Source: Sulfodiicoccus acidiphilus
GTDB lineage: Archaea; Thermoproteota; Thermoprotei_A; Sulfolobales; Sulfolobaceae
Reading direction: 5' to 3'
NCBI RefSeq assembly: GCF_003967175.1
Contig: NZ_AP018553.1
Span: forward strand, 2,033,982-2,097,981
DNA: 64,000 bases
Numbering within the stretch: position 1 is the stretch's first letter; every line of letters begins with the position of its first letter. The notes beneath the pieces were generated by a model, which was not told where the DNA came from, did no database searches, and was given only the letters and a program-made list of their open reading frames with translations. A program made the translations under genes and the position numbers. This document shows, one piece after another, positions 1-64,000 of the stretch.

Positions 1-333
1 GGTGACGTTAGGCGGAAGGACTGTGACGTTGCTAGGAAGGACCGACGTCATGTTGAGTTCTTGTAGGAGCTGATATGAGTAATAGTCGACTGCTACCAAG
101 TCCTTCCCAAGTCCTAACGCTACGAGGATCTGTGTGTCACTAGGTGCTAAGGACACTATTCTGGAAGGGAAGGACGAGATAGTGACGTTCCTACCCAGGC
201 CGTCCACAACAGAGATGGGATAGTAGGGGCCTTGCTTCACGGTAACGGATGGAGACCTCTCGTATGCGAAGTAGGCTGTAACCCCTAGGACGACTACTAC
301 CACGAGCGTGACAGCCAAGGTCGAAGTTCTCAT
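1..333 (-). CDS. ABC transporter substrate-binding protein, FecB/BtuF-like (partial, runs off left edge)
   Basis: The minus frame from ATG at 333 is open for 111 codons to the window edge. It begins with a membrane anchor (MRTSTLAVTLVVVVVLGVTA), then a binding-protein opening with YPISVVDGLGRNVTI and RIVSLAPSDTQILVALGLG. That DxxGRxVxI...RIVSLAPS pattern is typical of helical-backbone binding proteins for iron-siderophores, haem or cobalamin. It should sit outside the membrane and deliver substrate to the permease and ATPase encoded just upstream on the same strand. It has its own TATA box (about 355-361) and operator (338-354), with the ATG at the expected leaderless position. The substrate cannot be told and the C-terminal half is missing. 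Confidence 0.85.
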   Translation of the reverse strand, partial: MRTSTLAVTLVVVVVLGVTAYFAYERSPSVTVKQGPYYPISVVDGLGRNVTISSFPSRIVSLAPSDTQILVALGLGKDLVAVDYYSYQLLQELNMTSVLPSNVTVLPPNVT

Positions 334-337
334 GAGG

Positions 338-354
338 CTGGATAGGCTATCCAG
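338..354. promoter_or_regulatory. Perfect 17-bp palindrome, putative operator of the binding-protein gene
   Basis: On the minus strand the sequence is CTGGATAGCCTATCCAG, perfect 8-bp arms around one base. It lies four bases before the ATG at 333 and directly downstream of a TATA-like CTTTTAA (about 355-361). It thus overlaps the core promoter and predicted transcription start, a place where a bound repressor would block transcription. A second copy of the same core, TGGATA-N3-TATCCA, occurs at the promoter of the permease gene (1971-1987) with identical spacing to its start codon. The regulator is unknown. Confidence 0.7.
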
Positions 355-372
355 CTTAAAAGTTTAGCTGCC

Positions 373-1029
373 TCATGGGGCGGGTATCAGGAATCTCCTC
401 CCTCCTCCCTCCACTTCCACGAAACGCACCCCATATAACTCTTCCAAGTCCTCTGCCCTAACTCCCCACGGTTGGCATTGCTTCATTAGTTTCCCTTCCT
501 TGATCATAACTATCCAGTTCGCCAACGTAAGCAGGGACATGTCGTGAGTCGCAACCACTACTGTCCTCGCCGTCGATATGTCGACCACCCTTTTACTCAC
601 AAGGAACGAGTTAGAAGGATCCAAATTCGAGGTCGGCTCGTCTAGAAGAAGTGTCTTACCCTTCGTCATGGCCTTTGCGATCATCACCAACCTCCTTTCC
701 CCGGAGCTCAGCGTATCGAGCCTCCTGTGAAAGAGGTGCAGTACACCTAGCTCGGAGAGTGCATTTTTGGCGATCTCCACCTCTTCCCTGCTGGGTGGAT
801 ACCAGGTATCCTCAGCTAGCATGAACTTGTCTACAGATATGGGTGCGTCGGGGAGATCGGACGGAAGATATGTAGTACCTAGGAGTGGACGCACTTCTGA
901 GAGTGCTCCGTTGAGTATACCGTCCTTCACCCTCATCCCTGCTAGGCGTTTCAGAAGGGTTGTCTTCCCAGAACCGTTAGGGCCAACGACTACGTTCAAC
1001 CCACTCCGTAATTCAAGCCCTGTACTCAA
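373..1029 (-). CDS. ABC transporter ATPase, FecE/BtuD-like
   Basis: Cytoplasmic ATPase of 218 residues powering the adjacent FecCD-type permease. It has Walker A GPNGSGKTT (about residues 17-25), signature LSSGERR, Walker B LLLDEPTSNLD and the switch histidine in ATHDMS, all in the expected order. It is slightly shorter than most BtuD-type subunits because the N-terminal strand before Walker A is brief; no better start is seen. It overlaps the end of the permease gene by 17 bp, implying translational coupling, and stops 40 bp before the binding-protein start. The family is clear, the substrate is not. Confidence 0.9.
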   Translation of the reverse strand: MSTGLELRSGLNVVVGPNGSGKTTLLKRLAGMRVKDGILNGALSEVRPLLGTTYLPSDLPDAPISVDKFMLAEDTWYPPSREEVEIAKNALSELGVLHLFHRRLDTLSSGERRLVMIAKAMTKGKTLLLDEPTSNLDPSNSFLVSKRVVDISTARTVVVATHDMSLLTLANWIVMIKEGKLMKQCQPWGVRAEDLEELYGVRFVEVEGGGRRFLIPAP

Positions 1030-1966
1030 GCCCCATCGCCAACCTGATCATTATGGGGAGCACGAAGGCCGAAGTGACAGCTGTTATGGGTACTATAAAC
1101 CCGAACGTACCGTCCGAGATGTCGTTAGCAGCCTCCATCACTAGAGCACCTACAATGCACGAGGTTAGCAACACCTGTCTGAAACCGTCGGCGCCCATCA
1201 ACCTCGCCATGTGGGGACTCATTAGCCCGACGAACCCTATTGCGCCAACCTGAGAGACTAAGTAACCCACCACTAAACTAGTCAAGGTCAACCACCCCAG
1301 CCTGAACTTACCGACGTTCAGACCGTTAGCGTAGGCTACTTCGTCTCCCAGCGAGGCGAGGTCGAAGGCCCGTGCCCTCAATGTTAAGACGTAGAGGAAC
1401 ACCAGTGTCACTGATAAGAGGACTCCGACATCGGTGAAAGTTTTCACGCCCACGTCCCCGAAGAGCCAGTAGAGGGCGTTGGGAAGCTGTGGATACTTGA
1501 ATTGAAGATACTCCTCCGCCACCAGCAGTCCTGATGTGAAGGCAAAGTCGACAGTGAGTCCAGCTAATAGAAGCGACCCAGGACCTCCCTTTCTTCCTAA
1601 GGCCAATACTATTAACGACCCGAGTACGGAAAAGGCGAACGCTGCCACCGGTTGTGCCAAGATTGAGAGGAATAGCGGTACTCCCGTGAAGAATGCTATC
1701 ACTGCTCCGAAGGCCGCTCCAGCAGCAGTACCAGACACGTACGGGTCCATGAGGCCGTTTCTAAATAGGGTCTGGAGAACTGTACCTGACGCCGCTAACA
1801 CGATTCCGGTTAGGGCCGCGTAGATGACAGTTGGAAGCTTCATGTCGAGTAAGATCTCCCTGTATACTCCCGTGGAATTGAGGGGAGTGTAGACTGGTCC
1901 GTAAAGGAGCCCGAGGAGGCCAGCCGCGATCGTCGACATTACCAAAACCAAAAGAAGCCCCTTCAC
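1013..1966 (-). CDS. ABC transporter permease, FecCD/BtuC family
   Basis: Polytopic permease of about 317 residues. Family hallmarks include the early stretch GTVLQTLFRNGLMDPYVSGT, the cytoplasmic LGDEVAYANGLNVGKFR loop and the late VGAIGFVGLMSPHMARLMG motif that contacts the ATPase. The longest frame begins at an ATG at 2026, but a TATA box (1988-1997) lies inside that extension, 26 bp before a GTG at 1966, and an operator palindrome (1971-1987) sits between them. I therefore place the start at the GTG, giving a leaderless transcript. It is first in the order permease, ATPase, binding protein. The pattern fits import of a metal chelate or cobalamin. Confidence 0.88.
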   Translation of the reverse strand: MKGLLLVLVMSTIAAGLLGLLYGPVYTPLNSTGVYREILLDMKLPTVIYAALTGIVLAASGTVLQTLFRNGLMDPYVSGTAAGAAFGAVIAFFTGVPLFLSILAQPVAAFAFSVLGSLIVLALGRKGGPGSLLLAGLTVDFAFTSGLLVAEEYLQFKYPQLPNALYWLFGDVGVKTFTDVGVLLSVTLVFLYVLTLRARAFDLASLGDEVAYANGLNVGKFRLGWLTLTSLVVGYLVSQVGAIGFVGLMSPHMARLMGADGFRQVLLTSCIVGALVMEAANDISDGTFGFIVPITAVTSAFVLPIMIRLAMGLEYRA

Positions 1967-1970
1967 GTGG

Positions 1971-1997
1971 GTGGATAGCTTATCCAGATATTTATAG
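1971..1997 (-). promoter_or_regulatory. Promoter plus operator of the FecCD-type permease
   Basis: Reading the minus strand, a TATA box CTATAAATAT (1988-1997) is followed by CTGGATAAGCTATCCAC (1971-1987), then four bases, then the GTG start. The palindromic core TGGATA-N3-TATCCA (outer base imperfect) and the four-base gap match the operator of the binding-protein gene exactly. The palindrome covers the region between TATA and the predicted transcription start. Confidence 0.68.
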
Positions 1998-2032
1998 ATA
2001 TGGGGCCGTGAGGAAAACCTCGTCATTCATCT

Positions 2033-2078
2033 TACTCACCAGAGACCCCGTCCGTTAGGGCGGGGTAGTTCACGGGTT
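2033..2078 (+). mobile_element. Short right-end hairpin remnant of an IS200/IS605-like element
   Basis: A hairpin with arms CCCCGTCC and GGGCGGGG around 2046-2066 is followed by TAGTTCACGGG. The reverse complement of almost the same sequence occurs at 13118-13152 and, more weakly, at the right ends of the elements at 23425 and 37498. No coding tail accompanies it here. It resembles the right-end hairpin seen downstream of archaeal tnpB genes. It lies between the permease promoter and the end of the ClC gene. Confidence 0.5.
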
Positions 2079-2112
2079 TGACTCTCCTTCGACAAAGGCG
2101 AGCACTGGCCCC

Positions 2113-3864
2113 TTAAGTCTTCTCCTTCACGCTCATTTCCCTTAGTTTCTTGTCGTAAGCGGTAAGCACGTCATCCAAGGTGACTATGCCTTTATAAACT
2201 CCCTTCTCGACAACAGGAGCCCACCTCGACTTAGACCTAACCATGACCTCCATTGCGTCTTCCGCTGTAGACGATGGATTAACGTAGCTCACGCCGCTCC
2301 TGACGAAGTTAACTACGGGCTCCTTTGAAGCCGGTAGTTCTGAGAGGAATACTGAACCGAGGAACTTGCCTTCATTGTCGACCACTGGAAGAGAGAAGAG
2401 GCCGGAGTCCTGAATCGCCTTCCTAGCGTCGGAAGATCCCATGGTCGACAGTAGCTTTGTGTCTCTGAGCTGGAGCTCAGAAACCCTGATACTTCTGAGG
2501 AGGGGAACGTTGTATTCTCCCGCGTGGACTGGAGAGTCTCGTCTAGTAGGTACTTGGGATCCATATATCGTATTTCCCCCTGAGAGGAGGTATGCCACTG
2601 CTACGGCTATCATCATACCCGGAAGCAACTGCAGACCTCCCGTCATCTCTACCACCATGAGTGTCACCGATAGTGGTGCCTTAGCGGCAGCTCCAAATAA
2701 TGAGAGCATTCCCACTATGACGAAGGGAGCGACGGAAGGGACCACGGAGGGTAAAAGTAAGTGGAGGACGTACCCGTAGACTGCCCCGGTAGAGGCTCCT
2801 ATCACTATTCCTGGCGCAAAGTCCCCTCCACTTCCACCGCTCCCCACAGTGAAGGAAGTAGAAATTACCTTTACGAAAGGAAGAGAGATTAATATTAGAA
2901 GGAGCGGAACTCCATACGTAGGAATATCGCCGAACTTGCCGTCCATGAGGATCTGAACCCACCCATAGCCGTTAGCCATCACCTCTGGGAACCCCAAGGC
3001 CAAAGCTCCAGCGGCGAGTCCTCCAATGGCGGGTTTAACGTATCTTGACGTCCTGAGTGCCTTGAATCTGGAAGTGAATAGCTCCATTGTTTTCACGTAG
3101 AAGATGGACATTCCACCCGTCACTACGCCTAGAAATGCGTAAAGCGGTAATCTTAGAGGAGAGAAGGGTTGGAGGTAGTAGCCGAAGATCGGCTCGAAGC
3201 CTGTGACGACCCCGAATATGGAATAGCCCACCGCAGAGGCCACAACCGCAGGGAAAATCACTTCTGGTTCTATATCCCTTTTGTAGAGGAGTTCCCCGGC
3301 GAGGATCGCGCCTCCTATGGGTGACTTAAATATGGTCCCTATCCCAGCCCCTATCCCGATCGCCACAGCTCTCCTCCTGTCCTCTGCCCCCAATCTCAGG
3401 AAGTTGATCAAGTTCGACGAAAGCCCGGCAACTATCATGGAGGTTGGGCCTTCTCTGCCCCCACTTCCGCCGCTACCTATGGTTACGGCCGAGGCCAGCA
3501 GCTTCACCGGCACTGCCCTCAACCTTACTCTACCGTTGTTCTTATGATAGGAATTTATGGCGAAGTCCGTACCTCCTCCGGCTGCCTCAGGAGAGAAGGT
3601 GTAGGTAAGCAGTCCTGAGACCGCACCTCCTAGGCCTACTACAAGGGGTAGGAAAATGTACCTAGTGGGGGAGTAAACGAAGTTCAAGGGACCCCCTTCT
3701 CCTACGGGGTGTGGTAGTTGAACTCCTAGGACGTCTCCTAAGAGCAACTCTTCGAAGAACTTTATGCCAAAATAGAGTGCCAACGCTCCAGTAGCTGCGA
3801 GGACCCCAATTAGTAGCCCTACGATGAACCAGCGCTCGAAGTAAGGTAGGTCCCTGAGGTTCAC
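2113..3864 (-). CDS. ClC-family chloride channel/transporter with C-terminal CBS pair
   Basis: Membrane protein of 583 residues. The three selectivity-filter motifs are present: GSGGSGGREGP (gating glutamate in GREGP, about residue 140), a second GSGGSGGDFAPG (about residue 345) and flanking hydrophobic helices. The last 130 residues form two CBS domains (RVSELQLRDTKLLST... and ...VTLDDVLTAYD), which in this family bind adenine nucleotides and set gating. The start is GTG at 3864; the encoded MNLRDLPYFERWF leads straight into the first helix. In acidophiles ClC proteins are thought to help with charge balance or acid resistance; whether this one is a channel or a Cl-/H+ exchanger cannot be decided here. 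Transcribed singly. Confidence 0.93.
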   Translation of the reverse strand: MNLRDLPYFERWFIVGLLIGVLAATGALALYFGIKFFEELLLGDVLGVQLPHPVGEGGPLNFVYSPTRYIFLPLVVGLGGAVSGLLTYTFSPEAAGGGTDFAINSYHKNNGRVRLRAVPVKLLASAVTIGSGGSGGREGPTSMIVAGLSSNLINFLRLGAEDRRRAVAIGIGAGIGTIFKSPIGGAILAGELLYKRDIEPEVIFPAVVASAVGYSIFGVVTGFEPIFGYYLQPFSPLRLPLYAFLGVVTGGMSIFYVKTMELFTSRFKALRTSRYVKPAIGGLAAGALALGFPEVMANGYGWVQILMDGKFGDIPTYGVPLLLILISLPFVKVISTSFTVGSGGSGGDFAPGIVIGASTGAVYGYVLHLLLPSVVPSVAPFVIVGMLSLFGAAAKAPLSVTLMVVEMTGGLQLLPGMMIAVAVAYLLSGGNTIYGSQVPTRRDSPVHAGEYNVPLLRSIRVSELQLRDTKLLSTMGSSDARKAIQDSGLFSLPVVDNEGKFLGSVFLSELPASKEPVVNFVRSGVSYVNPSSTAEDAMEVMVRSKSRWAPVVEKGVYKGIVTLDDVLTAYDKKLREMSVKEKT

Positions 3865-3895
3865 GAGTTAGTCTGAATAGGTAGAAGCTAAAAAT

Positions 3896-5581
3896 CTACC
3901 TGGCTGCAGCTCTCACTTCCTTAACTTCAATCACGCCACCTACCTTTCGTTTTACGACGGAGGAAAGAAGCGCTGACGCAGCAGAGAGCACCGCACTAAC
4001 TAGGAAAGCAAGGTCCAAGGAGGAAGTCATTGGACCGGCTACCATCTCAGGGAAGAAAGTGTTGGAGGTAAGGGTGGCGGTTACGGTGGGGGACAACGTT
4101 GAAGTAAGGGAAGCAGGTAAAGAGGCCAGAATCTGCTGCAACGGGTTGTACCCGAGGAAAGTGGCGAAAACAGCTCCAGTTGGAGAAAGAGCTCTAGATA
4201 AGGGAACAGACAACTGGGGGGCCCCTGCCGCAGTAACGTGAGCGGCAACGGCCTGTGGAAGGGTGGAGTTAAGACCTAGGACAACCGCGGTGAAGAACAC
4301 AGCTATACTTACCGTCTGCCCCACGTTAAACATGGTGGCTCTCATTCCAGACGCTGCCCCCCTGTGTTCCCTTGGCGATGAGTTCATTATGGCGGCTGTG
4401 TTAGGGGAGCCAAAGAATCCATTGCCTACACCCATCGCGAATATGATCAGAGCGAAAGTGGGGTACTGGAAGTCGTAGGGGAGGAACATCAACGCCACAA
4501 AGGCCGCAGCCACGGTCAATGCTCCTCCAGTGGCGACCCATCTCGGACCATACTTGTCAGTTAAGATCCCTCCAAAGGGAGCCACAACCGCCGTGCCTAC
4601 AGTCATGGGAATTAAGTATATGCCTGACCAGAACGGGGTGGTCTGAAAGCTGTAGCCGTGGAGGGGTAGCCAAACCCCTTGCAGCAGTAAAACCAGGAGA
4701 ACTAGGACGCCTCCTCTAGCCATGGAGTTGAGGAGTCCTGCTGCATTTGCTGCCGCGAACGACCTATCCCTGAATAACTCCACTCTGAACATCGGCTCTT
4801 TCGTCTTCGCTTCGACGAACGGGAAACCAACTAGGAGGGCTCCTCCGAGGCCCATTGCAATCCACACCAATGGGTCTCCCCATCCCATGGGAGCCCCTCC
4901 ATATGGGAGGAGACCGTAAGTTACACCCACTAGAAGAGATACGAGACCTCCACTGAATAGGAGGTTTCCCACCACATCTATCCGCTGTCTCCTGGGAGTC
5001 GAGAGTTCCTTCAACTTGAGGTAGGACCACATCGTCCCTGCTGCTCCAAATGGGACGTTTACGAGGAAAACGTACCTCCAATTCAAGACCGATAGCACTC
5101 CTCCTAACACCAGACCTACTAGAGTTCCAACTACTGCAGATATCTGGTTTATACCTAGGGCCTTCCCTCTCTCTTGTTCGGGGAAGGCGTCGGTTATTAT
5201 AGCAGCACTGTTCGCGAAGAGGAGACCTCCTCCAAGTCCCTGAATTGCCCTGAACGCTATGAGCTCGAGAGCTCCTAGTGTGCCTCCGTTGGGTGTAATG
5301 GATAGGAGGAGGGAGGCAGTGGTGAAAATTGCGAACCCTAGGTTGTAGGCCCTGACCCTGCCGTACATGTCTGAGAGTCTACCTAGAGTGACTACGAGAG
5401 CTGATATGACGACGCTGTAACCAAAGAGGAACCAAAGTAAATACTGGAAGGAGTCTAGGGGGTTCAGCTGTATCCCCTTGAATATGGCTGGAATGGAAAT
5501 TATGACTATGCTGAAGTTAATAGTGGCCATCATGGTGCCCAGCGTGGTGTTAGAGAGAGCAATCCACTTGTACTGGACCAT
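3896..5581 (-). CDS. MFS drug-efflux-type transporter, DHA2 (14-TM) family
   Basis: Protein of 561 residues with about 14 hydrophobic segments. Motif A ([16 protein letters not shown], about residues 67-82) and the motif C region near [20 protein letters not shown] are typical of the EmrB/QacA-type drug:H+ antiporters. A long Ser/Thr/Ala-rich loop between the last two helices (about residues 440-515) is presumably outside the cell and is larger than in most relatives. It is transcribed alone from an ATG at 5581. The substrate is unknown, and there is no adjacent regulator or membrane-fusion partner. Confidence 0.9.
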
Positions 5582-6141
5582 AATATGGCGCTGCTCCTGA
5601 TCGATTTTAAGGGTTTCTTACCAGCTCTTTAGCGTCTTCATGTATTTAAGTCCAGAGTTTCCCTAGAACTGAATCGTGTAGGTTCGGTTCTTCACTTTCG
5701 GTGTCGAGAACTTCAGATAAAACCTTATTCGAGTCCTTAAGGTGACCCATGAGGATTGCCCCTCATCCTAGGGAATTCTGTCCATACTATCCTTATGTTT
5801 TCACTGCGAGAGGTTTTCACTAAGTCTAGGTTGCCGTGATGCCGACTCCATCTCCGCCGTCCAGCTTTCTTCCTTCAGAGTTGTTACCACCATCCATATT
5901 CCGAGTTACGTCTCAATCGAATGTGGAGAACCTCAACTTGAGGAGGTGAGCAATAGAGACTGAGTTTTATTGTTGGTTTTATCGATTCCACGGGCCCTTC
6001 GAGGGAAGCGCTGACACTCCTTTCCAGCTTTCTCTTTTAAGGGAAGTAAATAAGGTATGAAGGATCTAGGCTTGTTCACCCCGTGAAGCCGCGCATTCGG
6101 GCTCTGTTAGCTCCCTTGTCGTAGAGACTCCACCCATCATC
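5582..6141. other. Gene-free stretch upstream of the MFS gene
   Basis: No open frame with coding character is seen on either strand. It holds the promoter region of the MFS gene and otherwise unrecognised sequence. It leads into the tnpB-tail element at 6142-6465. Confidence 0.5.
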
Positions 6142-6465
6142 TAACTTCCTTCGTCCGATGCCAATGACTTCCCCCGAGAGAGTTCCCCTCATCGGTTCGG
6201 GCTTACGTCCCCCAATTTGAGAAGCAGTCGAGGGGAGTCAGAGAAGCTCTTCCAAATGACCAGGAAGGGATCCTTGTTGAATGCCTCTGGATTCCACGAT
6301 GAAATAATGTAGAGGTGTTAGTTGGGCCCTTACTCAGTTCCATTGAGCCCTCGATCAGGCTGGGGAAGGACTTCGGTACCGTCGCTGAAAAAGTGAAAAA
6401 CAACATTTAAACGAGGGAGCGTCCGTACACCAGTGAGGCCCTTCAACCTCCATTTTTGTAAACTC
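6142..6465 (-). mobile_element. Degenerate tnpB-tail element (hairpin end + tail + right end)
   Basis: Read on the minus strand, a hairpin-type end (6412-6465) is followed by a tail region and a right-end-like stretch finishing near 6142. The block CATCGGTTCGGGCTTACGTC (6190-6209) is nearly identical to a block at 52513 and clearly related to one at 33817. The following GCAGTCGAG (6224-6232) and CTCGATCAGGCTGGGGA (6351-6367) also recur there. No intact reading frame survives. I interpret it as a strongly decayed non-autonomous derivative of a TnpB-encoding IS element. Confidence 0.6.
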
Positions 6466-6532
6466 GCGTTCATCGGAGTGTTTTTCGAGGGAAGACATCT
6501 GCGACCTCCCATGCACCTCGTCGGATATGTGA

Positions 6533-7803
6533 TCAGACTCCCAGCCTCTTCAGTAGGTTCACCATCCACTCCTTACAAAGCCTATAATCCCTCTTATATA
6601 TGAATTCGTTGAAAGAGTGTATATTGGATCCAGGATTGTCCGGCCCAACTCCATCCGCTATTTGTCCAATACCCAAAGTCCTAGCTACGGAGGCCATGGG
6701 TCCTGTACCGGGGCTGTTGGGAAGTACAAGCGGTTCCATAAAGAAGGTCTCTCTTGCCGAATCGATAAGGGCCTTGGCGATCTCGCTGTCTTCGCACGTC
6801 CTGAAAGGCTCCTCCTCACCAAGAACCATCATTTCTAGGTTTCTCTTCTTCACCATCTCTCTCAGTGCCGCCAAGACCACCTTGGGTTGCTGTCTAGGAA
6901 CTAGTCTGAAGTCCAGCTTCACGAAGGCGTGGGAAGGTATGACAGTCTTACTACCCTCCCCAGTGTAGCCGGACTGAATTCCGTCCAAATTGCAGGTAGG
7001 ATCCCGGACCAACTTGACGAGGAAGTCGTCCTGTACTTCGTATCCCAAGGCTTCCTTCATCAGCCGTAGGTCTATGCCTAGTTTGGAAGCCGTAAGTCCC
7101 TCTACCGACGGTGGGACAAGTATATCGTCGTAGAAACCTGGTATGTTAACCCTACCGTCCGGCCCACGCAGTTCTCTCAGGAAGTCGAGCAACTCCCACG
7201 CTGGATTCCTAGCTATAGGAGCGTACATTGAGTGAAGATCCTTCGGTGTCTTTGCGCTTATCTGGACGTAGAGTAGACCCTTGACTCCCAAGACTACCTG
7301 TGGTGCGCCGTTGGGTCCCCTTCCTGCTCCCTCCCACAATATATAATCGGCCTTCAACCTCTTTGCGTACTCGGGAGAAAAGAAGGCATGTGAGGACTAC
7401 CTATCTCCTCTTCCCCCTCGTACAAGAACTTCAAGTTGACTTTGAGTTTACCCTCCTTCTTGAGCTCTGACACAGCTTCGAGCCTTGCCATTAGAGCACC
7501 TTTGTCGTCAGCTACTCCTCTAGCGATCAGCTTGTCCTCCTTGAAGGTTGGGGTAAAAGGGTCTGTCTCCCACTTCTCTAGCGGCTCCACCGGCTGAACA
7601 TCGTAGTGGTTGTAGATGAGCAAGGTCTTAGGTGCACCGACGTTGATCTCCCCCAACACGTACGGGTTGACTGCCTTATGCTTTACCAACTCCGCCTCAA
7701 TACCGTTGCTCTGCATATAGTCTTGGAGGAACTTCGCACCTTCGACCCCCTTTCCCTTAGCCGACTGCGTGTCTATCCTCAGGAACGCTAGTAGATCGTC
7801 CAC
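6533..7803 (-). pseudogene. M20-family metallopeptidase (dipeptidase/ArgE type), split by a frameshift
   Basis: Two overlapping frames together give one full-length (about 420 residue) M20 di-zinc hydrolase. The first (7803 to about 7375, GTG start) has the metal site YNHYDVQPV, GVADDKGALMA and the catalytic GEEEIGS. The second (from about 7372 down to 6533) continues EYAKRLKADYILWEGAGRG, then the lid domain and the C-terminal histidine region. The reading frame breaks by one base in the TTTTCTCCC stretch near 7372-7382, just after the GEEEIGSP motif. A TATA box at 7822-7831 puts the GTG at 7803 at the leaderless position. All metal ligands are intact, so this is a fresh pseudogene or a sequence error. 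Confidence 0.85.
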
Positions 7804-8071
7804 AAGGGTGCTTGCAAGCCAAGTTTAAAAGTTGAGACTCTTGGTATTGGTACAAAACGGATATTGCTACAAAGGATAAGTGATGGTAAACTCACGTTCC
7901 TTCCCCATCACTTTAGGGACGTGAATTGGTAGAGGCCCATCGAGATCTCTTCACCTCCACACGTGGGGGCCTAGGTGAAAAACCTAGCCCTTGGAGACAG
8001 AACAAGGAATTCTGTGTCTTTTCTTCACAGGTATGGATAGGACTTTTAATGTCCTCCATAATACTAAACTT
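7804..8071. promoter_or_regulatory. Divergent promoter region between the M20 gene and glcT
   Basis: TATA-like elements AAGTTTAAAA (7821-7830, facing left) and ACTTTTAATG (8041-8050, facing right) sit 26-28 bp from the GTG at 7803 and the ATG at 8072. Between them are inverted repeats such as CCTAGG(TG)...CACCTAGG around 7950-7990. No binding-protein gene is present although glcTUV lies immediately downstream. Confidence 0.55.
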
Positions 8072-8965
8072 ATGGAGAGCTCGGAAAGTAGCACCAGGCT
8101 TAGGTCAGCCCTAAACAAGGCAGCCCTAGTCGTACCAACCGCGGCTCTCTCCGTGATACTACTCTATCTCGTGATCTGGAACCTCTACTACTCTTTCACG
8201 GACTGGTCGCTCTTCCACTCTGTTCCCCAGTTCGTTGGTTTCTTAACATACGCTCAAGCGATGTCGACTCTGTTCTTCAGGAGCTCCTTCCTTCACTCCT
8301 TCGAACTCTCAGGGGGGCTCATCCTCGTTGGGAACTTGCTAGGAATCTTCCTCGCTGGACTACTGTACTTCGTTAAGAGCTCGAAGCTTCGGACGGTCTA
8401 TCTCTCCATATTTATCGCACCTTTAGCCATATCGATGGCAGTCAACGGCGTAATATGGTTGTGGCTGTTCAACTTACAGATCGGGATAGACTGGTTGCTG
8501 GTAAGGATCGGACTCCCTGCCCTTCCTTGGCTGTCGTCAACAGCTACAGCCTTCCCCAGCATGTTCCTTGTTACGGTGTGGGCCTACACCGGCCTTGCCG
8601 TACTTTTTTACCTAGCGTCCTTTATGGGCGTTGACAAGAGCTTAATTGAGGCCGCACGAGTGGACGGTGTAGGATCTCTGAGGACGTTCTTCAAAGTTCT
8701 CCTTCCTAACTCCTCACAAGGAGTTATAGTAGCCACTGCCCTCCTCTTCCTGTTCTCGTTCAAGATATTCAGCCTGCCTTTCGTCCTCAGCGGAGGGCCA
8801 ACTAACGTCTCGCTTCAGACGGGGGTGATATACATGTATTATCTCGACACCACAGAATTCTTCGCCGAGTCCACAGCGATCGCAACGCTCGTGACGGCGA
8901 TTGCGGCCGCCGTCGTGATTCCGTTCGCCTTATTGGGCTTGAAGAGGTGGGTAAGGCGTGAGTGA
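8072..8965 (+). CDS. glcT: ABC sugar transporter permease GlcT-like
   Basis: Integral membrane subunit of about 297 residues with six hydrophobic segments. The ATPase-docking loop of this permease class is seen as EAARVDGVGSLRTFFKVLLP (about residues 192-211). The longest frame starts at 7991, but a TATA box at 8041-8050 makes the ATG at 8072 the leaderless start and removes an unlikely N-terminal extension. It overlaps glcU by 8 bp, so the two permeases are coupled. The gene order glcT-glcU-glcV and similarity of the ATPase to Saccharolobus GlcV suggest glucose or a related sugar as substrate, by inference. No glcS-type binding-protein gene is adjacent. Confidence 0.88.
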   Translation: MESSESSTRLRSALNKAALVVPTAALSVILLYLVIWNLYYSFTDWSLFHSVPQFVGFLTYAQAMSTLFFRSSFLHSFELSGGLILVGNLLGIFLAGLLYFVKSSKLRTVYLSIFIAPLAISMAVNGVIWLWLFNLQIGIDWLLVRIGLPALPWLSSTATAFPSMFLVTVWAYTGLAVLFYLASFMGVDKSLIEAARVDGVGSLRTFFKVLLPNSSQGVIVATALLFLFSFKIFSLPFVLSGGPTNVSLQTGVIYMYYLDTTEFFAESTAIATLVTAIAAAVVIPFALLGLKRWVRRE

Positions 8966-9827
8966 GTTCAGAATAGGTCCAACTGCGAAGGCCTTCCTTC
9001 ACCAGCTTATTCTGGCTATCTTCGTGGTCGCCTGGGTAGTACCCATATACGCGATGGCTATAAATGGTTTGAAGAGCGAATTCGACGTCACTTCAACCCC
9101 GGTCTTCATTCCTCCTCTCCACCCGTCGCTTGCGGCTTTCGCCTCAGTCTGGAGCGAGTTAAACGTTCCGTTACTCAACTCGATCATAGTAGTGATACCA
9201 GTCAGCGTGATCGCTACGTTCATAGGTGCCATGGCCGCCTATTATTTCTACATACTGTCAACGTCGAAGAGCAAATCCCTGGGCATCCTAAGCAACACAA
9301 TCTTCTCCCTGATAGCCCTGGCGACTTTCATGCCTTACCAAGCTGTCGTGATCCCTTTAACTAGAATAGAGGCAAACTGGGGATTACTCAACACCTACGG
9401 AGGAGTGATATTCGCCTTTTCCCTGTTTTACATCCCAACCGCGGCCCTCCTCATGTCCATGTTCATGGCCGTCCTTCCTCGGGACATAATAGATGCGTCG
9501 AGGATAGACGGGAGTAGCGACCTTAGGACGTTCTTTAAAATAGTAGTTCCACTCACTGTTCCCGGTCTGATATCCACCCTAATATTCAATATAATTGAGA
9601 TGTGGAACAACTTCTTCATACCTCTAGTCCTTTTTAACGTGGCCAAACAGACCCTCATACCAGTGGCCGTTGAGTCCTTCACTGGAGGCTACGGAACTCT
9701 GTACAACGACTCTTTCGCCGCGGCCTTCCTCGCGTCTATTATACCATTATTAATATTTATATTCCTTGGGAGGTACTTCATCAGAGGACTGGTGACATTG
9801 GGTACAGGAGGAAAGGGGGCGGTGTGA
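8958..9827 (+). CDS. glcU: ABC sugar transporter permease GlcU-like
   Basis: Second membrane subunit, 289 residues, GTG start overlapping the end of glcT. About six transmembrane helices are seen. The docking loop DASRIDGSSDLRTFFKIVVP (about residues 179-198) is typical of the MalG-type half of sugar importers. It pairs with GlcT to form the pore and with the GlcV ATPase. One base separates its stop from the GTG of glcV, consistent with a single transcript. Confidence 0.9.
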   Translation: MSEFRIGPTAKAFLHQLILAIFVVAWVVPIYAMAINGLKSEFDVTSTPVFIPPLHPSLAAFASVWSELNVPLLNSIIVVIPVSVIATFIGAMAAYYFYILSTSKSKSLGILSNTIFSLIALATFMPYQAVVIPLTRIEANWGLLNTYGGVIFAFSLFYIPTAALLMSMFMAVLPRDIIDASRIDGSSDLRTFFKIVVPLTVPGLISTLIFNIIEMWNNFFIPLVLFNVAKQTLIPVAVESFTGGYGTLYNDSFAAAFLASIIPLLIFIFLGRYFIRGLVTLGTGGKGAV

Positions 9828-9828
9828 G

Positions 9829-10890
9829 GTGGTAGTTACAGTCAAAGTTTCCAAGGTGACTAAGACCTTCAGGAAAGGAAAGACACCAGTGGAGGTGCTT
9901 AAGGGAGTAGACCTTGTCATAGAGAGGGGCGCATGCATGGGAATACTGGGACCAAGTGGCACTGGGAAGACCACATTGATGAGGATAATAGCCGGCCTAG
10001 AGGTGCCCACTAGTGGAGACGTTTACTTCGACGACAAACTCGTCTCAACTTCTAATAGGATAGTCGTACCACCCGAAAGGAGGAACATAGGGATGGTATT
10101 CCAATCGTGGGCCCTTTACCCTAACATGAAGGCCTACGATAACATCGCGTTTGCTGTGAAAAACAGAAAGGGGGAAGAACTCAGGAAGAAGATAGAGGAA
10201 ATTGCTGAAGTCTTGGACATAAAGAAGGTCTTGGACAGGTATCCACGGGAGCTCTCTGGGGGACAACAACAGAGGGTAGCCCTAGCGAGGGCATTAGCTA
10301 AGGATCCCTCCCTTCTAGTGTTGGACGAACCTTTCAGCAACTTAGACGCGAGGATAAGGGACAGTGCTAGGGCTCTAGTGAAGAAGGTGCAGAAAGAGTT
10401 CGGTGTCACGGCCATAGTTGTGTCCCACGATCCAGCGGATATATTTTCGGTGGCCGACGTAGCTGGAGTGCTCCTAGATGGCAACTTCGCACAGGTAGGC
10501 AGTCCAATAGAACTCTACGACTCACCGGTCTCAGCTAGGGTCGCCAGGCTGGTGGGTGAGATAAACGAACTGGACGGTCAAGTGGAGGGTGGAAAGCTGA
10601 AGGTCCTGAATGGAACGGTTGAGGTGAAGGGATTAGATGAGGGAGAGGTCAAAGTGGGGATGAGACCCGAAGACCTCAAGGTGTCGGAGGACCAGGTGCC
10701 TGGAATGGTGAGCCTCGGGAAAGTCAGAGTGAAGGTGTCTAGCTACACCGGCAGCTCGTTCAGGCTAGTGGTTTCACCCATTGAAGACGATAGGGTGGAG
10801 CTCTACGTTAACTCAGACAGACCAATGGACATAAACTCCATCGCTCTTCTGTATGTAAGACCAGAGAAAGTGAAAATTTTTAGAAAATAG
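9829..10890 (+). CDS. glcV: Sugar ABC transporter ATPase GlcV
   Basis: ATPase of 353 residues in the MalK/GlcV group. Walker A is GPSGTGKTT (about residues 39-47), the Q-loop MVFQSWALYPN, signature LSGGQQQR, Walker B LLVLDEPFSNLD and H-loop VSHDPADI. A C-terminal OB-fold regulatory region follows (residues about 240-353, with VGMRPEDLKV and LLYVRPEKVKIF). Much of the sequence matches the structurally known Saccharolobus GlcV as I recall it, for example RDSARALVK and VGEINEL. GTG start one base after the glcU stop. A T-rich stretch (10898-10912) follows the stop and may end the transcript. Confidence 0.95.
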   Translation: MVVTVKVSKVTKTFRKGKTPVEVLKGVDLVIERGACMGILGPSGTGKTTLMRIIAGLEVPTSGDVYFDDKLVSTSNRIVVPPERRNIGMVFQSWALYPNMKAYDNIAFAVKNRKGEELRKKIEEIAEVLDIKKVLDRYPRELSGGQQQRVALARALAKDPSLLVLDEPFSNLDARIRDSARALVKKVQKEFGVTAIVVSHDPADIFSVADVAGVLLDGNFAQVGSPIELYDSPVSARVARLVGEINELDGQVEGGKLKVLNGTVEVKGLDEGEVKVGMRPEDLKVSEDQVPGMVSLGKVRVKVSSYTGSSFRLVVSPIEDDRVELYVNSDRPMDINSIALLYVRPEKVKIFRK

Positions 10891-10933
10891 AAATAGAATG
10901 GATTTATTTTAGAGCTAAAACTTCCTTATAAAG

Positions 10934-12502
10934 CTAAGTCCGTTCCTTAGCTGTTTCCCTCATTTCCTCCTCTACGATATTCACCCTCCTCCCTGCTTTC
11001 ACGTAGACCTCAGGTTTCTTACGCTTAATCCAAAGTCCGTATCCCAACGAGAACAATAGGAAGAGCGCGGAGACGAACACCGCCTGTGTATACGGGAAAA
11101 TAGGCGGCACAACCGACTCGTAGAGCACGAAGGCGAAAACCACTGTGGCCACTCCCGGCAGGACGTAGTGCTGAATCGGATGAAGGAGTTTCTTCAGGCC
11201 GGAATGTCTCTCCTTAAGCCTATAGAACAACGTCATGACAGAAGTGTTTAAGAGGAAATGAGCAACTATCATCCCGACCAACGCGACTGTGGTGAGGAAC
11301 TCGAATCCGTCTGTAAGGGCATTGAAGACGGCCGTGCTTGTCGCCGGCGAGGTGAGCATTGTGACAGGCGAGACACCGGTGAAGTATGCTATGATGAAGC
11401 CCGATAGTACCGCTAAGACGCTGGAAGTCGCGCCTATGAACCAAAGGGAGGTAGATGGAGTGAGCCACTTTGGGTGGATCTTGGAGAAACTCCTCGGAAG
11501 CACGCCGTCCCTAGCCATCGCAAAGTACACTCTCCCCGCATTCGACTGCATCGCCACACTGTCGGAGAAGGCAGAGTTTAAAGCGAAGAGGGCCAGAAGG
11601 AGCCCTCCGGCTACACCCATGTACTCCGTATATACAATTATCCCAGGGATATTGGAGTTAGCGAAACTTACCATACTGTCTACACCCCATCCCACTGTCA
11701 AAGCGTAGGCCACTTCTGTTAACACGGCACCTACTAATAGAACCCCCATTGTGAGTGCCCTCGTTATGGACCTAGAGCTCTTTGACTCCTCTCCTAGGGG
11801 GGCCGAGCCCCCGTAGCCTATGAAGCTAGTGATGCCAAATATCATTCCCAGTCCTAGTGCGGCGAAGGGACCACCTTCGAGGCTGAATCGCTTACCGTAA
11901 ACGGAGGACCAAGCTAACGGATTGAATACGGCTAGCGTGTTGTCAGGTGCCTTAATTATTATGACGGCAGAGGTCACTGCCAAGAACGCCACTTCAGTTA
12001 ACGCTGCGTACTTCACGTACTTCATTTGAGGCCTTATTCCGAAGGCACTTAGAGCTATCGGAGCTACAACGAAAGCCACTACGAGAGGCACCCAAGTCCA
12101 ACCAGGAAGAGAGAGCTTGAAGAAGTACTGAAGAACGCCTGGTATCACGACTCCTCCTACGTAAACTGGTATGGCTGCAGTACTTGCCACTTGGTAGAGC
12201 ACGTAAACCAAACCGCTCACGATGGCTGGGAGAGGACCGAAGGCCGTCGCTATGTAACCGTAATACCCTCCAGCGCTAGCGTGCCTCCGAGACAGATGGT
12301 AAAGTGTATTGACCTCCAAGTACATGGTGAGCATGGCTATTAGGAAGGCCGCAGGTGTCAACACGAAGGCGGCTGTTGCCGCTGCCGTCATAAACGCCAC
12401 AGTATCGCAGGCTGGAGCCATAGCGGCTATCTCCTGAGCTAATCCCTCCAGCACCCCAACAGCTCCCTTCCTAAGTCGCGGAACTTGCTTAGACTCACTC
12501 AC
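10934..12502 (-). CDS. APC-family amino acid permease
   Basis: Membrane protein of 522 residues with about 12 helices. It has the conserved first-helix glycine stretch (GLAQEIAAMAPACD), the ASAGGYYGYIATAFGPLPA segment after helix 2 and the GFGGSAPLGEES-like motif FIGYGGSAPLGEESKSS after helix 6. These mark amino acid/polyamine/organocation transporters. The start is GTG at 12502, preceded by a Shine-Dalgarno-like GGAGAGGTG and by a TATA box at about 12572-12583, so this mRNA probably has a leader of about 45 nt, unlike most genes here. An inverted AGGGTT/AACCCT pair lies near the transcription start. Substrate unknown. Converges with glcV. Confidence 0.9.
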   Translation of the reverse strand: MSESKQVPRLRKGAVGVLEGLAQEIAAMAPACDTVAFMTAAATAAFVLTPAAFLIAMLTMYLEVNTLYHLSRRHASAGGYYGYIATAFGPLPAIVSGLVYVLYQVASTAAIPVYVGGVVIPGVLQYFFKLSLPGWTWVPLVVAFVVAPIALSAFGIRPQMKYVKYAALTEVAFLAVTSAVIIIKAPDNTLAVFNPLAWSSVYGKRFSLEGGPFAALGLGMIFGITSFIGYGGSAPLGEESKSSRSITRALTMGVLLVGAVLTEVAYALTVGWGVDSMVSFANSNIPGIIVYTEYMGVAGGLLLALFALNSAFSDSVAMQSNAGRVYFAMARDGVLPRSFSKIHPKWLTPSTSLWFIGATSSVLAVLSGFIIAYFTGVSPVTMLTSPATSTAVFNALTDGFEFLTTVALVGMIVAHFLLNTSVMTLFYRLKERHSGLKKLLHPIQHYVLPGVATVVFAFVLYESVVPPIFPYTQAVFVSALFLLFSLGYGLWIKRKKPEVYVKAGRRVNIVEEEMRETAKERT

Positions 12503-12654
12503 GTACGTACACCTCTCCTTGCGTCGAGCTTGAGTTCATTCAGGGTTCACAGCTATTTAGGGAAACCCTAATAATATATAAGCTTTTTGAAGATGGAAAA
12601 AGAGCATTTGACCCATATCACGGGCTAAGGGAGAACTAGATTGCAGGGTGTTAG

Positions 12655-12850
12655 GGAACTTAGTCGAGCTGGCAACTCCCTGTCCTAGAGGGATTCTCTC
12701 CCAAGGGGTTCTCAGTCTTAGCGCCGATCCAGCTTGAGCCTATGTTAGAGGTTGAGCAACCCAAGAGTTCCTTGGTTGGTGGGTCGAGATCCCTTAGTCG
12801 CCCTTTCCGTTGAACTTCCTTAAATCTACTAGGAGGAGAGAAGTTGAACT
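12655..12850 (-). mobile_element. Decayed tnpB-tail/right-end remnant
   Basis: The stretch CCCTGTCCTAGAGGGATTCT (12679-12698) and the following TCCCAAGGGG align with the right-end hairpin and tail of the element at 52453 (CCCGCCCTGAAGGGCGATGG). On the minus strand a short frame reads DPPTKELLG...WIGAKTENPLG, which parallels the tail PLDCPPNEGCK...MAGTTSPLGG at 52453. No other part of an IS is seen. Orientation is the same as the other copies. Confidence 0.5.
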
Positions 12851-13109
12851 ACTCCCTCTCTCCCATCGTGTCGAAGGATCGTTAGTTTCGCTTAAAAATA
12901 GATTTTACGTTGAATTTTAACCTTTACCCTGAAAGATGGGAGTTTCTTTCATCAAATGTGTGATTTAGGCTCATGGATCGCCGTGCTAACTTACCTCACG
13001 GAGTTCATCATCCCCAACTAGAAAACGACAGGTGGAGTTAGACTGACGATTGCATTCAAGAGCCAGGTGACGAGTTAGCGTTCCCCGCGAAGGGCCCTCC
13101 GCTCGGGGG

Positions 13110-13175
13110 ACCACGTAGTAAACTACCCCGCCCCCTCACGGACGGTGTCTCTGGCGATGAGGATTAACCCCACCT
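13110..13175 (-). mobile_element. Right-end hairpin remnant
   Basis: AACTACCCCGCCC (13117-13129) followed by CTCACGGACGGTGTCTCTGG is the reverse complement of the remnant at 2033-2078 and resembles the right end of the element at 37498 (CCTCCCCCTCACGGACGTGG). The surrounding sequence is too decayed to read as a tnpB tail. Confidence 0.5.
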
Positions 13176-13316
13176 AGACGGAGAGGTTTAATTGATGCTC
13201 GCAGGCGGGGCGAGAGTGGTCGATACGTTGCGTCACATACTTTTCGAACTCCTGGCCGCCCACCGGGTTCTTCCACACCTATTTTACCTCAAACTGTGGT
13301 CGAATTGATGGGTCTG

Positions 13317-13440
13317 ACCTCCTGCCTGCCCTTAGGGAAATGCTCGTATTCGGATAATCCTCGTGGGTTTCAGGTTTACGTCTGTCGTTCTGTGCACAGT
13401 CGAGTAGTTCAAAAACACCAAAGAACTCATCGCTGCACAC
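13317..13440 (-). mobile_element. Decayed tnpB-tail/right-end remnant
   Basis: GACCTCCTGCCTGCCCTTAG (13318-13337) resembles the right-end GACCTCCTCCC at 33770. The next 80 bases keep the landmarks GGGTTTCAGGTTTACGTC and CAGTCGAGTAG of the tail seen at 52453 and 33770. It ends just upstream of the promoter of the gene at 13520. No reading frame survives. Confidence 0.5.
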
Positions 13441-13519
13441 TCCTCAACGTTCGTGTGTTTAACTAACGTAAAGTCTCCGGTGTACAAAGTATATTAACCT
13501 AGCGTGAAAAATCGGTGTT

Positions 13520-13966
13520 GTGAACTCTGAGTGTGAATACTGGGTCAATGTTGTAAAGAGTAACGTGAGCGCCTCGTTCCCATGCATACCGAAGTTCGTT
13601 TCCTCCTGTAGCCCGGCGTATGTGAAAGCGGTGAAAGTAATGGCTTCGCTCTCTACACAGATCCCCGAGGAATGCGTTCCCAAAGTGAGCGAGGAGGCAC
13701 TGACACTCGCAAGGTCGATAGATGAATGCAAGAGCGTGGAGGACTACGCTAACAGGCTTTCCAGCGAACCCTTCCTAAGAGAGCTCCGTGAGGTACAGGC
13801 CAGAACCGATCTGAAGGACTACAAAAAATGGAAGAAGGATTACTTCAAGGACCTCAAGAAGCGATACAGGGAGCTCACTCCTTCCGAGCTAGAAGCTTTG
13901 ATAGAAGCTTTGGAATTTCGTCTAGAGGAGATCACGGGGACCAAGGCACGTCAAGGGCGGACATGA
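13520..13966 (+). CDS. Hypothetical hydrophilic helical protein
   Basis: Not recognised. It has 148 residues, no membrane helix or signal peptide, three cysteines near the N-terminus and a charged helical C-terminal half (DLKDYKKWKKDYFKDLKKRY, then ELTPSELEALIEALEFRLEEI). A TATA box AGTATATTAA at 13486-13495 puts the GTG at 13520 at the leaderless position, which supports it as a real gene. Its end overlaps the convergent gene at 13932-14258 by 35 bp. Confidence 0.6.
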   Translation: MNSECEYWVNVVKSNVSASFPCIPKFVSSCSPAYVKAVKVMASLSTQIPEECVPKVSEEALTLARSIDECKSVEDYANRLSSEPFLRELREVQARTDLKDYKKWKKDYFKDLKKRYRELTPSELEALIEALEFRLEEITGTKARQGRT

Positions 13967-14258
13967 GTCCTCTCCTCAATCCTGCCTCTGCAGCTTTCAC
14001 TACCTTGTCTGGGTAGCTTTCAACTGGCTGGAACCATCCAACCGCCGACATCATCTGCAGCTCGTCGGCCCTCTGTTTCAGCCAGAGGGCCACTGCAAGC
14101 CCAGCCATGGTAGGCCTGAATATTATGACAGTAGGTCCCAAGGAGGAGCTAGAAACCTTCACGGCATATTTAGATATAGTCTTCCATCGCGTCTTGGTGA
14201 CTATCCTGACGAGTTCCTTAGCTTTCTCCCTCTCCCCTATGGCGTAAAACACTATCAC
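13932..14258 (-). CDS. Hypothetical protein, about 108 residues
   Basis: Not recognised. The product is a small soluble protein, MIVFYAIGEREKAKELVRIV at the start, then a hydrophobic strand GPTVIIFRPTMAGLAVALWL. GTG start at 14258. A TATA-like GTTATTAAA at about 14275-14283 sits close to the leaderless distance. It converges with the gene at 13520. It could be a small alpha/beta domain, but no function is claimed. Confidence 0.5.
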   Translation of the reverse strand: MIVFYAIGEREKAKELVRIVTKTRWKTISKYAVKVSSSSLGPTVIIFRPTMAGLAVALWLKQRADELQMMSAVGWFQPVESYPDKVVKAAEAGLRRGLMSALDVPWSP

Positions 14259-14303
14259 GGAATTCGTTGGAAGAGGTGTTTAATAACTTTTTCTCTAGTT
14301 AGA

Positions 14304-14651
14304 TTATCTTCTTTCAGTTGTCATACCATACATCACAGAGAAATTAGAGAGCAGACCCAGAGCGAGGAAAAGGTGAAGCAAGATAACCCACGGAACCTCG
14401 TGGAGGTAGACGAAAACACCCAGGCCTCCAGTAATAATCACGAGCGCTACGTTTCCGATCGCCATTCTCTTCAGTACTGGTGAACGGGCCAAACTCCATG
14501 CCAAGACCGATAGAACGAGGAGGACGATCCCAATGAGAACGTGAGGCACGAGCAGAAATGTGGATACACCGAATAATACCATCCCTCCCCCAAAGAGGAA
14601 CTGGAGGACGGACGCAGCGGCACCTGCCAAGCACAGGGAACTTAACTTCAC
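14304..14651 (-). CDS. Small four-helix membrane protein
   Basis: 115 residues with four hydrophobic segments: about 8-30, 33-52, 62-82 and 86-106. Histidines sit within or beside helices 2 and 4 (LVPHVLIGI, VILLHLFLALG), recalling small haem- or quinone-linked membrane proteins, but this is not enough for an assignment. GTG start at 14651. A TATA box TTTTATAAAG at 14676-14685 is at leaderless distance, and a purine-rich GGAGAGGAG stretch also precedes the start. It is divergent from the aminotransferase gene. Confidence 0.65.
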   Translation of the reverse strand: MKLSSLCLAGAAASVLQFLFGGGMVLFGVSTFLLVPHVLIGIVLLVLSVLAWSLARSPVLKRMAIGNVALVIITGGLGVFVYLHEVPWVILLHLFLALGLLSNFSVMYGMTTERR

Positions 14652-14762
14652 TCTTCACCTTTCTCTCCTCTCCCTTTATAAAATTCGGTTGTGAGAAATC
14701 GATAGAAACCCTATTTAAGGAGATGAAGGATATACGTCGGTAGTCTAGGAGGGCTGAACCAA

Positions 14763-15887
14763 GTGAACCTAGGAGTCGAGATGAGGGAACAATTCCCAGT
14801 AACCAGGAGGTACAAGTACCTGAACCACGCGGCAATATCTCCTCCTCCTCTGTTCGTTTTGGAGGAAGCCGAGAGGTACCTAAGGAACGTGAGCGAACTA
14901 GGAACGGAGGAAGTAAATAGAATAGAAGAAGACGACTTCAGGTCGATGAGGGAAGACGTGGCCAAGTTAATAGGCGCAAGCTGGGATGAGGTAGCGTTCG
15001 TTCCTAATACAAGCTACGGCTTCAACTTCATCGTTCATGGCTTGGACTGGAGGGAGGGCGACAACGTAGTCACCGACTCCCTCGAGTTTCCTACAGTGGT
15101 GTTCCCCTGGCTGAAACTGAAAAGGAAGGTGGAAGTAAGGATCGTCAAGCCAAACGTTGAGACGTTTGAGGACTCTGTCCTAAGCCACGTCGACTCCAGG
15201 ACGAGAGTAGTGGCCGTGAGCCACGTAGGTTTCAATACTGGACTCGTGGTAGACGTGAAGAGGTTGGCGAGAGAGGCACATTCCCAGGGAGCCTTGATCG
15301 TGGTCGACGTTATTCAGAGCGTCGGTGCTGTGAATGTGGACGTAAGGGAAATGGAGGCTGACTTCGCAGTTGCGGGAGGATATAAGTGGCTAATGTCGCC
15401 TCAGGGGTCTGGATTCATATACGTCAGAAAGGGATTGCTGGGGGACCCACCGTTTTACGGCTGGAGGACATCTAAGAACTTCGAGTCCTACGATGCGACT
15501 AACTTCGAGATAGAGTCCGGACCTAGGAGGTTGGAACCAGGGACAATTGACGTTGCCGCGAACCTTGCTATGGCGAGGGCAGCTCGATTCATCAAGGAGA
15601 ACTCCTCTGAAGTGTTACAAGCCGTCAATGACCTATCTGGGTACGCTAATAGGAGAGCCCAGGAGGAGGGGTTAGAGGTAGTGACTCCAATGAGGAAGAG
15701 AGCGGGTATCACGGTGGTGATGGCCCCCAAGAATAGCGAGCTATCGCGTCACATGTTGGCCAACGGAGTCGTAGTCTCCCCCAGAGGGGGTGGCATAAGA
15801 ATCTCCACTCACTTCTACAACACCAGGGGAGAGGTGGACGAGGCGGTAAGGCTAATTTCCCAGTGGGTAAGGAGGTCGGGTCAATAG
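14763..15887 (+). CDS. Class V aminotransferase (cysteine desulfurase/isopenicillin epimerase-like)
   Basis: PLP-dependent enzyme of 374 residues. The N-terminal YLNHAAISPPP is the class V opening. Cofactor residues appear in order: NTSYGFNFIVHGL (phosphate side), SHVGFNTGLVVDV, VVDVIQSVGAV (the Asp that pairs with the pyridine N) and the Schiff-base lysine in GGYKWLMSPQG (about residue 212). The C-terminal VSPRGGGIRISTHFYNT contains the substrate-carboxylate arginine. The exact reaction (desulfurase, lyase or epimerase) is not fixed by these motifs. A GTG start with AGGAGGG upstream is used; an ATG 18 bases later is an alternative. No Fe-S partner gene is nearby. Confidence 0.88.
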   Translation: MNLGVEMREQFPVTRRYKYLNHAAISPPPLFVLEEAERYLRNVSELGTEEVNRIEEDDFRSMREDVAKLIGASWDEVAFVPNTSYGFNFIVHGLDWREGDNVVTDSLEFPTVVFPWLKLKRKVEVRIVKPNVETFEDSVLSHVDSRTRVVAVSHVGFNTGLVVDVKRLAREAHSQGALIVVDVIQSVGAVNVDVREMEADFAVAGGYKWLMSPQGSGFIYVRKGLLGDPPFYGWRTSKNFESYDATNFEIESGPRRLEPGTIDVAANLAMARAARFIKENSSEVLQAVNDLSGYANRRAQEEGLEVVTPMRKRAGITVVMAPKNSELSRHMLANGVVVSPRGGGIRISTHFYNTRGEVDEAVRLISQWVRRSGQ

Positions 15888-15957
15888 ACGGAAGAAATGA
15901 AGTTCCTAGCTAGGTCAACACTCGTCTTTACTGGGTTATCGCTCGAGTTTCGCAGGG

Positions 15958-16104
15958 TCAGCTAATAGTGGTGCTTACATAGAAAGTGTTCTCCAACCCA
16001 AAGAACTCCCTCAACCTAGGCCTAACCTTTAACCTGCTGAGAAACCTGTCCAATTCGTCGTAGTATGTGGTGCCGGTCTCGAGGGACTTCAGCTTCTGAA
16101 CTTA
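15958..16104 (-). pseudogene. Short coding-like fragment, unidentified
   Basis: A 48-codon minus-strand frame with protein-like composition (ETGTTYYDELDRFLSRLKV then LREFFGLENTFYVSTTIS) ends at a TGA at 15958. It has no start codon, and its frame closes upstream while other frames remain open to about 16180. It looks like the end of a decayed gene, possibly the same one as at 16235-16650. Family not recognised. Confidence 0.3.
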
Positions 16105-16234
16105 GTTTGACCTCGAGGAACTGGCGAAGAAATAGTAGAAGTAACTCCGTGAGGAATGTTAAACCTTAGTCCAAATACTTATTCCGAAAACGTGATTCAA
16201 TCCTCTCTCCATACCTCTCGCAAGGGGAAGCCTC

Positions 16235-16650
16235 CTAAGCTACCAGCCGGTAGACCACGACCGCAGACGCGGGAAGTTTGGATAAGTTGTCCATCAACCT
16301 CCTGAAGGATCCCTCAACCAACAGGTCAACGAACGGTTGCGCCATAGTGGAGTAATAAGCCTCTATATTGTGATCTAGAGCCCGTAATCCTGTCGCCAGT
16401 AATGAGGTATAAGGGGGTCTCAGATAGGGAGGCTGAGTCAAGGACGACTAGGTCTGATTCCTCAGCCCTGACAACTGCCTTAGTCCATTCCTTTCTGAGG
16501 CCCCGAAGTCTGTGTGTTCTGCCTCAGACAGTGTGGTAGGCATGGCAACGTGAGTACCACGAAAGGTGGGGTGGCCCTAACCCCATCTATCACACTCCCT
16601 CCACCTAGGGACACCACTGCTTCGTACTTACCGGCAATAACACTTAAGGT
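16235..16650 (-). pseudogene. Decayed gene of unknown family with several frame breaks
   Basis: Protein-like minus-strand segments lie in succession in different frames: KYEAVVSLGGGSVIDGVRA (about 16560-16640), then EWTKAVVRAEESDLVVLDSA with LSETPLYLITGD, then LDHNIEAYYSTMAQPFVDLL through ASAVVVYRLVA ending at 16235. Order and spacing suggest one protein of at least 130 residues that has suffered frameshifts. The only uninterrupted piece is 68 codons. Faint resemblance to nuclease-like folds (DSA, DG motifs) is not enough to name it. Confidence 0.4.
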
Positions 16651-16747
16651 CTACCGCTCCTCGAAAGGGCGCGTTTTGAGAGGGTCCTATGATCGTATCT
16701 GCGCCAGTTAAGGAAATAACGCAACTTGCTAGTTCTCCTTTCTCTAA

Positions 16748-17100
16748 ACTCCTCGCTCTAACCTCCTCCCCGCCCTAAAGGGTGAGGGTTCCCCGAGGTC
16801 TCAGGGCTGAATCCTTTTTCACGTTAAAAGAAACCTTTTTATATTTGATCATGTTAAAATTTTGCGATAAAGACGATCCCTCGTGTCTATGTGGGCTACG
16901 CCCAAAAGGGCGAGGGTGATAGCGGAGGTGTGAGTTCCGTGCAGTTGAGCTCGAAGGAGTCCCACGACCCACCGTTAAATCTGGTGGGTGGTTGAGGGCC
17001 AAGTCCCTACGCTCGATCGCGAATGTTGAGGTAAAGTTGAAATGAAAGTGTGGGGACAAACGGTAACTAAACCTACCTTCCATTTCACTGAAGGACTCTA
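16748..17100 (-). mobile_element. Decayed tnpB-tail remnant with right-end hairpin
   Basis: CCTCCTCCCCGCCCTAAAGG (16760-16779) is a right-end hairpin like that at 52463. Upstream on the minus strand a frame contains NHPPDLTVGRGTPSSSTARN, a low-complexity PP...GRGTP stretch of the kind found after the zinc finger of archaeal TnpB proteins. No catalytic region is present. A second inverted pair, GGGCTACGCCC, lies at 16892-16902. Confidence 0.5.
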
Positions 17101-17321
17101 AAGTACATTCTCGGTAGTTTACTATGGAAAGTTTACTGCGGAATTGGATATAGAGGACGTACACAACTCATTGTGGACACTCCCTAACTGAAAGCTATTG
17201 CGAGACCCTCTAGTACAGTCCCAAACGTTGGACATTGTGGAAGGGTATGGAAAAAATCTACTGGTCCGGTGAGGGATCTCGAGGAATATCTATTAATACG
17301 ATGTACAGGTTAATGTAAGCG

Positions 17322-18983
17322 ATGAGCTCGAATAGGGTGTCGGGAGCTGAGGCCCTAGTTAATTCCCTCACACATCAAGGCGTGAGACACGTCTTCGGTA
17401 TACCGGGTACTCACGTCCTCTCAATCTATAAGGAACTGGCGAAACACAGAGAGATCAAACACGTACTGGCAAAGTTCGAGCCTGGAGCCGGTTTCATGGC
17501 CGACGGGTACGGGAGGTCGACTGGAGTTCCTGGGGTAACGGTGGTGACGGCCGGTCCAGGAGCACTTGGGTTGGCAGTGGCAACTGCGCAAGCGAGAGTG
17601 GAGGGAGCTCCAATGGTCATACTGGCCGGTCAGACCCCCATGCGCACCCGTGGAAAAGGATACTACCACGAGACTCCAGATTACGACGCCATACTATCCA
17701 CCTTCAAGTCCCTAGCCAAGTGGGCTGCGAGGGCCGAGTCCCCAGAACAGGTTCCTAGATTAGTAGCTAGGGCTTTCAGGAGATCAGTGGAGGGAAAACC
17801 AGGTCCAGTATACTTGGAGTTGCCGAAGGACGTCCTCGAGAGCGAGGGAGAGTGGTACGGCTATAGAGTGGAGCAACCAACCAAGTATAGGGCCGACGTG
17901 AGCCAAGCGGCGTCGCTAATGCTCTCGAGCTCCTCCCCCGTGATCCTCGCAGGAGGGGGAGTGATCAGGGCTAGGGCCCAGGACAAATTGGCTGAACTTG
18001 CCGAGAAACTGGAGATACCTGTGGTGACCACCATTTCAGGGAAGGGTAGCCTACCTCCAGACCACCCTTTCCTTGGTGGAGTAGGGGCCGGTGCATTCGG
18101 TGACCCAGATGCCGTAAGGCTAGTTGAAGAAAGTGACCTAGTGATCGCGATAGGTACCAGGTTACCAGAGCTAGGAACTGGAGGGTGGTCCCTCAAAATA
18201 CGAGGGAGGTTGATACAAGTTGATGTAGATCCTGACTCCATGAGCCAAGTCTATAGACCGGACCTCTTCCTGGTGGGGGACGCGAGAGCCTTCCTGGAGG
18301 ACCTTGTAAACTCACTGAGGGGTGTCAAGAGCTTCGGTGGAAAGGAGAGAATAGAGAAGGCTAGGAAGGAGGTAGAGGATGTCAAACCAATAGGGTACGA
18401 CGAGTCGAAGGTCAACCCAGATGACGTGATTGATGCTGTGGGTTCCATTCTTGAACCTGGAGCAGTAATAACTTGTGACGCTGGTTCCAACCAAGTTGCG
18501 TCTTTTAGGATAAGGGTGCCCGCTGGAGGAACCTACATCAACCCCACTGGATTCACATCAATGGGCTACGCCATACCAGCCGCCATAGGTGCCAAGGTCT
18601 CTCACCCGGAGTCCCAAGTAGTTGCGCTCACAGGGGACGCCGCGTTTCACATGACAGGCTTCGAGTTAGCCGCGGCGGCCGACAATGGAATTCCCATCGC
18701 GGTCATCCTCTTCGACGATGGTCTACAGAACGTGCTCAGGATGCAGCAGATGTTTCTTTATGGGGGTGAGACGTACGAGACTTACGTTCACAACACGGAT
18801 TACTGCGGACTGGCAAACTCCCTGGGAGTCCAATGTGTGAAAGTCGAGGAGAGGAGAGTACTCAAGGACTCGGTGTCTCAGTGCCTGAACTCCAAGACCC
18901 CTTGCTTAGTAGACGTCAAGGTGAACCCTAATGCGATTCCAATACCTCTGAGTAGGTACTTCGCGGCTAAGAGTAGACCCTGA
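17322..18983 (+). CDS. Thiamine-diphosphate enzyme, acetolactate synthase/benzoylformate decarboxylase-like
   Basis: 553 residues with the three-domain layout of ThDP decarboxylases/synthases. The cofactor-activating glutamate is in AKFEPGAGFMADGYGR (about residue 48). The central Rossmann-type domain spans about 190-320, and the C-terminal ThDP/Mg region has GDAAFHMTGFELAAAADNGI followed by ILFDDG instead of the usual GDG...NN. ThDP binding is clear, but whether it makes acetolactate or decarboxylates a 2-oxoacid is not. No small regulatory subunit is adjacent. A TATA box (17286-17295) fits a leaderless ATG at 17322. The end overlaps the convergent SMP-30 gene by 17 bp. Confidence 0.85.
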   Translation: MSSNRVSGAEALVNSLTHQGVRHVFGIPGTHVLSIYKELAKHREIKHVLAKFEPGAGFMADGYGRSTGVPGVTVVTAGPGALGLAVATAQARVEGAPMVILAGQTPMRTRGKGYYHETPDYDAILSTFKSLAKWAARAESPEQVPRLVARAFRRSVEGKPGPVYLELPKDVLESEGEWYGYRVEQPTKYRADVSQAASLMLSSSSPVILAGGGVIRARAQDKLAELAEKLEIPVVTTISGKGSLPPDHPFLGGVGAGAFGDPDAVRLVEESDLVIAIGTRLPELGTGGWSLKIRGRLIQVDVDPDSMSQVYRPDLFLVGDARAFLEDLVNSLRGVKSFGGKERIEKARKEVEDVKPIGYDESKVNPDDVIDAVGSILEPGAVITCDAGSNQVASFRIRVPAGGTYINPTGFTSMGYAIPAAIGAKVSHPESQVVALTGDAAFHMTGFELAAAADNGIPIAVILFDDGLQNVLRMQQMFLYGGETYETYVHNTDYCGLANSLGVQCVKVEERRVLKDSVSQCLNSKTPCLVDVKVNPNAIPIPLSRYFAAKSRP

Positions 18984-19791
18984 AGGAGTCTGGGGGCCTT
19001 CCACGGACTCCTGGCTCCTCGACGTAAATGAACCCACCTCCATCGTCTCCAGATGCAGTGGTCACAAACAACTGCGTCAGCTCAGGTCCTCCAAAGGTTA
19101 CGGAAGTCACTCTGTTAGCAGGAACGGGTAACTGAGATAGGAGGCGACCCCTCTTGGGGTCCCATCTGGAAACTCTGGAACCTCCCCAATGAGCTACCCA
19201 CAACATTCCCTCCTCGTCCGCCGTGATTCCATCCGGGAGGCCTGTGCCAGCCGGTATGTCGACAGCGACCCTTCTGTTCCACAAAGTTCCATCTCTCCCA
19301 TAATCGTAAGCCCAAACCTTACCAGTTGGAGTGTCCACGTGATACATTACGGAGTAATCTAGATCCCAAGCGATGCCGTTAGATATGGTCAGAGAAGTCA
19401 GTAACTTTTTGGTTTCCCCTCCCCCGACGGAATACAGGGACCCCAGAGGTTCTTTCTCCTCCAAATCCATCGTCCCCGCCAAGAGTTTCCCCCACTTGTC
19501 GCACTTAGCGTCGTTGAATCTGGTTCGCTCCGGTTCCCTCAATTCGGCGACTTTAGTCCTTACTCCGTCCCTTATATTGATCAAGAGAACTTCGTGTGAG
19601 ACTGTCACCACGTAGGTATCCTCAACCGACGGGTTCACGGAGCTCACTGGCCCATCGAAGGGGAGGTAGGAAATCACTTCCCCTGTTTCAACGTACAATC
19701 TCCTTGCCCTTATGTCCACCCACAGGAACCTTCCGTCGTGCCACAGTGGCGACTCAGCCAGCTCGCATCTAATGTCTATGTATCTTCTCAT
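18967..19791 (-). CDS. SMP-30/gluconolactonase-family lactonase
   Basis: 274-residue beta-propeller. Metal ligands of the SMP-30 family are seen: Glu in CELAESPLWHDG (about residue 13), Asn in TISNGIAWDLD (about 138) and Asp in LPDGITADEEG (about 188). Such enzymes hydrolyse sugar lactones, and in Sulfolobales they could act on aldonolactones made by sugar dehydrogenases; that substrate is inference. ATG at 19791. It is on the opposite strand to the ThDP enzyme and overlaps its end. Confidence 0.88.
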   Translation of the reverse strand: MRRYIDIRCELAESPLWHDGRFLWVDIRARRLYVETGEVISYLPFDGPVSSVNPSVEDTYVVTVSHEVLLINIRDGVRTKVAELREPERTRFNDAKCDKWGKLLAGTMDLEEKEPLGSLYSVGGGETKKLLTSLTISNGIAWDLDYSVMYHVDTPTGKVWAYDYGRDGTLWNRRVAVDIPAGTGLPDGITADEEGMLWVAHWGGSRVSRWDPKRGRLLSQLPVPANRVTSVTFGGPELTQLFVTTASGDDGGGFIYVEEPGVRGRPPDSFRVYS

Positions 19792-19822
19792 TAGAGGAGG
19801 AGGACTACTTCGGTTAAAACTC

Positions 19823-21562
19823 TTACTGCCTGGCCTCTATCTCTCCCACTTGTGGTAGATGTTCCAGCGACACCTTTTCCTCCGCCCTAGTCACTACTAT
19901 GTACTCAGAGATCCCCATAAGGTGATCTAGAGCCTTCCTGAACCTAGCTTGGTCGTAACTCATGAAGCTCTCGTCTACCACGAAGAAAGGTGGAGAGAAG
20001 TACGATCTCGCTGCAGCTAGTATCAAAACCATGGCGATGGTGAGCCTCTCTGAAGAAGAGAGTTTCCTGAGATCCAGCTCCACTCCTTCCCTCATCACCC
20101 TCAACTTCTGATTCTCATCTATTATCGCCTCCATGTCGAACCCCATGTCTGAGAGGACCTTCCTCACCGAGCTCGAGAACTCGTCCCTCACCGAAGTCAT
20201 CCTTCTGACGTACTCTGCCTGAAGCTCTCCTAGTCGGGCTTCAAGCGACTTTATGTCCTCCTCTAGCTCCCTCATCTTCTCCATCACGGATCCAGGTACT
20301 CCGACCTCTTGGAGTTGATACTGAAGGGAGGAGAGTTCCTTCCTCAACTGTTCTATCCTCCCAGAGGTGGAGGGGCCCTGCTGCACTACTTGGATGGAGG
20401 CCAACTTCTCCTCAAGTTCCCTCCTTTGTCTCTCCAAATCTGCGATCTGGGTGTTTAGGGTCTCCACCCTCTCCTGAAATTCCATCCTTTTCCTTTTGAG
20501 AGAGGCTGCCTCGGACTCTGTCCTCTCTAACTCCTTCAGCTTACCCTCGAGCTGGGCCTTCCTATCCGACAGCCTCGACAGCTCCTCTTTAGCAGCTTGG
20601 AGCGACCTGTTGAGCTCCCTGAGCTCTGCCTCTATGGCTCCGATCCTCACCTGCCACGTCTGGGGTTCCACGTGAGAGCCGCAGACGAAACAGGTGGAGA
20701 CTCCTTTCCTTTCCATCTCTCTAGCTTCCTCCAATGCCCTTTCTATCACCCTCACCTGCGCCTCTAGCTCAGCCCTCTTGAGGTTCTTGCTGTTTATTTC
20801 CTCCCCTAACTGGTTCAGTTGCGAGGTGATAGACTCCCTATAGCTCGGATCCAGCGCGGCCTCCAGCGACTTCAGCGACTCCTCAACCCTAGCCAAAGAC
20901 TTCTGTACTCCTTCCAGTTCCATCCTCTTGGCCTTTAACCTCGCGTCTATATCGTTCATCCTGTTGGTCTTGGTCACTGAGAGTGCTTGCGTTGTCTCAC
21001 CCATCAACCTCGCCTTCTCCTCCTCGCGTTCAAGCTTCCCTATCTCTTCCTCCAACGCCCTCATCCTAGACATGAGCTCGTTAGACTCCTTGTATTTCTT
21101 GAGCAATTCCTGGTGTGATTCTCTAAGACGGGAAAGCTCTATCTCAATCTCGTTCTTTTTCGAGAGTATCTCGCTCACTTTAGAGGTTTCCGCCAGGAAC
21201 CAGCTGAGGTCCTCCTCTCCCGCAAACAACTTAGACACCAACCTATTCTCTGGGGAGAAGAAACCAAGAAGCTCCGCCCTATCGTCATCGATCACAAGCT
21301 TCTTCTCTTCTACTAATCGCCTTCCCCTCCTGTATATCCTCCTGTAGAAAGTCTTGCCATCGACTTTAGCCTCGACTATCCCTTCGTCAGCCCTAGCGTT
21401 AAGTAGATCCTCTGGAAGTAGTTTCGAGGTCATGAGAGAAACTATCGCCCTTGCCAAAGAGGTCTTGCCGTAGGAGTTTGGCGCCGTATATAGGTTGATA
21501 CCCCTTCTCAGTTTAAGGTCCAGTTCCCTGAGTCCTCCTATGTTCCTTACTTTGAGCTCCAT
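19823..21562 (-). CDS. SMC/Rad50-like ABC ATPase with zinc-hook coiled coil (coalescin-like candidate)
   Basis: 579 residues. The head is split around a long coiled coil: Walker A APNSYGKTS (about residues 22-30), then charged heptad-rich helices (about 120-500). At about residues 312-322 is a CxxC hook in STCFVCGSHVEP, as in Rad50. The C-terminal head has signature LSSSERLTIAMVLIL, Walker B FFVVDESFMSYD and a final VVTRAEE. The 667-codon frame starts at 21826 but its first 88 codons lie antisense to the nucleoside hydrolase gene. A TATA box (21587-21596) makes ATG 21562 the leaderless start. It could be a relative of coalescin (ClsN), the Sulfolobus chromosome-compartment protein, or another Rad50-like protein. 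No Mre11/HerA/NurA genes are adjacent. Confidence 0.85.
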   Translation of the reverse strand: MELKVRNIGGLRELDLKLRRGINLYTAPNSYGKTSLARAIVSLMTSKLLPEDLLNARADEGIVEAKVDGKTFYRRIYRRGRRLVEEKKLVIDDDRAELLGFFSPENRLVSKLFAGEEDLSWFLAETSKVSEILSKKNEIEIELSRLRESHQELLKKYKESNELMSRMRALEEEIGKLEREEEKARLMGETTQALSVTKTNRMNDIDARLKAKRMELEGVQKSLARVEESLKSLEAALDPSYRESITSQLNQLGEEINSKNLKRAELEAQVRVIERALEEAREMERKGVSTCFVCGSHVEPQTWQVRIGAIEAELRELNRSLQAAKEELSRLSDRKAQLEGKLKELERTESEAASLKRKRMEFQERVETLNTQIADLERQRRELEEKLASIQVVQQGPSTSGRIEQLRKELSSLQYQLQEVGVPGSVMEKMRELEEDIKSLEARLGELQAEYVRRMTSVRDEFSSSVRKVLSDMGFDMEAIIDENQKLRVMREGVELDLRKLSSSERLTIAMVLILAAARSYFSPPFFVVDESFMSYDQARFRKALDHLMGISEYIVVTRAEEKVSLEHLPQVGEIEARQ

Positions 21563-21656
21563 CTCATGTAATACGGTTGTTCTCACTTTAAAAAGTCTTG
21601 TGCAGAAGACTGTAATTAATAGGGACATTTTTACCAGCAAAGCGGAAAGCTTTAAC

Positions 21657-22568
21657 GTGAGGAAAGCCATATTCGACTCGGACACTGCATCAGATGACAC
21701 AGTGGCCATGTTTTTGGCGTCTAGGTGGTTCCACCTCCTCGGGGTCACAGTTGTGGCGGGAAACGTGGATTTCCTCCAAGAGGTGAGGAACGCGGTTTTC
21801 ACAGTCGAGGAGCTGGGGCTAAACACCGACGTCTACCCTGGCTCTAGGAGGCCTATTCTGGGGAAGTGGAGGACCGTCCCAGAGGTACACGGAGCCAACG
21901 GGATGGGTTCGCTAAACGTGGTAGAGAAGGGGAGAGCTTCGGAAGAACACGCAGTCGACGCGATCGTTAGGCTTTCAAAGGAGTACCCCAAGGACGTGGA
22001 GGTCCTTGCCGTCTCCCCGTTAACCAACATAGCTCTGGCCTACCTGAGGGATCCCGAGTTAGTAGACAGGGTGAACAAGGTCTGGATAATGGGCGGTGCG
22101 CTCTGGAGGGGTAATACGACTCCGTCAGCGGAGTTCAACTTCTGGGTCGATCCCGAGGCAGCATCAATCGTACTCAGTGCTGGTTTCGACGTGACCGTAG
22201 TTCCTTGGGAGGCCGCCGAGATGTGTGCCGTAGTTGACGACGAGCTTTGGACGGAGATAGGAGGACTTAACACCAAGACCTCCAAGTTCTTCCTCGAGGT
22301 CAACGATGCGCTGAGGAAGTTCTCAAAGGCGCAGGGAAACCCTGGTAGCGTTCACCCAGATACACTCACTGTTATGGTGGCTGCTCACCCGGAGATAGTG
22401 AAGGAGTCAAAGAGGGTGTTCATTTCGGTGGAGACTTGCTCAGAGGCGAGAGGAGCTATGATGGTTGACAGCTACGGTCTCACGGGTAGGAAGGCCAACG
22501 CTGAACTAGTATTGGGGTGTGATCCGCTCACCTTCCGTCGGCTCCTCCTTGGGGAGCTGTCTCGTTAG
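21657..22568 (+). CDS. Inosine-uridine-type nucleoside hydrolase
   Basis: 303 residues. The family calcium/ribose motif appears at the N-terminus as FDSDTASDDTVA and the C-terminal ligands in EFNFWVDPEAA (about residue 160). MGGALWRGNTTP is the substrate loop. The reaction is hydrolysis of ribonucleosides to base and ribose; base preference is unknown. The longest frame starts at 21495, antisense to the ATPase gene; the GTG at 21657 begins the protein exactly at the conserved strand (VRKAIFDSD). It could feed free bases to the nucleobase-type island at 38-57 kb, but it is 15 kb away. The end overlaps the Fur-family gene by 41 bp. Confidence 0.9.
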   Translation: MRKAIFDSDTASDDTVAMFLASRWFHLLGVTVVAGNVDFLQEVRNAVFTVEELGLNTDVYPGSRRPILGKWRTVPEVHGANGMGSLNVVEKGRASEEHAVDAIVRLSKEYPKDVEVLAVSPLTNIALAYLRDPELVDRVNKVWIMGGALWRGNTTPSAEFNFWVDPEAASIVLSAGFDVTVVPWEAAEMCAVVDDELWTEIGGLNTKTSKFFLEVNDALRKFSKAQGNPGSVHPDTLTVMVAAHPEIVKESKRVFISVETCSEARGAMMVDSYGLTGRKANAELVLGCDPLTFRRLLLGELSR

Positions 22569-22950
22569 GTCTGCACTCGGCGTAGACGACCAAGTTCACT
22601 CCCCTAGTCCTCATTCCCTTGGAGTCTATCGAACTAGTGAGTTGACTCAAGTCGACATCTACGTCGACTATTTCACCAGTGTCAAGACATATAACATTGG
22701 CGTGTGGTTCCTTCCTGAACTCGTACCAAGTCACTCCCCTCGCTTCGAAAGAGTTAAGGAGACCCGACTCTCTGAGCGCTTCCAAGGAGTTGTAGATCGT
22801 GGAGAGGCTTATGCCGGGCTCACTCTTCTTCAACATCTCGTATATCTGTTCCCCAGTGTAGTGTCCTCCAGAAGACACCACCCTCAGCACAGCTAGTCTT
22901 TGAGGGGTTACCTTCAGCCCCTTGCTCCTCAGCTCCTCTGCTAAGTCCAT
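22528..22950 (-). CDS. Fur-family transcriptional regulator
   Basis: 140 residues. Winged-helix DNA-binding domain with LRSKGLKVTPQRLAVLRVV and the recognition helix GISLSTIYNSLEALRESGL, then a dimer domain. In the latter HANVICLDTGEIVDVDVD replaces the usual HxHxxCxxCG, so the CxxC structural zinc site is missing. Such proteins sense iron, manganese, zinc or peroxide; which one is not clear. The longest frame begins at 22983, but a TATA box (22983-22992) overlaps that codon, so the ATG at 22950 is the start. A near-palindrome at 22963-22978 covers the expected transcription start and suggests autoregulation. Confidence 0.85.
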   Translation of the reverse strand: MDLAEELRSKGLKVTPQRLAVLRVVSSGGHYTGEQIYEMLKKSEPGISLSTIYNSLEALRESGLLNSFEARGVTWYEFRKEPHANVICLDTGEIVDVDVDLSQLTSSIDSKGMRTRGVNLVVYAECRPNETAPQGGADGR

Positions 22951-22962
22951 TCCTAACCTGTA

Positions 22963-22978
22963 GTCATTTGCAACTGAC
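22963..22978. promoter_or_regulatory. Near-palindrome at the Fur-family promoter
   Basis: GTCATTTGCAACTGAC has 6 of 7 matching arm positions around a 2-bp centre. It lies between the TATA box of the regulator gene and its start codon, covering the predicted start of transcription. Autorepression is common for Fur-family genes, so this is a candidate self-operator. Confidence 0.4.
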
Positions 22979-23019
22979 AGCAATTTAAAACTTTCTTGAG
23001 TGAGGAGACCTCAAGTTAC

Positions 23020-23378
23020 CTATAGGTCCCTCAGCATCGACTCGAATACCTGGTTAAGCTCCCTTCCAATATCGTCAATTCCCCATTCTGAGAACACCTC
23101 AATGGGGGCGTAGTACTGTACCGAAACCCAGTCCTTAGATTCAAAGACGTAGATCCTCAAGGGAGGCTTCCGTTCTAATGCTTATGTATTCAGAGAAGAC
23201 CCTCTTGGCGTAATGAGGTATAAATCCCTCGAGAACGAAATTCCAATCACACTCTAGGCCTGTCGCCTTCAACCTCTCTTGGGCGTTTATTTAGACACTA
23301 TCGCGAGCCCGTTCTCTGTTATTGTCTCCTCTAACCGCCTTAAAGTGGTCTGCGTGGTGATTTCCTGATTATCGTGAG
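23020..23378 (-). pseudogene. DUF302-family protein, inactivated by two frame breaks
   Basis: Three consecutive minus-strand segments in different frames form one DUF302-like domain: TTLRRLEETITENGLAIVSK (about 23300-23360), INAQERLKATGLECDWNFVL with EGFIPHYAKRVFSEY (about 23180-23290), and PLRIYVFESKDWVSVQYYAP to the stop after FESMLRDL (23020). The order helix, strand, HYA...R, PLRIYVFE matches DUF302. Frame changes fall near 23295 and 23175. No start codon is evident. It lies directly upstream of the Fur-family gene on the same strand. Confidence 0.6.
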
Positions 23379-23424
23379 AGGAACAGGCTAACGGGGTTTT
23401 AAGATTGGTATGAGATAGCCAAGG

Positions 23425-23725
23425 GAACTACCACGCCTTTATGGACTGGGCGTCCTCGCGGTGAGTCCCGCTCCTCGGAGGAACCTCGATCTCCTTACGT
23501 AGCGGAGGTTCCGTGGAACCTTTCTGTGAACAGCGTGGAAGGGAGGTTGCGGAGGGTTTCCTATCTACAGGCTTGAGTTCCCCAGTCCCGAGGGTGCGAC
23601 CCAGCTCTTTCAGTTAGGGTCTAAGAATTATTTGTTTTCATTATCATAAAAACATTTCTATAAGGGAGGTTGTCCACCCTCACGGAAGGGGACTTCCGCC
23701 CCTTCAGCCGACGTTAAGTTAAACC
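23425..23725 (-). mobile_element. tnpB-tail element, best-preserved copy
   Basis: Reading the minus strand: a hairpin end (23663-23725, arms in GGGGCGGAAGTCCCC), an AT-rich spacer, then a 60-codon frame ELGRTLGTGELKPVDRKPSA ... CSQKGSTEPPLRKEIEVPP ... THREDAQSIKAW with its stop at 23428. This resembles the low-complexity tail after the zinc finger of archaeal TnpB. The right end GGACGCC...GGCGTGGTAGTT follows. The whole unit aligns along its length with 37498-37800. It has no start codon and no catalytic region, so it is a non-autonomous derivative. Confidence 0.65.
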
Positions 23726-23759
23726 GTATAGTAACTGAGGGTACTGTATAGGTCTGACT

Positions 23760-24052
23760 TACTCGAAGCCCCAGACATCCCAGGAGGTTCATGCTCACCA
23801 ACATAGATCCTGTCGCACCTCACTCCAGCTGCGGTATTCCTTCGAACACCCCTGGTGAGTTGGGGTCATTCCACGTTGAAGGGCCCATTCTCCCCACTCC
23901 AGGAGGGTGTGGGCGTTAGTTCCTCGTCCCTCAAGTAAAGTCGGAGGGTGTCCTAGAAAATTGCCGAAGGTCACTAGCCCTTTCCGCGAAGGGTTTCCCA
24001 GATAAGTTTCACACACATTAGCTCCAATTCCGCGTAATTGTTTGAAAACCAC
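23760..24052 (-). mobile_element. Possible second tnpB-tail remnant
   Basis: An 85-codon minus-strand frame contains EGRGTNAHTLLEWGEWALQR and ends in SEVRQDLCW. Its GRGTN and low-complexity tail recall the remnant at 16748, and CCTCCTGGGATGTCTGGGGC (minus strand, about 23768-23787) could be a right-end hairpin. The match to the other copies is weak. The upper end runs up to the promoter of the MFS gene at 24086. Confidence 0.3.
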
Positions 24053-24085
24053 ATATTTTTAGCTAAGTGAGATCAGGCATTGAAA

Positions 24086-25197
24086 ATGAAGTGGGCCTAC
24101 ATAGTGCTGGGCTGGGTACTCATCTTTCCAGAGCTATTCGTCAGGTTGGCCTACGGGATCACGTTGAAGCCTTTCCTCGACTCCATAGGAGGGACCTACT
24201 TAGTAGGTGGGGCGGTGTTAGCGGGATTTTACGTTGGATACATGGGTGGCAACATACCGCTGAGTATCCTTGTTGATAGAAACGGATACAAGATCCTTTT
24301 TCTGGAGATGTTAGGTACAGCAGTTGGAGCACTTCTCTTCGCAGAGGGTAGGAATGCACTTACGGCAGCGTCGGGGATGTTCGTGATGGGACTCTGTTCG
24401 GCTGCCACCTACACCGCTTCGATGAAGCTAGTCGTGGAAAACTCGGACAGCTATAAGAGCGTATCAATAGGGCTACTTGAATCGGCCGGTCCTTCTGTCC
24501 TTCTGTTGTCTGGTGCACTGCTCCCGAGAGTCATCTCGACCGCTCCTTGGCAGGACGTATATCTGTCGGTTGCTGCGATCTGCGGAGCTGTGGCCGTTCC
24601 GTTCTACTTCTTGAAGGCGGAAAGGAGGGGACCAGAGAGTTCTGCCAGGTCTCTCCTCCTCAGTAGGAGGATTTGGGGTTGTCGGTGGTGAGGTTCTTCG
24701 GCCTCTGGGGGGTCTGGGGGATCTCAACTTGGTTATTCACCCTCCTGAGGTTAGTTTACGGCTTCTCGGCCACCCAGTCTGGACTATATGTGACCCTCTT
24801 CGGTGCGGTAGGGATCCTTTCTATACCTGTTGCGGGCTTAATGGCCGACCTAACGCGATCCAGGAGAAAGGTTACCCTCATCCTCCTTACAGCTTTCTTC
24901 GTTACCGCCTTCCTGTTTCCACTCACTCCACGTGCCGAGGTGTGGGTGACTACGTCCATCTTAGGCTTCTTAGCCTTTGCCTACCGTTCTCCGCTGGACA
25001 CCATAATAGCTGAGTACAGGAGGGGACTGACTGCCACTTCGATGGGAGTCGCCAACACGGTCTCTCAGGCTAGCCAGGTGGTGGTGCCTATACTAGTGGG
25101 TTCCGTGCTCACTTTCTCCAATATGTATTGGACCGTGTTTCCCATAGTGGCCCTAGGGCCGGGGCTAGCGACCCTCATCCTTTGGAGATTGAAGTGA
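24086..25197 (+). pseudogene. MFS transporter split between helices 6 and 7
   Basis: Two overlapping frames together encode a 12-helix MFS protein. Frame 1 (ATG 24086 to 24691) has six helices and ends just after FYFLKAERRGPESSARSLLL. Frame 2 (TTG 24673 to 25197) has the other six, starting LSVVRFFGLWGVWG. The switch lies in the AGTAGGAGGATTTGGGG stretch near 24663-24680, exactly the central cytoplasmic loop. Loop motif ILVDRNGYK between helices 2 and 3 is the expected motif A region. A TATA box (24051-24060) makes ATG 24086 leaderless; a TTG six bases upstream is less likely. It is either a frameshift or a real two-polypeptide transporter. Substrate unknown. Confidence 0.8.
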
Positions 25198-25200
25198 CAT

Positions 25201-25821
25201 TCAAAGGGAGAGCAGCCCGTTAAGAAAGGGGTTCTCCATCCTCTCAGCAGCGAGTGTGGTGGAGGAGCCGTGTCCTGGATAGACGATGAGGTCGGGTAAC
25301 CTCTTGAGCCTCTCTAGGGTGGTCGAGAGTAGCTGGGGAGACCCCCCGAAGTCCGTCCTCCCTACTGTTCCCTTGAAAAGAGTATCCCCGGTCAATATGA
25401 AGTCTAGTCCAACTACGCTGATGCTTCCCATCGTATGTCCAGGAGTCCACAGGACTTCTACCACTTCATTCCCCAACTCGATCACCTCTCCATCCCGCAC
25501 AGTTGCGTCCACCTCCGGAGAGGGAATCCTCTCCCCTAGGAATCTCTCAGTCCACGTGGATAGTTCCTTCACTAGTGGCACATCGTTCTCGTGGACTACG
25601 TATTTCGCCCCTGTGGACTCTCTAACTACTGACGCCGACATAACGTGGTCAAAGTGACCGTGAGTTGATAGGATGAGCTTTAAACGAACTTCCGCCTCAT
25701 CTAGGAACCTGAGGATATCCTCTGGATCTCCCCCTGGGTCCACCAAGATTCCTTCATTGCCAGAACGTATAAGGTAACAATTTGTGCGAAGAGGGCCGAC
25801 CACAATCCATGTAACTTCCAT
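25201..25821 (-). CDS. Metallo-beta-lactamase-fold hydrolase (glyoxalase II-like)
   Basis: 206 residues. The di-metal motif is STHGHFDHV (HxHxDH, about residues 58-66), with further ligands in LWTPGHTMGSI, FILTGDTLF and VYPGHGSST. The compact size and NCYLIRSGNEGILVDPGGD opening resemble glyoxalase II and persulfide dioxygenase-like enzymes. The longest frame starts at GTG 25833; a TATA box (25844-25853) makes ATG 25821 the leaderless start. Its stop lies 3 bp from that of the convergent MFS gene. Substrate not determined. Confidence 0.9.
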   Translation of the reverse strand: MEVTWIVVGPLRTNCYLIRSGNEGILVDPGGDPEDILRFLDEAEVRLKLILSTHGHFDHVMSASVVRESTGAKYVVHENDVPLVKELSTWTERFLGERIPSPEVDATVRDGEVIELGNEVVEVLWTPGHTMGSISVVGLDFILTGDTLFKGTVGRTDFGGSPQLLSTTLERLKRLPDLIVYPGHGSSTTLAAERMENPFLNGLLSL

Positions 25822-25973
25822 AGTAAATGTCACGCTTTCGAGCCTATAAAAAGAGACAGTAAAACTGAACAGTACGAGGAGTCTAGTCGAAAGTTCAGGT
25901 CAAACGGCGGGCTCTCGATACAGTGAGAGAACGCACAAAAACTTTTTAAAAGTTTAGAAAGCGTATTTCGCAA

Positions 25974-26369
25974 ATGGTTCTATTTGGGGTACTACTCTAT
26001 ATCCATATAGGATCTGCCTTACTTTGGGTTGGGCCAACTACTGGAGCCTACCTCTTAGTCAGGGAGACGGATAGTGTAAAGTTAGTTAGAAAGTACAGGA
26101 AGCTAGTGGAGTTCGTGGAGGTTCCCTCCGCTACTCTCCTATTCCTAACTGGGCTGCTTATGTCTTGGTACCTCGGGTTCCCGGGTTGGACGAAAGTGGC
26201 CTTGAGTATGGGACTTCCAATAGCAATTGTTGAGGGCCTGCACTACATGACGTGTTCGAGGGCATCTAGCGGAAGTGAACTAAGAGGGGTTATCGACTCC
26301 TTGGTGGTTTTCTGGACCACTGTAACTCCACTCCTCCTGTTCCTCATGATATTTGAACCTAAACTTTAG
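25974..26369 (+). CDS. Four-helix membrane protein, CopD/DUF2269-like
   Basis: 131 residues with four hydrophobic segments. The first helix has YIHIGSALLWVGPTTGAYLL, where a histidine followed by a small-residue/Trp pattern is typical of DUF2269/CopD-like membrane proteins. Another histidine lies in helix 3 (IVEGLHYM). A TATA box ACTTTTTAAAAG (25941-25952) puts the ATG at 25974 at the leaderless position. Family assignment is tentative and no function is claimed. It is followed by hje, which has its own promoter. Confidence 0.65.
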   Translation: MVLFGVLLYIHIGSALLWVGPTTGAYLLVRETDSVKLVRKYRKLVEFVEVPSATLLFLTGLLMSWYLGFPGWTKVALSMGLPIAIVEGLHYMTCSRASSGSELRGVIDSLVVFWTTVTPLLLFLMIFEPKL

Positions 26370-26409
26370 GGCCCAACCGCTTTTATCTCTTGAGGGAAAA
26401 CTTCTCCCC

Positions 26410-26844
26410 ATGAACAAGGATGTAGGAAGGGCTGCCGAGAGAGAGCTAGTCAAGGTATTGAACGCTGCTGGCTACAGGGCGGTGAGGATACCGACGTCCA
26501 ACTCTTCACCGAATCCCCTGCCGGACGTTTTCGCGGTGAAGGGGAACTTGCTCTTAGCGTTCGAAGTGAAGAGTAGTTGGGAGGATAGGGTTAAAGTCAG
26601 ATCCCTTCAAATACGGAAGTTGTTCGAGTTCGTTTCACTTTTTCCCATGACCGGAGTACCTGCCGTAGCGGTGAAGTTCAAGAAGATAGGCAGATGGAAG
26701 TTTCTACGAGTGAAGGGTTTAACTGACATAGTGGTCACGTTGGAGGGAACACAGTACCTAGAGGAGCTATTGACTCCGGGTGTGGAAAGCCTTGAAAAGG
26801 TAGAAAAGTTCAGGGAGCAGGAGAAAGCTCTAGCTGATTTTTAA
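26410..26844 (+). CDS. hje: Holliday junction resolvase Hje
   Basis: 144 residues, a close match to the second Sulfolobales Holliday junction resolvase, Hje, rather than Hjc. The N-terminal MNKDVGRAAERELVKVL carries the first catalytic Glu. RIPTSNSSPNPLPDVFAVKG holds the PD residue and the serine of the flexible active-site loop, and LLAFEVKSSW gives the ExK. The longest frame starts at 26353, inside the upstream gene. A TATA box (26377-26386) supports ATG 26410, which also matches the family start. The role is to cut four-way DNA junctions in recombination. No other recombination gene is adjacent. Confidence 0.95.
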   Translation: MNKDVGRAAERELVKVLNAAGYRAVRIPTSNSSPNPLPDVFAVKGNLLLAFEVKSSWEDRVKVRSLQIRKLFEFVSLFPMTGVPAVAVKFKKIGRWKFLRVKGLTDIVVTLEGTQYLEELLTPGVESLEKVEKFREQEKALADF

Positions 26845-26928
26845 ACTTACAGTGCCTAGCTGCCAACCAATTCACTTCTCCCGTTTAACCTCAACATCTA
26901 TAAGTCTCACCCGACTCAATGGACTACC

Positions 26929-27831
26929 ATGAAGATCGTATCCACTCTCAGGCTACCCGAACAATGCATGCAACTGTTGAAGGGAAACCAAATAATAGAA
27001 GGAGACCTCTCAGAGGTATCGGATGCAGACGTCCTCATGGGATGGCCCAACGAACTCTCGTCTATAGTGAGGAGCTCAAGTAAGTTGAAGGCAATCCAAA
27101 CCTTCTCCGCAGGGGTGGAGGCTCTGGACTTCAGGGCGGTTCCAGAATCGGTGAAGGTGTTCTCTAACGCAGGTGCGTACGCCGTGCCTGTGGCTGAACA
27201 TGCATGGGCCCTGGTTCTGGCCTTGGCCAAGCGGGTCGGGAGAAAGGACAGAGGAGAGAGCTATGTCGTGACAGGTAAAACTCTACTCGTGCTAGGTGCG
27301 GGAGGAATAGGATCAGAAGTAGCTAGAATAGGCAAGGCGGCCTTCTCAATGATCACGATAGGAATTTCTAGGTCCTTCAAGAGACCCGAGTTCTTCGACG
27401 AAAGGTACCCATACACCGAGGTGGACAACCACCTTGGGAGAGCAGACGTGATAGTAAATGCCCTTCCCTTGACGAGACAGACGGAGGGGTTCCTCAACTG
27501 GGAGAGGCTGTCGAAGGTGAAGGAGAAATCCATAATTGTCAACGTAGGCAGAGGAGAGACGGTGGAAAGAGATGCCCTAGTGAGGCTATTGATGGAGAGG
27601 CCGACCGTCAGGTTCGGGACCGACGTCTTCTGGCGCAAGGACGGAGAGGAGAACTTCCAGGATCCGCTCTGGGAAGCGGAGAACTTCACTGGCACTCCAC
27701 ACACGGCTGGCGGTTACGCGAACAGGGAGGTATTGGAGCATGCGAAGCTCGCTGCCTGCGAAAACGTGAGACGTTTCGTGGAGACGGGGAGAGCCGAGAA
27801 CGAGGTCAGGAGGGAGGATTACCTCACTTAA
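26929..27831 (+). CDS. D-isomer-specific 2-hydroxyacid dehydrogenase
   Basis: 300 residues. NAD(P) Rossmann motif VLGAGGIGSEVARIGKAA (about residues 123-140). The catalytic set is seen as NVGRGETVERDAL (Arg region), the acidic region TDVFWRKDGEENF and the His in GTPHTAGGYANRE. The N-terminal substrate domain is short but complete in outline (FSAGVEALDF, SNAGAYAVPVAEHA). It may reduce a 2-oxoacid such as hydroxypyruvate or glyoxylate; the substrate is not determined. A TATA box (about 26898-26907) supports a leaderless ATG at 26929. Confidence 0.9.
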   Translation: MKIVSTLRLPEQCMQLLKGNQIIEGDLSEVSDADVLMGWPNELSSIVRSSSKLKAIQTFSAGVEALDFRAVPESVKVFSNAGAYAVPVAEHAWALVLALAKRVGRKDRGESYVVTGKTLLVLGAGGIGSEVARIGKAAFSMITIGISRSFKRPEFFDERYPYTEVDNHLGRADVIVNALPLTRQTEGFLNWERLSKVKEKSIIVNVGRGETVERDALVRLLMERPTVRFGTDVFWRKDGEENFQDPLWEAENFTGTPHTAGGYANREVLEHAKLAACENVRRFVETGRAENEVRREDYLT

Positions 27832-27942
27832 AGAGAAGAACAGACAACAATACTAGTCCCGAGCCGATCAGTTGAAGCAAAGATAGGCCAACGCCGCGAT
27901 CGCGAGAAGGGAGAATCCGTTCCAGTTCAATTGTCGGTTCAC
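27824..27942 (-). pseudogene. Tiny two-helix membrane protein, possibly frameshifted
   Basis: A GTG at 27942 overlaps the stop of the DUF35 gene (GTGA), so it would be translationally coupled. It reads MNRQLNWNGFSLLAIAALAY and then meets a stop. A one-base shift gives LSLLQLIGSGLVLLSVLLFK to a stop at 27824. Both halves are hydrophobic and complementary, which suggests one protein of about 37 residues. It is too short for certainty. Confidence 0.35.
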
Positions 27943-28157
27943 TCCTTTCTAACTAGGACCCTTGTGGTTCCGGCCCTTAGCACCGCGATCGTGTACTTAT
28001 CGGGAAAACTAGAGGGAGTCACGTAAAGGGTGGTCTCCACCACCAGCTCGCCCAACTTCTCATCCACCTCCTCAAACTCCTCCCCCCTACACTTAGGACA
28101 CACGGCCCTCCTCTCGAAGGTCTCCTCCCCACAATTGATGCATTTGTAGACGATCAA
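27939..28157 (-). CDS. DUF35 OB-fold/zinc-ribbon protein, thiolase partner
   Basis: 72 residues. The zinc ribbon CINCGEETFERRAVCPKCRG (residues 6-25) is followed by a short OB-fold (VVETTLYVTPSSF ... TIAVLRAGTTRVLVRK). DUF35 proteins bind archaeal thiolases and pass acetoacetyl-CoA or similar substrates between enzymes. It overlaps the end of the thiolase gene by 4 bp, the usual arrangement. It is shorter than typical DUF35 proteins (about 130 residues), so only the ribbon and a reduced OB domain remain. Confidence 0.82.
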   Translation of the reverse strand: MIVYKCINCGEETFERRAVCPKCRGEEFEEVDEKLGELVVETTLYVTPSSFPDKYTIAVLRAGTTRVLVRKE

Positions 28158-29290
28158 GGTTCCACCCCGTAGATCGTGACCGTACTACAGTTACCAAAGC
28201 CCGCCATACTCAGAGATAGGCCGACTGAGGGGTTTCTCACCTGCCTCTGCCCCGCCTCCCCCCTGAGCTGCTGAAAGACCTCCACGGCCTGGGCAACTCC
28301 ACTTGCCCCTATCGGATGCCCCTTGGATACCAGTCCTCCTGAAGTGTTCAGGGGAAGCTCCCCGTTCAAGGCAGTGTACCCTTCTTCTGAGTACTTCCAA
28401 GCCTCTCCTCGCGGCAGGAGTCCAAGAGCCTCGGACTGGACTAGCTCCAGGACAGTCGCCATGTCGTGGAGCTCAGCGAAGTCAACCTTTTCCGCTTTGG
28501 CACGCCTGAACGCCTTAGCTCCTGCCTCCCTTACGGAACTAAGGTCGAGCAGGTCGTCCCTAGAGGTGATGCTGGTGGACATTGAGGCAGTACCTATCCC
28601 CCTTATGTAAACGGGCTTATCAGTGAAACTCCTCGCCTCATCGTCTCCTACGAGAAGTAGCGCCGCCGCTCCATCGCTGATGGGACTATACTCGTAGACC
28701 CTCAATGGATCTGACACCAAGGGAGAGGAGAGAACCTCTTCAACTGTAACCTCCTTCCTCACGTGAGCGTACGGGTTGAGAGCTCCGTTGTGATGGTTCT
28801 TGACCGAAACCTGGGCCAAGGCCTCTCGTGTCGCGCCATACCTGGACATGTAGAGCTTCGCAGCTAGAGCAGCCAAAGAGGGGAGGGAGGGCCCTGTCGC
28901 CCTCTCCCTCGGTGTGAGCAGGGAGGATATCACGGCCGTCACGTCCCGTGTCTTAAGTGTGGACATCTTCTCTACGCCCACTACGAGGACCCTCCTGGCC
29001 GTTCCAGACGTTATGAGGGAGCTGGCCACCAGCAAGGCGCTTCCCCCACTGCCACTGGTGTTGTCTATCCTAATCGAGGGAACGGCATCCAATGAGAGAT
29101 AGGTGGTTAAGAGGGTGTTCAGCCCCGAAGTCGAGGTGAACTCGCCAGAGTAAGTGTTGGACACAACAACGAAGTCGACGTCGTCCCAACGTCCTCTTAG
29201 TACAGGTAGGGCCGCCTCAGCAGCGATCTCCATGAGTCCTTCCTGTCTCTTTCCGAACTTGGAGAGTGATGCTGATACGATGGCAGGCAT
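28154..29290 (-). CDS. Thiolase-like protein (SCP-x type) with active-site Cys replaced by Ser
   Basis: 378 residues with the thiolase double fold. The second half keeps the catalytic histidines in AELHDMATVLELV and NTSGGLVSKGHPIGASGV and the GFGNCST end. At the nucleophile position the expected CxSGG is RIDNTSGSGGSAL, so serine stands where the acyl-accepting cysteine should be. Such a protein may not form the covalent acyl-enzyme and could have a different or non-catalytic role in the DUF35 complex. ATG at 29290. It is transcribed with the DUF35 gene. The fold is clear, the activity is not. Confidence 0.88.
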   Translation of the reverse strand: MPAIVSASLSKFGKRQEGLMEIAAEAALPVLRGRWDDVDFVVVSNTYSGEFTSTSGLNTLLTTYLSLDAVPSIRIDNTSGSGGSALLVASSLITSGTARRVLVVGVEKMSTLKTRDVTAVISSLLTPRERATGPSLPSLAALAAKLYMSRYGATREALAQVSVKNHHNGALNPYAHVRKEVTVEEVLSSPLVSDPLRVYEYSPISDGAAALLLVGDDEARSFTDKPVYIRGIGTASMSTSITSRDDLLDLSSVREAGAKAFRRAKAEKVDFAELHDMATVLELVQSEALGLLPRGEAWKYSEEGYTALNGELPLNTSGGLVSKGHPIGASGVAQAVEVFQQLRGEAGQRQVRNPSVGLSLSMAGFGNCSTVTIYGVEP

Positions 29291-29311
29291 AGGGGAGCTT
29301 ATCAGCTCCGC

Positions 29312-29758
29312 TTAAAAACGCTGCCCCCTGTTCCACGGCCTGAACTTCACAGCCAACAGGGTTCCAACCAAGGCACTCAGCACGTTAACAACGAGAAAAA
29401 TGCCCACCCTAGTGTTCAGAGGATAAGTGTAGGACAGATCTATGAGCCCCGAGAGGAACAGGAGGGATACAGCGGTGTAGACTGCCACGTCGCCCACTTC
29501 GTTCTCTTCCCTTATCCTCCTACTGCGTGGTAAATTGTAGGATATGAAGCCGCCGTACACTATCAAGCAGATCACTAGGGGAGCCCACTGACCAGACGCT
29601 GCGGCAAAGAAGGGACTGTAGACGATCCCCCAATCGACATGAGGGGGGTAAAATAGTTTAGCGACTAAATCAGTTACCGTTATAATTACAGAAATGAATA
29701 GGGAGAAACCCAGTGCTGGGAGGAAATTCCAAGAGTACTTGTAGGACAAACTCCCCAC
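29312..29758 (-). CDS. Four-helix membrane protein in the SPFH operon
   Basis: 148 residues, four hydrophobic segments (about 12-33, 56-74, 89-108, 116-136) with a charged loop PRSRRIREENE in the middle. Family not recognised. GTG start at 29758, immediately after the stop of the SPFH gene, so it is the third gene of a tight operon and probably provides its membrane partner. Confidence 0.65.
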   Translation of the reverse strand: MGSLSYKYSWNFLPALGFSLFISVIITVTDLVAKLFYPPHVDWGIVYSPFFAAASGQWAPLVICLIVYGGFISYNLPRSRRIREENEVGDVAVYTAVSLLFLSGLIDLSYTYPLNTRVGIFLVVNVLSALVGTLLAVKFRPWNRGQRF

Positions 29759-29759
29759 T

Positions 29760-30650
29760 TCAGGCTCCTTGAGACTTACCTTCCTCCCTCCTGGACTGCT
29801 CCTGTCTGAGCTGGCCTTGCTGACCCAATCCCTGCATCAGTTGCCCTATCCCGCCTCCTCCCATCAATATGTTGACTGGATAGTAGGGGACTCCGAGGAA
29901 CATGTTTGTGGCAGCTGGATCTGACCTCTGAGCCATTATCTCAGCTAACCTGGCCCGTAAAGCAGTATTCGTGTCCACCCCTATGCCGTTGAGCTGGATC
30001 ACCCTTCTCATCGTCTCGTCCTCCGGCTCTATCCTTACCACCCTGCTTAGGATCAAGTTTATCCCTATCTCTCCGAGGATCTGCCTCAATGCCGCTGTCA
30101 CAGCTTCGCTCACTTTATGCATGCTGGCGTAAACTTCCTTTATCGAGACATTGTTGAGTATCTGTGACACGGACTGGTCTAAAATGGGGGAGGCGTAAGC
30201 TGCGAGTTCATTTATGGTGTAGAAGGCCCCGTTAAACTGGACAGCCTGAAGCAGCTTCAGTGGGTCTACGACTTGGAAGTAGTAGGCCACTTGGTACTGT
30301 AAGGGTATAAGTTCGGAAGTCTGGGACACACCTGCGCTCCTCGCTTCAAACCTACCACTGCTTACGAATATGACCTCAGTCAACCAAGGGACGTTTCCTC
30401 CGTAACCTAATCGCGAGAAGAAGTTAGAAACGGGGTTATTCGGGGTGTTGAGATCGTGCGCACCTGCGTCGTAGACTCCTACAACCTGCCCCTGTATCCT
30501 GACCACGGCCTTCTGGTTAGACTCGACTATCAGCCTCGACCTATTTCTGATGTCTACGTTGTGATCCCGCCACATGATCACCCCAGGACCCATCATGTCA
30601 CGGCCGTCTTCTTGAAGCGTCCTCACGACTGCTCTGAATATTCCAGACAC
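29760..30650 (-). CDS. SPFH-domain (stomatin/YdjI-like) protein
   Basis: 296 residues. The SPFH/band-7 region (about residues 35-220) shows RSRLIVESNQKAVVRIQGQV, QYQVAYYFQVVDPLKLLQAV and a following helix with GINLILSRVVRIEPEDETMR. The C-terminus is Gly/Gln-rich (GGGGIGQLMQGLGQQGQLRQ), as in virion-core-like YdjI-type SPFH proteins. No transmembrane helix is obvious, so it likely assembles at the membrane through partners. It lies between a coiled-coil gene and a membrane-protein gene with gaps of only 1-3 bp. By analogy with SPFH-PspA systems it may serve membrane stress, which is inference. Confidence 0.8.
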   Translation of the reverse strand: MSGIFRAVVRTLQEDGRDMMGPGVIMWRDHNVDIRNRSRLIVESNQKAVVRIQGQVVGVYDAGAHDLNTPNNPVSNFFSRLGYGGNVPWLTEVIFVSSGRFEARSAGVSQTSELIPLQYQVAYYFQVVDPLKLLQAVQFNGAFYTINELAAYASPILDQSVSQILNNVSIKEVYASMHKVSEAVTAALRQILGEIGINLILSRVVRIEPEDETMRRVIQLNGIGVDTNTALRARLAEIMAQRSDPAATNMFLGVPYYPVNILMGGGGIGQLMQGLGQQGQLRQEQSRREEGKSQGA

Positions 30651-30653
30651 GGC

Positions 30654-31142
30654 TCACCTCACCTTCTCCGGCATAAAAAGCTTCTGTCTATCTGAGAACG
30701 TCTGCTTCATTGAGTCTACTATCTCCCTGATCTGTCCTAGATCGGCGTTCCCCCTCACCATCTCGAGTACCTTATCGGCCGAGGCTATGAGCTGATAGTC
30801 GAACTGGACTAGCTTCTTCATGTCGTCCTCGAACATCTTGAACCTGTCGTAGTATGTGTACATTCCCCCTGGTGCTGCCTCGACCTCGGTAGTGAGTGAC
30901 CTCAATCTGGAGAGTAGGTCCTCGTACTTATGTACGAGAGGATTGAAGGGATCTTCCATGGCCAATTCGCTCTGCTTCGACTCCAACTCCCTCATTGCAT
31001 TGCTTAACCTCAGCTTAATGGCGTTCCTCACCAAGAAGTCGTCTTGTCTAATCAGGTCCTTCCTTTTGTATCCCTTGAATCCAGGTAGCATTAGCTCCAG
31101 TCTCTCTAGAGGAGCTAAGGGGGAGTTCGAAATGTCACTCAT
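30654..31142 (-). CDS. Helical, coiled-coil-rich protein heading the SPFH operon
   Basis: 162 residues, nearly all helical, charged and without membrane segments. Features are LMLPGFKGYKRKDLIRQDDF near the N-terminus and heptad-like AMRELESKQSELAME further on. Family not recognised. A TATA box ACTTTTTATT (31163-31172) centred 26 bp upstream of ATG 31142 supports a leaderless start, with AGAGGTGAT also present. It is transcribed with the SPFH protein and may be its cytoplasmic partner. Its promoter is divergent from that of the P450 gene. Confidence 0.7.
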   Translation of the reverse strand: MSDISNSPLAPLERLELMLPGFKGYKRKDLIRQDDFLVRNAIKLRLSNAMRELESKQSELAMEDPFNPLVHKYEDLLSRLRSLTTEVEAAPGGMYTYYDRFKMFEDDMKKLVQFDYQLIASADKVLEMVRGNADLGQIREIVDSMKQTFSDRQKLFMPEKVR

Positions 31143-31233
31143 GGGATCACCTCTTGCTGCAGAATAAAAAGTTTCGATGCCGATATTTTACTTTCGGAGA
31201 AATCGATTTATCCGTGTAGGTCACATATCACCC

Positions 31234-32397
31234 GTGGATGAGCTTTCCCCTCAGTTCCTTCTAGACCCCTACCCGTGGCTTGCTCACATGAGGCGCAACG
31301 ACCCAGTTCACTTCGACGGCGAGGCGTGGAACGTGTTCCTCTACGAGGACGTTAGAAACGTTTTGAATCAGTACCAACTCTTCTCGTCTGGGTTCAGTGG
31401 CTACGATCAGACCACGGCCGAGGAGTTGAGGACGAATAGGGCCAATGAGCTATTCGACATTCCGACTAAATATACCATGCTCACTGCAGATCCTCCTCTT
31501 CACGACGAGCTGAGGTCCGTTACGTCCCCTTTCTTTTCGCCTTCGCACCTGGCGACTATTGAGAACTTCGTAAGGGAGACGGCTAGGGCTCTAATCAGAA
31601 ACTCGGGGAACAGGTTCGACTTAATAAGAGACTTCGCGGTCCCATTGCCTATCGAAGTGATCTCCAAGTTGCTCGGCCTTAGCAGACAAGATTCCTCTAA
31701 AGTTAAGAGATGGTCAGACGCCATAGCATTGAACTTAGGAAAAGATAGTGGAATGCCCACTGACTGGTCGGCTCTAACTGAGATGCTTCAGTTCGTAAAC
31801 GAGACTCTGGACTCGCACAAGGAAGGAGAAGACCTGATAAGCAAAATAAGGAGAGCAGAGTTCAGGGGTAAGAGGCTATCGAGGATAGAGCAACTGGCCT
31901 ACACTGTCCTACTCCTCATCGCGGGGAACGAGACTACTACAAACCTCATAGGGAATGCAGCCGTTACCCTGACCAGGTTCCACCGATGGGACTCGGTCTC
32001 AGGAGGGGAGTCGACCACCTGGGCCGTGGAGGAAGTACTTCGGTTCGCCCCTCCAGTGAGGAGGACCTTCAGGGTGGCCAGAAGGGATGTAGAGTTGAGG
32101 GGAAGAAGAATAAGGGAGGGTGAGGGGATAAGGGTGTGGATCGCCTCAGCCAACAGGGACGAGTCCGTGTTCGAGGAGCCTGATTCGTTCAATCCCTCGA
32201 GGAAACCAAACCCACACCTTAGCTTCGGTTCAGGAATTCACCTCTGCCTAGGGGCGCCCCTAGCTAGACTAGAGGCACGGATCGCCCTAGAGGAACTCAG
32301 GAACTCCGGAGTAAGGGTGAAGATAGAGGGGCTAGAACCATTGCCTAACGTCATTCTCAACGGCTTCCGCTCTATACCGGCGGAGGTAGGGACGTGA
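31234..32397 (+). CDS. Cytochrome P450, CYP119-like
   Basis: 387 residues, very similar in sequence memory to the thermophilic CYP119 of Sulfolobus. The haem-cysteine loop is LSFGSGIHLCLGAPLARLEA (about residues 330-349), the I-helix AGNETTTN, the K-helix EEVLRF (ExxR) and RVWIASANRDE. The longest frame starts at 31177, but a TATA-like ATTTAT (31205-31210) fits a leaderless GTG at 31234, and CYP119 itself starts near the following DPYPWLAHMR. It oxidises an unknown hydrophobic substrate. Redox partners are not encoded nearby. The stop overlaps the next gene (GTGA), so the two are coupled. Confidence 0.93.
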   Translation: MDELSPQFLLDPYPWLAHMRRNDPVHFDGEAWNVFLYEDVRNVLNQYQLFSSGFSGYDQTTAEELRTNRANELFDIPTKYTMLTADPPLHDELRSVTSPFFSPSHLATIENFVRETARALIRNSGNRFDLIRDFAVPLPIEVISKLLGLSRQDSSKVKRWSDAIALNLGKDSGMPTDWSALTEMLQFVNETLDSHKEGEDLISKIRRAEFRGKRLSRIEQLAYTVLLLIAGNETTTNLIGNAAVTLTRFHRWDSVSGGESTTWAVEEVLRFAPPVRRTFRVARRDVELRGRRIREGEGIRVWIASANRDESVFEEPDSFNPSRKPNPHLSFGSGIHLCLGAPLARLEARIALEELRNSGVRVKIEGLEPLPNVILNGFRSIPAEVGT

Positions 32398-33290
32398 AGA
32401 GCGTTATACCGTGGGGAGTGAACGTACCGTTTGTGTACCTGGCCTTCGCCCTGTGGGGGGCCGGGGCGGTGGAGCTCCTGAGGTATCCCTCTGTTCACCC
32501 CTACCTAATGATGTTGGGGGCCTACTCCCTCTACTTCGGCATGATCCAGAGGCTGTTCTTTCCAGCAAGGAAGTACTTTGTAACACAGCTGATGTCGATG
32601 GCGGTGGGAATACCCCTCCATTGGGGTCAGGTTACTGGATCAGCTGCGCTCCTCGCTACTGAGGTCTGGTCTCTAGTGGACGTTAAGAGGTACGGATCCA
32701 AGTACCCCGTGAACTACCTTGTACTGAGCTCAGTCCCTATGACGCTTCTAGCTTGGACTATATACGGAGGGAACTACTGGCTTCTTGTTCCACCTCTGCT
32801 TTCCTACCTCTTAGGAGTAAACGAAGGTGTCTTCTCTTCGACCTTGAGGATCAGGCCGAGGATGGGAATCCAACAACTACCTATCATGGCCTCGGTCATG
32901 GCCAGCTGGTTCTTTCCCGTGGCTGTAGTGCCGGCGGTGTTGATTTACGTTGCCTCGTTCGGCTGGAAGGGAGCGAGACCTCGTCTTTCAGCTCTGATCA
33001 CGCTGGTGGTTATGGTAGTAGTCCCCACATCATCGGTATGGTTGGGTTATCAGGTTCACGCTTTCACGTTGGGAATTATGAGTCCCCTCTTCTCATCGTG
33101 CGTGACCTTCTCGCTCTCGTCTGAGAACTACGACTTGGAGTGGCCTGCTCCGCTTCTCTTCGCAGCTTCATACTTCACTAGGCAACTTAGCTTACTTTTG
33201 TCCGGGTTGCCTTGGATCACTGGCATGATATTTCTCCTTTTCCTTATAAGTAGAAAACTCGGTCTGAAGTCGCTCTTGCTGGACTTTTAA
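32394..33290 (+). CDS. Polytopic membrane protein coupled to the P450
   Basis: 298 residues with about eight to nine hydrophobic segments and few charged loops. Family not recognised. GTG start at 32394 overlaps the P450 stop by 4 bp, indicating translation from the same message and a possible shared pathway. A histidine/Trp-bearing stretch GIPLHWGQVTGSAALL lies near the third helix. It could supply a lipid or isoprenoid substrate, but nothing in the sequence shows this. The end overlaps the antisense MscS remnant. Confidence 0.75.
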   Translation: MKSVIPWGVNVPFVYLAFALWGAGAVELLRYPSVHPYLMMLGAYSLYFGMIQRLFFPARKYFVTQLMSMAVGIPLHWGQVTGSAALLATEVWSLVDVKRYGSKYPVNYLVLSSVPMTLLAWTIYGGNYWLLVPPLLSYLLGVNEGVFSSTLRIRPRMGIQQLPIMASVMASWFFPVAVVPAVLIYVASFGWKGARPRLSALITLVVMVVVPTSSVWLGYQVHAFTLGIMSPLFSSCVTFSLSSENYDLEWPAPLLFAASYFTRQLSLLLSGLPWITGMIFLLFLISRKLGLKSLLLDF

Positions 33291-33605
33291 GGTCCTCTGT
33301 TCCAGTGGTGCTGACTTCAAGTACACCTTGTTTCCAAGTATGATGTTATAGGGAATCATTACCTTGGTTACATCTGTCTTCACTAGAAAGGCGAATAATG
33401 TGGACACGGCCTTTACTCTACCGTTATTACCTAGCGTGACGACTTCGTCACCTATCTTGGGGGGCTCACTTGTAAGAAGGAAGGGACCAGCCACTACTCC
33501 CAACACCTGTTGAATCGCGAAGGCCACCACTACTCTCAACGAACTAACCTAGCGCAACATACGCTACACCGTCGGGTATTGCACTGGCAACTACTGCGGA
33601 CTAGA
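33192..33605 (-). pseudogene. MscS-family mechanosensitive channel remnant
   Basis: The minus frame reading from about 33540 shows AFAIQQVLGVVAGPFLLTSE, PPKIGDEVVTLG, NNGRVKAVSTL and KVMIPYNIILGNKV. These correspond to the pore helix and beta domain of MscS channels (ALQ..L....G.., PF..GD.I..G, G.V..I, .IPN..L....V). The upstream part (ASAIPDGVAYVALG) is in frame but separated by stops. The last 40 codons run antisense to the membrane-protein gene. It is therefore a truncated, decayed channel gene. Confidence 0.6.
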
Positions 33606-33769
33606 GCTCCAATTCCTAATTATCTTGAAGACGTTGGGCATGGCCGCCGCGGTGGGGATCGCGTCTCATCACTACGTTACAGTAAAAGGCGGAGACACCT
33701 CCGTTTCCATCAGAGTCGGATCGTATTTCAGTATGGGAACTCACCCTATGGGATCATGCTGACCTCCTC

Positions 33770-34109
33770 CCAGCACTGGAAGGGTTCCCCTCCTTTGGCT
33801 CGTCTTTCCCACCCTCTGTTCGGGTTCACGTCCCTGGTGGGCAGTAGAGTGGATCGGGGAGGGACCCCACTCGAAGGTGGGACTTTCCTCCGTGAAGTCC
33901 ATTGAGGGAGAACGCGATCGCCCCTCCCTCGTTTTCGTCGAACCCCCGATCGATCTGGGGGGAGGGGCGTCGTTGGCGCCAACGAGGGAAATTTAGACGG
34001 AGTCCTGTCGGCAATGACATACTCGTTCACCTAAAGTCAATTGTACGGCTTCTCACCCCACGCTGAAAGGCGAGGCTTTCCGCCCCCTCGACCCCGCTCT
34101 TTGTAAACG
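33770..34109 (-). mobile_element. tnpB-tail element containing an 82-bp unique insert
   Basis: The right end GACCTCCTCCC (33770-33780) and tail landmarks GTTCGGGTTCACGTCC, GTGGGCAGTAGAGTGGATC and GATCTGGGGGGAGGGGCGTC align with the copy at 52453-52801. The hairpin end GGCGAGGCTTTCCGCCCCCT (34069-34088) also matches. Between tail and hairpin, 33987-34068 is not found in the 52453 copy and recurs inverted at 37384-37465. The surviving minus-strand frame is only a tail. Confidence 0.6.
33987..34068. repeat. 82-bp inverted repeat, copy A
   Basis: Identical over 82 bp, read in reverse complement, to 37384-37465. It begins GGAAATTTAGACGGAGTCCT and ends CACCCCACGCTGAAA. It lies inside the tnpB-tail element at 33770-34109. 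The two copies bracket the CaiB-type and M32 genes. Confidence 0.9.
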
Positions 34110-34226
34110 TAATGTTGGACATCTGTGAAGTCCATTGATTGATGAGGCAAATTCCTGAAAACCGAGTAAATCCCCCGAAATAGGACACTAGAAACACATT
34201 TATTGAACTGACTGCGTTTGTTTACC

Positions 34227-35444
34227 ATGACCTACGACCTCCTTAAGGGAGTGAAAGTGGTAGATCTCAGTAGGGCCATGGCTGGGCCCTACTGCACCAT
34301 GATGTTAGCTGACGCTGGGGCAGATGTAATAAAGGTCGAACCCCCCGTGGGAGACGAGACGAGACTCTGGGGGCCACCTTTCCAAAACGGGGAGAGCACC
34401 TACTTCATGAGCGTCAACAGGAACAAGAGGAGCATCGTGATCGACCTTAAGAAGGAACAGGGGAAGGAGGTCCTCAGGAGGCTCTTGGAGAACGCTGACG
34501 TGTTAGTGGAGAATTTCAGGCCAGGGGTAATGGAGAAAATGGGGTTCGGATACGAACAGGTCTCAAAGCTTAATCCCAAGATAATATACTGTTCCATCTC
34601 GGGCTTCGGCCAATGGGGTCCGTATAAGGACAGGCCGGGTTACGACCTCATAGCATACGCTGTGAGTGGGATGATGAGCATAACTGGAGAGGAGGGGAGA
34701 CCTCCAGTTAAGGCCGGAGTGCCAGTCTCAGACATAGGAGCGGGCATGTTCGGGGCCTTCGCTATAGTCTCTGCTCTATTCAGGAGAGTATCGACAGGTA
34801 AGGGGGAATACATAGACGTGAGCCTACTTGAGGGGCAGATCGCTTGGCTCACTCACCAGGCCGGAGCCTACTTCGCCACAGGTCAGAACCCAAAGAAGAT
34901 GGGCTCGGCCCACTCTTCCATCGCCCCCTATCAAGCCTTCAAGGCCAAGGACGATTACTTCGTGCTAGCGGTGGGAAACGACGAGCAGTGGGCCAGGTTC
35001 TGTAAGGCAGTAGGGGCGGAACACCTCCTGAATGACCCCCGATTCAGGAGCAATCCTGACAGGGTCAGGAACAGGGACGCGCTAATTCAGGAGTTAGAAA
35101 AAGTCTTCTCCACAGATTCTTCGACAGAGTGGGTTAGAAGGATATCCGAGGCGGGAATACCCTGCAGCAGGATCTACAAGCTCAGCGACGTCTTCACTGA
35201 CCCTCACGTCTTAGCAAGGGAAACTGTACAGGAAATTGATCACCCTAGAGCCGGGAAAGTCAAACAGATCTCGCCTCCCTACAAGTTGAAGGGCTCGAAG
35301 TTCAGGATCGCCCTGCCACCGCCTGTTCTAGGCCAACATACTGAGGAGGTACTTAGGGAATTGGGATACTCGGAGGAACAAGTTAAAAACATGGTAAAGG
35401 AGGGATCTGTGTTGATTACAAGTACTTCTCTTGCAGGTACCTGA
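34227..35444 (+). CDS. CaiB/BaiF (family III) CoA-transferase
   Basis: 405 residues. N-terminal LKGVKVVDLSRAMAGPYCTM and ADVIKVEPPVGDETR are typical of the family. RNKRSIVIDLKKEQGKEVL and ENFRPGVMEKMGFGYE follow, and the catalytic Asp lies in YIDVSLLEGQIAWL (about residue 195). The enzyme moves CoA between carboxylic acids; partner acids are unknown. The longest frame starts at TTG 34218. A TATA box (34193-34202) places the leaderless start at ATG 34227. It lies between the two 82-bp inverted repeats and overlaps the convergent M32 gene by 29 bp. Confidence 0.9.
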   Translation: MTYDLLKGVKVVDLSRAMAGPYCTMMLADAGADVIKVEPPVGDETRLWGPPFQNGESTYFMSVNRNKRSIVIDLKKEQGKEVLRRLLENADVLVENFRPGVMEKMGFGYEQVSKLNPKIIYCSISGFGQWGPYKDRPGYDLIAYAVSGMMSITGEEGRPPVKAGVPVSDIGAGMFGAFAIVSALFRRVSTGKGEYIDVSLLEGQIAWLTHQAGAYFATGQNPKKMGSAHSSIAPYQAFKAKDDYFVLAVGNDEQWARFCKAVGAEHLLNDPRFRSNPDRVRNRDALIQELEKVFSTDSSTEWVRRISEAGIPCSRIYKLSDVFTDPHVLARETVQEIDHPRAGKVKQISPPYKLKGSKFRIALPPPVLGQHTEEVLRELGYSEEQVKNMVKEGSVLITSTSLAGT

Positions 35445-36894
35445 CAAGGTATTCCGGTTCGTATTCTACACCTAACGCCTTCCTTAGGAGTTCCTTGGGT
35501 GAGTATATCGAACCCCACCTGTGTATTTTCTCCTTTAAGAACTCCTTAAGCGGGCCGAAGTTACCCTCCATCACCCTCTCGTAGAGGTGGGGAACTTTGT
35601 ACCCCAATGTTGCTGCAATCACGTTCCCCAAGGTGTAAGTGGGGAAGTAGCCGAAGGAACCTCCAGACCAGTGAACGTCTTGCAGGGCTCCTTCCGCGTC
35701 ATTCCTCGGCCTTAGTCCCAAGTACTTCTCCGTTAGCTCCTCCCACGCAGCAGGTATCTCCTGAGCGTCCATATCCCCCGCTATCAGTTTCTTCTCTATT
35801 TCGTACCTTATCGCGGTATGGAAATTATAAGTTATTTCGTCGGCGTCAACCCTTATCAGGCTCGGCCTCACCAAGTTGAAGTACTTATATATCTCCTCTC
35901 TGTCGTAACCCGATAGGAACTGAAGCTTCGAGCGAAGATATGGGTATATCAAGGACGTGAATTCCTGGCTCCTCCCTACAACGTTTTCCCAGAACCTGGA
36001 CTGGGACTCGTGAATCGAGTAGGACGCCGCCCCACCAACTGGTGTGAACTCCAGCTCGCTGTTAAGCTGTAGTTCGTAGATGGCATGTCCACACTCGTGT
36101 ATGACAGAGAACATAGTTGACCTGAAGTCCCTCCCCTCGTACCTCGTGGTAATCCTCACGTCCCCTGTGGAGAGTCCAACAGTGAAAGGGTGTGCAGAGA
36201 CGTCTATCCTGAACTTCTCCTTGGGCATTCCTAGGAGGTTTATCAGATGTTCGTTCACTTCCCTCATCGAGCCCTCTTCGTACTTGACTTCCTCTAGAGG
36301 GTGAGAGGCTGGGAATTTTTCCTCGGCCCTAACTTTATCGAGAACTTGCTTCGAGGCTGGAAGTAGTTCCGAGTAGATCCTGTCCACATCTTTAACCGTG
36401 AGGCCCTCCTCGTAAATGTCGAGGAGAGCGTCGTATGGATGTTTCGAGTATCCCAGTTTCTCCGCTATAGTTTTCTCAAGGTCTACTATCCTCTCCAAGT
36501 AGGGTCTGAACTTGGAGAAGTCGGCTTCCTTCCTCGCTTCCCTCCACACTACAGAAGCCTTAGAGGTCACCGCACTTAACTCCTTCAAGACTTCCTGGGG
36601 TATGGCCCTGTAGAACTTCAATTCCCTACCTACAACCCTAACTATTCCTCTCTCAACGTCTGTCAGATCCTTCCTCTCTACCGCCCGATCTAGGAGAGAT
36701 CCTAGTGAGAGGATCGCCTCCTGCTCCATGGCTGAGAGCTCTGCAGCGACTGCTCCCCTGGCCTCCGCACCCATAGGTGGCATGTACGTCTCAAGGTCCC
36801 ACCCCATAAGCGATTGGGTGTACCTTATGGCCTTGACTCTCTTGAACGAAGTGTTAATCCGCTCGATTACGGGATCCATATTCGTTCTATTCAT
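35416..36894 (-). CDS. M32-family metallocarboxypeptidase (Taq/Pfu type)
   Basis: 492 residues. The zinc motif is HECGHAIYE (HExxH, about residues 263-271), with the third ligand Glu and GSxxSIHESQSRFWEN downstream. DAEGALQDVHWSGGSFGYFPTY and YTLG near the C-terminus are typical of M32. It removes C-terminal residues from peptides, except proline in most relatives. ATG at 36894 begins MNRTNMDPVIERI; a second ATG at 36879 is an alternative that fits a TATA-like GTTTAATC (36902-36909) better. It lies between the 82-bp inverted repeats. Confidence 0.92.
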   Translation of the reverse strand: MNRTNMDPVIERINTSFKRVKAIRYTQSLMGWDLETYMPPMGAEARGAVAAELSAMEQEAILSLGSLLDRAVERKDLTDVERGIVRVVGRELKFYRAIPQEVLKELSAVTSKASVVWREARKEADFSKFRPYLERIVDLEKTIAEKLGYSKHPYDALLDIYEEGLTVKDVDRIYSELLPASKQVLDKVRAEEKFPASHPLEEVKYEEGSMREVNEHLINLLGMPKEKFRIDVSAHPFTVGLSTGDVRITTRYEGRDFRSTMFSVIHECGHAIYELQLNSELEFTPVGGAASYSIHESQSRFWENVVGRSQEFTSLIYPYLRSKLQFLSGYDREEIYKYFNLVRPSLIRVDADEITYNFHTAIRYEIEKKLIAGDMDAQEIPAAWEELTEKYLGLRPRNDAEGALQDVHWSGGSFGYFPTYTLGNVIAATLGYKVPHLYERVMEGNFGPLKEFLKEKIHRWGSIYSPKELLRKALGVEYEPEYLVRYLQEKYL

Positions 36895-37383
36895 CTCCGA
36901 TTAAACGATTTTCTAACCCTTAGACAGGCCCTATTGAGACTTCTGAGTCAGTGGGCTTAGATCTCACGTTCGTCATTGGTGGAGGTGGTCGCGTTTTTAA
37001 CCTTAGCACTGTAGCTAAACTTTTGACTTGAGAGGAAAATCCAAAGCTCAGAGCTAACAACAATACTTTAACACTGATATTTTAAGTCGCTCTCTACGTG
37101 ATAGTGTCGGCATGAATGGACAACCTCCTTTTCACAAGATAGAGAAAGCGTTTCCTTCAGCTAACACAGCCTCCTATGCGTCTTACATTGATGTGATTTT
37201 GGCCAGACCTTCGGTTACCTCGTTGTGTCTTCAAGCAAGTGTTAAGCTAAGATAATTTGGGTACCCTAGCTTTAGACCCACTCACACACTAGGTCCTCGT
37301 TGACCCCACACGACTCACCGTCCCATCTGGGCAGGACTTCGAGATACGGATCAATTTATGGCGAACTGGGGTGGAGCCTCGTA
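36895..37383. other. Gene-poor stretch upstream of M32 gene
   Basis: Apart from the small frame at 37112-37255 I see no gene here. It carries the M32 promoter at its left end. On the right it runs into the inverted-repeat copy at 37384. Confidence 0.5.
37112..37255 (+). CDS. Possible small leaderless gene, 47 residues
   Basis: ATG at 37112 begins MNGQPPFHKIEKAFPSANTA and ends CLQASVKLR. A TATA-like GATATTTTAA (37075-37084) sits 30 bp upstream, the distance used by real genes in this window. No family recognised and no long hydrophobic run. It may be a short gene or the 5' end of a truncated one. Confidence 0.3.
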   Translation: MNGQPPFHKIEKAFPSANTASYASYIDVILARPSVTSLCLQASVKLR

Positions 37384-37465
37384 TTTCAGCGTGGGGTGAG
37401 AAGCCGTACAATTGACTTTAGGTGAACGAGTATGTCATTGCCGACAGGACTCCGTCTAAATTTCC
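37384..37465. repeat. 82-bp inverted repeat, copy B
   Basis: Exact reverse complement of 33987-34068 by eye over 82 bp. It lies 33 bp before the right end of the tnpB-tail element at 37498-37800. Confidence 0.9.
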
Positions 37466-37497
37466 ATAATCTGTTAGAGCTGCCTCGATTTCTCGTG

Positions 37498-37800
37498 AAC
37501 CACCTCCCCCTCACGGACGTGGCATCCTCGCGGTGAGGATTTCCTGCTTCCCGGAGGGACCTAGATCCCCTTCCGTAGCGGAGGTTCAGTGGAACCTTTC
37601 TGTGAACAGTACGGAAGGGGGATCACGGAGGGTTTCCTCTCCACGGGCGTGAGTTCCCCCAGTCCAGAGGGTGCGACCCAGCTCTCACAGTAGAGGTCGT
37701 AGAAATAGTATTTTGACAACCGTAAAGAGGTTTACATAAGGGGGCTGTCCGTCCTCACGGAAGGGGACTTCCGTCCCCTCAACCCCCGTTAAGTTAAATT
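37498..37800 (-). mobile_element. tnpB-tail element, full copy
   Basis: Aligns with 23425-23725 along the whole unit. Shared parts are the right end (CCTCCCCCTCACGGACGTGG), a tail holding GCGGAGGTTCAGTGGAACCT and CTTTCTGTGAACAG, GAGGGTGCGACCCAGCTCT, an AT-rich spacer, and the hairpin end ending GTTAAGTTAAA at 37788-37798. In one frame it reads SWVAPSGLGELTPVERKPSV, a TnpB-like tail. Frames are broken and no catalytic part is present. Confidence 0.65.
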
Positions 37801-37890
37801 TCTCTTAAAGGAGATCTCTAGAAGCTTATGATAAGTTATCAGGAGCTCAGGCCACTTACAACTCCAATCTAACCACAAGTCAATCCACGT

Positions 37891-38688
37891 CTAAGATAAC
37901 GAGTTCCAGAGCGCCGTCATCAAGTCCTTCCTTCCCGATTTCTGCAACGCCGCCGACAAAACTCCCAATAACATGAATGTTCCGGAAGAGCCCCCCATCG
38001 AGGCTACCCGGAGGGAAGAGGAGTAAAGGTCGCCTCTGCCTTTAAGGCACTCCCTTAGAGCTGCTACCTCTATGAGGTAGTCTCTATCCGTTATTACTTC
38101 AGAAAGTATGCTCCTACTCAACTGGGTTGTATTGCTCAGGTCTAGGTAGGCCTGGAGTGAACTTCCCCAACCGGTTAAGTAGCCCGCTAGAAAGTCGTCG
38201 AACGATGGAGTGCTACCTCCCCCAGCCCCCACGTAACGTTGTGCTAGCTCCAACGTCCTCCCCGGCTCATCGTCTTTTGAGATAATGAGATGTTTCAGGA
38301 GCTTGACCACGTGCAGGTCTAGTTCTCCGGAGAGCGTGGAGCCAAGCACTGACGCAATCTTAACCGCTTCGCCGAGGTTTACCACGTCAGAACTACTCTC
38401 ACCAGGCCTCCTATAGGCCCTAGCTTCCCCCTCCATAGTAAGAACCAGGTAGTTTCCCTCGAAGGACGCCCTCACTCCTACCTTCTTTGAGCTCGGGGAA
38501 AGCGCCACGGAGTACGGTGTTATCAATGGCTGATCTGAGGCGGGCGCCAAGTGGCCCCTGAAGAGAGCGTAAACGTTATCTTGCGTTTCTACCGCGATCT
38601 CTAAAGAAACGGAGCCTCGTCTCCTGAGTTCGTTCAGGAGGTCCTCGCCCACGGCCGAGGCCTCAAGAGATTCCATATTCCTCAGCAT
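37891..38688 (-). CDS. allH: DUF2877 protein (AllH/YlbF-like), oxamate-carbamoyltransferase-type subunit
   Basis: 265 residues. A central LAQRYVGAGGGSTPSFDDFL, with GxGxGxTPSxDDxL-type spacing, is the hallmark of DUF2877. It continues AGYLTGWG, with SSSLRVASMGGSSGTFMLLG further on. In E. coli the equivalent gene lies with fdrA and a DUF1116 gene and together they are reported to form an oxamate carbamoyltransferase. Here it is last in the same order, overlapping the DUF1116 gene by 26 bp. It probably forms part of a complex that splits an N-carbamoyl compound with phosphate. The substrate in this organism is unknown. Confidence 0.88.
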   Translation of the reverse strand: MLRNMESLEASAVGEDLLNELRRRGSVSLEIAVETQDNVYALFRGHLAPASDQPLITPYSVALSPSSKKVGVRASFEGNYLVLTMEGEARAYRRPGESSSDVVNLGEAVKIASVLGSTLSGELDLHVVKLLKHLIISKDDEPGRTLELAQRYVGAGGGSTPSFDDFLAGYLTGWGSSLQAYLDLSNTTQLSRSILSEVITDRDYLIEVAALRECLKGRGDLYSSSLRVASMGGSSGTFMLLGVLSAALQKSGRKDLMTALWNSLS

Positions 38689-39931
38689 ATCTCCTCAGGG
38701 CCCTCTTGAACATGCCCATGTCCATTGACACTACGCCCGCTCCTATCTGCCCAACGCCGGCCTGCCTGTGAGCTATCCCAGTGTTTATAGTGGGCTCGAT
38801 TCCCGTCTTCACAACTTTCCTGAGGTCTATCCCCGTCGGGGTTCCCTGGAAGGAGAGGTAAGGTATCTTGAAATACCTGTGCTTAGTGTGAGTTATCTGG
38901 TACATACGCTCCGTGTTCTCGACCGCGAACTGAACGTTTCCTCCCACCCAAGAGACAATAGAGGGGGCAGCAGCCATGGCAAACCCACCGAAGCCCGCGG
39001 TCTCAGTGATGGCGCTATCCCCTATGTCCGGGTTTGCGTCCTCAGGTTTGAAGCCAGGGAAGAGAACTCCCTGAGGCACTTTGGCGGGGGCAGTGAACCA
39101 ATTGTTACCGAGTCCACTTATCCATATCCCCGCCTCCGTGCCGTTCCTACTCATCACCGTAACAACCGTACTGTACTTCACGTTGTGGGCCGCCAATGTC
39201 ATGACCTTGGCAGCCCCCATGGCGAAGTTGAGGAAAGTGAACGTATTACCCTTCACGAAATCCAGTACCCTGAGTAAAACGTCCTTAGCTAGGTCCGACA
39301 TCACAAGGTACCTCGCTAACTCGTTCAAGAAGAGTGAAGTACCTGCAGCGTGTCTGTTGTGACCCTCATCACCCATGTTAAGTGCCTGGGTTAATATGAA
39401 CTTCACGTCAAGTCCCCCCTTTTCCTTCACCGCCTGATCTACGGCAGCCTTAAGGCTCTCCGCGAACTCTGACCCCATCCACTTCAACCTCTTCAGCACA
39501 CTCTCATCGTATGCACCATACCTTAGCACCTTCCCGATGCCCTCGTTGAGATTGGAGTAGGCCCTATTCCCATACTTTGGATCACTTATGACTAGCAAGG
39601 GCATTGAAGGTGAGACGGCACCAGCCATGGGTGCAACAACCCCCACCTCATGTGTTGGAACCAGTCTCACCTCGCCCGTCTGAAGCTTCCTCTCTGCCCC
39701 CTCTGGACTGTCTGCCCACCCCTCTAGAAGCGTCGCACCTATTAATGCTCCCCTCAGAGGGCCTGAGGCCTTCTCCCAAGAGACCGGAGGACCAGCGTGA
39801 AGGAGCGTGGGTTGACCGAATACGTTAAGGACTTTCCTCGCCTCCACTACATCGATCCAAATCGCTGAGGCCTCCATCATACGTTCTACCGCGGCCTCGT
39901 TGGCCTTCGAGATCTCCTCCCTGAGCGACAT
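38663..39931 (-). CDS. allG: DUF1116 protein (AllG/YlbE-like)
   Basis: 422 residues. Conserved DUF1116 stretches include MGDEGHNRHAAGTSLFLNEL, MSRNGTEAGIWISGLGNNWF, TETAGFGGFAMAAAPSIVSW and the C-terminal HRQAGVGQIGAGVVSMDM. It is the central, probably catalytic, component of the FdrA/AllFGH-type carbamoyltransferase. ATG at 39931 has a strong Shine-Dalgarno (GGAGGT) 9 bases upstream, located inside the preceding 56-residue gene. Overlaps the DUF2877 gene by 26 bp. No signal peptide, so cytoplasmic. Confidence 0.9.
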   Translation of the reverse strand: MSLREEISKANEAAVERMMEASAIWIDVVEARKVLNVFGQPTLLHAGPPVSWEKASGPLRGALIGATLLEGWADSPEGAERKLQTGEVRLVPTHEVGVVAPMAGAVSPSMPLLVISDPKYGNRAYSNLNEGIGKVLRYGAYDESVLKRLKWMGSEFAESLKAAVDQAVKEKGGLDVKFILTQALNMGDEGHNRHAAGTSLFLNELARYLVMSDLAKDVLLRVLDFVKGNTFTFLNFAMGAAKVMTLAAHNVKYSTVVTVMSRNGTEAGIWISGLGNNWFTAPAKVPQGVLFPGFKPEDANPDIGDSAITETAGFGGFAMAAAPSIVSWVGGNVQFAVENTERMYQITHTKHRYFKIPYLSFQGTPTGIDLRKVVKTGIEPTINTGIAHRQAGVGQIGAGVVSMDMGMFKRALRRYAEEYGIS

Positions 39932-40102
39932 TCACAATACCTCCTTAAGTATGTCCTCTATGTCCTTTTCAAGCTCCACCGGTGGGCGCCAATTCACTTG
40001 AAGTGTAGTCACCCCCTGACGCTTCAGTTCCTCGTGGAAGTGCGAGCTACCCACGTTTATCACAGTTATCCTTTGGGAAGCGAGAGAGTCGGCTCCCTTC
40101 AC
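39932..40102 (-). CDS. 56-residue FdrA-associated small protein
   Basis: A GTG start at 40102 overlaps the fdrA stop (GTGA) and its own stop lies next to the DUF1116 ATG. The product contains ITVINVGSSHFHEELKRQGV followed by LQVNWRPPVELEKDIEDIL. The pattern INVG...F...LR.QGV....V.WRPP is the same as small fdrA-linked proteins and N-terminal extensions of DUF1116 proteins in bacteria, as I recall. It is likely a fourth subunit or a nucleotide/CoA-type accessory of the complex. Confidence 0.8.
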   Translation of the reverse strand: MKGADSLASQRITVINVGSSHFHEELKRQGVTTLQVNWRPPVELEKDIEDILKEVL

Positions 40103-41679
40103 AATAGACCACCTATAGATACAGTTTCATCGTACACAAGTTTAAGTTTGTTTCCGCCTCGCGTTACTGCCCCCGCTAGCGTCAAGAAAGCCAACGCGTT
40201 GGTCGGGAAGAGCTTAACTCCCAACGACTTGAGCTTATCCTCTTGCTCTGAGAGTCCTTGTGGATCTCCCGATGTACCACACACGTGTCCTAGGAGCTCT
40301 ACTCTCCTTCCACTCCTCTCCACCTCTGAAAGGAAGTAGTTTATTGCGTTTGAGTGAGCACCAGCGGGGTCGTGGTGAGCTCCGTATCCGAGGACGAAGT
40401 CCATGTAAACTGCCCCCACCGACTCGTCCTTAGCGAGCTCTCTGAGAACGGTGGTCCTTATTGTAGGGTCGATCATGGGGTGCGGTCTTCCCCGGGTGTA
40501 TTCTTCCTCTCCTAGATCTACTACGGCATTGCCAGACCTCAAGTCCACAGAGAAACTTACTCCGGCCTCCGAGAGCACTACAGACCCCTCGTTGGCGAAG
40601 GTACCACCTGTGAGCAATGCCACGAACCTGCCGTTGACCCTCAGCGACTGGACCATCTCTGAAGTCCTCTGGAAGTCCCAGTGATACTTGGAAAGAAAGG
40701 CCTTTAGAGGTTCTTCCCCGCCGCCCAAACTGGCCACCGAAGCCACTGCTTGGTGAAGGGTTTTGGTGAAGGTGAGCCTGCCATCTCTTCCCTTTTTGGC
40801 TCCTGGCCCTAGAAATGTAATTACGCACGGCTTCTTGATCCGTGATTTGACGAACTCCTCCACCTTTGCCTTAGTCGTTGGATTTGGAATCTTGCTTACC
40901 AAAGCGATCACGTTAGTGCTGGGATCCTCCTCCAGGAACTCCAGGGCCTTCATCATCATCAATCCTCCAACTACGTCCTTCACATCGTTTCCTCCGACTC
41001 CGAGGCCGTAGGAAATCCCAAGTCCACTCTCAGACAACATGGAACTCAATTCCTGGAGTCCCGTACCTGACGCAGCCGCCACTCCAACTCCTCCAATCCT
41101 AACCTTATTTGCAAACCCCAGACCCACTCCCCTAATTAAAACAGTTCCAGCTCCAGGACCAAAGACGAAACAGTCGTTCTTAACTGCCGATTGTTTCAGT
41201 GTGATCTCATCTTCTATTGGTACGTTGTCACTGAAGACGTGCACGTTTATACCCTCCTCAACTAGAGGCAAGGCTACATCCTTAACGTACTTCCCAGGAA
41301 TGGAGATCAAAACCACGGTAGGTTCTGGGATTGCCGCTAGAGCCGCTTCAACTGTGGAGTACTGGGACTCCTCAGCTCCACCCTCCATTAGGGACTTGGC
41401 AGTGGCTATAGCCGCTTCCACGGCCTCCTGACTCGAGCCTCCTACAACTATAACTAAGTCGTCTGGGCCAGCCCCAGCTAGCTCCTCGGACCACAGTCCC
41501 AGCGATTTGGCCAAATCCTTGTTGGTATCTGTGGCCATTCCTACCAAAGCTTCACCCACTCCAGGAAGTCTCCTTACTTTCTCTGTGATCCTGAGCAGGA
41601 AGACCGAGTCCCTGAACGTACCCTTCATTACGACGGTTCTTCTGTGCTCTGGCCTCGTGATCCTTAAGCCCTCTACCAC
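40099..41679 (-). CDS. fdrA: FdrA/AllF family protein, acyl-CoA-synthetase-like subunit
   Basis: 526 residues in two Rossmann-like halves similar to succinyl-CoA synthetase alpha. An N-terminal FRDSVFLLRITEKVRRLPGV leads in, with FGPGAGTVLIRGVGLGFANK and RIGGVGVAAASGTGLQEL after it. The C-terminal half has VVDLGEEEYTRGRPHPMIDP, DFVLGYGAHHDPAGA and VCGTSGDPQGLSEQE. In E. coli this gene is part of the reported oxamate carbamoyltransferase set. A TATA-like TTAAATAC (41700-41707) fits a leaderless GTG at 41679. It heads the operon fdrA, small protein, DUF1116, DUF2877 and is divergent from the NCS1 permease gene. Confidence 0.92.
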   Translation of the reverse strand: MVEGLRITRPEHRRTVVMKGTFRDSVFLLRITEKVRRLPGVGEALVGMATDTNKDLAKSLGLWSEELAGAGPDDLVIVVGGSSQEAVEAAIATAKSLMEGGAEESQYSTVEAALAAIPEPTVVLISIPGKYVKDVALPLVEEGINVHVFSDNVPIEDEITLKQSAVKNDCFVFGPGAGTVLIRGVGLGFANKVRIGGVGVAAASGTGLQELSSMLSESGLGISYGLGVGGNDVKDVVGGLMMMKALEFLEEDPSTNVIALVSKIPNPTTKAKVEEFVKSRIKKPCVITFLGPGAKKGRDGRLTFTKTLHQAVASVASLGGGEEPLKAFLSKYHWDFQRTSEMVQSLRVNGRFVALLTGGTFANEGSVVLSEAGVSFSVDLRSGNAVVDLGEEEYTRGRPHPMIDPTIRTTVLRELAKDESVGAVYMDFVLGYGAHHDPAGAHSNAINYFLSEVERSGRRVELLGHVCGTSGDPQGLSEQEDKLKSLGVKLFPTNALAFLTLAGAVTRGGNKLKLVYDETVSIGGLL

Positions 41680-41773
41680 TTGTTCATTTTTTAAGACCCG
41701 TATTTAAGCCTCACCCTATGCTTACCATTATGAGGAAATGAACTTAAATTCGAACTCCGTTTAGAATAAAGGG

Positions 41774-43429
41774 ATGACTGAGGAAAGAGAAACCTCAGAA
41801 AGAGTTGAAGCAACCAAGTTCTACCCGGACAAGGGTTACTTGGAGCTCGAAAGGAAGTTCCCAGAAGAGAAGTACCTGTGGAACGAGGACGTCCACCCAA
41901 CTCCAGTCAAACACAGAACGTGGGGGTCGTGGACTTTCTTCGCCATATGGTTCGGAATGGCCATGGAGGTGGAGTCCTGGGCCCTCGTGTCTATAGGTTA
42001 CTCTTTCGGTCTCAATTGGTTCTGGAGCCTCGTGTCTGTAGCTGCCGGGAACCTCATCGTCCTCGTTCCTATGATAATACAAAGCCACGGAGGAGCGAGG
42101 TATGGGATACCCGAGACGCCATTAACTAGAAGTAGATGGGGAATATACGGAAACTGGATCCCTTCTCTTCTTAGAGGCATAATAGGTGCAGGTTGGTGGG
42201 GAATAGACACCTGGATAATATCGGAGGCCATAGGGGCTATGTACCTAGTACTCACACATGGTACAGGATTGCTCTTGAAGCTAGTGTCCCAGAATCCAGC
42301 TGACTTACCTTTTCTGATAGCTACAATAAACCCGGATTTGTTCTGGGGAGTGTTTCTCCTAACAATAGCAGCCAGGCTCGCCATACTCTATGTCTCCCCT
42401 CCCAGGACTGGACAGAAAGTTCTCAAAGTGGTTAGCTGGACAGTTCCCTTCGTGAGCTTCGCGGGTTTCTTCATACTATTCTTCAACGTCATGTCCATGG
42501 CCAGCTGGCACTGGCAGCCCATACTCGATATTCCCACTACAGTCTCTGGATCAGCCTTCTGGTACGCCCTGATAGGGCTGATAAACGCCAATGTGGCTTT
42601 CTGGGCCACCATGGCTCTCTCAATGCCTGACTACACCAGGTTCGCGAAGACTCAGTTCGCCCAAACTGCCGGACAGTTGCCCCTACCACTTCTCATGACC
42701 GCCATAGGGGCGTTCGGCCTCGTGACAACTGGGGCCTCCTACGTCGTCTTCAAGACTCCCATATGGGATCCAATAGTATTGTCTGCGCTCTCGATATCCA
42801 ACCCGGCTTTAGCGATTACTGCCCTCTTCCTTCTCCTGCTGGGAGTGGTTGTAGTCAATATATACGCGGACACGGTTGGACCTGCGTACGACTTCAGCAA
42901 CATATACCCGAAGAAGTTGAGCTGGTTTGCTGGAGTTGTGATAGTCGTGCTAGTCGCTGGGGCACTCCAATCGTGGACATACTACTTCAATGCCTTCAGT
43001 TACGTAGAGAACTGGTTGCTAACCTACGGTGCCCTATTGGGAGGGGTGGAGGGAATAATAGTGTTCGACTACGCTCTCCTCAGAAGGTTCAAGTTCGAGC
43101 TCTTCGATATTTTCTACTCCAAGGGCAGGTTCAGGTACTTCAAAGGAGTTAACCCAGCTGCAGTGATAGCTTTCGTGATCTCCATGATTCTGGTGTTCCC
43201 ACCCAACTCTTACCTCCCCACTTCCATATCTTCCCTCTACCCCGGCCAGAGCTGGGTATTTCAAGACTCTTGGATATCCGCCATCCTTCTGTCTGGATTG
43301 ATATATACGGCATTAATGGTGTTCTGGGTTATACCGAGGTACCAACCTTGGCTACGGGGAAGTCCCCTGAAGGGGTATACATCGAAGGAGACCGAGGAGA
43401 TCTTCAGGGGAAAGAGGGAGAAAAACTGA
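41774..43429 (+). CDS. NCS1-family nucleobase/allantoin-type permease (first copy)
   Basis: 551 residues, about 12 helices. NCS1 marks are NEDVHPTPVKHRTWGSWTFF before helix 1, PMIIQSHGGARYGIPETPLT, GAGWWGIDTW, the NANVAFWATMALSMPDYTRF core and GALLGGVEGIIVFDYALLRR. These carriers import cytosine, uracil, purines, hydantoins or allantoin with Na+ or H+. It is closely paralogous to 48473-50104. ATG at 41774 with TATA-like TTAAATTC (41743-41750). It diverges from fdrA and overlaps the end of the deaminase-like gene by 26 bp. Confidence 0.92.
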   Translation: MTEERETSERVEATKFYPDKGYLELERKFPEEKYLWNEDVHPTPVKHRTWGSWTFFAIWFGMAMEVESWALVSIGYSFGLNWFWSLVSVAAGNLIVLVPMIIQSHGGARYGIPETPLTRSRWGIYGNWIPSLLRGIIGAGWWGIDTWIISEAIGAMYLVLTHGTGLLLKLVSQNPADLPFLIATINPDLFWGVFLLTIAARLAILYVSPPRTGQKVLKVVSWTVPFVSFAGFFILFFNVMSMASWHWQPILDIPTTVSGSAFWYALIGLINANVAFWATMALSMPDYTRFAKTQFAQTAGQLPLPLLMTAIGAFGLVTTGASYVVFKTPIWDPIVLSALSISNPALAITALFLLLLGVVVVNIYADTVGPAYDFSNIYPKKLSWFAGVVIVVLVAGALQSWTYYFNAFSYVENWLLTYGALLGGVEGIIVFDYALLRRFKFELFDIFYSKGRFRYFKGVNPAAVIAFVISMILVFPPNSYLPTSISSLYPGQSWVFQDSWISAILLSGLIYTALMVFWVIPRYQPWLRGSPLKGYTSKETEEIFRGKREKN

Positions 43430-44678
43430 TTTCCTTCCTCTCGGGAGCCAAGAGCTCGTACCTCTCGGGTTCACCCCTAGCTACCACCTTTCCCCCTTTG
43501 ACCACCAACATCCTGGTCGGCTGGTCCCTGACTACCTCAAGGGGATGGCGTGCATCAAACAGGACTAGATCGGCTGGATTTCCTTTTTCAATTCCATATT
43601 TTTTGAGTCCGAACACCTTTGCGGCATTATATGTGACTAGACCGAGAGCGCCAACGACGTCCTGATAGGACGTCAAGTGGGCTCCATGCATTGCTAGGAA
43701 TAGGGACTGCAGTATGTCACCTCTCCCCAGCGGGTACCAAGGGTCCATAACGCAATCGTTACCTAGGGCCACGTTAACGCCAGCAGCTAACAATTCCCTC
43801 ACCCTCGCCAATCCCCTCCTCTTCGGGTACGTATCATACCTGCCCTGTAGGTGGAGGTTTACGGCTGGGTTGACGACTACGTTCACCCCGGCTCTCCTGA
43901 GCAACCTGATCAGTTTGTCCGCATATGCCCCGTTATAGGAGTGCATGGCAGTTACGTGGCCAGCTGACACCTTTCCTGTCATTCTCCTCCTTATCGTCTC
44001 TGCCGCCACCACCTCTAGAAATCTAGAGTTTGGATCGTCCGTCTCGTCCACGTGTCCATCTACTCCACGATCGTACTTCTGCGCCAATTCAAACGCTATA
44101 GAGATCGATCTAACCCCGTCCTCCCGAGTCATCTCGTTATGAGGTATCATACCTACGTTGTCTGCTCCCATCTCCACTGCTTTCTCTAGGAGCTCTACGT
44201 TGACCTTATCCGTTAATATTCCGTCCTGAGGAAAGGCGGTAACTTGGAGGTCGACGAATCCCTTTAATTCCTCCTTAAGCTCCAGCAGGGCCCTCAAACC
44301 TGTAAGGCTATGATCTGTGACGTCGGCGTGGGTCCTGATCATGGTGACGCCCTGAACTAACATCCACTCCACCGCTCTTATCGCTCGTCTCTTCACGTCC
44401 TCCTTCGTCATAGTCCTCTTGTATTCGCCCCATATTTCTATGCCCTCCAGGAGGGTTCCGCTCTGGTTGAACCTCGGCTTTCCCAGGGTCAAGGCGGAAT
44501 CGAGGTGGACATGCATATCTCCCATTCCAGGGACGAGTAGTCTACCATCAGCTCTATACTCCACCTCCCCAGAGAGCTCCCTACCAATTTCCTGAATTAC
44601 TCCCTCTCTGACTCCCACGTCATATCTGCCGTTTAATCCAGGCAACGTACAATCCTTAATTACTAAGTCCAGTTTCAT
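43404..44678 (-). CDS. Cytosine-deaminase-like amidohydrolase with changed active-site residue
   Basis: 424 residues, close in layout to bacterial CodA. Metal ligands HVHLD (about 56-60), HVDETDD (about 207), the catalytic His in SAGHVTAMHSYNGAY and the metal Asp in GNDCVMDPWYPLG are kept. CodA has GHDDVFDPWYPLG here, so the second Asp, which helps bind cytosine, is Cys in this protein, and the preceding His is Asn. Specificity is thus likely different (another amino-heterocycle). Likely cytoplasmic. A TATA box (44699-44708) fits ATG 44678 as leaderless. It follows the hydroxylase genes on the same strand, 80 bp away. Confidence 0.9.
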   Translation of the reverse strand: MKLDLVIKDCTLPGLNGRYDVGVREGVIQEIGRELSGEVEYRADGRLLVPGMGDMHVHLDSALTLGKPRFNQSGTLLEGIEIWGEYKRTMTKEDVKRRAIRAVEWMLVQGVTMIRTHADVTDHSLTGLRALLELKEELKGFVDLQVTAFPQDGILTDKVNVELLEKAVEMGADNVGMIPHNEMTREDGVRSISIAFELAQKYDRGVDGHVDETDDPNSRFLEVVAAETIRRRMTGKVSAGHVTAMHSYNGAYADKLIRLLRRAGVNVVVNPAVNLHLQGRYDTYPKRRGLARVRELLAAGVNVALGNDCVMDPWYPLGRGDILQSLFLAMHGAHLTSYQDVVGALGLVTYNAAKVFGLKKYGIEKGNPADLVLFDARHPLEVVRDQPTRMLVVKGGKVVARGEPERYELLAPERKEISFSPSFP

Positions 44679-44758
44679 ACCTCAAACACCTATGATCGAT
44701 TAAATAAGGATTCAAATCCGAGGAGATTACCCTTTTCTAGAATTAACTTCACTCTAAC

Positions 44759-45232
44759 TCACTCGTTATCCCCTTTAACCTTAGAGGCGGCCTCCTCCAC
44801 CGAGTCCACTATGGACTTGTAGCCTGTACACCTGCACAATACCCCGGCTAGTCCTGCCCTTATCTCGTCCCTGTTCTTAGGTCTGACATTTCTCAGAAGG
44901 GAGTAGGACCTGAGAAGGAACGCTGACGTACAGAACCCACACTGAAACCCGTTGTTGGAGACGAAGCTTTCCTTGATAACCTTCATCAACTCGTCCCTCT
45001 CCAACCCCTCTAAGGTAATGACCTCGTCTCCCTCAAGCTCCCCTGTGAGTACTAGACAGGATTTAATGGGTTGTCCATTAATTAACACCGTACAGAGACC
45101 ACACACACCTTGAGTACAGGCCCCCTTGGGGGAGGGCGTCTCGAGCCTCTCCCTGAGGGTCTCAAGGAGAGTTTCGTTGTCCTCTACTTCCACATGAACC
45201 TGAGACCCGTTCAACTTGAATGAGGTCCTCAC
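44759..45232 (-). CDS. Molybdenum hydroxylase, 2Fe-2S small subunit
   Basis: 157 residues with both [2Fe-2S] sites: plant-type CTQGVCGLCTVLINGQPIKSC (about 40-60) and the helical-domain CGFCTSAFLLRSYSLL...CRCTGYKSI (about 98-140). It passes electrons from the molybdenum site to the FAD subunit. It starts directly beside the FAD-subunit stop, so the operon is large, medium, small. Equivalent to XdhC/CoxS-type subunits. Confidence 0.95.
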   Translation of the reverse strand: MRTSFKLNGSQVHVEVEDNETLLETLRERLETPSPKGACTQGVCGLCTVLINGQPIKSCLVLTGELEGDEVITLEGLERDELMKVIKESFVSNNGFQCGFCTSAFLLRSYSLLRNVRPKNRDEIRAGLAGVLCRCTGYKSIVDSVEEAASKVKGDNE

Positions 45233-46045
45233 TTAGGACACCTCCGTCAACATTCTCGCTGTAAGAACAGAAGCCAGGTGGAGCCTATACTCCGCCCCTG
45301 CCCTGAGGTCGTCCATGGCTTGGTCCGAGAACTTATCTTGGAGTTGTGTCCTAACCTCCCTGAAACACGTCCTGAAGTCGTCGCCCAATGTCCCGAGTTC
45401 CATCAACGTAGGCACAGGAGTGAGGCCCGTGAAGGCGACGGAGACCCTACCGTTGGGAAACTTCCAAACTGCCACATTCATGACGGGCAACTCACTGTCG
45501 TTCCTGAACTCCGTGAAGGAACCTCTTCCCTCTAACTTCTTGAAGGAGAGCGAGGTCACCAATTCGTCCTGCCCCTGAGCTGTCTCTAGAGGACCCTTGA
45601 AGAAGTCCACTGCGCGCACCACCCTCTGGCCTTTGGGACCTCGAATAGTGGCCTCTCCTTCCATGAGGAGGAACGCCGGAACTAAAGACGAGTAAGGTAC
45701 TGCGTTCACTACGTTACCCACCACTGTCGCCTTGTTCCTGATCGATGGATCTGCCACCTGGGACGCGGATGCGTGAAGTAGGGGGAACTTACCTCTCACT
45801 TCATCGTGGCCAACGAGTTGTGACAAGGTAACGTTAGCTCCCACCTCTATCCGGTCTCCCTTGAATTGTATGAAATCGAGTCCGAGCCTCCTTATGGAAA
45901 GGAGGACTTCCGGTCTCATAACGTGCATGTAGGTCATGAGCAGTACCCTAGTACCCCCCGCCACTACCGTGGCTTCTCCCCCAGACAATTCCTGGACAGC
46001 TTCCTCTAAGGTTTTGGGTATCAGTAGCTTGAACCTAGGCAGCAC
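45233..46045 (-). CDS. Molybdenum hydroxylase, FAD-binding medium subunit
   Basis: 270 residues. FAD-binding motifs TVVAGGTRVLLMTYM (about 25-40) and NKATVVGNVVNAVPYSSLVP (about 104-123) are present. The second normally reads GG(D/N)xxxAxPxSD, here VVNAVPYSSL, a mild change. The C-terminal domain has TEFRNDSELPVMNVAVW. It is the CoxM/XdhB type, with an FAD that hands electrons to an unknown acceptor. Confidence 0.93.
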   Translation of the reverse strand: MLPRFKLLIPKTLEEAVQELSGGEATVVAGGTRVLLMTYMHVMRPEVLLSIRRLGLDFIQFKGDRIEVGANVTLSQLVGHDEVRGKFPLLHASASQVADPSIRNKATVVGNVVNAVPYSSLVPAFLLMEGEATIRGPKGQRVVRAVDFFKGPLETAQGQDELVTSLSFKKLEGRGSFTEFRNDSELPVMNVAVWKFPNGRVSVAFTGLTPVPTLMELGTLGDDFRTCFREVRTQLQDKFSDQAMDDLRAGAEYRLHLASVLTARMLTEVS

Positions 46046-46048
46046 TTC

Positions 46049-48373
46049 TCACACCTGTTGGAGTTCTGGCCTTTGAGACCTTATTTCCCGCCAGAGCCTC
46101 TCTGCCGTAATGGGGATCTCCCTCACACTCACACCAATGGCGTCGTAGATCGCGTTCCCCACTGCGGCCGGTATACCTAATAAGGCGTTCTCTCCGATTC
46201 CTCTGGCGCCCTTGGGGCCGTTAGGTTGGGGATTCTCAAGAAACACACCTACCAATCTATCGTTAACGTCAGTAACCTTTGCCACCTTGTAGTCCACTAG
46301 GTTGGGGTTCAGGAGGGCCCCGCCCTCGTCGAACTTCAAGGCCTCGTAGAGCGTCAGGCTTATGGCCATCACTGCCCCCCCGACCAACTGATCCATGGCC
46401 AACTTCTTGTTGATCACCTTTCCTAGGTCGAACACGCCGACGTACTTTTCCACCTTGACCTCTCCGGTGAGTACGTCCACCTCCACCTCAACAGCCTGTG
46501 CGCCGAAGGTTATCACTGGGAAAGGTGAACCCTGCCCCACGGAATCGAGGTAGGTCAGGTCTGGGACAACGAAGGAACCCCTTCCCACAATGGGAGATCC
46601 TATCACGTTCCCAGTGGGGGTAACGTATCCCATTGCGACGTCCTTCAGGTCTAACGAGCGAGACCCGTCTCCCCTAACTTTAACCTTTCCTTCAGATATA
46701 ACTATCTCGCTTTCTTCGGCGTTGAGTACCTTGGCTGCGGTCCTACGGATCTGTGCCTTAGCGTCGTCGACCGCAGCTAAGACAGCGTTACCATCGTAGA
46801 AGAGGCTCCTGCTTCCCACGGTCTGCCAAGTGTAGGCCGACCTGCTCGTGTCCTTGAAGAGGTCTATCCTGACCTTGCTGGGGGGAACACCGAACTCGTC
46901 AGCTACCAACTGAACTATTGAGGTCATGGTGCCTTGTCCTATCTCGGTGGTCCCGACGCTCACGTCTATTGTACCATCCTCGTTGAATTTCAGGTAGGCC
47001 TGTGCGCTATTGTAGGGAGGTACGGACGGTCCCTTCATTGCCATGGCTACCCCCCTTCCCTTGTAAATGTATGGATCTGACCTTACCTTCGGTTTTCCCC
47101 AGCCCACGAGTTCTGCCGCGGTTTGTAAGCACCTTCCGAGATCTCCGCTAGACTCAGAGATTCGCTGGCCCGTGGAAGTGGTTGAACCCGGCCTCAGTCT
47201 ATTCATGAACCTGAACTCCACTGGATCTATTCCCAGCTTCCTTGCAGCTGCCTCTATTTGCCTCTCGACTACCCAGTGGGCTTCGAGGATGCCGAATCCC
47301 CTGAAGGCTGTAGCGAATGGCTTGTTAGTGTAGACTGTGGTTGAGTCCACCCACACGTTGGGGACGTCGTAAGGTCCAGCCCCTATGTACCCCATAGTCT
47401 TACCTACGTTTACAGCGTAGTCCGCGTAAGCACCGGCGTCGACAACGTAACTGACCTTCAAGGCCGTCATCTTACCTTCCTTGTTCACTCCAAGCTGCGC
47501 CCTCGCAGTCACACCTACCTTGCTCGGAGCGACGTAGAAGTTCTCTTCCCTGCTAAGGACGAGCTTAACTGGCCTGCCTCCCACTGCCTTGGAGAGTAGG
47601 GCCACCAATAGCTCCATATGTAATCCAGCCTTCCCACCAAACCCTCCACCCACGTAGGGGACGTGAACCACGACCTTGCTCTCAGGGAGTTCCAATGCCT
47701 TGGAGAGGAGGTTCCTCACGGCGAAAGGTGACTGGGCACTCGTCCATACGTCGAGCGTTCCATCTGGAAGCCACTGAGCTATGACGGCCATGGGCTCCAT
47801 GTAAACGTGACTAATCATTGCCTCGCTGTAAGAGTCCTCCACCACTACGTAACTCTTCGAGAGGGCGGCCTCGGCGTCTCCCTTCCTCAGCCTGAATACG
47901 TTAGCTACGTTGGAGTTGGGTAAGGGTTTTATTTCGGGGTATCTATGGTATTCTTGAAGTTTTTCGTGTACTAAAGGAGCTTCACTCCTAAGTGCCTCAA
48001 GGGGGTTGAAAACGGCTGGAAGCTCCTCGTACTCTACCTCGACAAGTTCTGCCGCCTCCTCAGCGCTCCTCTGATCCTTAGCTAATACTGCAGCAACGGG
48101 CTCCCCTAAATACCTCACTTTCTCGTAGGCCAAGGGTGTCCTGTCCTGTATGTATATGCCAGCTCTGACGTGGGCTATCTCCCTTCCAGTGACTACTGCC
48201 ACCACGCCAGGAACCGAAAGGGTCTTCTCAGCTTCTATCCTCTTTATCAATGCGTGGGGTACTGTACTCCTCACTAATTTTGCCCAGAGCATACCTGGCA
48301 ACTTCAGATCGTAAACGTACAGGGCTTTGGCATTAACCTTGTCGAGAGCGTCTACTCTCTCTATATCCCTCAT
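46049..48373 (-). CDS. Molybdenum hydroxylase, large catalytic subunit (xanthine-dehydrogenase type)
   Basis: 774 residues. Mo-cofactor motifs include GGGFGGKAGLHME, TAFRGFGILEAHW, TEIGQGTMTSIVQLVADEFG and the catalytic glutamate in GARGIGENALLG near the C-terminus. The active-site loop reads AFRGFG, not the AYRCSFR of CO dehydrogenase, so oxidation of an N-heterocycle or aldehyde is more likely. A TATA box GGTATAAATA (48397-48406) and AGGAGAGGT favour ATG 48373 over the longer frame from 48415. The operon is large-medium-small. No maturation (XdhC/CoxF) gene is seen beside it. Confidence 0.93.
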   Translation of the reverse strand: MRDIERVDALDKVNAKALYVYDLKLPGMLWAKLVRSTVPHALIKRIEAEKTLSVPGVVAVVTGREIAHVRAGIYIQDRTPLAYEKVRYLGEPVAAVLAKDQRSAEEAAELVEVEYEELPAVFNPLEALRSEAPLVHEKLQEYHRYPEIKPLPNSNVANVFRLRKGDAEAALSKSYVVVEDSYSEAMISHVYMEPMAVIAQWLPDGTLDVWTSAQSPFAVRNLLSKALELPESKVVVHVPYVGGGFGGKAGLHMELLVALLSKAVGGRPVKLVLSREENFYVAPSKVGVTARAQLGVNKEGKMTALKVSYVVDAGAYADYAVNVGKTMGYIGAGPYDVPNVWVDSTTVYTNKPFATAFRGFGILEAHWVVERQIEAAARKLGIDPVEFRFMNRLRPGSTTSTGQRISESSGDLGRCLQTAAELVGWGKPKVRSDPYIYKGRGVAMAMKGPSVPPYNSAQAYLKFNEDGTIDVSVGTTEIGQGTMTSIVQLVADEFGVPPSKVRIDLFKDTSRSAYTWQTVGSRSLFYDGNAVLAAVDDAKAQIRRTAAKVLNAEESEIVISEGKVKVRGDGSRSLDLKDVAMGYVTPTGNVIGSPIVGRGSFVVPDLTYLDSVGQGSPFPVITFGAQAVEVEVDVLTGEVKVEKYVGVFDLGKVINKKLAMDQLVGGAVMAISLTLYEALKFDEGGALLNPNLVDYKVAKVTDVNDRLVGVFLENPQPNGPKGARGIGENALLGIPAAVGNAIYDAIGVSVREIPITAERLWREIRSQRPELQQV

Positions 48374-48472
48374 AATACCTCTCCTAATGAAAGTTATATT
48401 TATACCTTTTGGCATGGTAAGGAAGCAACGAAGAGTCCAAAAATTAAAAAAAAGGTAGCGTTAGCCAGTGGC

Positions 48473-50104
48473 CTAGGAGCGTCGTTCCCCGAATATCCTT
48501 TCTATTTCATCGTCCGTATATCCCTTGAGGAGCCCTCCCCGTAGCCAAGGTTGGTACTTCGGGATGACCCAGAATTTCATCAGGATGATATAGAGCACTC
48601 CAGTGATGAGGAACGCCGAGATCCACGAGTTTGCGTAAAGCATCTCAGTCACAGGATTCACAACCCAACCCCAGTACGAGAGATAGGTGACTACCGTACC
48701 CACAGCGAAGCTTATGAAAGCTGCAGGGTTCACACCCCGCCAATATCTGAACCTGCCGTTCTTTAGGAAGACGTCAGTGGGCTCGAACTTGAAGCGCCTG
48801 ATCACCGCGTAGTCGAACACGATCACTCCCTCAACCGCCCCCAGAAGAGCACCGTAAGCCAAGAGCCAGTTGTAAATATAGGAATAGGCCCCTCCGGAGT
48901 AGAAGGCCCACGCCCCGAGGGCCATGCTTATGAGGACTCCTATCAATATTCCCCTGAACCAAGTCAGGTACTTGGAGTAGGTGTTGGCTATGTCGTACCC
49001 GGGTGCCACACTGTTGGCGAATACGTTAACCACGAAGGTCGCTAACATGAAGACGAAGAGGACGAAGTATGCTGCCGCCTTGGGGAGGATCGCGGCCGCC
49101 AGTATGACTGGGTCAGCTATTCCAGCGCCATGTCCCAGGCCCAGCACCATTGTAGCGCCGGTGGCCATTATCCCCAGTGCACCTATGGCCGCCATCATTA
49201 ACGGCATCGGGATTTGTCCTGTAGTCTGAGCGAACTGGGACTTCGCGAACCTGGTGAAGTCGGGCATTGATAGGGCCATGGTGGCCCAGTAAGCCACGTT
49301 GGCATTGAGGAAACCGAAGACTGCCAGCCAGAATCCGAAGCCCACTGCCTTGTCAGGTATCTGAGTTATGGGGGCGAAGTTCCAGTGAGCTGAGTTCATG
49401 GTGTAAGTGAAGAGGAGCACGAACCCAGCGAGAACTATGGGTGCGGCCGCACGTGCTAACCACTTGAGCGCGGGCTGTCCCTTGAAGGGAGGGGACACGT
49501 AGAACAGCAGAAGCTGAATCAAGACGACCGCTATGAACGTTGGCCAGAATATTTGGGGATAAGCGACAGATAGGCTGTACGTGTTGCCGGCCAGTAGTTT
49601 GGGTATCTGGTTCGTACTCACCAGGTACATGGCCACTGCTGCTTCTGTGATTATGTAAGATTCTATTCCCCACCAACCCATGGATATTATTGCTCTTATC
49701 CACGAGGGGAACTGAGCACCATAAACTCCCCACCTAGTCCTCGTAAGCTGGGGTTCTGACATGCCGTACTTAGCTCCTCCGTGGGACTGAATCAACATAG
49801 GCACGAGTACGATCAGGTTACCTAAGAACATCAGTAGTATGGACTGCCACCAGTTGAGCCCGAAGTCTAGTCCGACTCCGCTGAGAGTCCACGTTGGAAC
49901 TATTGTTACCATGCCGAACCATATGGCCAAGTAGGTCCAAGACCCCCACTTCCTCATTGTAATCGGTGTTGGGTGGAAGTCCTTGTTCCAGAGGTAAGGC
50001 TCCTCTGGATACTCCTTTGTTAGTTCAACCTGACCTCTCTTCCTATCGTAGACTGTCACGGCCACGCGGTCTACTACTTCCGCCTGCCTTTCTTTTTCCG
50101 TCAT
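48473..50104 (-). CDS. NCS1-family permease (second copy)
   Basis: 543 residues, clearly paralogous to the gene at 41774: YLWNKDFHPTPITMRKWGSW, PMLIQSHGGAKYGMSEPQLT, SMGWWGIESY, NANVAYWATMALSMPDFTRF, AVEGVIVFDYAVIRRFKFEP and the tail VIPKYQPWLRG. A TATA box AAATATAAAT (50135-50144) lies upstream of the ATG at 50104, allowing a leader of some 5-10 nt. It sits 100 bp upstream of the hydroxylase large-subunit gene on the same strand, suggesting that the transported compound is the hydroxylase substrate or a precursor. Confidence 0.93.
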   Translation of the reverse strand: MTEKERQAEVVDRVAVTVYDRKRGQVELTKEYPEEPYLWNKDFHPTPITMRKWGSWTYLAIWFGMVTIVPTWTLSGVGLDFGLNWWQSILLMFLGNLIVLVPMLIQSHGGAKYGMSEPQLTRTRWGVYGAQFPSWIRAIISMGWWGIESYIITEAAVAMYLVSTNQIPKLLAGNTYSLSVAYPQIFWPTFIAVVLIQLLLFYVSPPFKGQPALKWLARAAAPIVLAGFVLLFTYTMNSAHWNFAPITQIPDKAVGFGFWLAVFGFLNANVAYWATMALSMPDFTRFAKSQFAQTTGQIPMPLMMAAIGALGIMATGATMVLGLGHGAGIADPVILAAAILPKAAAYFVLFVFMLATFVVNVFANSVAPGYDIANTYSKYLTWFRGILIGVLISMALGAWAFYSGGAYSYIYNWLLAYGALLGAVEGVIVFDYAVIRRFKFEPTDVFLKNGRFRYWRGVNPAAFISFAVGTVVTYLSYWGWVVNPVTEMLYANSWISAFLITGVLYIILMKFWVIPKYQPWLRGGLLKGYTDDEIERIFGERRS

Positions 50105-50174
50105 AAGGCGGTTTAACCTTAAACAACACTGAAATTTATATTTTTGGGAAAGAGGGCTGACAACTGAACTCCGT

Positions 50175-51017
50175 TCAATTAAACCCCTCGAGTGCTTTAG
50201 AGAGTTCAGTCACTCCCTGTTCAACCATGGGGAAGTCGTTCATTTCGAGGCCATAGACCACCTTGTACAGTGGTACTGTAGTGACGTAAAACATCACCCT
50301 CTTGAGCATCTCGGAAGGCGGTTCCTCACGTTGAGTTTTGAGAACGGCTTCTCCAAGAACTCGATCGAAGAAAGTTCCGGCGTAGTCGAGTGCCGGATCT
50401 CCGATCATGGCCTCCCCCCAATCTATGAGCGCTAACAAGTTTCCCATCTGGTTCACGATCAAGTTGCGTGGATCGATGTCTCCGTGAATGAACTTGGCAT
50501 TGAACTCGAAGTTACTTCGATCTACTAGAAAGCGGTGGAGAACGTCGGTTACGCAGACAGTCACTTTAGGATCTAAGACAGAGGAAGCCCGACTTATTAA
50601 GGTACTGTAAGTTTGCTTGATCCAGCCTCGCCACGACTGGGAATCGTATCGCGGTATGTCACAGTTTACCTGAGAAGAGTGCACCAACTCTAGAACTGAT
50701 GCCACCTCGTCGCTGTGTTCCCTCATCGCCTTTAAGTCACTTAACTCTGCAGCCGTTACACCGTCGACCTTCTCATATATTAGTACTTCAGGTTCGCTGG
50801 AGTAGAGCACCGGTCTCGGGGCAATCCCTACCTCGTACAGCTCGCGCATAACGCACGCTTCTTTCCTCAACTTCCCGTTGGGTATGCGCGGAATTTTAAC
50901 AACGTAGCTTCCATTCACTTCAAACACACGATTATCCCAACCTCCTATTAGAGCCCTCACTGTTTTTATCTCCAGCCACGGGGCCGCACCTTTGATATTC
51001 TGTATGGCTTCTTCCAT
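50175..51017 (-). CDS. APH/choline-kinase-fold small-molecule kinase
   Basis: 280 residues. Brenner motif HGDIDPRNLIVNQMGNLLAL (about 177-196) with catalytic Asp, and metal-binding LIDWGEAMIGDPALDYAG. The N-terminal half has the nucleotide-fold FEVNGSYVVKIPRIPNGKLR. These kinases phosphorylate aminoglycosides, amino sugars, choline or other small alcohols; the natural substrate here is unknown. It lies inside the catabolic island, 70 bp from the NCS1 gene, so a substrate from that pathway is possible. Confidence 0.85.
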   Translation of the reverse strand: MEEAIQNIKGAAPWLEIKTVRALIGGWDNRVFEVNGSYVVKIPRIPNGKLRKEACVMRELYEVGIAPRPVLYSSEPEVLIYEKVDGVTAAELSDLKAMREHSDEVASVLELVHSSQVNCDIPRYDSQSWRGWIKQTYSTLISRASSVLDPKVTVCVTDVLHRFLVDRSNFEFNAKFIHGDIDPRNLIVNQMGNLLALIDWGEAMIGDPALDYAGTFFDRVLGEAVLKTQREEPPSEMLKRVMFYVTTVPLYKVVYGLEMNDFPMVEQGVTELSKALEGFN

Positions 51018-51147
51018 ATTTTACTCATCTACTATTGTGACCTGGCTTTTAGTCCTTATATTGATAGGGTCTTTAACAATTTGTTTATCGCGTCCTTAGA
51101 GCAGCTCAAGTTTTATACCTTCTCAATACACATCCTCTTGAGGAAAA

Positions 51148-52011
51148 ATGACGGAACCAAGTTGGCTAGATGAATGGAAGAAATACTCTCAGAACAAGCC
51201 AACCTTCGATTGGTCAAAGGCGGCCAAATGGTCAGGGGTCAAGGTGTATGATCTCTCACAACCTTTGAGCAACCTCACCCCGCCCTTCCCAACGTACCCA
51301 CCCTTCGAGTTCAAATGGATAAAGACCATGACAGAGAACAACGTGCAAGCCCAGTATATAATGACTCCTCTTCACATAGGGACCCACATGGATGGCCCTC
51401 TACACTTCGTTCCGAGTGGACCAGATATAGGGTCGGTCCCCATAGAGCATTGGATAGGGGAAGGAGTGATAGTGGATCTGAGCGAGGAAGTAGGAGACCT
51501 AGGGATATACTCTAGTGAGATGGTACAGAAGAAGGCAAAGGAGCACAACTTAGAGTTAAAGCCTGGTGACATTCTCATAATACACACGGGATACCATAAA
51601 TACGCGTGGTATCAGCCTGAGGCAGACTCCATAAGGTACATGTTGAAACACCCTGGTCCCACAGTGGAGTTCGCGAAGTGGGTGATAAAGTCTAGGTTCA
51701 AGTGGCTCGCCGTAGACGCAACCTCCCAGGATCATCCCCTTAATACAGTGATAAGGAAGGTCAGGCCTGACATAGTGGAAGAGTTCGAGAAGGTCCACGG
51801 TAAGAAGATAGACCAACTCATGCCTTGGCCTGAAAACTATCAAGTGATGCACATACTTCCCTTCAAATACGGGATAGTCCACGTGGAAAACGCAGGGGGA
51901 GAAATATCGCAGGTGAAGAACAGGAGATGCCTAATAGTTGGGGCTCCCTTCAAGTTCCTGGGAGGAGAATCTGCCTTCGTAAGGCTCTTAGCTGTATGTG
52001 GTGAGAATTAA
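51148..52011 (+). CDS. Cyclase-family metal hydrolase (kynurenine formamidase/isatin hydrolase type)
   Basis: 287 residues. The family motif HxGTHxDxPxHF is seen as HIGTHMDGPLHF (about residues 76-87), preceded by YDLSQPLSNLTPPFPTYPPF, with LKPGDILIIHTGYHKYAW and VDATSQDHPLNTV later. Such Mn/Zn enzymes hydrolyse amides and cyclic ureido or imide-like rings, including isatin and N-formylkynurenine. In this island a ring-opening step is a natural role, by inference. A TATA box TTTTATACCT (51111-51120) fits the ATG at 51148. Confidence 0.88.
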   Translation: MTEPSWLDEWKKYSQNKPTFDWSKAAKWSGVKVYDLSQPLSNLTPPFPTYPPFEFKWIKTMTENNVQAQYIMTPLHIGTHMDGPLHFVPSGPDIGSVPIEHWIGEGVIVDLSEEVGDLGIYSSEMVQKKAKEHNLELKPGDILIIHTGYHKYAWYQPEADSIRYMLKHPGPTVEFAKWVIKSRFKWLAVDATSQDHPLNTVIRKVRPDIVEEFEKVHGKKIDQLMPWPENYQVMHILPFKYGIVHVENAGGEISQVKNRRCLIVGAPFKFLGGESAFVRLLAVCGEN

Positions 52012-52452
52012 GGGAAAATTCCTTAATAAAGTTAATAACCCTTTTCTTTCATCTATATTAGAGTGATGCGTAAAGTTTGTACCTTCATAACGCTCGTGAG
52101 ACTGGTGGGCATAGGGTGTTTTTGGAGCAATACTGGCCTTCCTCTCCTAGAAGGGCGGAGCTTTGCTCCCCTCTGTGAGACCCTCGACTTTCTATACCAT
52201 GAGCTAGAGGATCGATGTGATTCGGTGTGAAAAATTCAGAGAAAACTTGGGAATGAAGTTCGATCAAGAAGGGCGGTAGGAGTAAGGTGAGAAAACTACG
52301 GTTTTTATTTGCTCAATGAATTACCCTGCCCTCGCGACGGCGTCCTCGCTGCGAGTCCCGTAGAGACGCCTTTTCGTGGCCGAGTTGCCGATGAACGATC
52401 CCGTAAGTAGTACGAGAGGTGTTACGATGTTAGCCTCCGTCGAGTTCCCTCT
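52012..52452. other. Gene-free stretch after the cyclase gene
   Basis: No gene is seen. A T-rich CCCTTTTCTTTC (52038-52049) may terminate the upstream transcript. AGAAGGGCGGAGCTTTGCTC (52149-52168) recalls the hairpin end of the tnpB-tail elements. The stretch leads into the element at 52453. Confidence 0.45.
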
Positions 52453-52801
52453 CTGACTTCCTCCCCGCCCTGAAGGGCGATGGTTCCCTCCCAGAGGGCT
52501 CGTCGTTCCCGCCATCGGTTCGGGTTTACATCCCTCGTTTGGTGGGCAGTCGAGTGGATCAGAGATCCACTCCCATTTGAAGAGGAGGGGACTTTCACCC
52601 ATTACGTCTAGTCCCTTAAAGGAAATTGAAGCCGCTGCTCGCTCCTCCCTCAGTCCCATTAAACCTTAGATCGAGCTGGGGAGGAGCGTCGTTAGTACCA
52701 CTAAGAGAAATTTCACAAAGAAGTATAAATATGAGGGGGCTGTCCGTCCCCGCCGTGAAGGGCGAGGCTTTCCGCCCCCTCAACCCCCGACTTTGTAACT
52801 T
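52453..52801 (-). mobile_element. tnpB-tail element, full copy
   Basis: On the minus strand: hairpin end (52735-52801), AT-rich spacer, then a tail frame reading DPLDCPPNEGCKPEPMAGTT and SPLGGNHRPSGRGGSQ, followed by the right-end hairpin CCGCCCTGAAGGGCG (52464-52478). The GNHRPSGRGG stretch comes from translating the right-end hairpin, a pattern common at the 3' ends of archaeal tnpB genes. It aligns with 33770-34109 and 6142-6465. No transposase or nuclease domain. Confidence 0.65.
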
Positions 52802-52864
52802 AGGGTAACCAGCTCTTTCGGCCGAGGTTTAGACTACAGTTCCCCCAAGACGCCATAAAGACGT

Positions 52865-52932
52865 TTCTATGAGGGCCGTCCGTCCCTAAGGAGGGAGGGG
52901 ACTTTCGCCCCCAGCCGCAGTTAGGTTAAAAC
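52865..52932. repeat. Solo hairpin-end copy
   Basis: TATGAGGGCCGTCCGTCCCT (52868-52887) through AGTTAGGTTAAAA matches the hairpin end of the tnpB-tail elements (for example 37735-37800) but has no tail next to it. It lies 60 bp beyond the full copy. Confidence 0.55.
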
Positions 52933-52963
52933 ATCTCTTGCTTTGAGGGCAGTTTAGCTCTCC

Positions 52964-54292
52964 CTAACTTAAAAGGGTCTCCAAAGTCCTGGCGGCCGCT
53001 AGAACTACCGAGTCCTCGTAGGGTCTCCCTACCAACTGGACTGCGACTGGAAGTCCGTCTAGTGAGCCTGCAGGGACCGAGATCGCTGGTACTCCCAGGT
53101 AGTTTGCGAAACTCACATACTTGGTCGCCACCGTCCTAAATTGCAGTTCCCTTCCTTCAACTTCGTTCACACTCGGCGCCACAACTGAAATGGTGGGAGT
53201 GAGGAGAGCGTGGAAACCCCTCGTCTCCCTAAGGAACTCATCCATCACCTCTCTCCTAGCTCTAAGGGAGTCCACGTAATCCACGGCCCTGAAAGAGAGG
53301 CCCTCCTTCAAGAGAGCCGCGACGTCCGGAGAGTAGGCCTCTGGGTTGGACGAGAACCACCCCCTATGAACCGAAGCCGCCTCCACTAGCCTCACAACCC
53401 TTTGTAGCGAGTTCCACTTTTCCAAATCGAGAGCTACCTTGGTGATGCGTACGCCTCGAGAGCCTAACTGGGTTACCACGTTTTGGTAGAACCCGATATC
53501 AACGTCGAGGTAAGCTAAGTTCAAATCCTCCGGTTCAATCCCCCTCACTGCCCACTCTACGTCAATCCTCCCTGTTCTGCCCTCAAGTACATTAGCGACG
53601 TAGGCGACGTCGGGTACTGTCTTAGCTAACAGACCCACGTGGTCTAAGCTCCATGCGAGCGGGAACACACCGTCCCTGCTCAGGAGGTCATATGTTGGCT
53701 TGTAACCCACAACGCCGCAGAGGGCCGCGGGAATTCTCACGGAACCGGAGGTGTCGGTACCAAGAGAGGCTATCGCGGAGCCTAGGGCAACTGACGCAGC
53801 CGAGCCACCGCTTGACCCTCCAGTTATTCTGGCTGGGTCGCGAGGGTTTCTGGCAGGTCCAACGACCGAGCTTAAGTTGGTCACACCGGAAGCGAACTCA
53901 TGAAGGTTGGTCTTACCAACTATAAGTGCTCCTGCCTCCCTCAATCTAGACACCACCTCGGCGTCGTAGGATGGTACGAAGTCCTTGAAGAGAGAGGAAC
54001 CCATGGTGGTCCTCAGGCCACGAGTGAGGATCATATCCTTCACTGAGATAGGTAAACCAGCTAAGGGTGGGGCTGCTCCACTCTTGAGCTCCCTTTCTAA
54101 GGCTGTGGCGTCCTCCACTGCGGCGTCATTAATGGTGATATAGTCGTTGAAGGTGTTGTTCTCCCTCCTCGCACTATCCAATGCCCTAGAGGCCTCCTCT
54201 ATTGGTTTAGAGACGCCTCTCCTCACTTCGTCTTCCTTAAGGAGTAGGACCGGTTTGGGTTTTGTCGTCTCAAGTTCGAGAGGGAACTTCAC
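52964..54292 (-). CDS. Amidase-signature family amidase
   Basis: 442 residues. The Ser-cisSer-Lys triad is Lys in LPISVKDMILT (about residue 86), the cis-Ser and nucleophile Ser in ARITGGSSGGSAASVALG and SLGTDTSGSVRIPAALCGVVGYKPT. The C-terminal part has NYLGVPAISVPAG. It hydrolyses an amide, and context suggests allophanate-, oxamate- or malonamate-like substrates (inference). GTG start overlaps the carbamate kinase stop by 4 bp, so both proteins are made together. Confidence 0.9.
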   Translation of the reverse strand: MKFPLELETTKPKPVLLLKEDEVRRGVSKPIEEASRALDSARRENNTFNDYITINDAAVEDATALERELKSGAAPPLAGLPISVKDMILTRGLRTTMGSSLFKDFVPSYDAEVVSRLREAGALIVGKTNLHEFASGVTNLSSVVGPARNPRDPARITGGSSGGSAASVALGSAIASLGTDTSGSVRIPAALCGVVGYKPTYDLLSRDGVFPLAWSLDHVGLLAKTVPDVAYVANVLEGRTGRIDVEWAVRGIEPEDLNLAYLDVDIGFYQNVVTQLGSRGVRITKVALDLEKWNSLQRVVRLVEAASVHRGWFSSNPEAYSPDVAALLKEGLSFRAVDYVDSLRARREVMDEFLRETRGFHALLTPTISVVAPSVNEVEGRELQFRTVATKYVSFANYLGVPAISVPAGSLDGLPVAVQLVGRPYEDSVVLAAARTLETLLS

Positions 54293-55158
54293 TTCACCAC
54301 CTCTGTTCCAGACTCTCCTTTGACTATTTCCCTTCCTTTTCCAAGCCTTCCAATGAAGGCCCTCTTCCCGCCTCCCCTCAGGAACCTAACTGCTGCTTCC
54401 ACCTTCGGGGCCATCGAACCTTCACCGAATTGCCCTTGAGAGAGCAGGACCTCTGCCTCCTGGAGGCTCATCCTCCTGAGGGGCCTCTGGTTGGGAGTTC
54501 CGAAGTCTACGTAGACGTAGTCGGCGTCTGTGAGTATGATGAGGTTATCTGCCTGCAACGAGTTAGCCAAGACCTGACTGGCCAAGTCCTTATCCACAAC
54601 TGCCTCTACACTTCCTTCCTCAGTTGTGGGGACTCCCCCTCCACCACAACACACCACGAGAAATCCTTCCTTGACCAGAGAACGGATAGCTTCGGCCTCA
54701 ACTACTGCCAGTGGCTCCGGGGATGGAACGGCCCTCCTCACACCTCCACGTGGATCCCTCACCAAGGTCACTCCCTTGGCCGTGAACTCCTCGACCTCCT
54801 CTTTAGACAACCTCGGCCCTATAGGCTTGAGCCAAGCTTTAGACGTATCCACAAGGACCCGAGTTACGATTACCACAGTCCTGTCTGGGAGTTTCCTCCT
54901 AGACATCTCTAGCCTGAGGGCCTCCGCCAATGCCGAGCCCATCCACCCCTGGGTACATCCAACTGCCTGATCTAGAGTCATGAACTTAGCCGAGGAGATT
55001 ACCTCCCCCACTTGTGGACCGTTACCGTGAGTTACTACCACTCTACCCAACTCAAGTAGGTCAGCTACGTCGGATGCTGCAGCAGCTACAGCCTCTTGCT
55101 CCAACGGTAAACCTCCTGTGGAGAAAGCGTTCCCTCCTAAGGCTATAACAGTGAGCAT
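54289..55158 (-). CDS. arcC: Carbamate kinase
   Basis: 289 residues. VIALGGNAFSTGGLPLEQEA opens it, followed by VVVTHGNGPQVGEVI, WMGSALAEALRLEM, AVVDKDLASQVLANSL and LTDADYVYVDFG. It makes ATP, CO2 and ammonia from carbamoyl phosphate, the expected product of the FdrA-type carbamoyltransferase 13 kb away. The longest frame starts at 55170; a TATA-like CTTATTATCC (55181-55190) supports ATG 55158. No ornithine carbamoyltransferase or arginine deiminase is nearby, which argues against an arginine pathway. Confidence 0.93.
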   Translation of the reverse strand: MLTVIALGGNAFSTGGLPLEQEAVAAAASDVADLLELGRVVVTHGNGPQVGEVISSAKFMTLDQAVGCTQGWMGSALAEALRLEMSRRKLPDRTVVIVTRVLVDTSKAWLKPIGPRLSKEEVEEFTAKGVTLVRDPRGGVRRAVPSPEPLAVVEAEAIRSLVKEGFLVVCCGGGGVPTTEEGSVEAVVDKDLASQVLANSLQADNLIILTDADYVYVDFGTPNQRPLRRMSLQEAEVLLSQGQFGEGSMAPKVEAAVRFLRGGGKRAFIGRLGKGREIVKGESGTEVVK

Positions 55159-55316
55159 GGCAACCCTCACTGACTAAGGGGATAATAAGTTGCTCGCTCT
55201 CCTTAAAAGGAGGAAAGAAAGTTTATATAGTAGTTAAGTTGAGAGTGGCTAGTGATCAAAGGAGAAGCGTGTGTATTAGACGAAGTCGGGCTTCCCCCTA
55301 CAGAGGTGGAAGGCTA

Positions 55317-56705
55317 GTGACGGAGGATGTCGAGAAGGAACGCCAGAAAGAGCCCGAGGTAGTCAATAAGCAGGGACTTGAAGTCATAGGAGTAAACCCG
55401 ATACCTGACTCTGCGAGGACTGCGGGGGCGGGGAAGATATTCAACTTCTGGGCCATGGCGAGTGCCTCCGCCACGACTCCATTGGCAGGCCTGTTGTTAT
55501 ATGGGGTGGGAGTAACTAATTTCGTAGCGATCGTCCTGTTATCGCTCCTAATAGGACTAGTTCCAGCTGCACTCTTCTCGGAGATGGGAAGGCAGTTCCC
55601 AGTGCCCGCACTGGTGGTGTCTAGGAAGACGTACGGGTACGGGACTTCCAACGCCCTGTCCTTCTTCTACACTGTGGTCAACTTAGGTTGGTTCGGGATA
55701 AACGACGCGACGGGAGGTCTAATTCTCGCCTCACTTACAGGCACCAATCCAGTGATCTGGTATGTTGTAATGGGTATAATACAAGTCGTATTGGTCCTTT
55801 ACGGCTTCAAGTGGCTGGAGTACTTCTATAGGTACACTGCCCCGCTTTTGGTAATTTCCTACGCGATCCTAACGTACTTTCTCTTCACGTCCTACCACAT
55901 CGACTGGTCGAAGTTACTTACGCCGACGTCAAACGTCAACTGGGGGTTGGATCTCACACTAATTCTCTCTTTCTCCATATTGTCTTGGACCTACAAGATA
56001 TCAACCAGCACGAGGTTCGCAACTCCCTGGGAGAAGACCAAGGGCGTGTCAAGGTTCCTCTACGCCGTGGCTCCAGGGATAGGAATAATGGTCCCTGTTC
56101 TTCTCATGGGTATAGTCGGTTACGCCTCCCAGGCATACGCGGGAAACTGGAACGTGGCCGCTGTCCACTTCCCGCTCACCAGCGGAGTGCTTTTGTTGGT
56201 GGCTTTCGTAGCTTCCTTAGGAGCTTCACTGGCTATAATTCACACTAATGCTATGAACTTGTATCCAGCTACGGCAGACCTTCTGACGGCGATCCAGCCG
56301 TTCTTTAGAGATAAGACGAAGGAGCAATGGGCCCAGCCGATCTCCACAGGAATACTCGGAGCCTTGGCGGTAGCGTTGGCAATAGCCGGAATACTGCAGC
56401 ATGTGGAGAACTTTCTCCTTTTAGTGGCGGATCTAATCTTTCCCTACACCTTCGTGGTCATTGTGGATTGGTACGTTAGACTCTGGGGTAAGGTACCGGC
56501 TCAAGCCTTCTACAGAGTGCCTAAGGGATTCTGGGGCAACTTCAACGTGAAGGCCGTAATCGCCACAGCTGTGGGAATAGCGCTTTCAGCCCTGACCATT
56601 CCTGTCGGTCCCCTGTTTAACTACTTCCCTCAACCGGTTTTCGCGTCCCTGGTTGCAGCTCTCCTCTACTACGCTCTACTGAGGTTGCCGATGGGAGACA
56701 CTTAG
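55317..56705 (+). CDS. NCS1-family permease (third, divergent copy; CodB/cytosine-permease-like)
   Basis: 462 residues, about 12 helices. NPIPDSARTAGAGKIFNFWA precedes helix 1, with GRQFPVPALVVSRKTYGYGT, LGWFGINDATGG, ILSWTYKISTSTRFATPWEK and LFPYTFVVIVDWYVR later. It differs from the other two NCS1 proteins and resembles cytosine/purine permeases. The longest frame begins at TTG 55239. A TATA box GTTTATATAG (55220-55229) and a Shine-Dalgarno AGAGGTGG before GTG 55317 suggest a leader of about 65 nt and the shorter protein. It diverges from carbamate kinase. Confidence 0.9.
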   Translation: MTEDVEKERQKEPEVVNKQGLEVIGVNPIPDSARTAGAGKIFNFWAMASASATTPLAGLLLYGVGVTNFVAIVLLSLLIGLVPAALFSEMGRQFPVPALVVSRKTYGYGTSNALSFFYTVVNLGWFGINDATGGLILASLTGTNPVIWYVVMGIIQVVLVLYGFKWLEYFYRYTAPLLVISYAILTYFLFTSYHIDWSKLLTPTSNVNWGLDLTLILSFSILSWTYKISTSTRFATPWEKTKGVSRFLYAVAPGIGIMVPVLLMGIVGYASQAYAGNWNVAAVHFPLTSGVLLLVAFVASLGASLAIIHTNAMNLYPATADLLTAIQPFFRDKTKEQWAQPISTGILGALAVALAIAGILQHVENFLLLVADLIFPYTFVVIVDWYVRLWGKVPAQAFYRVPKGFWGNFNVKAVIATAVGIALSALTIPVGPLFNYFPQPVFASLVAALLYYALLRLPMGDT

Positions 56706-57107
56706 CGCAGGTTAGAACCCAATTTATTTTTTACATTGTTGGACTAGTGTAGACTATGTAAACAGAGTAAGCTCGTTCTATCTCGATTAGACACCACATG
56801 GGGTATGCTAACTTTCGTTAGGGCCGAAGGAAGAATCTGTTCTCTTTTCAAATTAAGGACGTCGCAACAGCATTATTGATCGCCATCTACCCAACCATTG
56901 AAATATTTATTTGGAAACCTCACTGACAATGAGGAACTCTCGATAATCCATGTTAAACTTTTGATGTATGCCAATTACTTTATACACTATTGAAGTAGGG
57001 GAAAATAAGGATCCCTCATTGAATAAAAATTTTTCATATAACAGAAGAAGCTGATCAAGATTCAGTAGGGATTACACTTAAGCTGGCGTTTGCTCTCTGA
57101 AATCGTA
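56706..57107. other. AT-rich intergenic stretch
   Basis: No gene is recognised. A T-run TTTATTTTTT (56723-56732) probably ends the NCS1 transcript. The right end carries the CARF-PIN promoter (CACTTAAG, 57074-57081). It is richer in A+T than its surroundings and lacks the hairpin elements seen in other gaps. Confidence 0.5.
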
Positions 57108-58340
57108 ATGAAATTATGCACCATGGGGTCGAACAAACTAGTCACGACTTTCAACGCAGTGATGACTGAGGTATTTACTGGGCTCTCACCTTCTGAGGTG
57201 GTAATACTCGCTGAGCGTACACCAGAGAGAGACTTCAAGCCTCTCGAGGAGGCTCTTTCCTACCTTGGGGTGAAGTCGGAAGTCAGAGTAGACGAGGTGG
57301 GAGAAGATCTTGAGAATTGGAGGGCTCTGTCGAACTCGCTGGAATGTGACGTCTTGGACGTGACACCTGGTAGGAAATTCATGGCTTTAATGGCTGCAGC
57401 TTCCGACTGCCAGGACGTCAGATACGTTTACCTAAGGAACGAGTCCAAAGGATACAGGGTTTTCGGATATGTTCCATTTCATGAGTTGAGGGTCGTGGAG
57501 CTCAAAGGTAAAGGAGAACACAAGTTGGTTCCTAGGCCCACGGTGAGAGGGAGAACCGTAGAGCTAAACTGGGAAGAGTTGACAGCCCTATGGAACTTGC
57601 TGTCACTCTGGGGAGAGCCTGAGATCGAGCTATCCCAAGACGGATATGTGGAGTTTAGTGGAACTATAAAGGAGTTACTTAACCACGATGAATGTGAACC
57701 TTGCTTAACGAGAAGCGGTATGCTGACTTACCAAGAAGAGGAACTGTTGATCGAGAAGGTCAAACTGGGGGACAAGCTAGCCCTAGATACAAATGTTTTC
57801 ATAAACGTTGGAGACAGGCTAAGCGAACTAGTAGGAAAGGCAGTAGTGCCTCTCACAGTAGTATACGACGAGTTGGTTAGATTAGCCGAGTACACTGGGA
57901 GGCCTACGCCTCAAGCCAAGAGGGCTCTGATGGGGCTCAGCTCTTACACCAAACTACATCCGAGGCCAGTGGACAGACCTGTGAGGACGGGGGGCGACAA
58001 AGGAATTATAGAGGAGGTAGTTACAAGGAAATCTACGGCGGGGAACCTCTGGTTAGTGACTGGAGACAAGAGACTGTATTCAATGTGCTCGGCTTCAGGG
58101 GTACAGGCCGTGCTTTTGGGAAGCAAGAAGAGGTCTTCTCACTCTGAGAAAGTGGGTTCGCTTATGGCCTGCCTATCTTTTCTTTACAGCGTGAAAATCA
58201 GAGTGTCTGGGAAGGAAGCGTGCGAGCTTCGCGCAACTGAACCCTCGGGTCGAAACGTGGAAGTCAAACCCGTAGACAATACCTTGGCCTACGGGGGCTT
58301 GATTAAGGTGCTCTCAAGCGCCTCCAGCGGGAGCCCTTGA
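57108..58340 (+). CDS. CARF-PIN fusion protein (putative cyclic-oligoadenylate-activated nuclease)
   Basis: 410 residues from ATG 57108. Residues about 1-150 form a CARF-like Rossmann domain: KLCTMGSNKLVTTFNAVMTE at the N-terminus, CDVLDVTPGRKFMALMAAAS as the ligand loop (DxTxGxK/R pattern) and KGYRVFGYVP. A middle part could be a winged-helix linker. From about residue 222 a PIN nuclease follows: LALDTNVFINVG, VVYDELVRLAE, GGDKGIIEEV and WLVTGDKRLYS, giving all four acidic residues. CARF domains sense cyclic oligoadenylates from type III CRISPR systems, and PIN effectors cut RNA. No cas gene lies in the window. A TATA-like element 30 bp upstream favours this start over TTG 57090. Confidence 0.8.
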   Translation: MKLCTMGSNKLVTTFNAVMTEVFTGLSPSEVVILAERTPERDFKPLEEALSYLGVKSEVRVDEVGEDLENWRALSNSLECDVLDVTPGRKFMALMAAASDCQDVRYVYLRNESKGYRVFGYVPFHELRVVELKGKGEHKLVPRPTVRGRTVELNWEELTALWNLLSLWGEPEIELSQDGYVEFSGTIKELLNHDECEPCLTRSGMLTYQEEELLIEKVKLGDKLALDTNVFINVGDRLSELVGKAVVPLTVVYDELVRLAEYTGRPTPQAKRALMGLSSYTKLHPRPVDRPVRTGGDKGIIEEVVTRKSTAGNLWLVTGDKRLYSMCSASGVQAVLLGSKKRSSHSEKVGSLMACLSFLYSVKIRVSGKEACELRATEPSGRNVEVKPVDNTLAYGGLIKVLSSASSGSP

Positions 58341-58608
58341 ACTTTCCCCCCAACCACGTTAACCCCGCTATGAGGAGAGCGATGAGGAGGATCCCCGCCC
58401 CAAGTGCCAACAGACCTATGGACTGAAACATCATGGCAAGTAACTGGAGGTCGGACATGTATTCTGAAAGCATCAAGGGATACATCATTATAAGGAAAAG
58501 GAGTATGGCCAACGCCGTAGACCTGTAACTCAATCTAGCCACTAGCGATACGACAAGAGATAAGACAGTTGTCAGAAACTTATTGGACCTGAGCAGGAAG
58601 TCCCTCAA
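58303..58608 (-). CDS. Small membrane protein, two to three helices
   Basis: 101 residues, TTG start at 58608 with a TATA box TTTATATTTT (58632-58641) at leaderless distance. Hydrophobic helices lie at about 12-27, 33-50 and 60-88, and the C-terminus is basic (GKFKGSRWRRLR). Its end overlaps that of the CARF-PIN gene by 38 bp in convergent orientation. No family recognised; an association with the CARF-PIN protein is not shown. Confidence 0.55.
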   Translation of the reverse strand: MRDFLLRSNKFLTTVLSLVVSLVARLSYRSTALAILLFLIMMYPLMLSEYMSDLQLLAMMFQSIGLLALGAGILLIALLIAGLTWLGGKFKGSRWRRLRAP

Positions 58609-58665
58609 ATCAGCCGATTCTTCGTACAGAGAAGAAAATATAAAGTTTTCCCAAACTCCTTTTCA

Positions 58666-59550
58666 TCACATCATTGACCTAATTCTATCCCAGACTGAGT
58701 CCACGTAGTCCAGAAGGGACTTCAGTTCCTCTTCCGTAATACCCTTAAACCTCCCTTGAATCGACGTGAAGTCGGTCAGAGGTCTCCTGAAGTTTCCCTT
58801 TATACAGTGAAGACTTTCGTTGCTCACTTTAACCTTTCCTCCCTCGTATTCCAAGAGAGGCCAGTAGCAAGTCTGTACAGCTATCTTCGCCACCTCGGCC
58901 GTCCTAGAGGGATCGAACAGCCATCCGTAGGGATCTGGAGTAAGGACCTGAACGTACCTGAACCCCTTGATCGACTTCGCTTTCCTCAACTTCTCAACGT
59001 AGTCCATAGGATACCCCACAGATGCTGTCGCTACATAGGGAACGTTGTGCGCCATCATTATGAAGGGAATAGACTTCTTGTTTTCCCTCTTCCCCTCCGG
59101 AGTAGTTGGCGTCCTGGCACCTCTAGGGGTGGAGCCGCTTCTCTGTCCTCCAGAATTCATGTAAGCCTCGTTATCGACACAGAGGTATATCATGTCCTCG
59201 TTCCTCTCAGCCGCCCCACTCATGGAACCGAATCCTATGTCAGCTGTCCCTCCGTCTCCAGCCCACACGACCACTGTGACGTCTTTATTTCTGAGCTTGT
59301 AGGCCCTAGCCATACCTGACGCCGCCGCTGGGCCCGCAGCGAAGGCTATGTTCATGACTGGATAGTTGAACGAGTTCTTAGGGCCCATCCCCTGTATTAC
59401 TGAGGAGCAGCCGGCCACAACCACCATCGCTACGTTGTTACCTAGGGCCATACCTAGCTGCCTCATCGCCATGTTTTCTGGACAGCCTGGACAGGCCGAC
59501 GTGCCAGACAGCAGCGCCTTACTCGACGTCCCGCGGAGTCCTAAGCTCAA
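58666..59550 (-). CDS. porB: 2-oxoacid:ferredoxin oxidoreductase beta subunit
   Basis: 294 residues. GTSACPGCPENMAMRQLG supplies Fe-S ligand cysteines, VVVWAGDGGTADIGFGSMSG is the ThDP/Mg motif, and YLCVDNEAYMNSGGQRSGST follows. Last gene of porG-porD-porA-porB. The GTG start lies within the porA end (32-bp overlap); no other start is better supported. It oxidises pyruvate or another 2-oxoacid to acyl-CoA with reduction of ferredoxin. Confidence 0.93.
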   Translation of the reverse strand: MSLGLRGTSSKALLSGTSACPGCPENMAMRQLGMALGNNVAMVVVAGCSSVIQGMGPKNSFNYPVMNIAFAAGPAAASGMARAYKLRNKDVTVVVWAGDGGTADIGFGSMSGAAERNEDMIYLCVDNEAYMNSGGQRSGSTPRGARTPTTPEGKRENKKSIPFIMMAHNVPYVATASVGYPMDYVEKLRKAKSIKGFRYVQVLTPDPYGWLFDPSRTAEVAKIAVQTCYWPLLEYEGGKVKVSNESLHCIKGNFRRPLTDFTSIQGRFKGITEEELKSLLDYVDSVWDRIRSMM

Positions 59551-60721
59551 CCTTCCTCACCTTTCCCGGATAGAACCATAATTGCTTCTCAGTCTCTGAC
59601 TTAGTACCCTCCACGAACTCAGTTACGAGTTCCTCTATCTCACCCTTTCCCACCGAAACACCTCCTAAGCCAGAAACCGCTCCCCACAGGGCCTCGACCT
59701 CTCCCCTGACAGTTGAGGCCACCTCCATGAAGAGAGGACCTCCCCTCCCCAAGGAGGTGGACCTATCGAGCACCAACACCTTTCTTCCCTTTAAGGCCTC
59801 CCTCACCTCTCTGGACGACCAAGGCCTGAGGTATCTGAGTCTAAGGAGACCTACACTTATCCCCTTCTCCCTGAGCGAGTCTACGGCTTCCATTACGTCT
59901 CCCGACCAAGCTCCCATGGCCACTACTACGTAGTCCGCGTCCTCGACCCTGTAGGTGACGTTGAGAGTTGAGTAGTTTACTTCAGAGTTCACCTTGGAGT
60001 TGTAGTCCCTCCCTACTTCCCTTATAACCTCCTCCGCAGACTGGAGAGCCTGCTCCATGGAGTGTCTAAGCTTCATGTAGTCTTGAGGTTGGAACATGTT
60101 TCCCATTCCTACGGGATCTTCAGGGTCGAGGACGTAGGGTTGGTTCCTGAGGGGTAGGAAAGAGTCTACCGACTCCTCGGTCGGCACGTTCACGGGAACC
60201 TTGGTGTGAGAGAGTATGAAGCCGTCCATACCGACCATGGCAGGAAGGAACACCCTTGAGTCCTCGCTCACTCGAAACGCTTGGATCGTCATGTCCATAG
60301 CCTCCTGGGGATTCATTGCGAATCCCATCACCCAACCTGCGTCCCTGAGCTGAGTGAAGTCCGTGTTCTCGTTCCAGATGTTCCACGGTGCCCCAACGGC
60401 CCTGGTGGCAACAACCATGACTAGGGGTATCCTCGCCCCGGAGACCCACCAGACCATCTCGTGCATGTAGAGTAGTCCCTGGCTTGCGGTCGCTGTGAAG
60501 GATCTCACTCCCGCTGAGGCGGCACCAAAGGCTCCAGCCATCGCTGAGTGCTCACTCTCCACCCTAATTATATCAGCAGAGAGTTCTCCTTCTGCCCTCA
60601 TCTCGCTCAGCTTCTCAATTATAGTGGTCTGTGGCGTTATGGGGTATATAGACACTACACCGACCTTGGCAAGCTTCACCGCACGTGCCACCGCCTCGTT
60701 ACCAGACATGACCTTCCTCAA
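59519..60721 (-). CDS. porA: 2-oxoacid:ferredoxin oxidoreductase alpha subunit
   Basis: 400 residues. GNEAVARAVKLAKVGVVSIYP and ITPQTTIIEKLSEM at the N-terminus, then EHSAMAGAFGAASAGVRSFT with the conserved Glu of the ThDP site, GAPWNIWNENTDFTQLRDAG and the C-terminal VLDRSTSLGRGGPLFMEV. TTG at 60721 follows the porD stop directly and has GGAGGT 10 bases upstream, so the rare start is supported. It is the pyruvate-type alpha chain (YPITPQT). Confidence 0.93.
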   Translation of the reverse strand: MRKVMSGNEAVARAVKLAKVGVVSIYPITPQTTIIEKLSEMRAEGELSADIIRVESEHSAMAGAFGAASAGVRSFTATASQGLLYMHEMVWWVSGARIPLVMVVATRAVGAPWNIWNENTDFTQLRDAGWVMGFAMNPQEAMDMTIQAFRVSEDSRVFLPAMVGMDGFILSHTKVPVNVPTEESVDSFLPLRNQPYVLDPEDPVGMGNMFQPQDYMKLRHSMEQALQSAEEVIREVGRDYNSKVNSEVNYSTLNVTYRVEDADYVVVAMGAWSGDVMEAVDSLREKGISVGLLRLRYLRPWSSREVREALKGRKVLVLDRSTSLGRGGPLFMEVASTVRGEVEALWGAVSGLGGVSVGKGEIEELVTEFVEGTKSETEKQLWFYPGKVRKVELRTPRDVE

Positions 60722-60988
60722 CTACGATACCTCCTTCACCATCGATATCGCTCCCACCGGGCACTGGTTCGCGCAGACTCCACACCCTTTACAGTAGTCG
60801 TAGTCCACCGTGGCCTTCCTTCCCGGGGAGAAGAGAATCGTACCCTCTGGACACCAAAGGTAACAGGCTCCACAACTAACACATTTAGACTCGTTCACGA
60901 CCGGCCTTACCACACGCCACTCGCCCGTCAGACCCCCGGCTCCCTTATCTGGCCTGGACACGGGAAAGAACTGGTATTCAGGCAGCAA
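60722..60988 (-). CDS. porD: 2-oxoacid:ferredoxin oxidoreductase delta subunit (2x[4Fe-4S])
   Basis: 88 residues. Two cluster motifs: CVSCGACYLWCPEG and CKGCGVCANQCPVG. It shuttles electrons from the ThDP site to ferredoxin. The start overlaps the porG end by 11 bp. Its last residues precede the TTG of porA without a gap. Confidence 0.93.
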   Translation of the reverse strand: MLPEYQFFPVSRPDKGAGGLTGEWRVVRPVVNESKCVSCGACYLWCPEGTILFSPGRKATVDYDYCKGCGVCANQCPVGAISMVKEVS

Positions 60989-61531
60989 CTTTCATCACTT
61001 CCCTAGTCCTCTCATATGCTACCCTCATGGCTTTGATATTCTGTTCCGCCACCTTTCCAGAGAACTCCTCCATAACAGCCCGCTCCAACGAATCTAACGT
61101 CACTGCACCCACGGCCTTCACTAGGGCCCCTAGCATGACCACGTTTACCATAGGCCAGCCGGATCTGACTAGGCCGTGCTCCGAGGCCACTGAGGTGGCA
61201 TCAACCACGAAGGTGCGCCACCTGAGCTCCACGGGACGAGGAGAGTTGAGCACGATCATGCCACTGTCCTTGAGGCCTGAGAACGGGTTCCCAACCGAGA
61301 TTATGGTGGGATCTATCACAACTACCACGTCTGGCTCTGTGATAGGACTAGTGACCCTTATTGGAGAAGGGGATATCCTGCAGTAGGCTTCTATCTCGGC
61401 CCCCTCCTCTCCGCGCCGTAAATCGGAAAGGCGGAGGAAAAGAGGCCGTCATAAGCAGCTGCCTCCCCAAGGAGGTTTGCCATTGTTACCACACCCTGCC
61501 CTCCCCTCCCGTGGAATCTGACCTCGAGCAA
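60978..61531 (-). pseudogene. porG: 2-oxoacid:ferredoxin oxidoreductase gamma subunit, frameshifted
   Basis: Full-length gamma chain in two frames. Frame 1 (61531 to about 61400) reads [40 protein letters not shown] and RRG. The second frame resumes [20 protein letters not shown], then PDVVVVIDPTIISV to the stop at 60978. One base is lost or gained in the GGGGGCC run near 61398-61406. The rest of the operon is intact and the subunit is essential to the complex, so a sequence error is a serious possibility. Start TTG 61531 fits the family opening; an upstream ATG at 61561 is also in frame. Confidence 0.85.
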
Positions 61532-61577
61532 TAAGAACCACCAGTTAATGACTCCCTCCATGAGTTATAAAACTTTC

Positions 61578-62884
61578 TTATGCTCTACTGTAGGAGGCGC
61601 TTTCTTGTTCAAACTCCACGCCCTTTCTATTAGAGTTTGGTAAGCCATAGTATGTGACGAACTTAAAGAAGTATACCCTATGAAGGAGCTCTGAAGCCAA
61701 GGAGACTACGGCACCCACTAATCCCAGAGGAGGGAAAGCGATGCCAGCTAAGTCCAGGGCCAAAGCCCCTGCACTGATCATTCTGTAGTTTCCGAGCTTG
61801 ACCAGCGGAGCAAGCCTCCCCTCCTCCTCTGGAAAGTGTAAATCTCCAGGGCGAGGAACATGACCGCTACTAGGAACAGATATCTGTCTAAGAGATAGGC
61901 CGCAACTGGCAACGAGACCGTGATCCCTGTTCCCACGAAAGATATGGGAGTGTCGGGATCGTACCAAGAAGGTCTAGCTTTAAGCATGTATACCATGATG
62001 CTTGAGGCAACAGAGAGTGCTGAGAACGCCATAGCTATAGGGAGTAGTTGCTGGAAGAGAATAGATGCAGACGCCAGTAGTACAGTTAGTCCCCCGAATC
62101 CCACTTCCCTACTTAACCAAGAGGACCTCAGGTTCAAGAACACCCTGAGGAACCTCGAGGACTTCTTGGCGTGGACTACGGAGGGGAGTAGCCCTGCGGC
62201 GAAGGTGAGCGCCAGAACTAGGGCCCCATAGGGGATATGTAGGTAGAGTGACACCAACGCGTAGAACAGTCCGACCTCGCTCAAGATGGTGAATGCCACT
62301 AGCTCCCAATAGTTCTTCTCCGACTTCACCTTCAGGGGAGAGGCCTCGACTTTTCCCTCCTTTGGAGGAACCACGACCAGATTAGGACGTGTGATGTCGC
62401 TAGGCGCTAGGTAATCTGGCGTAGATCCTCCTTTAGTCCACCCGAATGCCAGTGCGCCTGTGGGGCAGGCCTGAACACAGTAGGGGATTCCCTTCCCTCC
62501 CTCAAGTCTCTCTCTGCAGAAGTGACACTTGCTCACCGTTCCGTCTGGTTCCTCCTGGGGGACCTCGTATGGGCACGCCCAAGTGCAATAGCCGCAACCT
62601 ATGCACTTGTCCTGGGCTATCCACACTATCCCGGTCTTAGGATCCTTAGTGTAAGCCTGAGCTGGACAGGCAAACATACAGGTTGGGTTATCGCAGTGAT
62701 TACACGACATAGATAGAGCGGTCTTAAGGCCAGCAAGTTCGAACACTGGTAGCTTTCTCCAAGCAACTCCCTCCGACCACGAGTAGGCGTCCCTGCAAGC
62801 GGTAACGCAAGCCCCACACAGTATGCACTTGTTGTGGTCAAAGACGAAACTCAGTCTATCCTTTGGCAATTGATAATCTGGCAT
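61578..62884 (-). pseudogene. DmsB-DmsC-like fused Fe-S/membrane-anchor protein, C-terminal frameshift
   Basis: The 368-codon main frame (62884-61778) begins with four [4Fe-4S] motifs in the DMSO-reductase electron-transfer pattern: CILCGACVTACRDAY, CNHCDNPTCMFACP, CIGCGYCTWACPYE and CHFCRERL/CVQACPTGAL. A hydrophobic anchor with about six helices follows. Near 61830 the frame shifts and 61578-61830 supplies EEEGRLAPLVKLGNYRMISA and two more helices. Together they give about 434 residues. ATG 62884 has a TATA-like box 26 bp upstream. No molybdopterin catalytic subunit is encoded next to it in this window. Confidence 0.82.
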
Positions 62885-63088
62885 CTCACGGATCGTCCAA
62901 TTGTGTTGTAATAAATTGGCGTATTAAAGTGTATAAGTCTATCGTGGACTCTCCCTCAACCCGAACTTAGGCAGAAAGCGCGAGAGACAAGGTAACTGGG
63001 GTCGAGGTCCGAGTTCGACCTCTTTTCCGTGACTCCTGGGTTAGGTAGCTAAGATCAATTTTTATTCCACCAGGATTGGGAAAAAGTT

Positions 63089-63334
63089 GTGGGAACTGAG
63101 TTCTACGATAGAGCCCTTATGAGAAACGCCTTGAGACAGGCGTTGGAAGCGGACAGTGTCGAAGACGCTTTAAACTCAATGAGTGAAGACGATGTGAGTA
63201 GGATATGCTCCGCATCTGAGGACGAACTTACCAAGGCCTTCTGGGAAGTAGCTGAATTCATAATGGGAAGGTACGTCAATCAAGGAAAGCTCCAGGATAT
63301 TAAGGAAAGTTGTAGAAGGCTACATGAAAAGTAA
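63089..63334 (+). CDS. Small helical hypothetical protein
   Basis: 81 residues, soluble, helical and acidic. NALRQALEADSVEDALNSMS and LTKAFWEVAEFIMGRYVNQG are its main stretches. Not recognised. GTG start at 63089 with a TATA box ATTTTTATTC (63058-63067), centred 26 bp upstream, a leaderless fit. It precedes the DUF763 gene, which has a separate promoter. Confidence 0.6.
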   Translation: MGTEFYDRALMRNALRQALEADSVEDALNSMSEDDVSRICSASEDELTKAFWEVAEFIMGRYVNQGKLQDIKESCRRLHEK

Positions 63335-63397
63335 CGGGATAGAGATCTCTGTAGTTGATAGGTCAAGCTTTTTATTACAGAAACGTACACCACCCAT

Positions 63398-64000
63398 ACG
63401 GACGTCGAGGGCGTAGCCGACTTACCGCTACACACGGGAAAGGTCCCATCTTGGCTAGTACCGATAATGAGGCGAATGTCGAGGGCAATATTGGACGTAA
63501 TGTTGCTGGAGTGGGGACCCAGAAAGTTGGTGGAGAGGCTCTCAAACCCGCTATGGTTTCAAGGTCTGAACAACGCCATAGGGATGGATTGGGATTCCTC
63601 CGGTTCAACCACGGTCACGTTGGGTATATTGAAGGACGTAGTAAGGCCAGAGGAGGACGGGTTAGCCATATTAGGAGGAAAAGGAAGGAACTCGCTAAAA
63701 GTACCAACGGAACTTCGAGCCCTCCCACCTAAATTCAACGTCAAACCTGAGGAGCTAGAACGCGTGAGCTTCCTGACAGCGAAGGTAGACACCACCTTAG
63801 TCCAGGATGGACACATCCTTTACCATCACTCGATGCTCGTGACTGACCAGGGGGAGTGGGCAGTAATTCAACAGGGAATGAACCTGGAGACCAAATTCGC
63901 TAGAAGATACCACTGGAGGGAGAGGGAGAACCTCGTTGTGGAGCCCCATGAGGCCATAGCTGGAACGAGAGTAGGTGTAGCGGTGAACGTCACTGACGAA
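63398..64000 (+). CDS. DUF763 protein (partial at right edge)
   Basis: The open frame reads VEGVADLPLHTGKVPSWLVP, IMRRMSRAILDVMLLEWGPR, NPLWFQGLNNAIGMDWDSSG and FLTAKVDTTLVQDGHILYHH to the edge, matching DUF763. No ATG, GTG or TTG precedes the conserved VADLPLH. The expected position, from a TATA box at 63367-63376, holds CATACGGACGTC. Removing two bases would give ATGGACGTC. So either ACG at 63398 is used as start or the sequence carries a small insertion. The function of DUF763 is unknown; it is not truncated at its N-terminus otherwise. Confidence 0.8.

Follow-up and report, generated by a model that had tools for sequence, protein, structure and literature searches.

SMN1 of S. islandicus is a MITE derived from IS200/IS605 and mobilised by ISC1733 (PMC3718332), and Sulfolobales elements of this type are short, non-coding and multi-copy. 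Inversions are recognised by what lies at their junctions: staggered-break inversions, described in Drosophila (PMC3355041, PMC5080602), carry identical inverted segments that flank the inverted block and adjoin both breakpoints, inversions by recombination between transposable elements carry inverted element copies at both junctions, and phase-variable elements have an adjacent site-specific recombinase gene. In the stretch of Sulfodiicoccus acidiphilus DNA analysed here (64,000 nucleotides, hereafter the window), two arms of a perfect inverted repeat bracket a CaiB-type CoA-transferase gene (hereafter CaiB) and an M32 carboxypeptidase gene (M32; Table 1). The repeat is a genuine footprint of a MITE-associated rearrangement at a real, lineage-specific inversion.

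Table 1. Features of the inverted block and its surroundings, in window coordinates.
Feature	Coordinates	Strand	Remarks
P450 gene	31177-32397	+	left anchor gene
298-aa membrane protein gene	32394-33290	+	left anchor gene
MscS-type channel pseudogene, C-terminal part (residues 113-247)	33294-33696	-	outside arm A
MITE1 copy holding arm A	33759-34108	-	apparently IS200/IS605 (tnpB)-derived, ~350 bp
Arm A, perfect inverted repeat	33987-34068	+	interior of MITE; 91 nt at 98% to 34077
CaiB-type (family III) CoA-transferase gene	34218-35444	+	within inverted block; E 2e-145
M32 carboxypeptidase (Peptidase_M32) gene	35416-36894	-	within inverted block; E 2e-145
MscS pseudogene, N-terminal part (residues 52-111)	37074-37233	+	on the inner side of arm B
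Arm B, inverted repeat	37384-37465 (91 nt from 37375)	-	stand-alone MITE-interior piece
MITE2 copy	37495-37798	-	second IS200/605-like family; starts 29 bp outside arm B
AllH and AllG genes, oxamate carbamoyltransferase subunits	37891-39931	-	right-hand neighbours

The two arms are identical at 82 of 82 positions in inverted orientation, and an earlier note on this DNA had correctly placed both arms and named both enclosed genes. A repeat search of the window returned a longer inverted match (33987-34077 against 37375-37465; 89/91, 98% complementary), with 3297 nt separating the inner ends of the 91-nt arms. The repeat is far beyond chance, its two full matches in a genome-wide search having E values of 5e-42 and 2e-39. 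Further copies, for which the earlier note had proposed a search, did not emerge: the whole 2,353,189-base single-contig genome holds no third copy of the full 82 bp, and the remaining matches are 14-31-nt pieces of its two edges, drawn from a dispersed repeat family, one edge (16 nt) and the other (~25-31 nt) each having many occurrences. Arm A is correspondingly composite, with MITE sequence at 33987-34002 and 34056-34068 enclosing a core of ~53 bp (34003-34055), which occurs elsewhere only in arm B and takes the place of the usual short MITE spacer, to which it is unrelated. Among 30 family genomes the core yielded chance-level pieces only; as for a virus or phage origin, no exact match was found in viral contigs and none in phage records. 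Arm B lacks a recognisable MITE right end on its outer side and has on its inner side at most a degraded left end, the inner edge resembling a MITE left end with p 0.003-0.01 (against loci L079 and L078). Homology of the arm flanks beyond 91 bp failed to reach significance on the outer side (p 0.11), as did that of the arm B flank to the left end of the arm A element (hereafter MITE A) beyond the inner 9 nt (p 0.24). A non-coding RNA was also considered, but the window contains no Rfam match at gathering score, with a chance mir-3689 match alone in the locus, and no tRNA was found there. The repeat probably serves no purpose in itself.

MITE A belongs to a family (MITE1) of ~350 bp with ~45 dispersed copies in the genome, and is intact at both ends, with its left end at 34108 (TTTAC/AAAG) and its right end at 33759 (...GGAGGTCA). 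The left ends of such elements are usually preceded by (T)TTAC, as seen in occupied sites alone. The 3′ end of the family matches sequence upstream of the tnpB start in loci L047 and L053, and the 5′ end matches sequence just past the tnpB 3′ ends in L060, L070 and others; a TnpB zinc-finger model has 49 matches in the genome. No tnpB-like open reading frame crosses 33759-34108, and MITE1 has neither a transposase nor a tnpB frame of its own. Because both ends match sequences flanking tnpB genes of the same genome, the element around arm A appears to be a non-autonomous IS200/IS605-type MITE. The surrounding elements had been described as heavily diverged, which does not hold for arm A: positions 33760-34002 are 99% identical to another genomic copy (1785052-1785294, 243 bp). 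The contrast formerly drawn between an identical repeat and diverged elements in fact compares different families, because the neighbour of arm B is MITE2, a family of ~300 bp with ~41 genome copies, another of which lies at 23421-23723 in the window. A candidate target duplication at the MITE2 copy (ATTTCTC on both sides) is absent from the aligned flanks of other copies and was taken as chance. Many contigs of the congener described below end in repeats related to MITE2. Short scraps matching MITE1 or the arm B edge occur at 33721-33737, 34121-34137 and 37294-37323, which suggests that each spacer was pieced together from remnants of old MITEs or from products of template switching.

MITE A is itself a chimera. 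Compared with its nearest MITE, it differs at 3/243 positions to one side of the repeat but at 10/52 to the other (Fisher p 2.5e-6), whereas close members of its nearest subfamily differ at 1/52 positions in the same 52-bp part, such that 34055-34108 belongs to a different subfamily from the rest of the element. MITE A therefore combines two subfamilies by recombination, changing from one to the other within the repeat, as would be expected if the junction arose by recombination there, and this favours such an origin.

Gene order was compared with that of the single congener available, G001, whose draft genome is in 190 contigs. Its contig C133 reads CaiB, M32, a 667-bp spacer, the membrane protein gene and P450, and is unbroken through M32, the spacer and the membrane protein gene; the CaiB gene lies partly on C133 and partly on C171. 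The window reads P450, membrane protein, CaiB, M32, with the P450/membrane protein side faced by CaiB here and by M32 in G001; in other words, CaiB-M32 is turned round with respect to the congener. Beyond the block, CaiB is followed in G001 by an OB-fold/rml cluster and M32 in the window by AllH, while AllH and AllG in G001 adjoin an Hjc-like gene; since these neighbours differ, more than one rearrangement separates the two genomes. More distant family genomes each contain M32 with none of the window's neighbour genes nearby, and so do not polarise the flip. The CaiB and M32 genes overlap convergently by 29 bp (35416-35444), and the same 29-bp overlap occurs in G001 (L148, 778-806). To the right of the block, 37891-43429 encodes AllH, AllG, an FdrA-like protein and a cytosine/purine/allantoin permease, a purine/allantoin degradation-type set in a thermoacidophilic archaeon; AllG is 85% identical in G001, while searches of six other family genomes did not recover it. 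One further pair of inverted stretches, 41834-42735 and 49155-50035 (72-73% similar), has one arm in the permease gene (41774-43429) and probably marks a permease paralogue, diverged and encoded on the opposite strand.

An independent record of the inversion is provided by an MscS-type channel pseudogene, the two parts of which were mapped by frameshift-tolerant profile alignment. The C-terminal part retains a single 115-aa open frame (33192-33539, minus strand) and is frameshifted above that; the N-terminal part carries two frameshifts and two stops, and scores 61.5 against a null of 23.7 ± 3.6 (maximum 33.75; 150 random window segments). The halves lie on opposite strands and join at residue 111/113, with no overlap and a gap of one residue. 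MscS is ~235-278 aa in relatives, with intact orthologues in several family genomes (G001 on contig C155, G010, G002, G003 and others) and no other tblastn match in the window's genome; the spacer between M32 and the membrane protein gene in G001 holds no MscS remains (scores 28.5 and 27.2, at null level). When the block is flipped back, MscS becomes one gene and the order membrane protein, MscS, M32, CaiB is restored, which is the order of G001 plus MscS. Because un-flipping rejoins MscS within the gene order of the congener (two independent lines), the inversion is placed in the Sulfodiicoccus acidiphilus lineage. The many frameshifts and stops in the halves indicate that MscS is long dead. 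Between the MscS sequence and MITE A lie 62 bp, and between it and arm B ~140 bp. The distances from the breakpoints (33696/33697 and 37233/37234) to the arms (33987 and 37375) are 290 and 141 bp.

We propose that a 3.5-kb block, comprising M32, CaiB and the front part of MscS, was inverted in this lineage, each junction region containing one of the repeat arms. The inversion would have arisen when two MITE-derived copies in opposite orientation underwent ectopic homologous recombination, the 82 identical bases would be the exchange or conversion tract, and copy B may have lost its remaining element sequence later, as more MITEs inserted; RadA-type recombination at the repeat could still flip the block occasionally. 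Recombination between MITE copies is favoured as the cause because MITE A is a recombinant with its switch inside the repeat, and the resemblance of the inner edge of arm B to a MITE left end is what a reciprocal product should show. Several observations pull the other way: the MscS breakpoints map at a distance from the arms; arm B has no right end, and its putative left end is strongly degraded whereas the 82 bp are perfect; the unique 53-bp core would have been needed in both partners or spread by conversion; and MITE A has the look of an intact element that inserted on its own. An inversion by recombination of MITE copies, with the 82 bp as exchange or conversion tract, is considered here as likely, not proven; the explanation as a whole is narrowly probable, and for recombination between MITE copies as the cause the balance is close to level, tilting slightly against.

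The 141-290 bp between the MscS breakpoints and the arms leave room for the repeat to be a by-product of the inversion or a later copy. In the first case the breaks would have fallen cleanly at MscS codon 112 and, between two direct copies of the repeat, in the CaiB-AllH spacer; a local duplication that had been direct would have become inverted, and the repeat would not be the cause of the flip. This would suit the breakpoints defined by MscS, which leave MITE A wholly inside the block, as well as the completeness of MITE A at both ends; un-flipping sets the two copies in direct orientation at a distance of ~430 bp, and direct duplications that are short and local occur commonly. However, the subfamily chimera in MITE A would go unexplained, and a recent duplication, hence a recent flip, would be needed despite the many MscS frameshifts, so that MscS must have been dead beforehand; we consider this sequence of events unlikely, if not without weight. 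Alternatively, the inversion could be old, and the second spacer could have acquired 82-91 bp of MITE A afterwards, either through gene conversion that overwrote a MITE remnant there or through template switching in the course of repair. In favour of this are the perfect identity of the arms next to a pseudogene full of frameshifts, an arm B consisting of MITE interior alone, and the mosaic make-up of both spacers from short MITE pieces (among them the scraps noted above). Such a copy would nevertheless have landed by coincidence in the exact other junction spacer of the same inversion, which makes this course of events quite improbable.

For the identity of the arms, the earlier note had offered duplication, conversion or an active inversion; it had recognised neither the MITE derivation of the repeat nor the flip that gene order reveals. 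Duplication or conversion together with inversion accords with the congener's gene order and the split MscS, but not so a switch by which recombination at the 82-bp repeat flips the block in living cells. Perfect inverted repeats of such length could recombine, and the same block is present in both orientations across two species; yet no recombinase or invertase was found among the flanking genes tested (P450, the MscS fragment, AllH, AllG and others), MscS is long dead with its breakpoints off the arms, the split pseudogene and intact MITE A fit one fixed order, and a single orientation was assembled in a complete circular genome from PacBio subreads, which average ~6.8 kb (1,538,043,255 bp / 225,345; PMC6647314). 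Beyond the existence of the repeat nothing supports an active switch, which we regard as very improbable; equally far-fetched is the broader idea that perfect MITE-borne repeats keep CaiB-M32 reversible as a recombinase-free gene-neighbourhood switch in Sulfolobales. No point was found in favour of an assembly artefact, against which stand both the single-contig long-read genome and the flanks, where MscS and the congener's order show the flip independently; its probability is negligible.

An origin of the inversion by recombination between MITE copies can finally be set against the known systems. The case is a small crenarchaeal inversion, well preserved and reconstructable, with the broken gene readable on both sides; it shows tnpB-derived MITEs accompanying rearrangement in Sulfolobales, and the public PacBio reads offer a ready test of whether an 82-bp repeat suffices for ongoing flipping. 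Like the IS200/IS605-derived MITEs of Sulfolobales, the elements here are short, non-coding and multi-copy, MITE1 has ends in common with tnpB (OrfB) elements of the same genome, and left ends usually follow TTAC/TTTAC; unlike them, the two families measure ~350 and ~300 bp and arm A holds an unrelated 53-bp core, the likeness to SMN1 being drawn at the level of element type. The identical inverted segments flanking the block recall the staggered-break inversions of Drosophila, but what is duplicated here is MITE sequence, set apart from the MscS breakpoints, and a site-specific recombinase gene of the kind that adjoins phase-variable elements is missing from the flanking genes tested. There is agreement, too, with inversions by recombination between transposable elements: the block is inverted relative to a relative, inverted element copies occupy both junctions and the element at one of them is chimeric, although the second junction holds only a fragment, of which the left end fits a reciprocal recombinant weakly and the right end is missing, and the gene breakpoints lie away from the arms. 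This inversion scar is a fresh instance of an already known kind of event.
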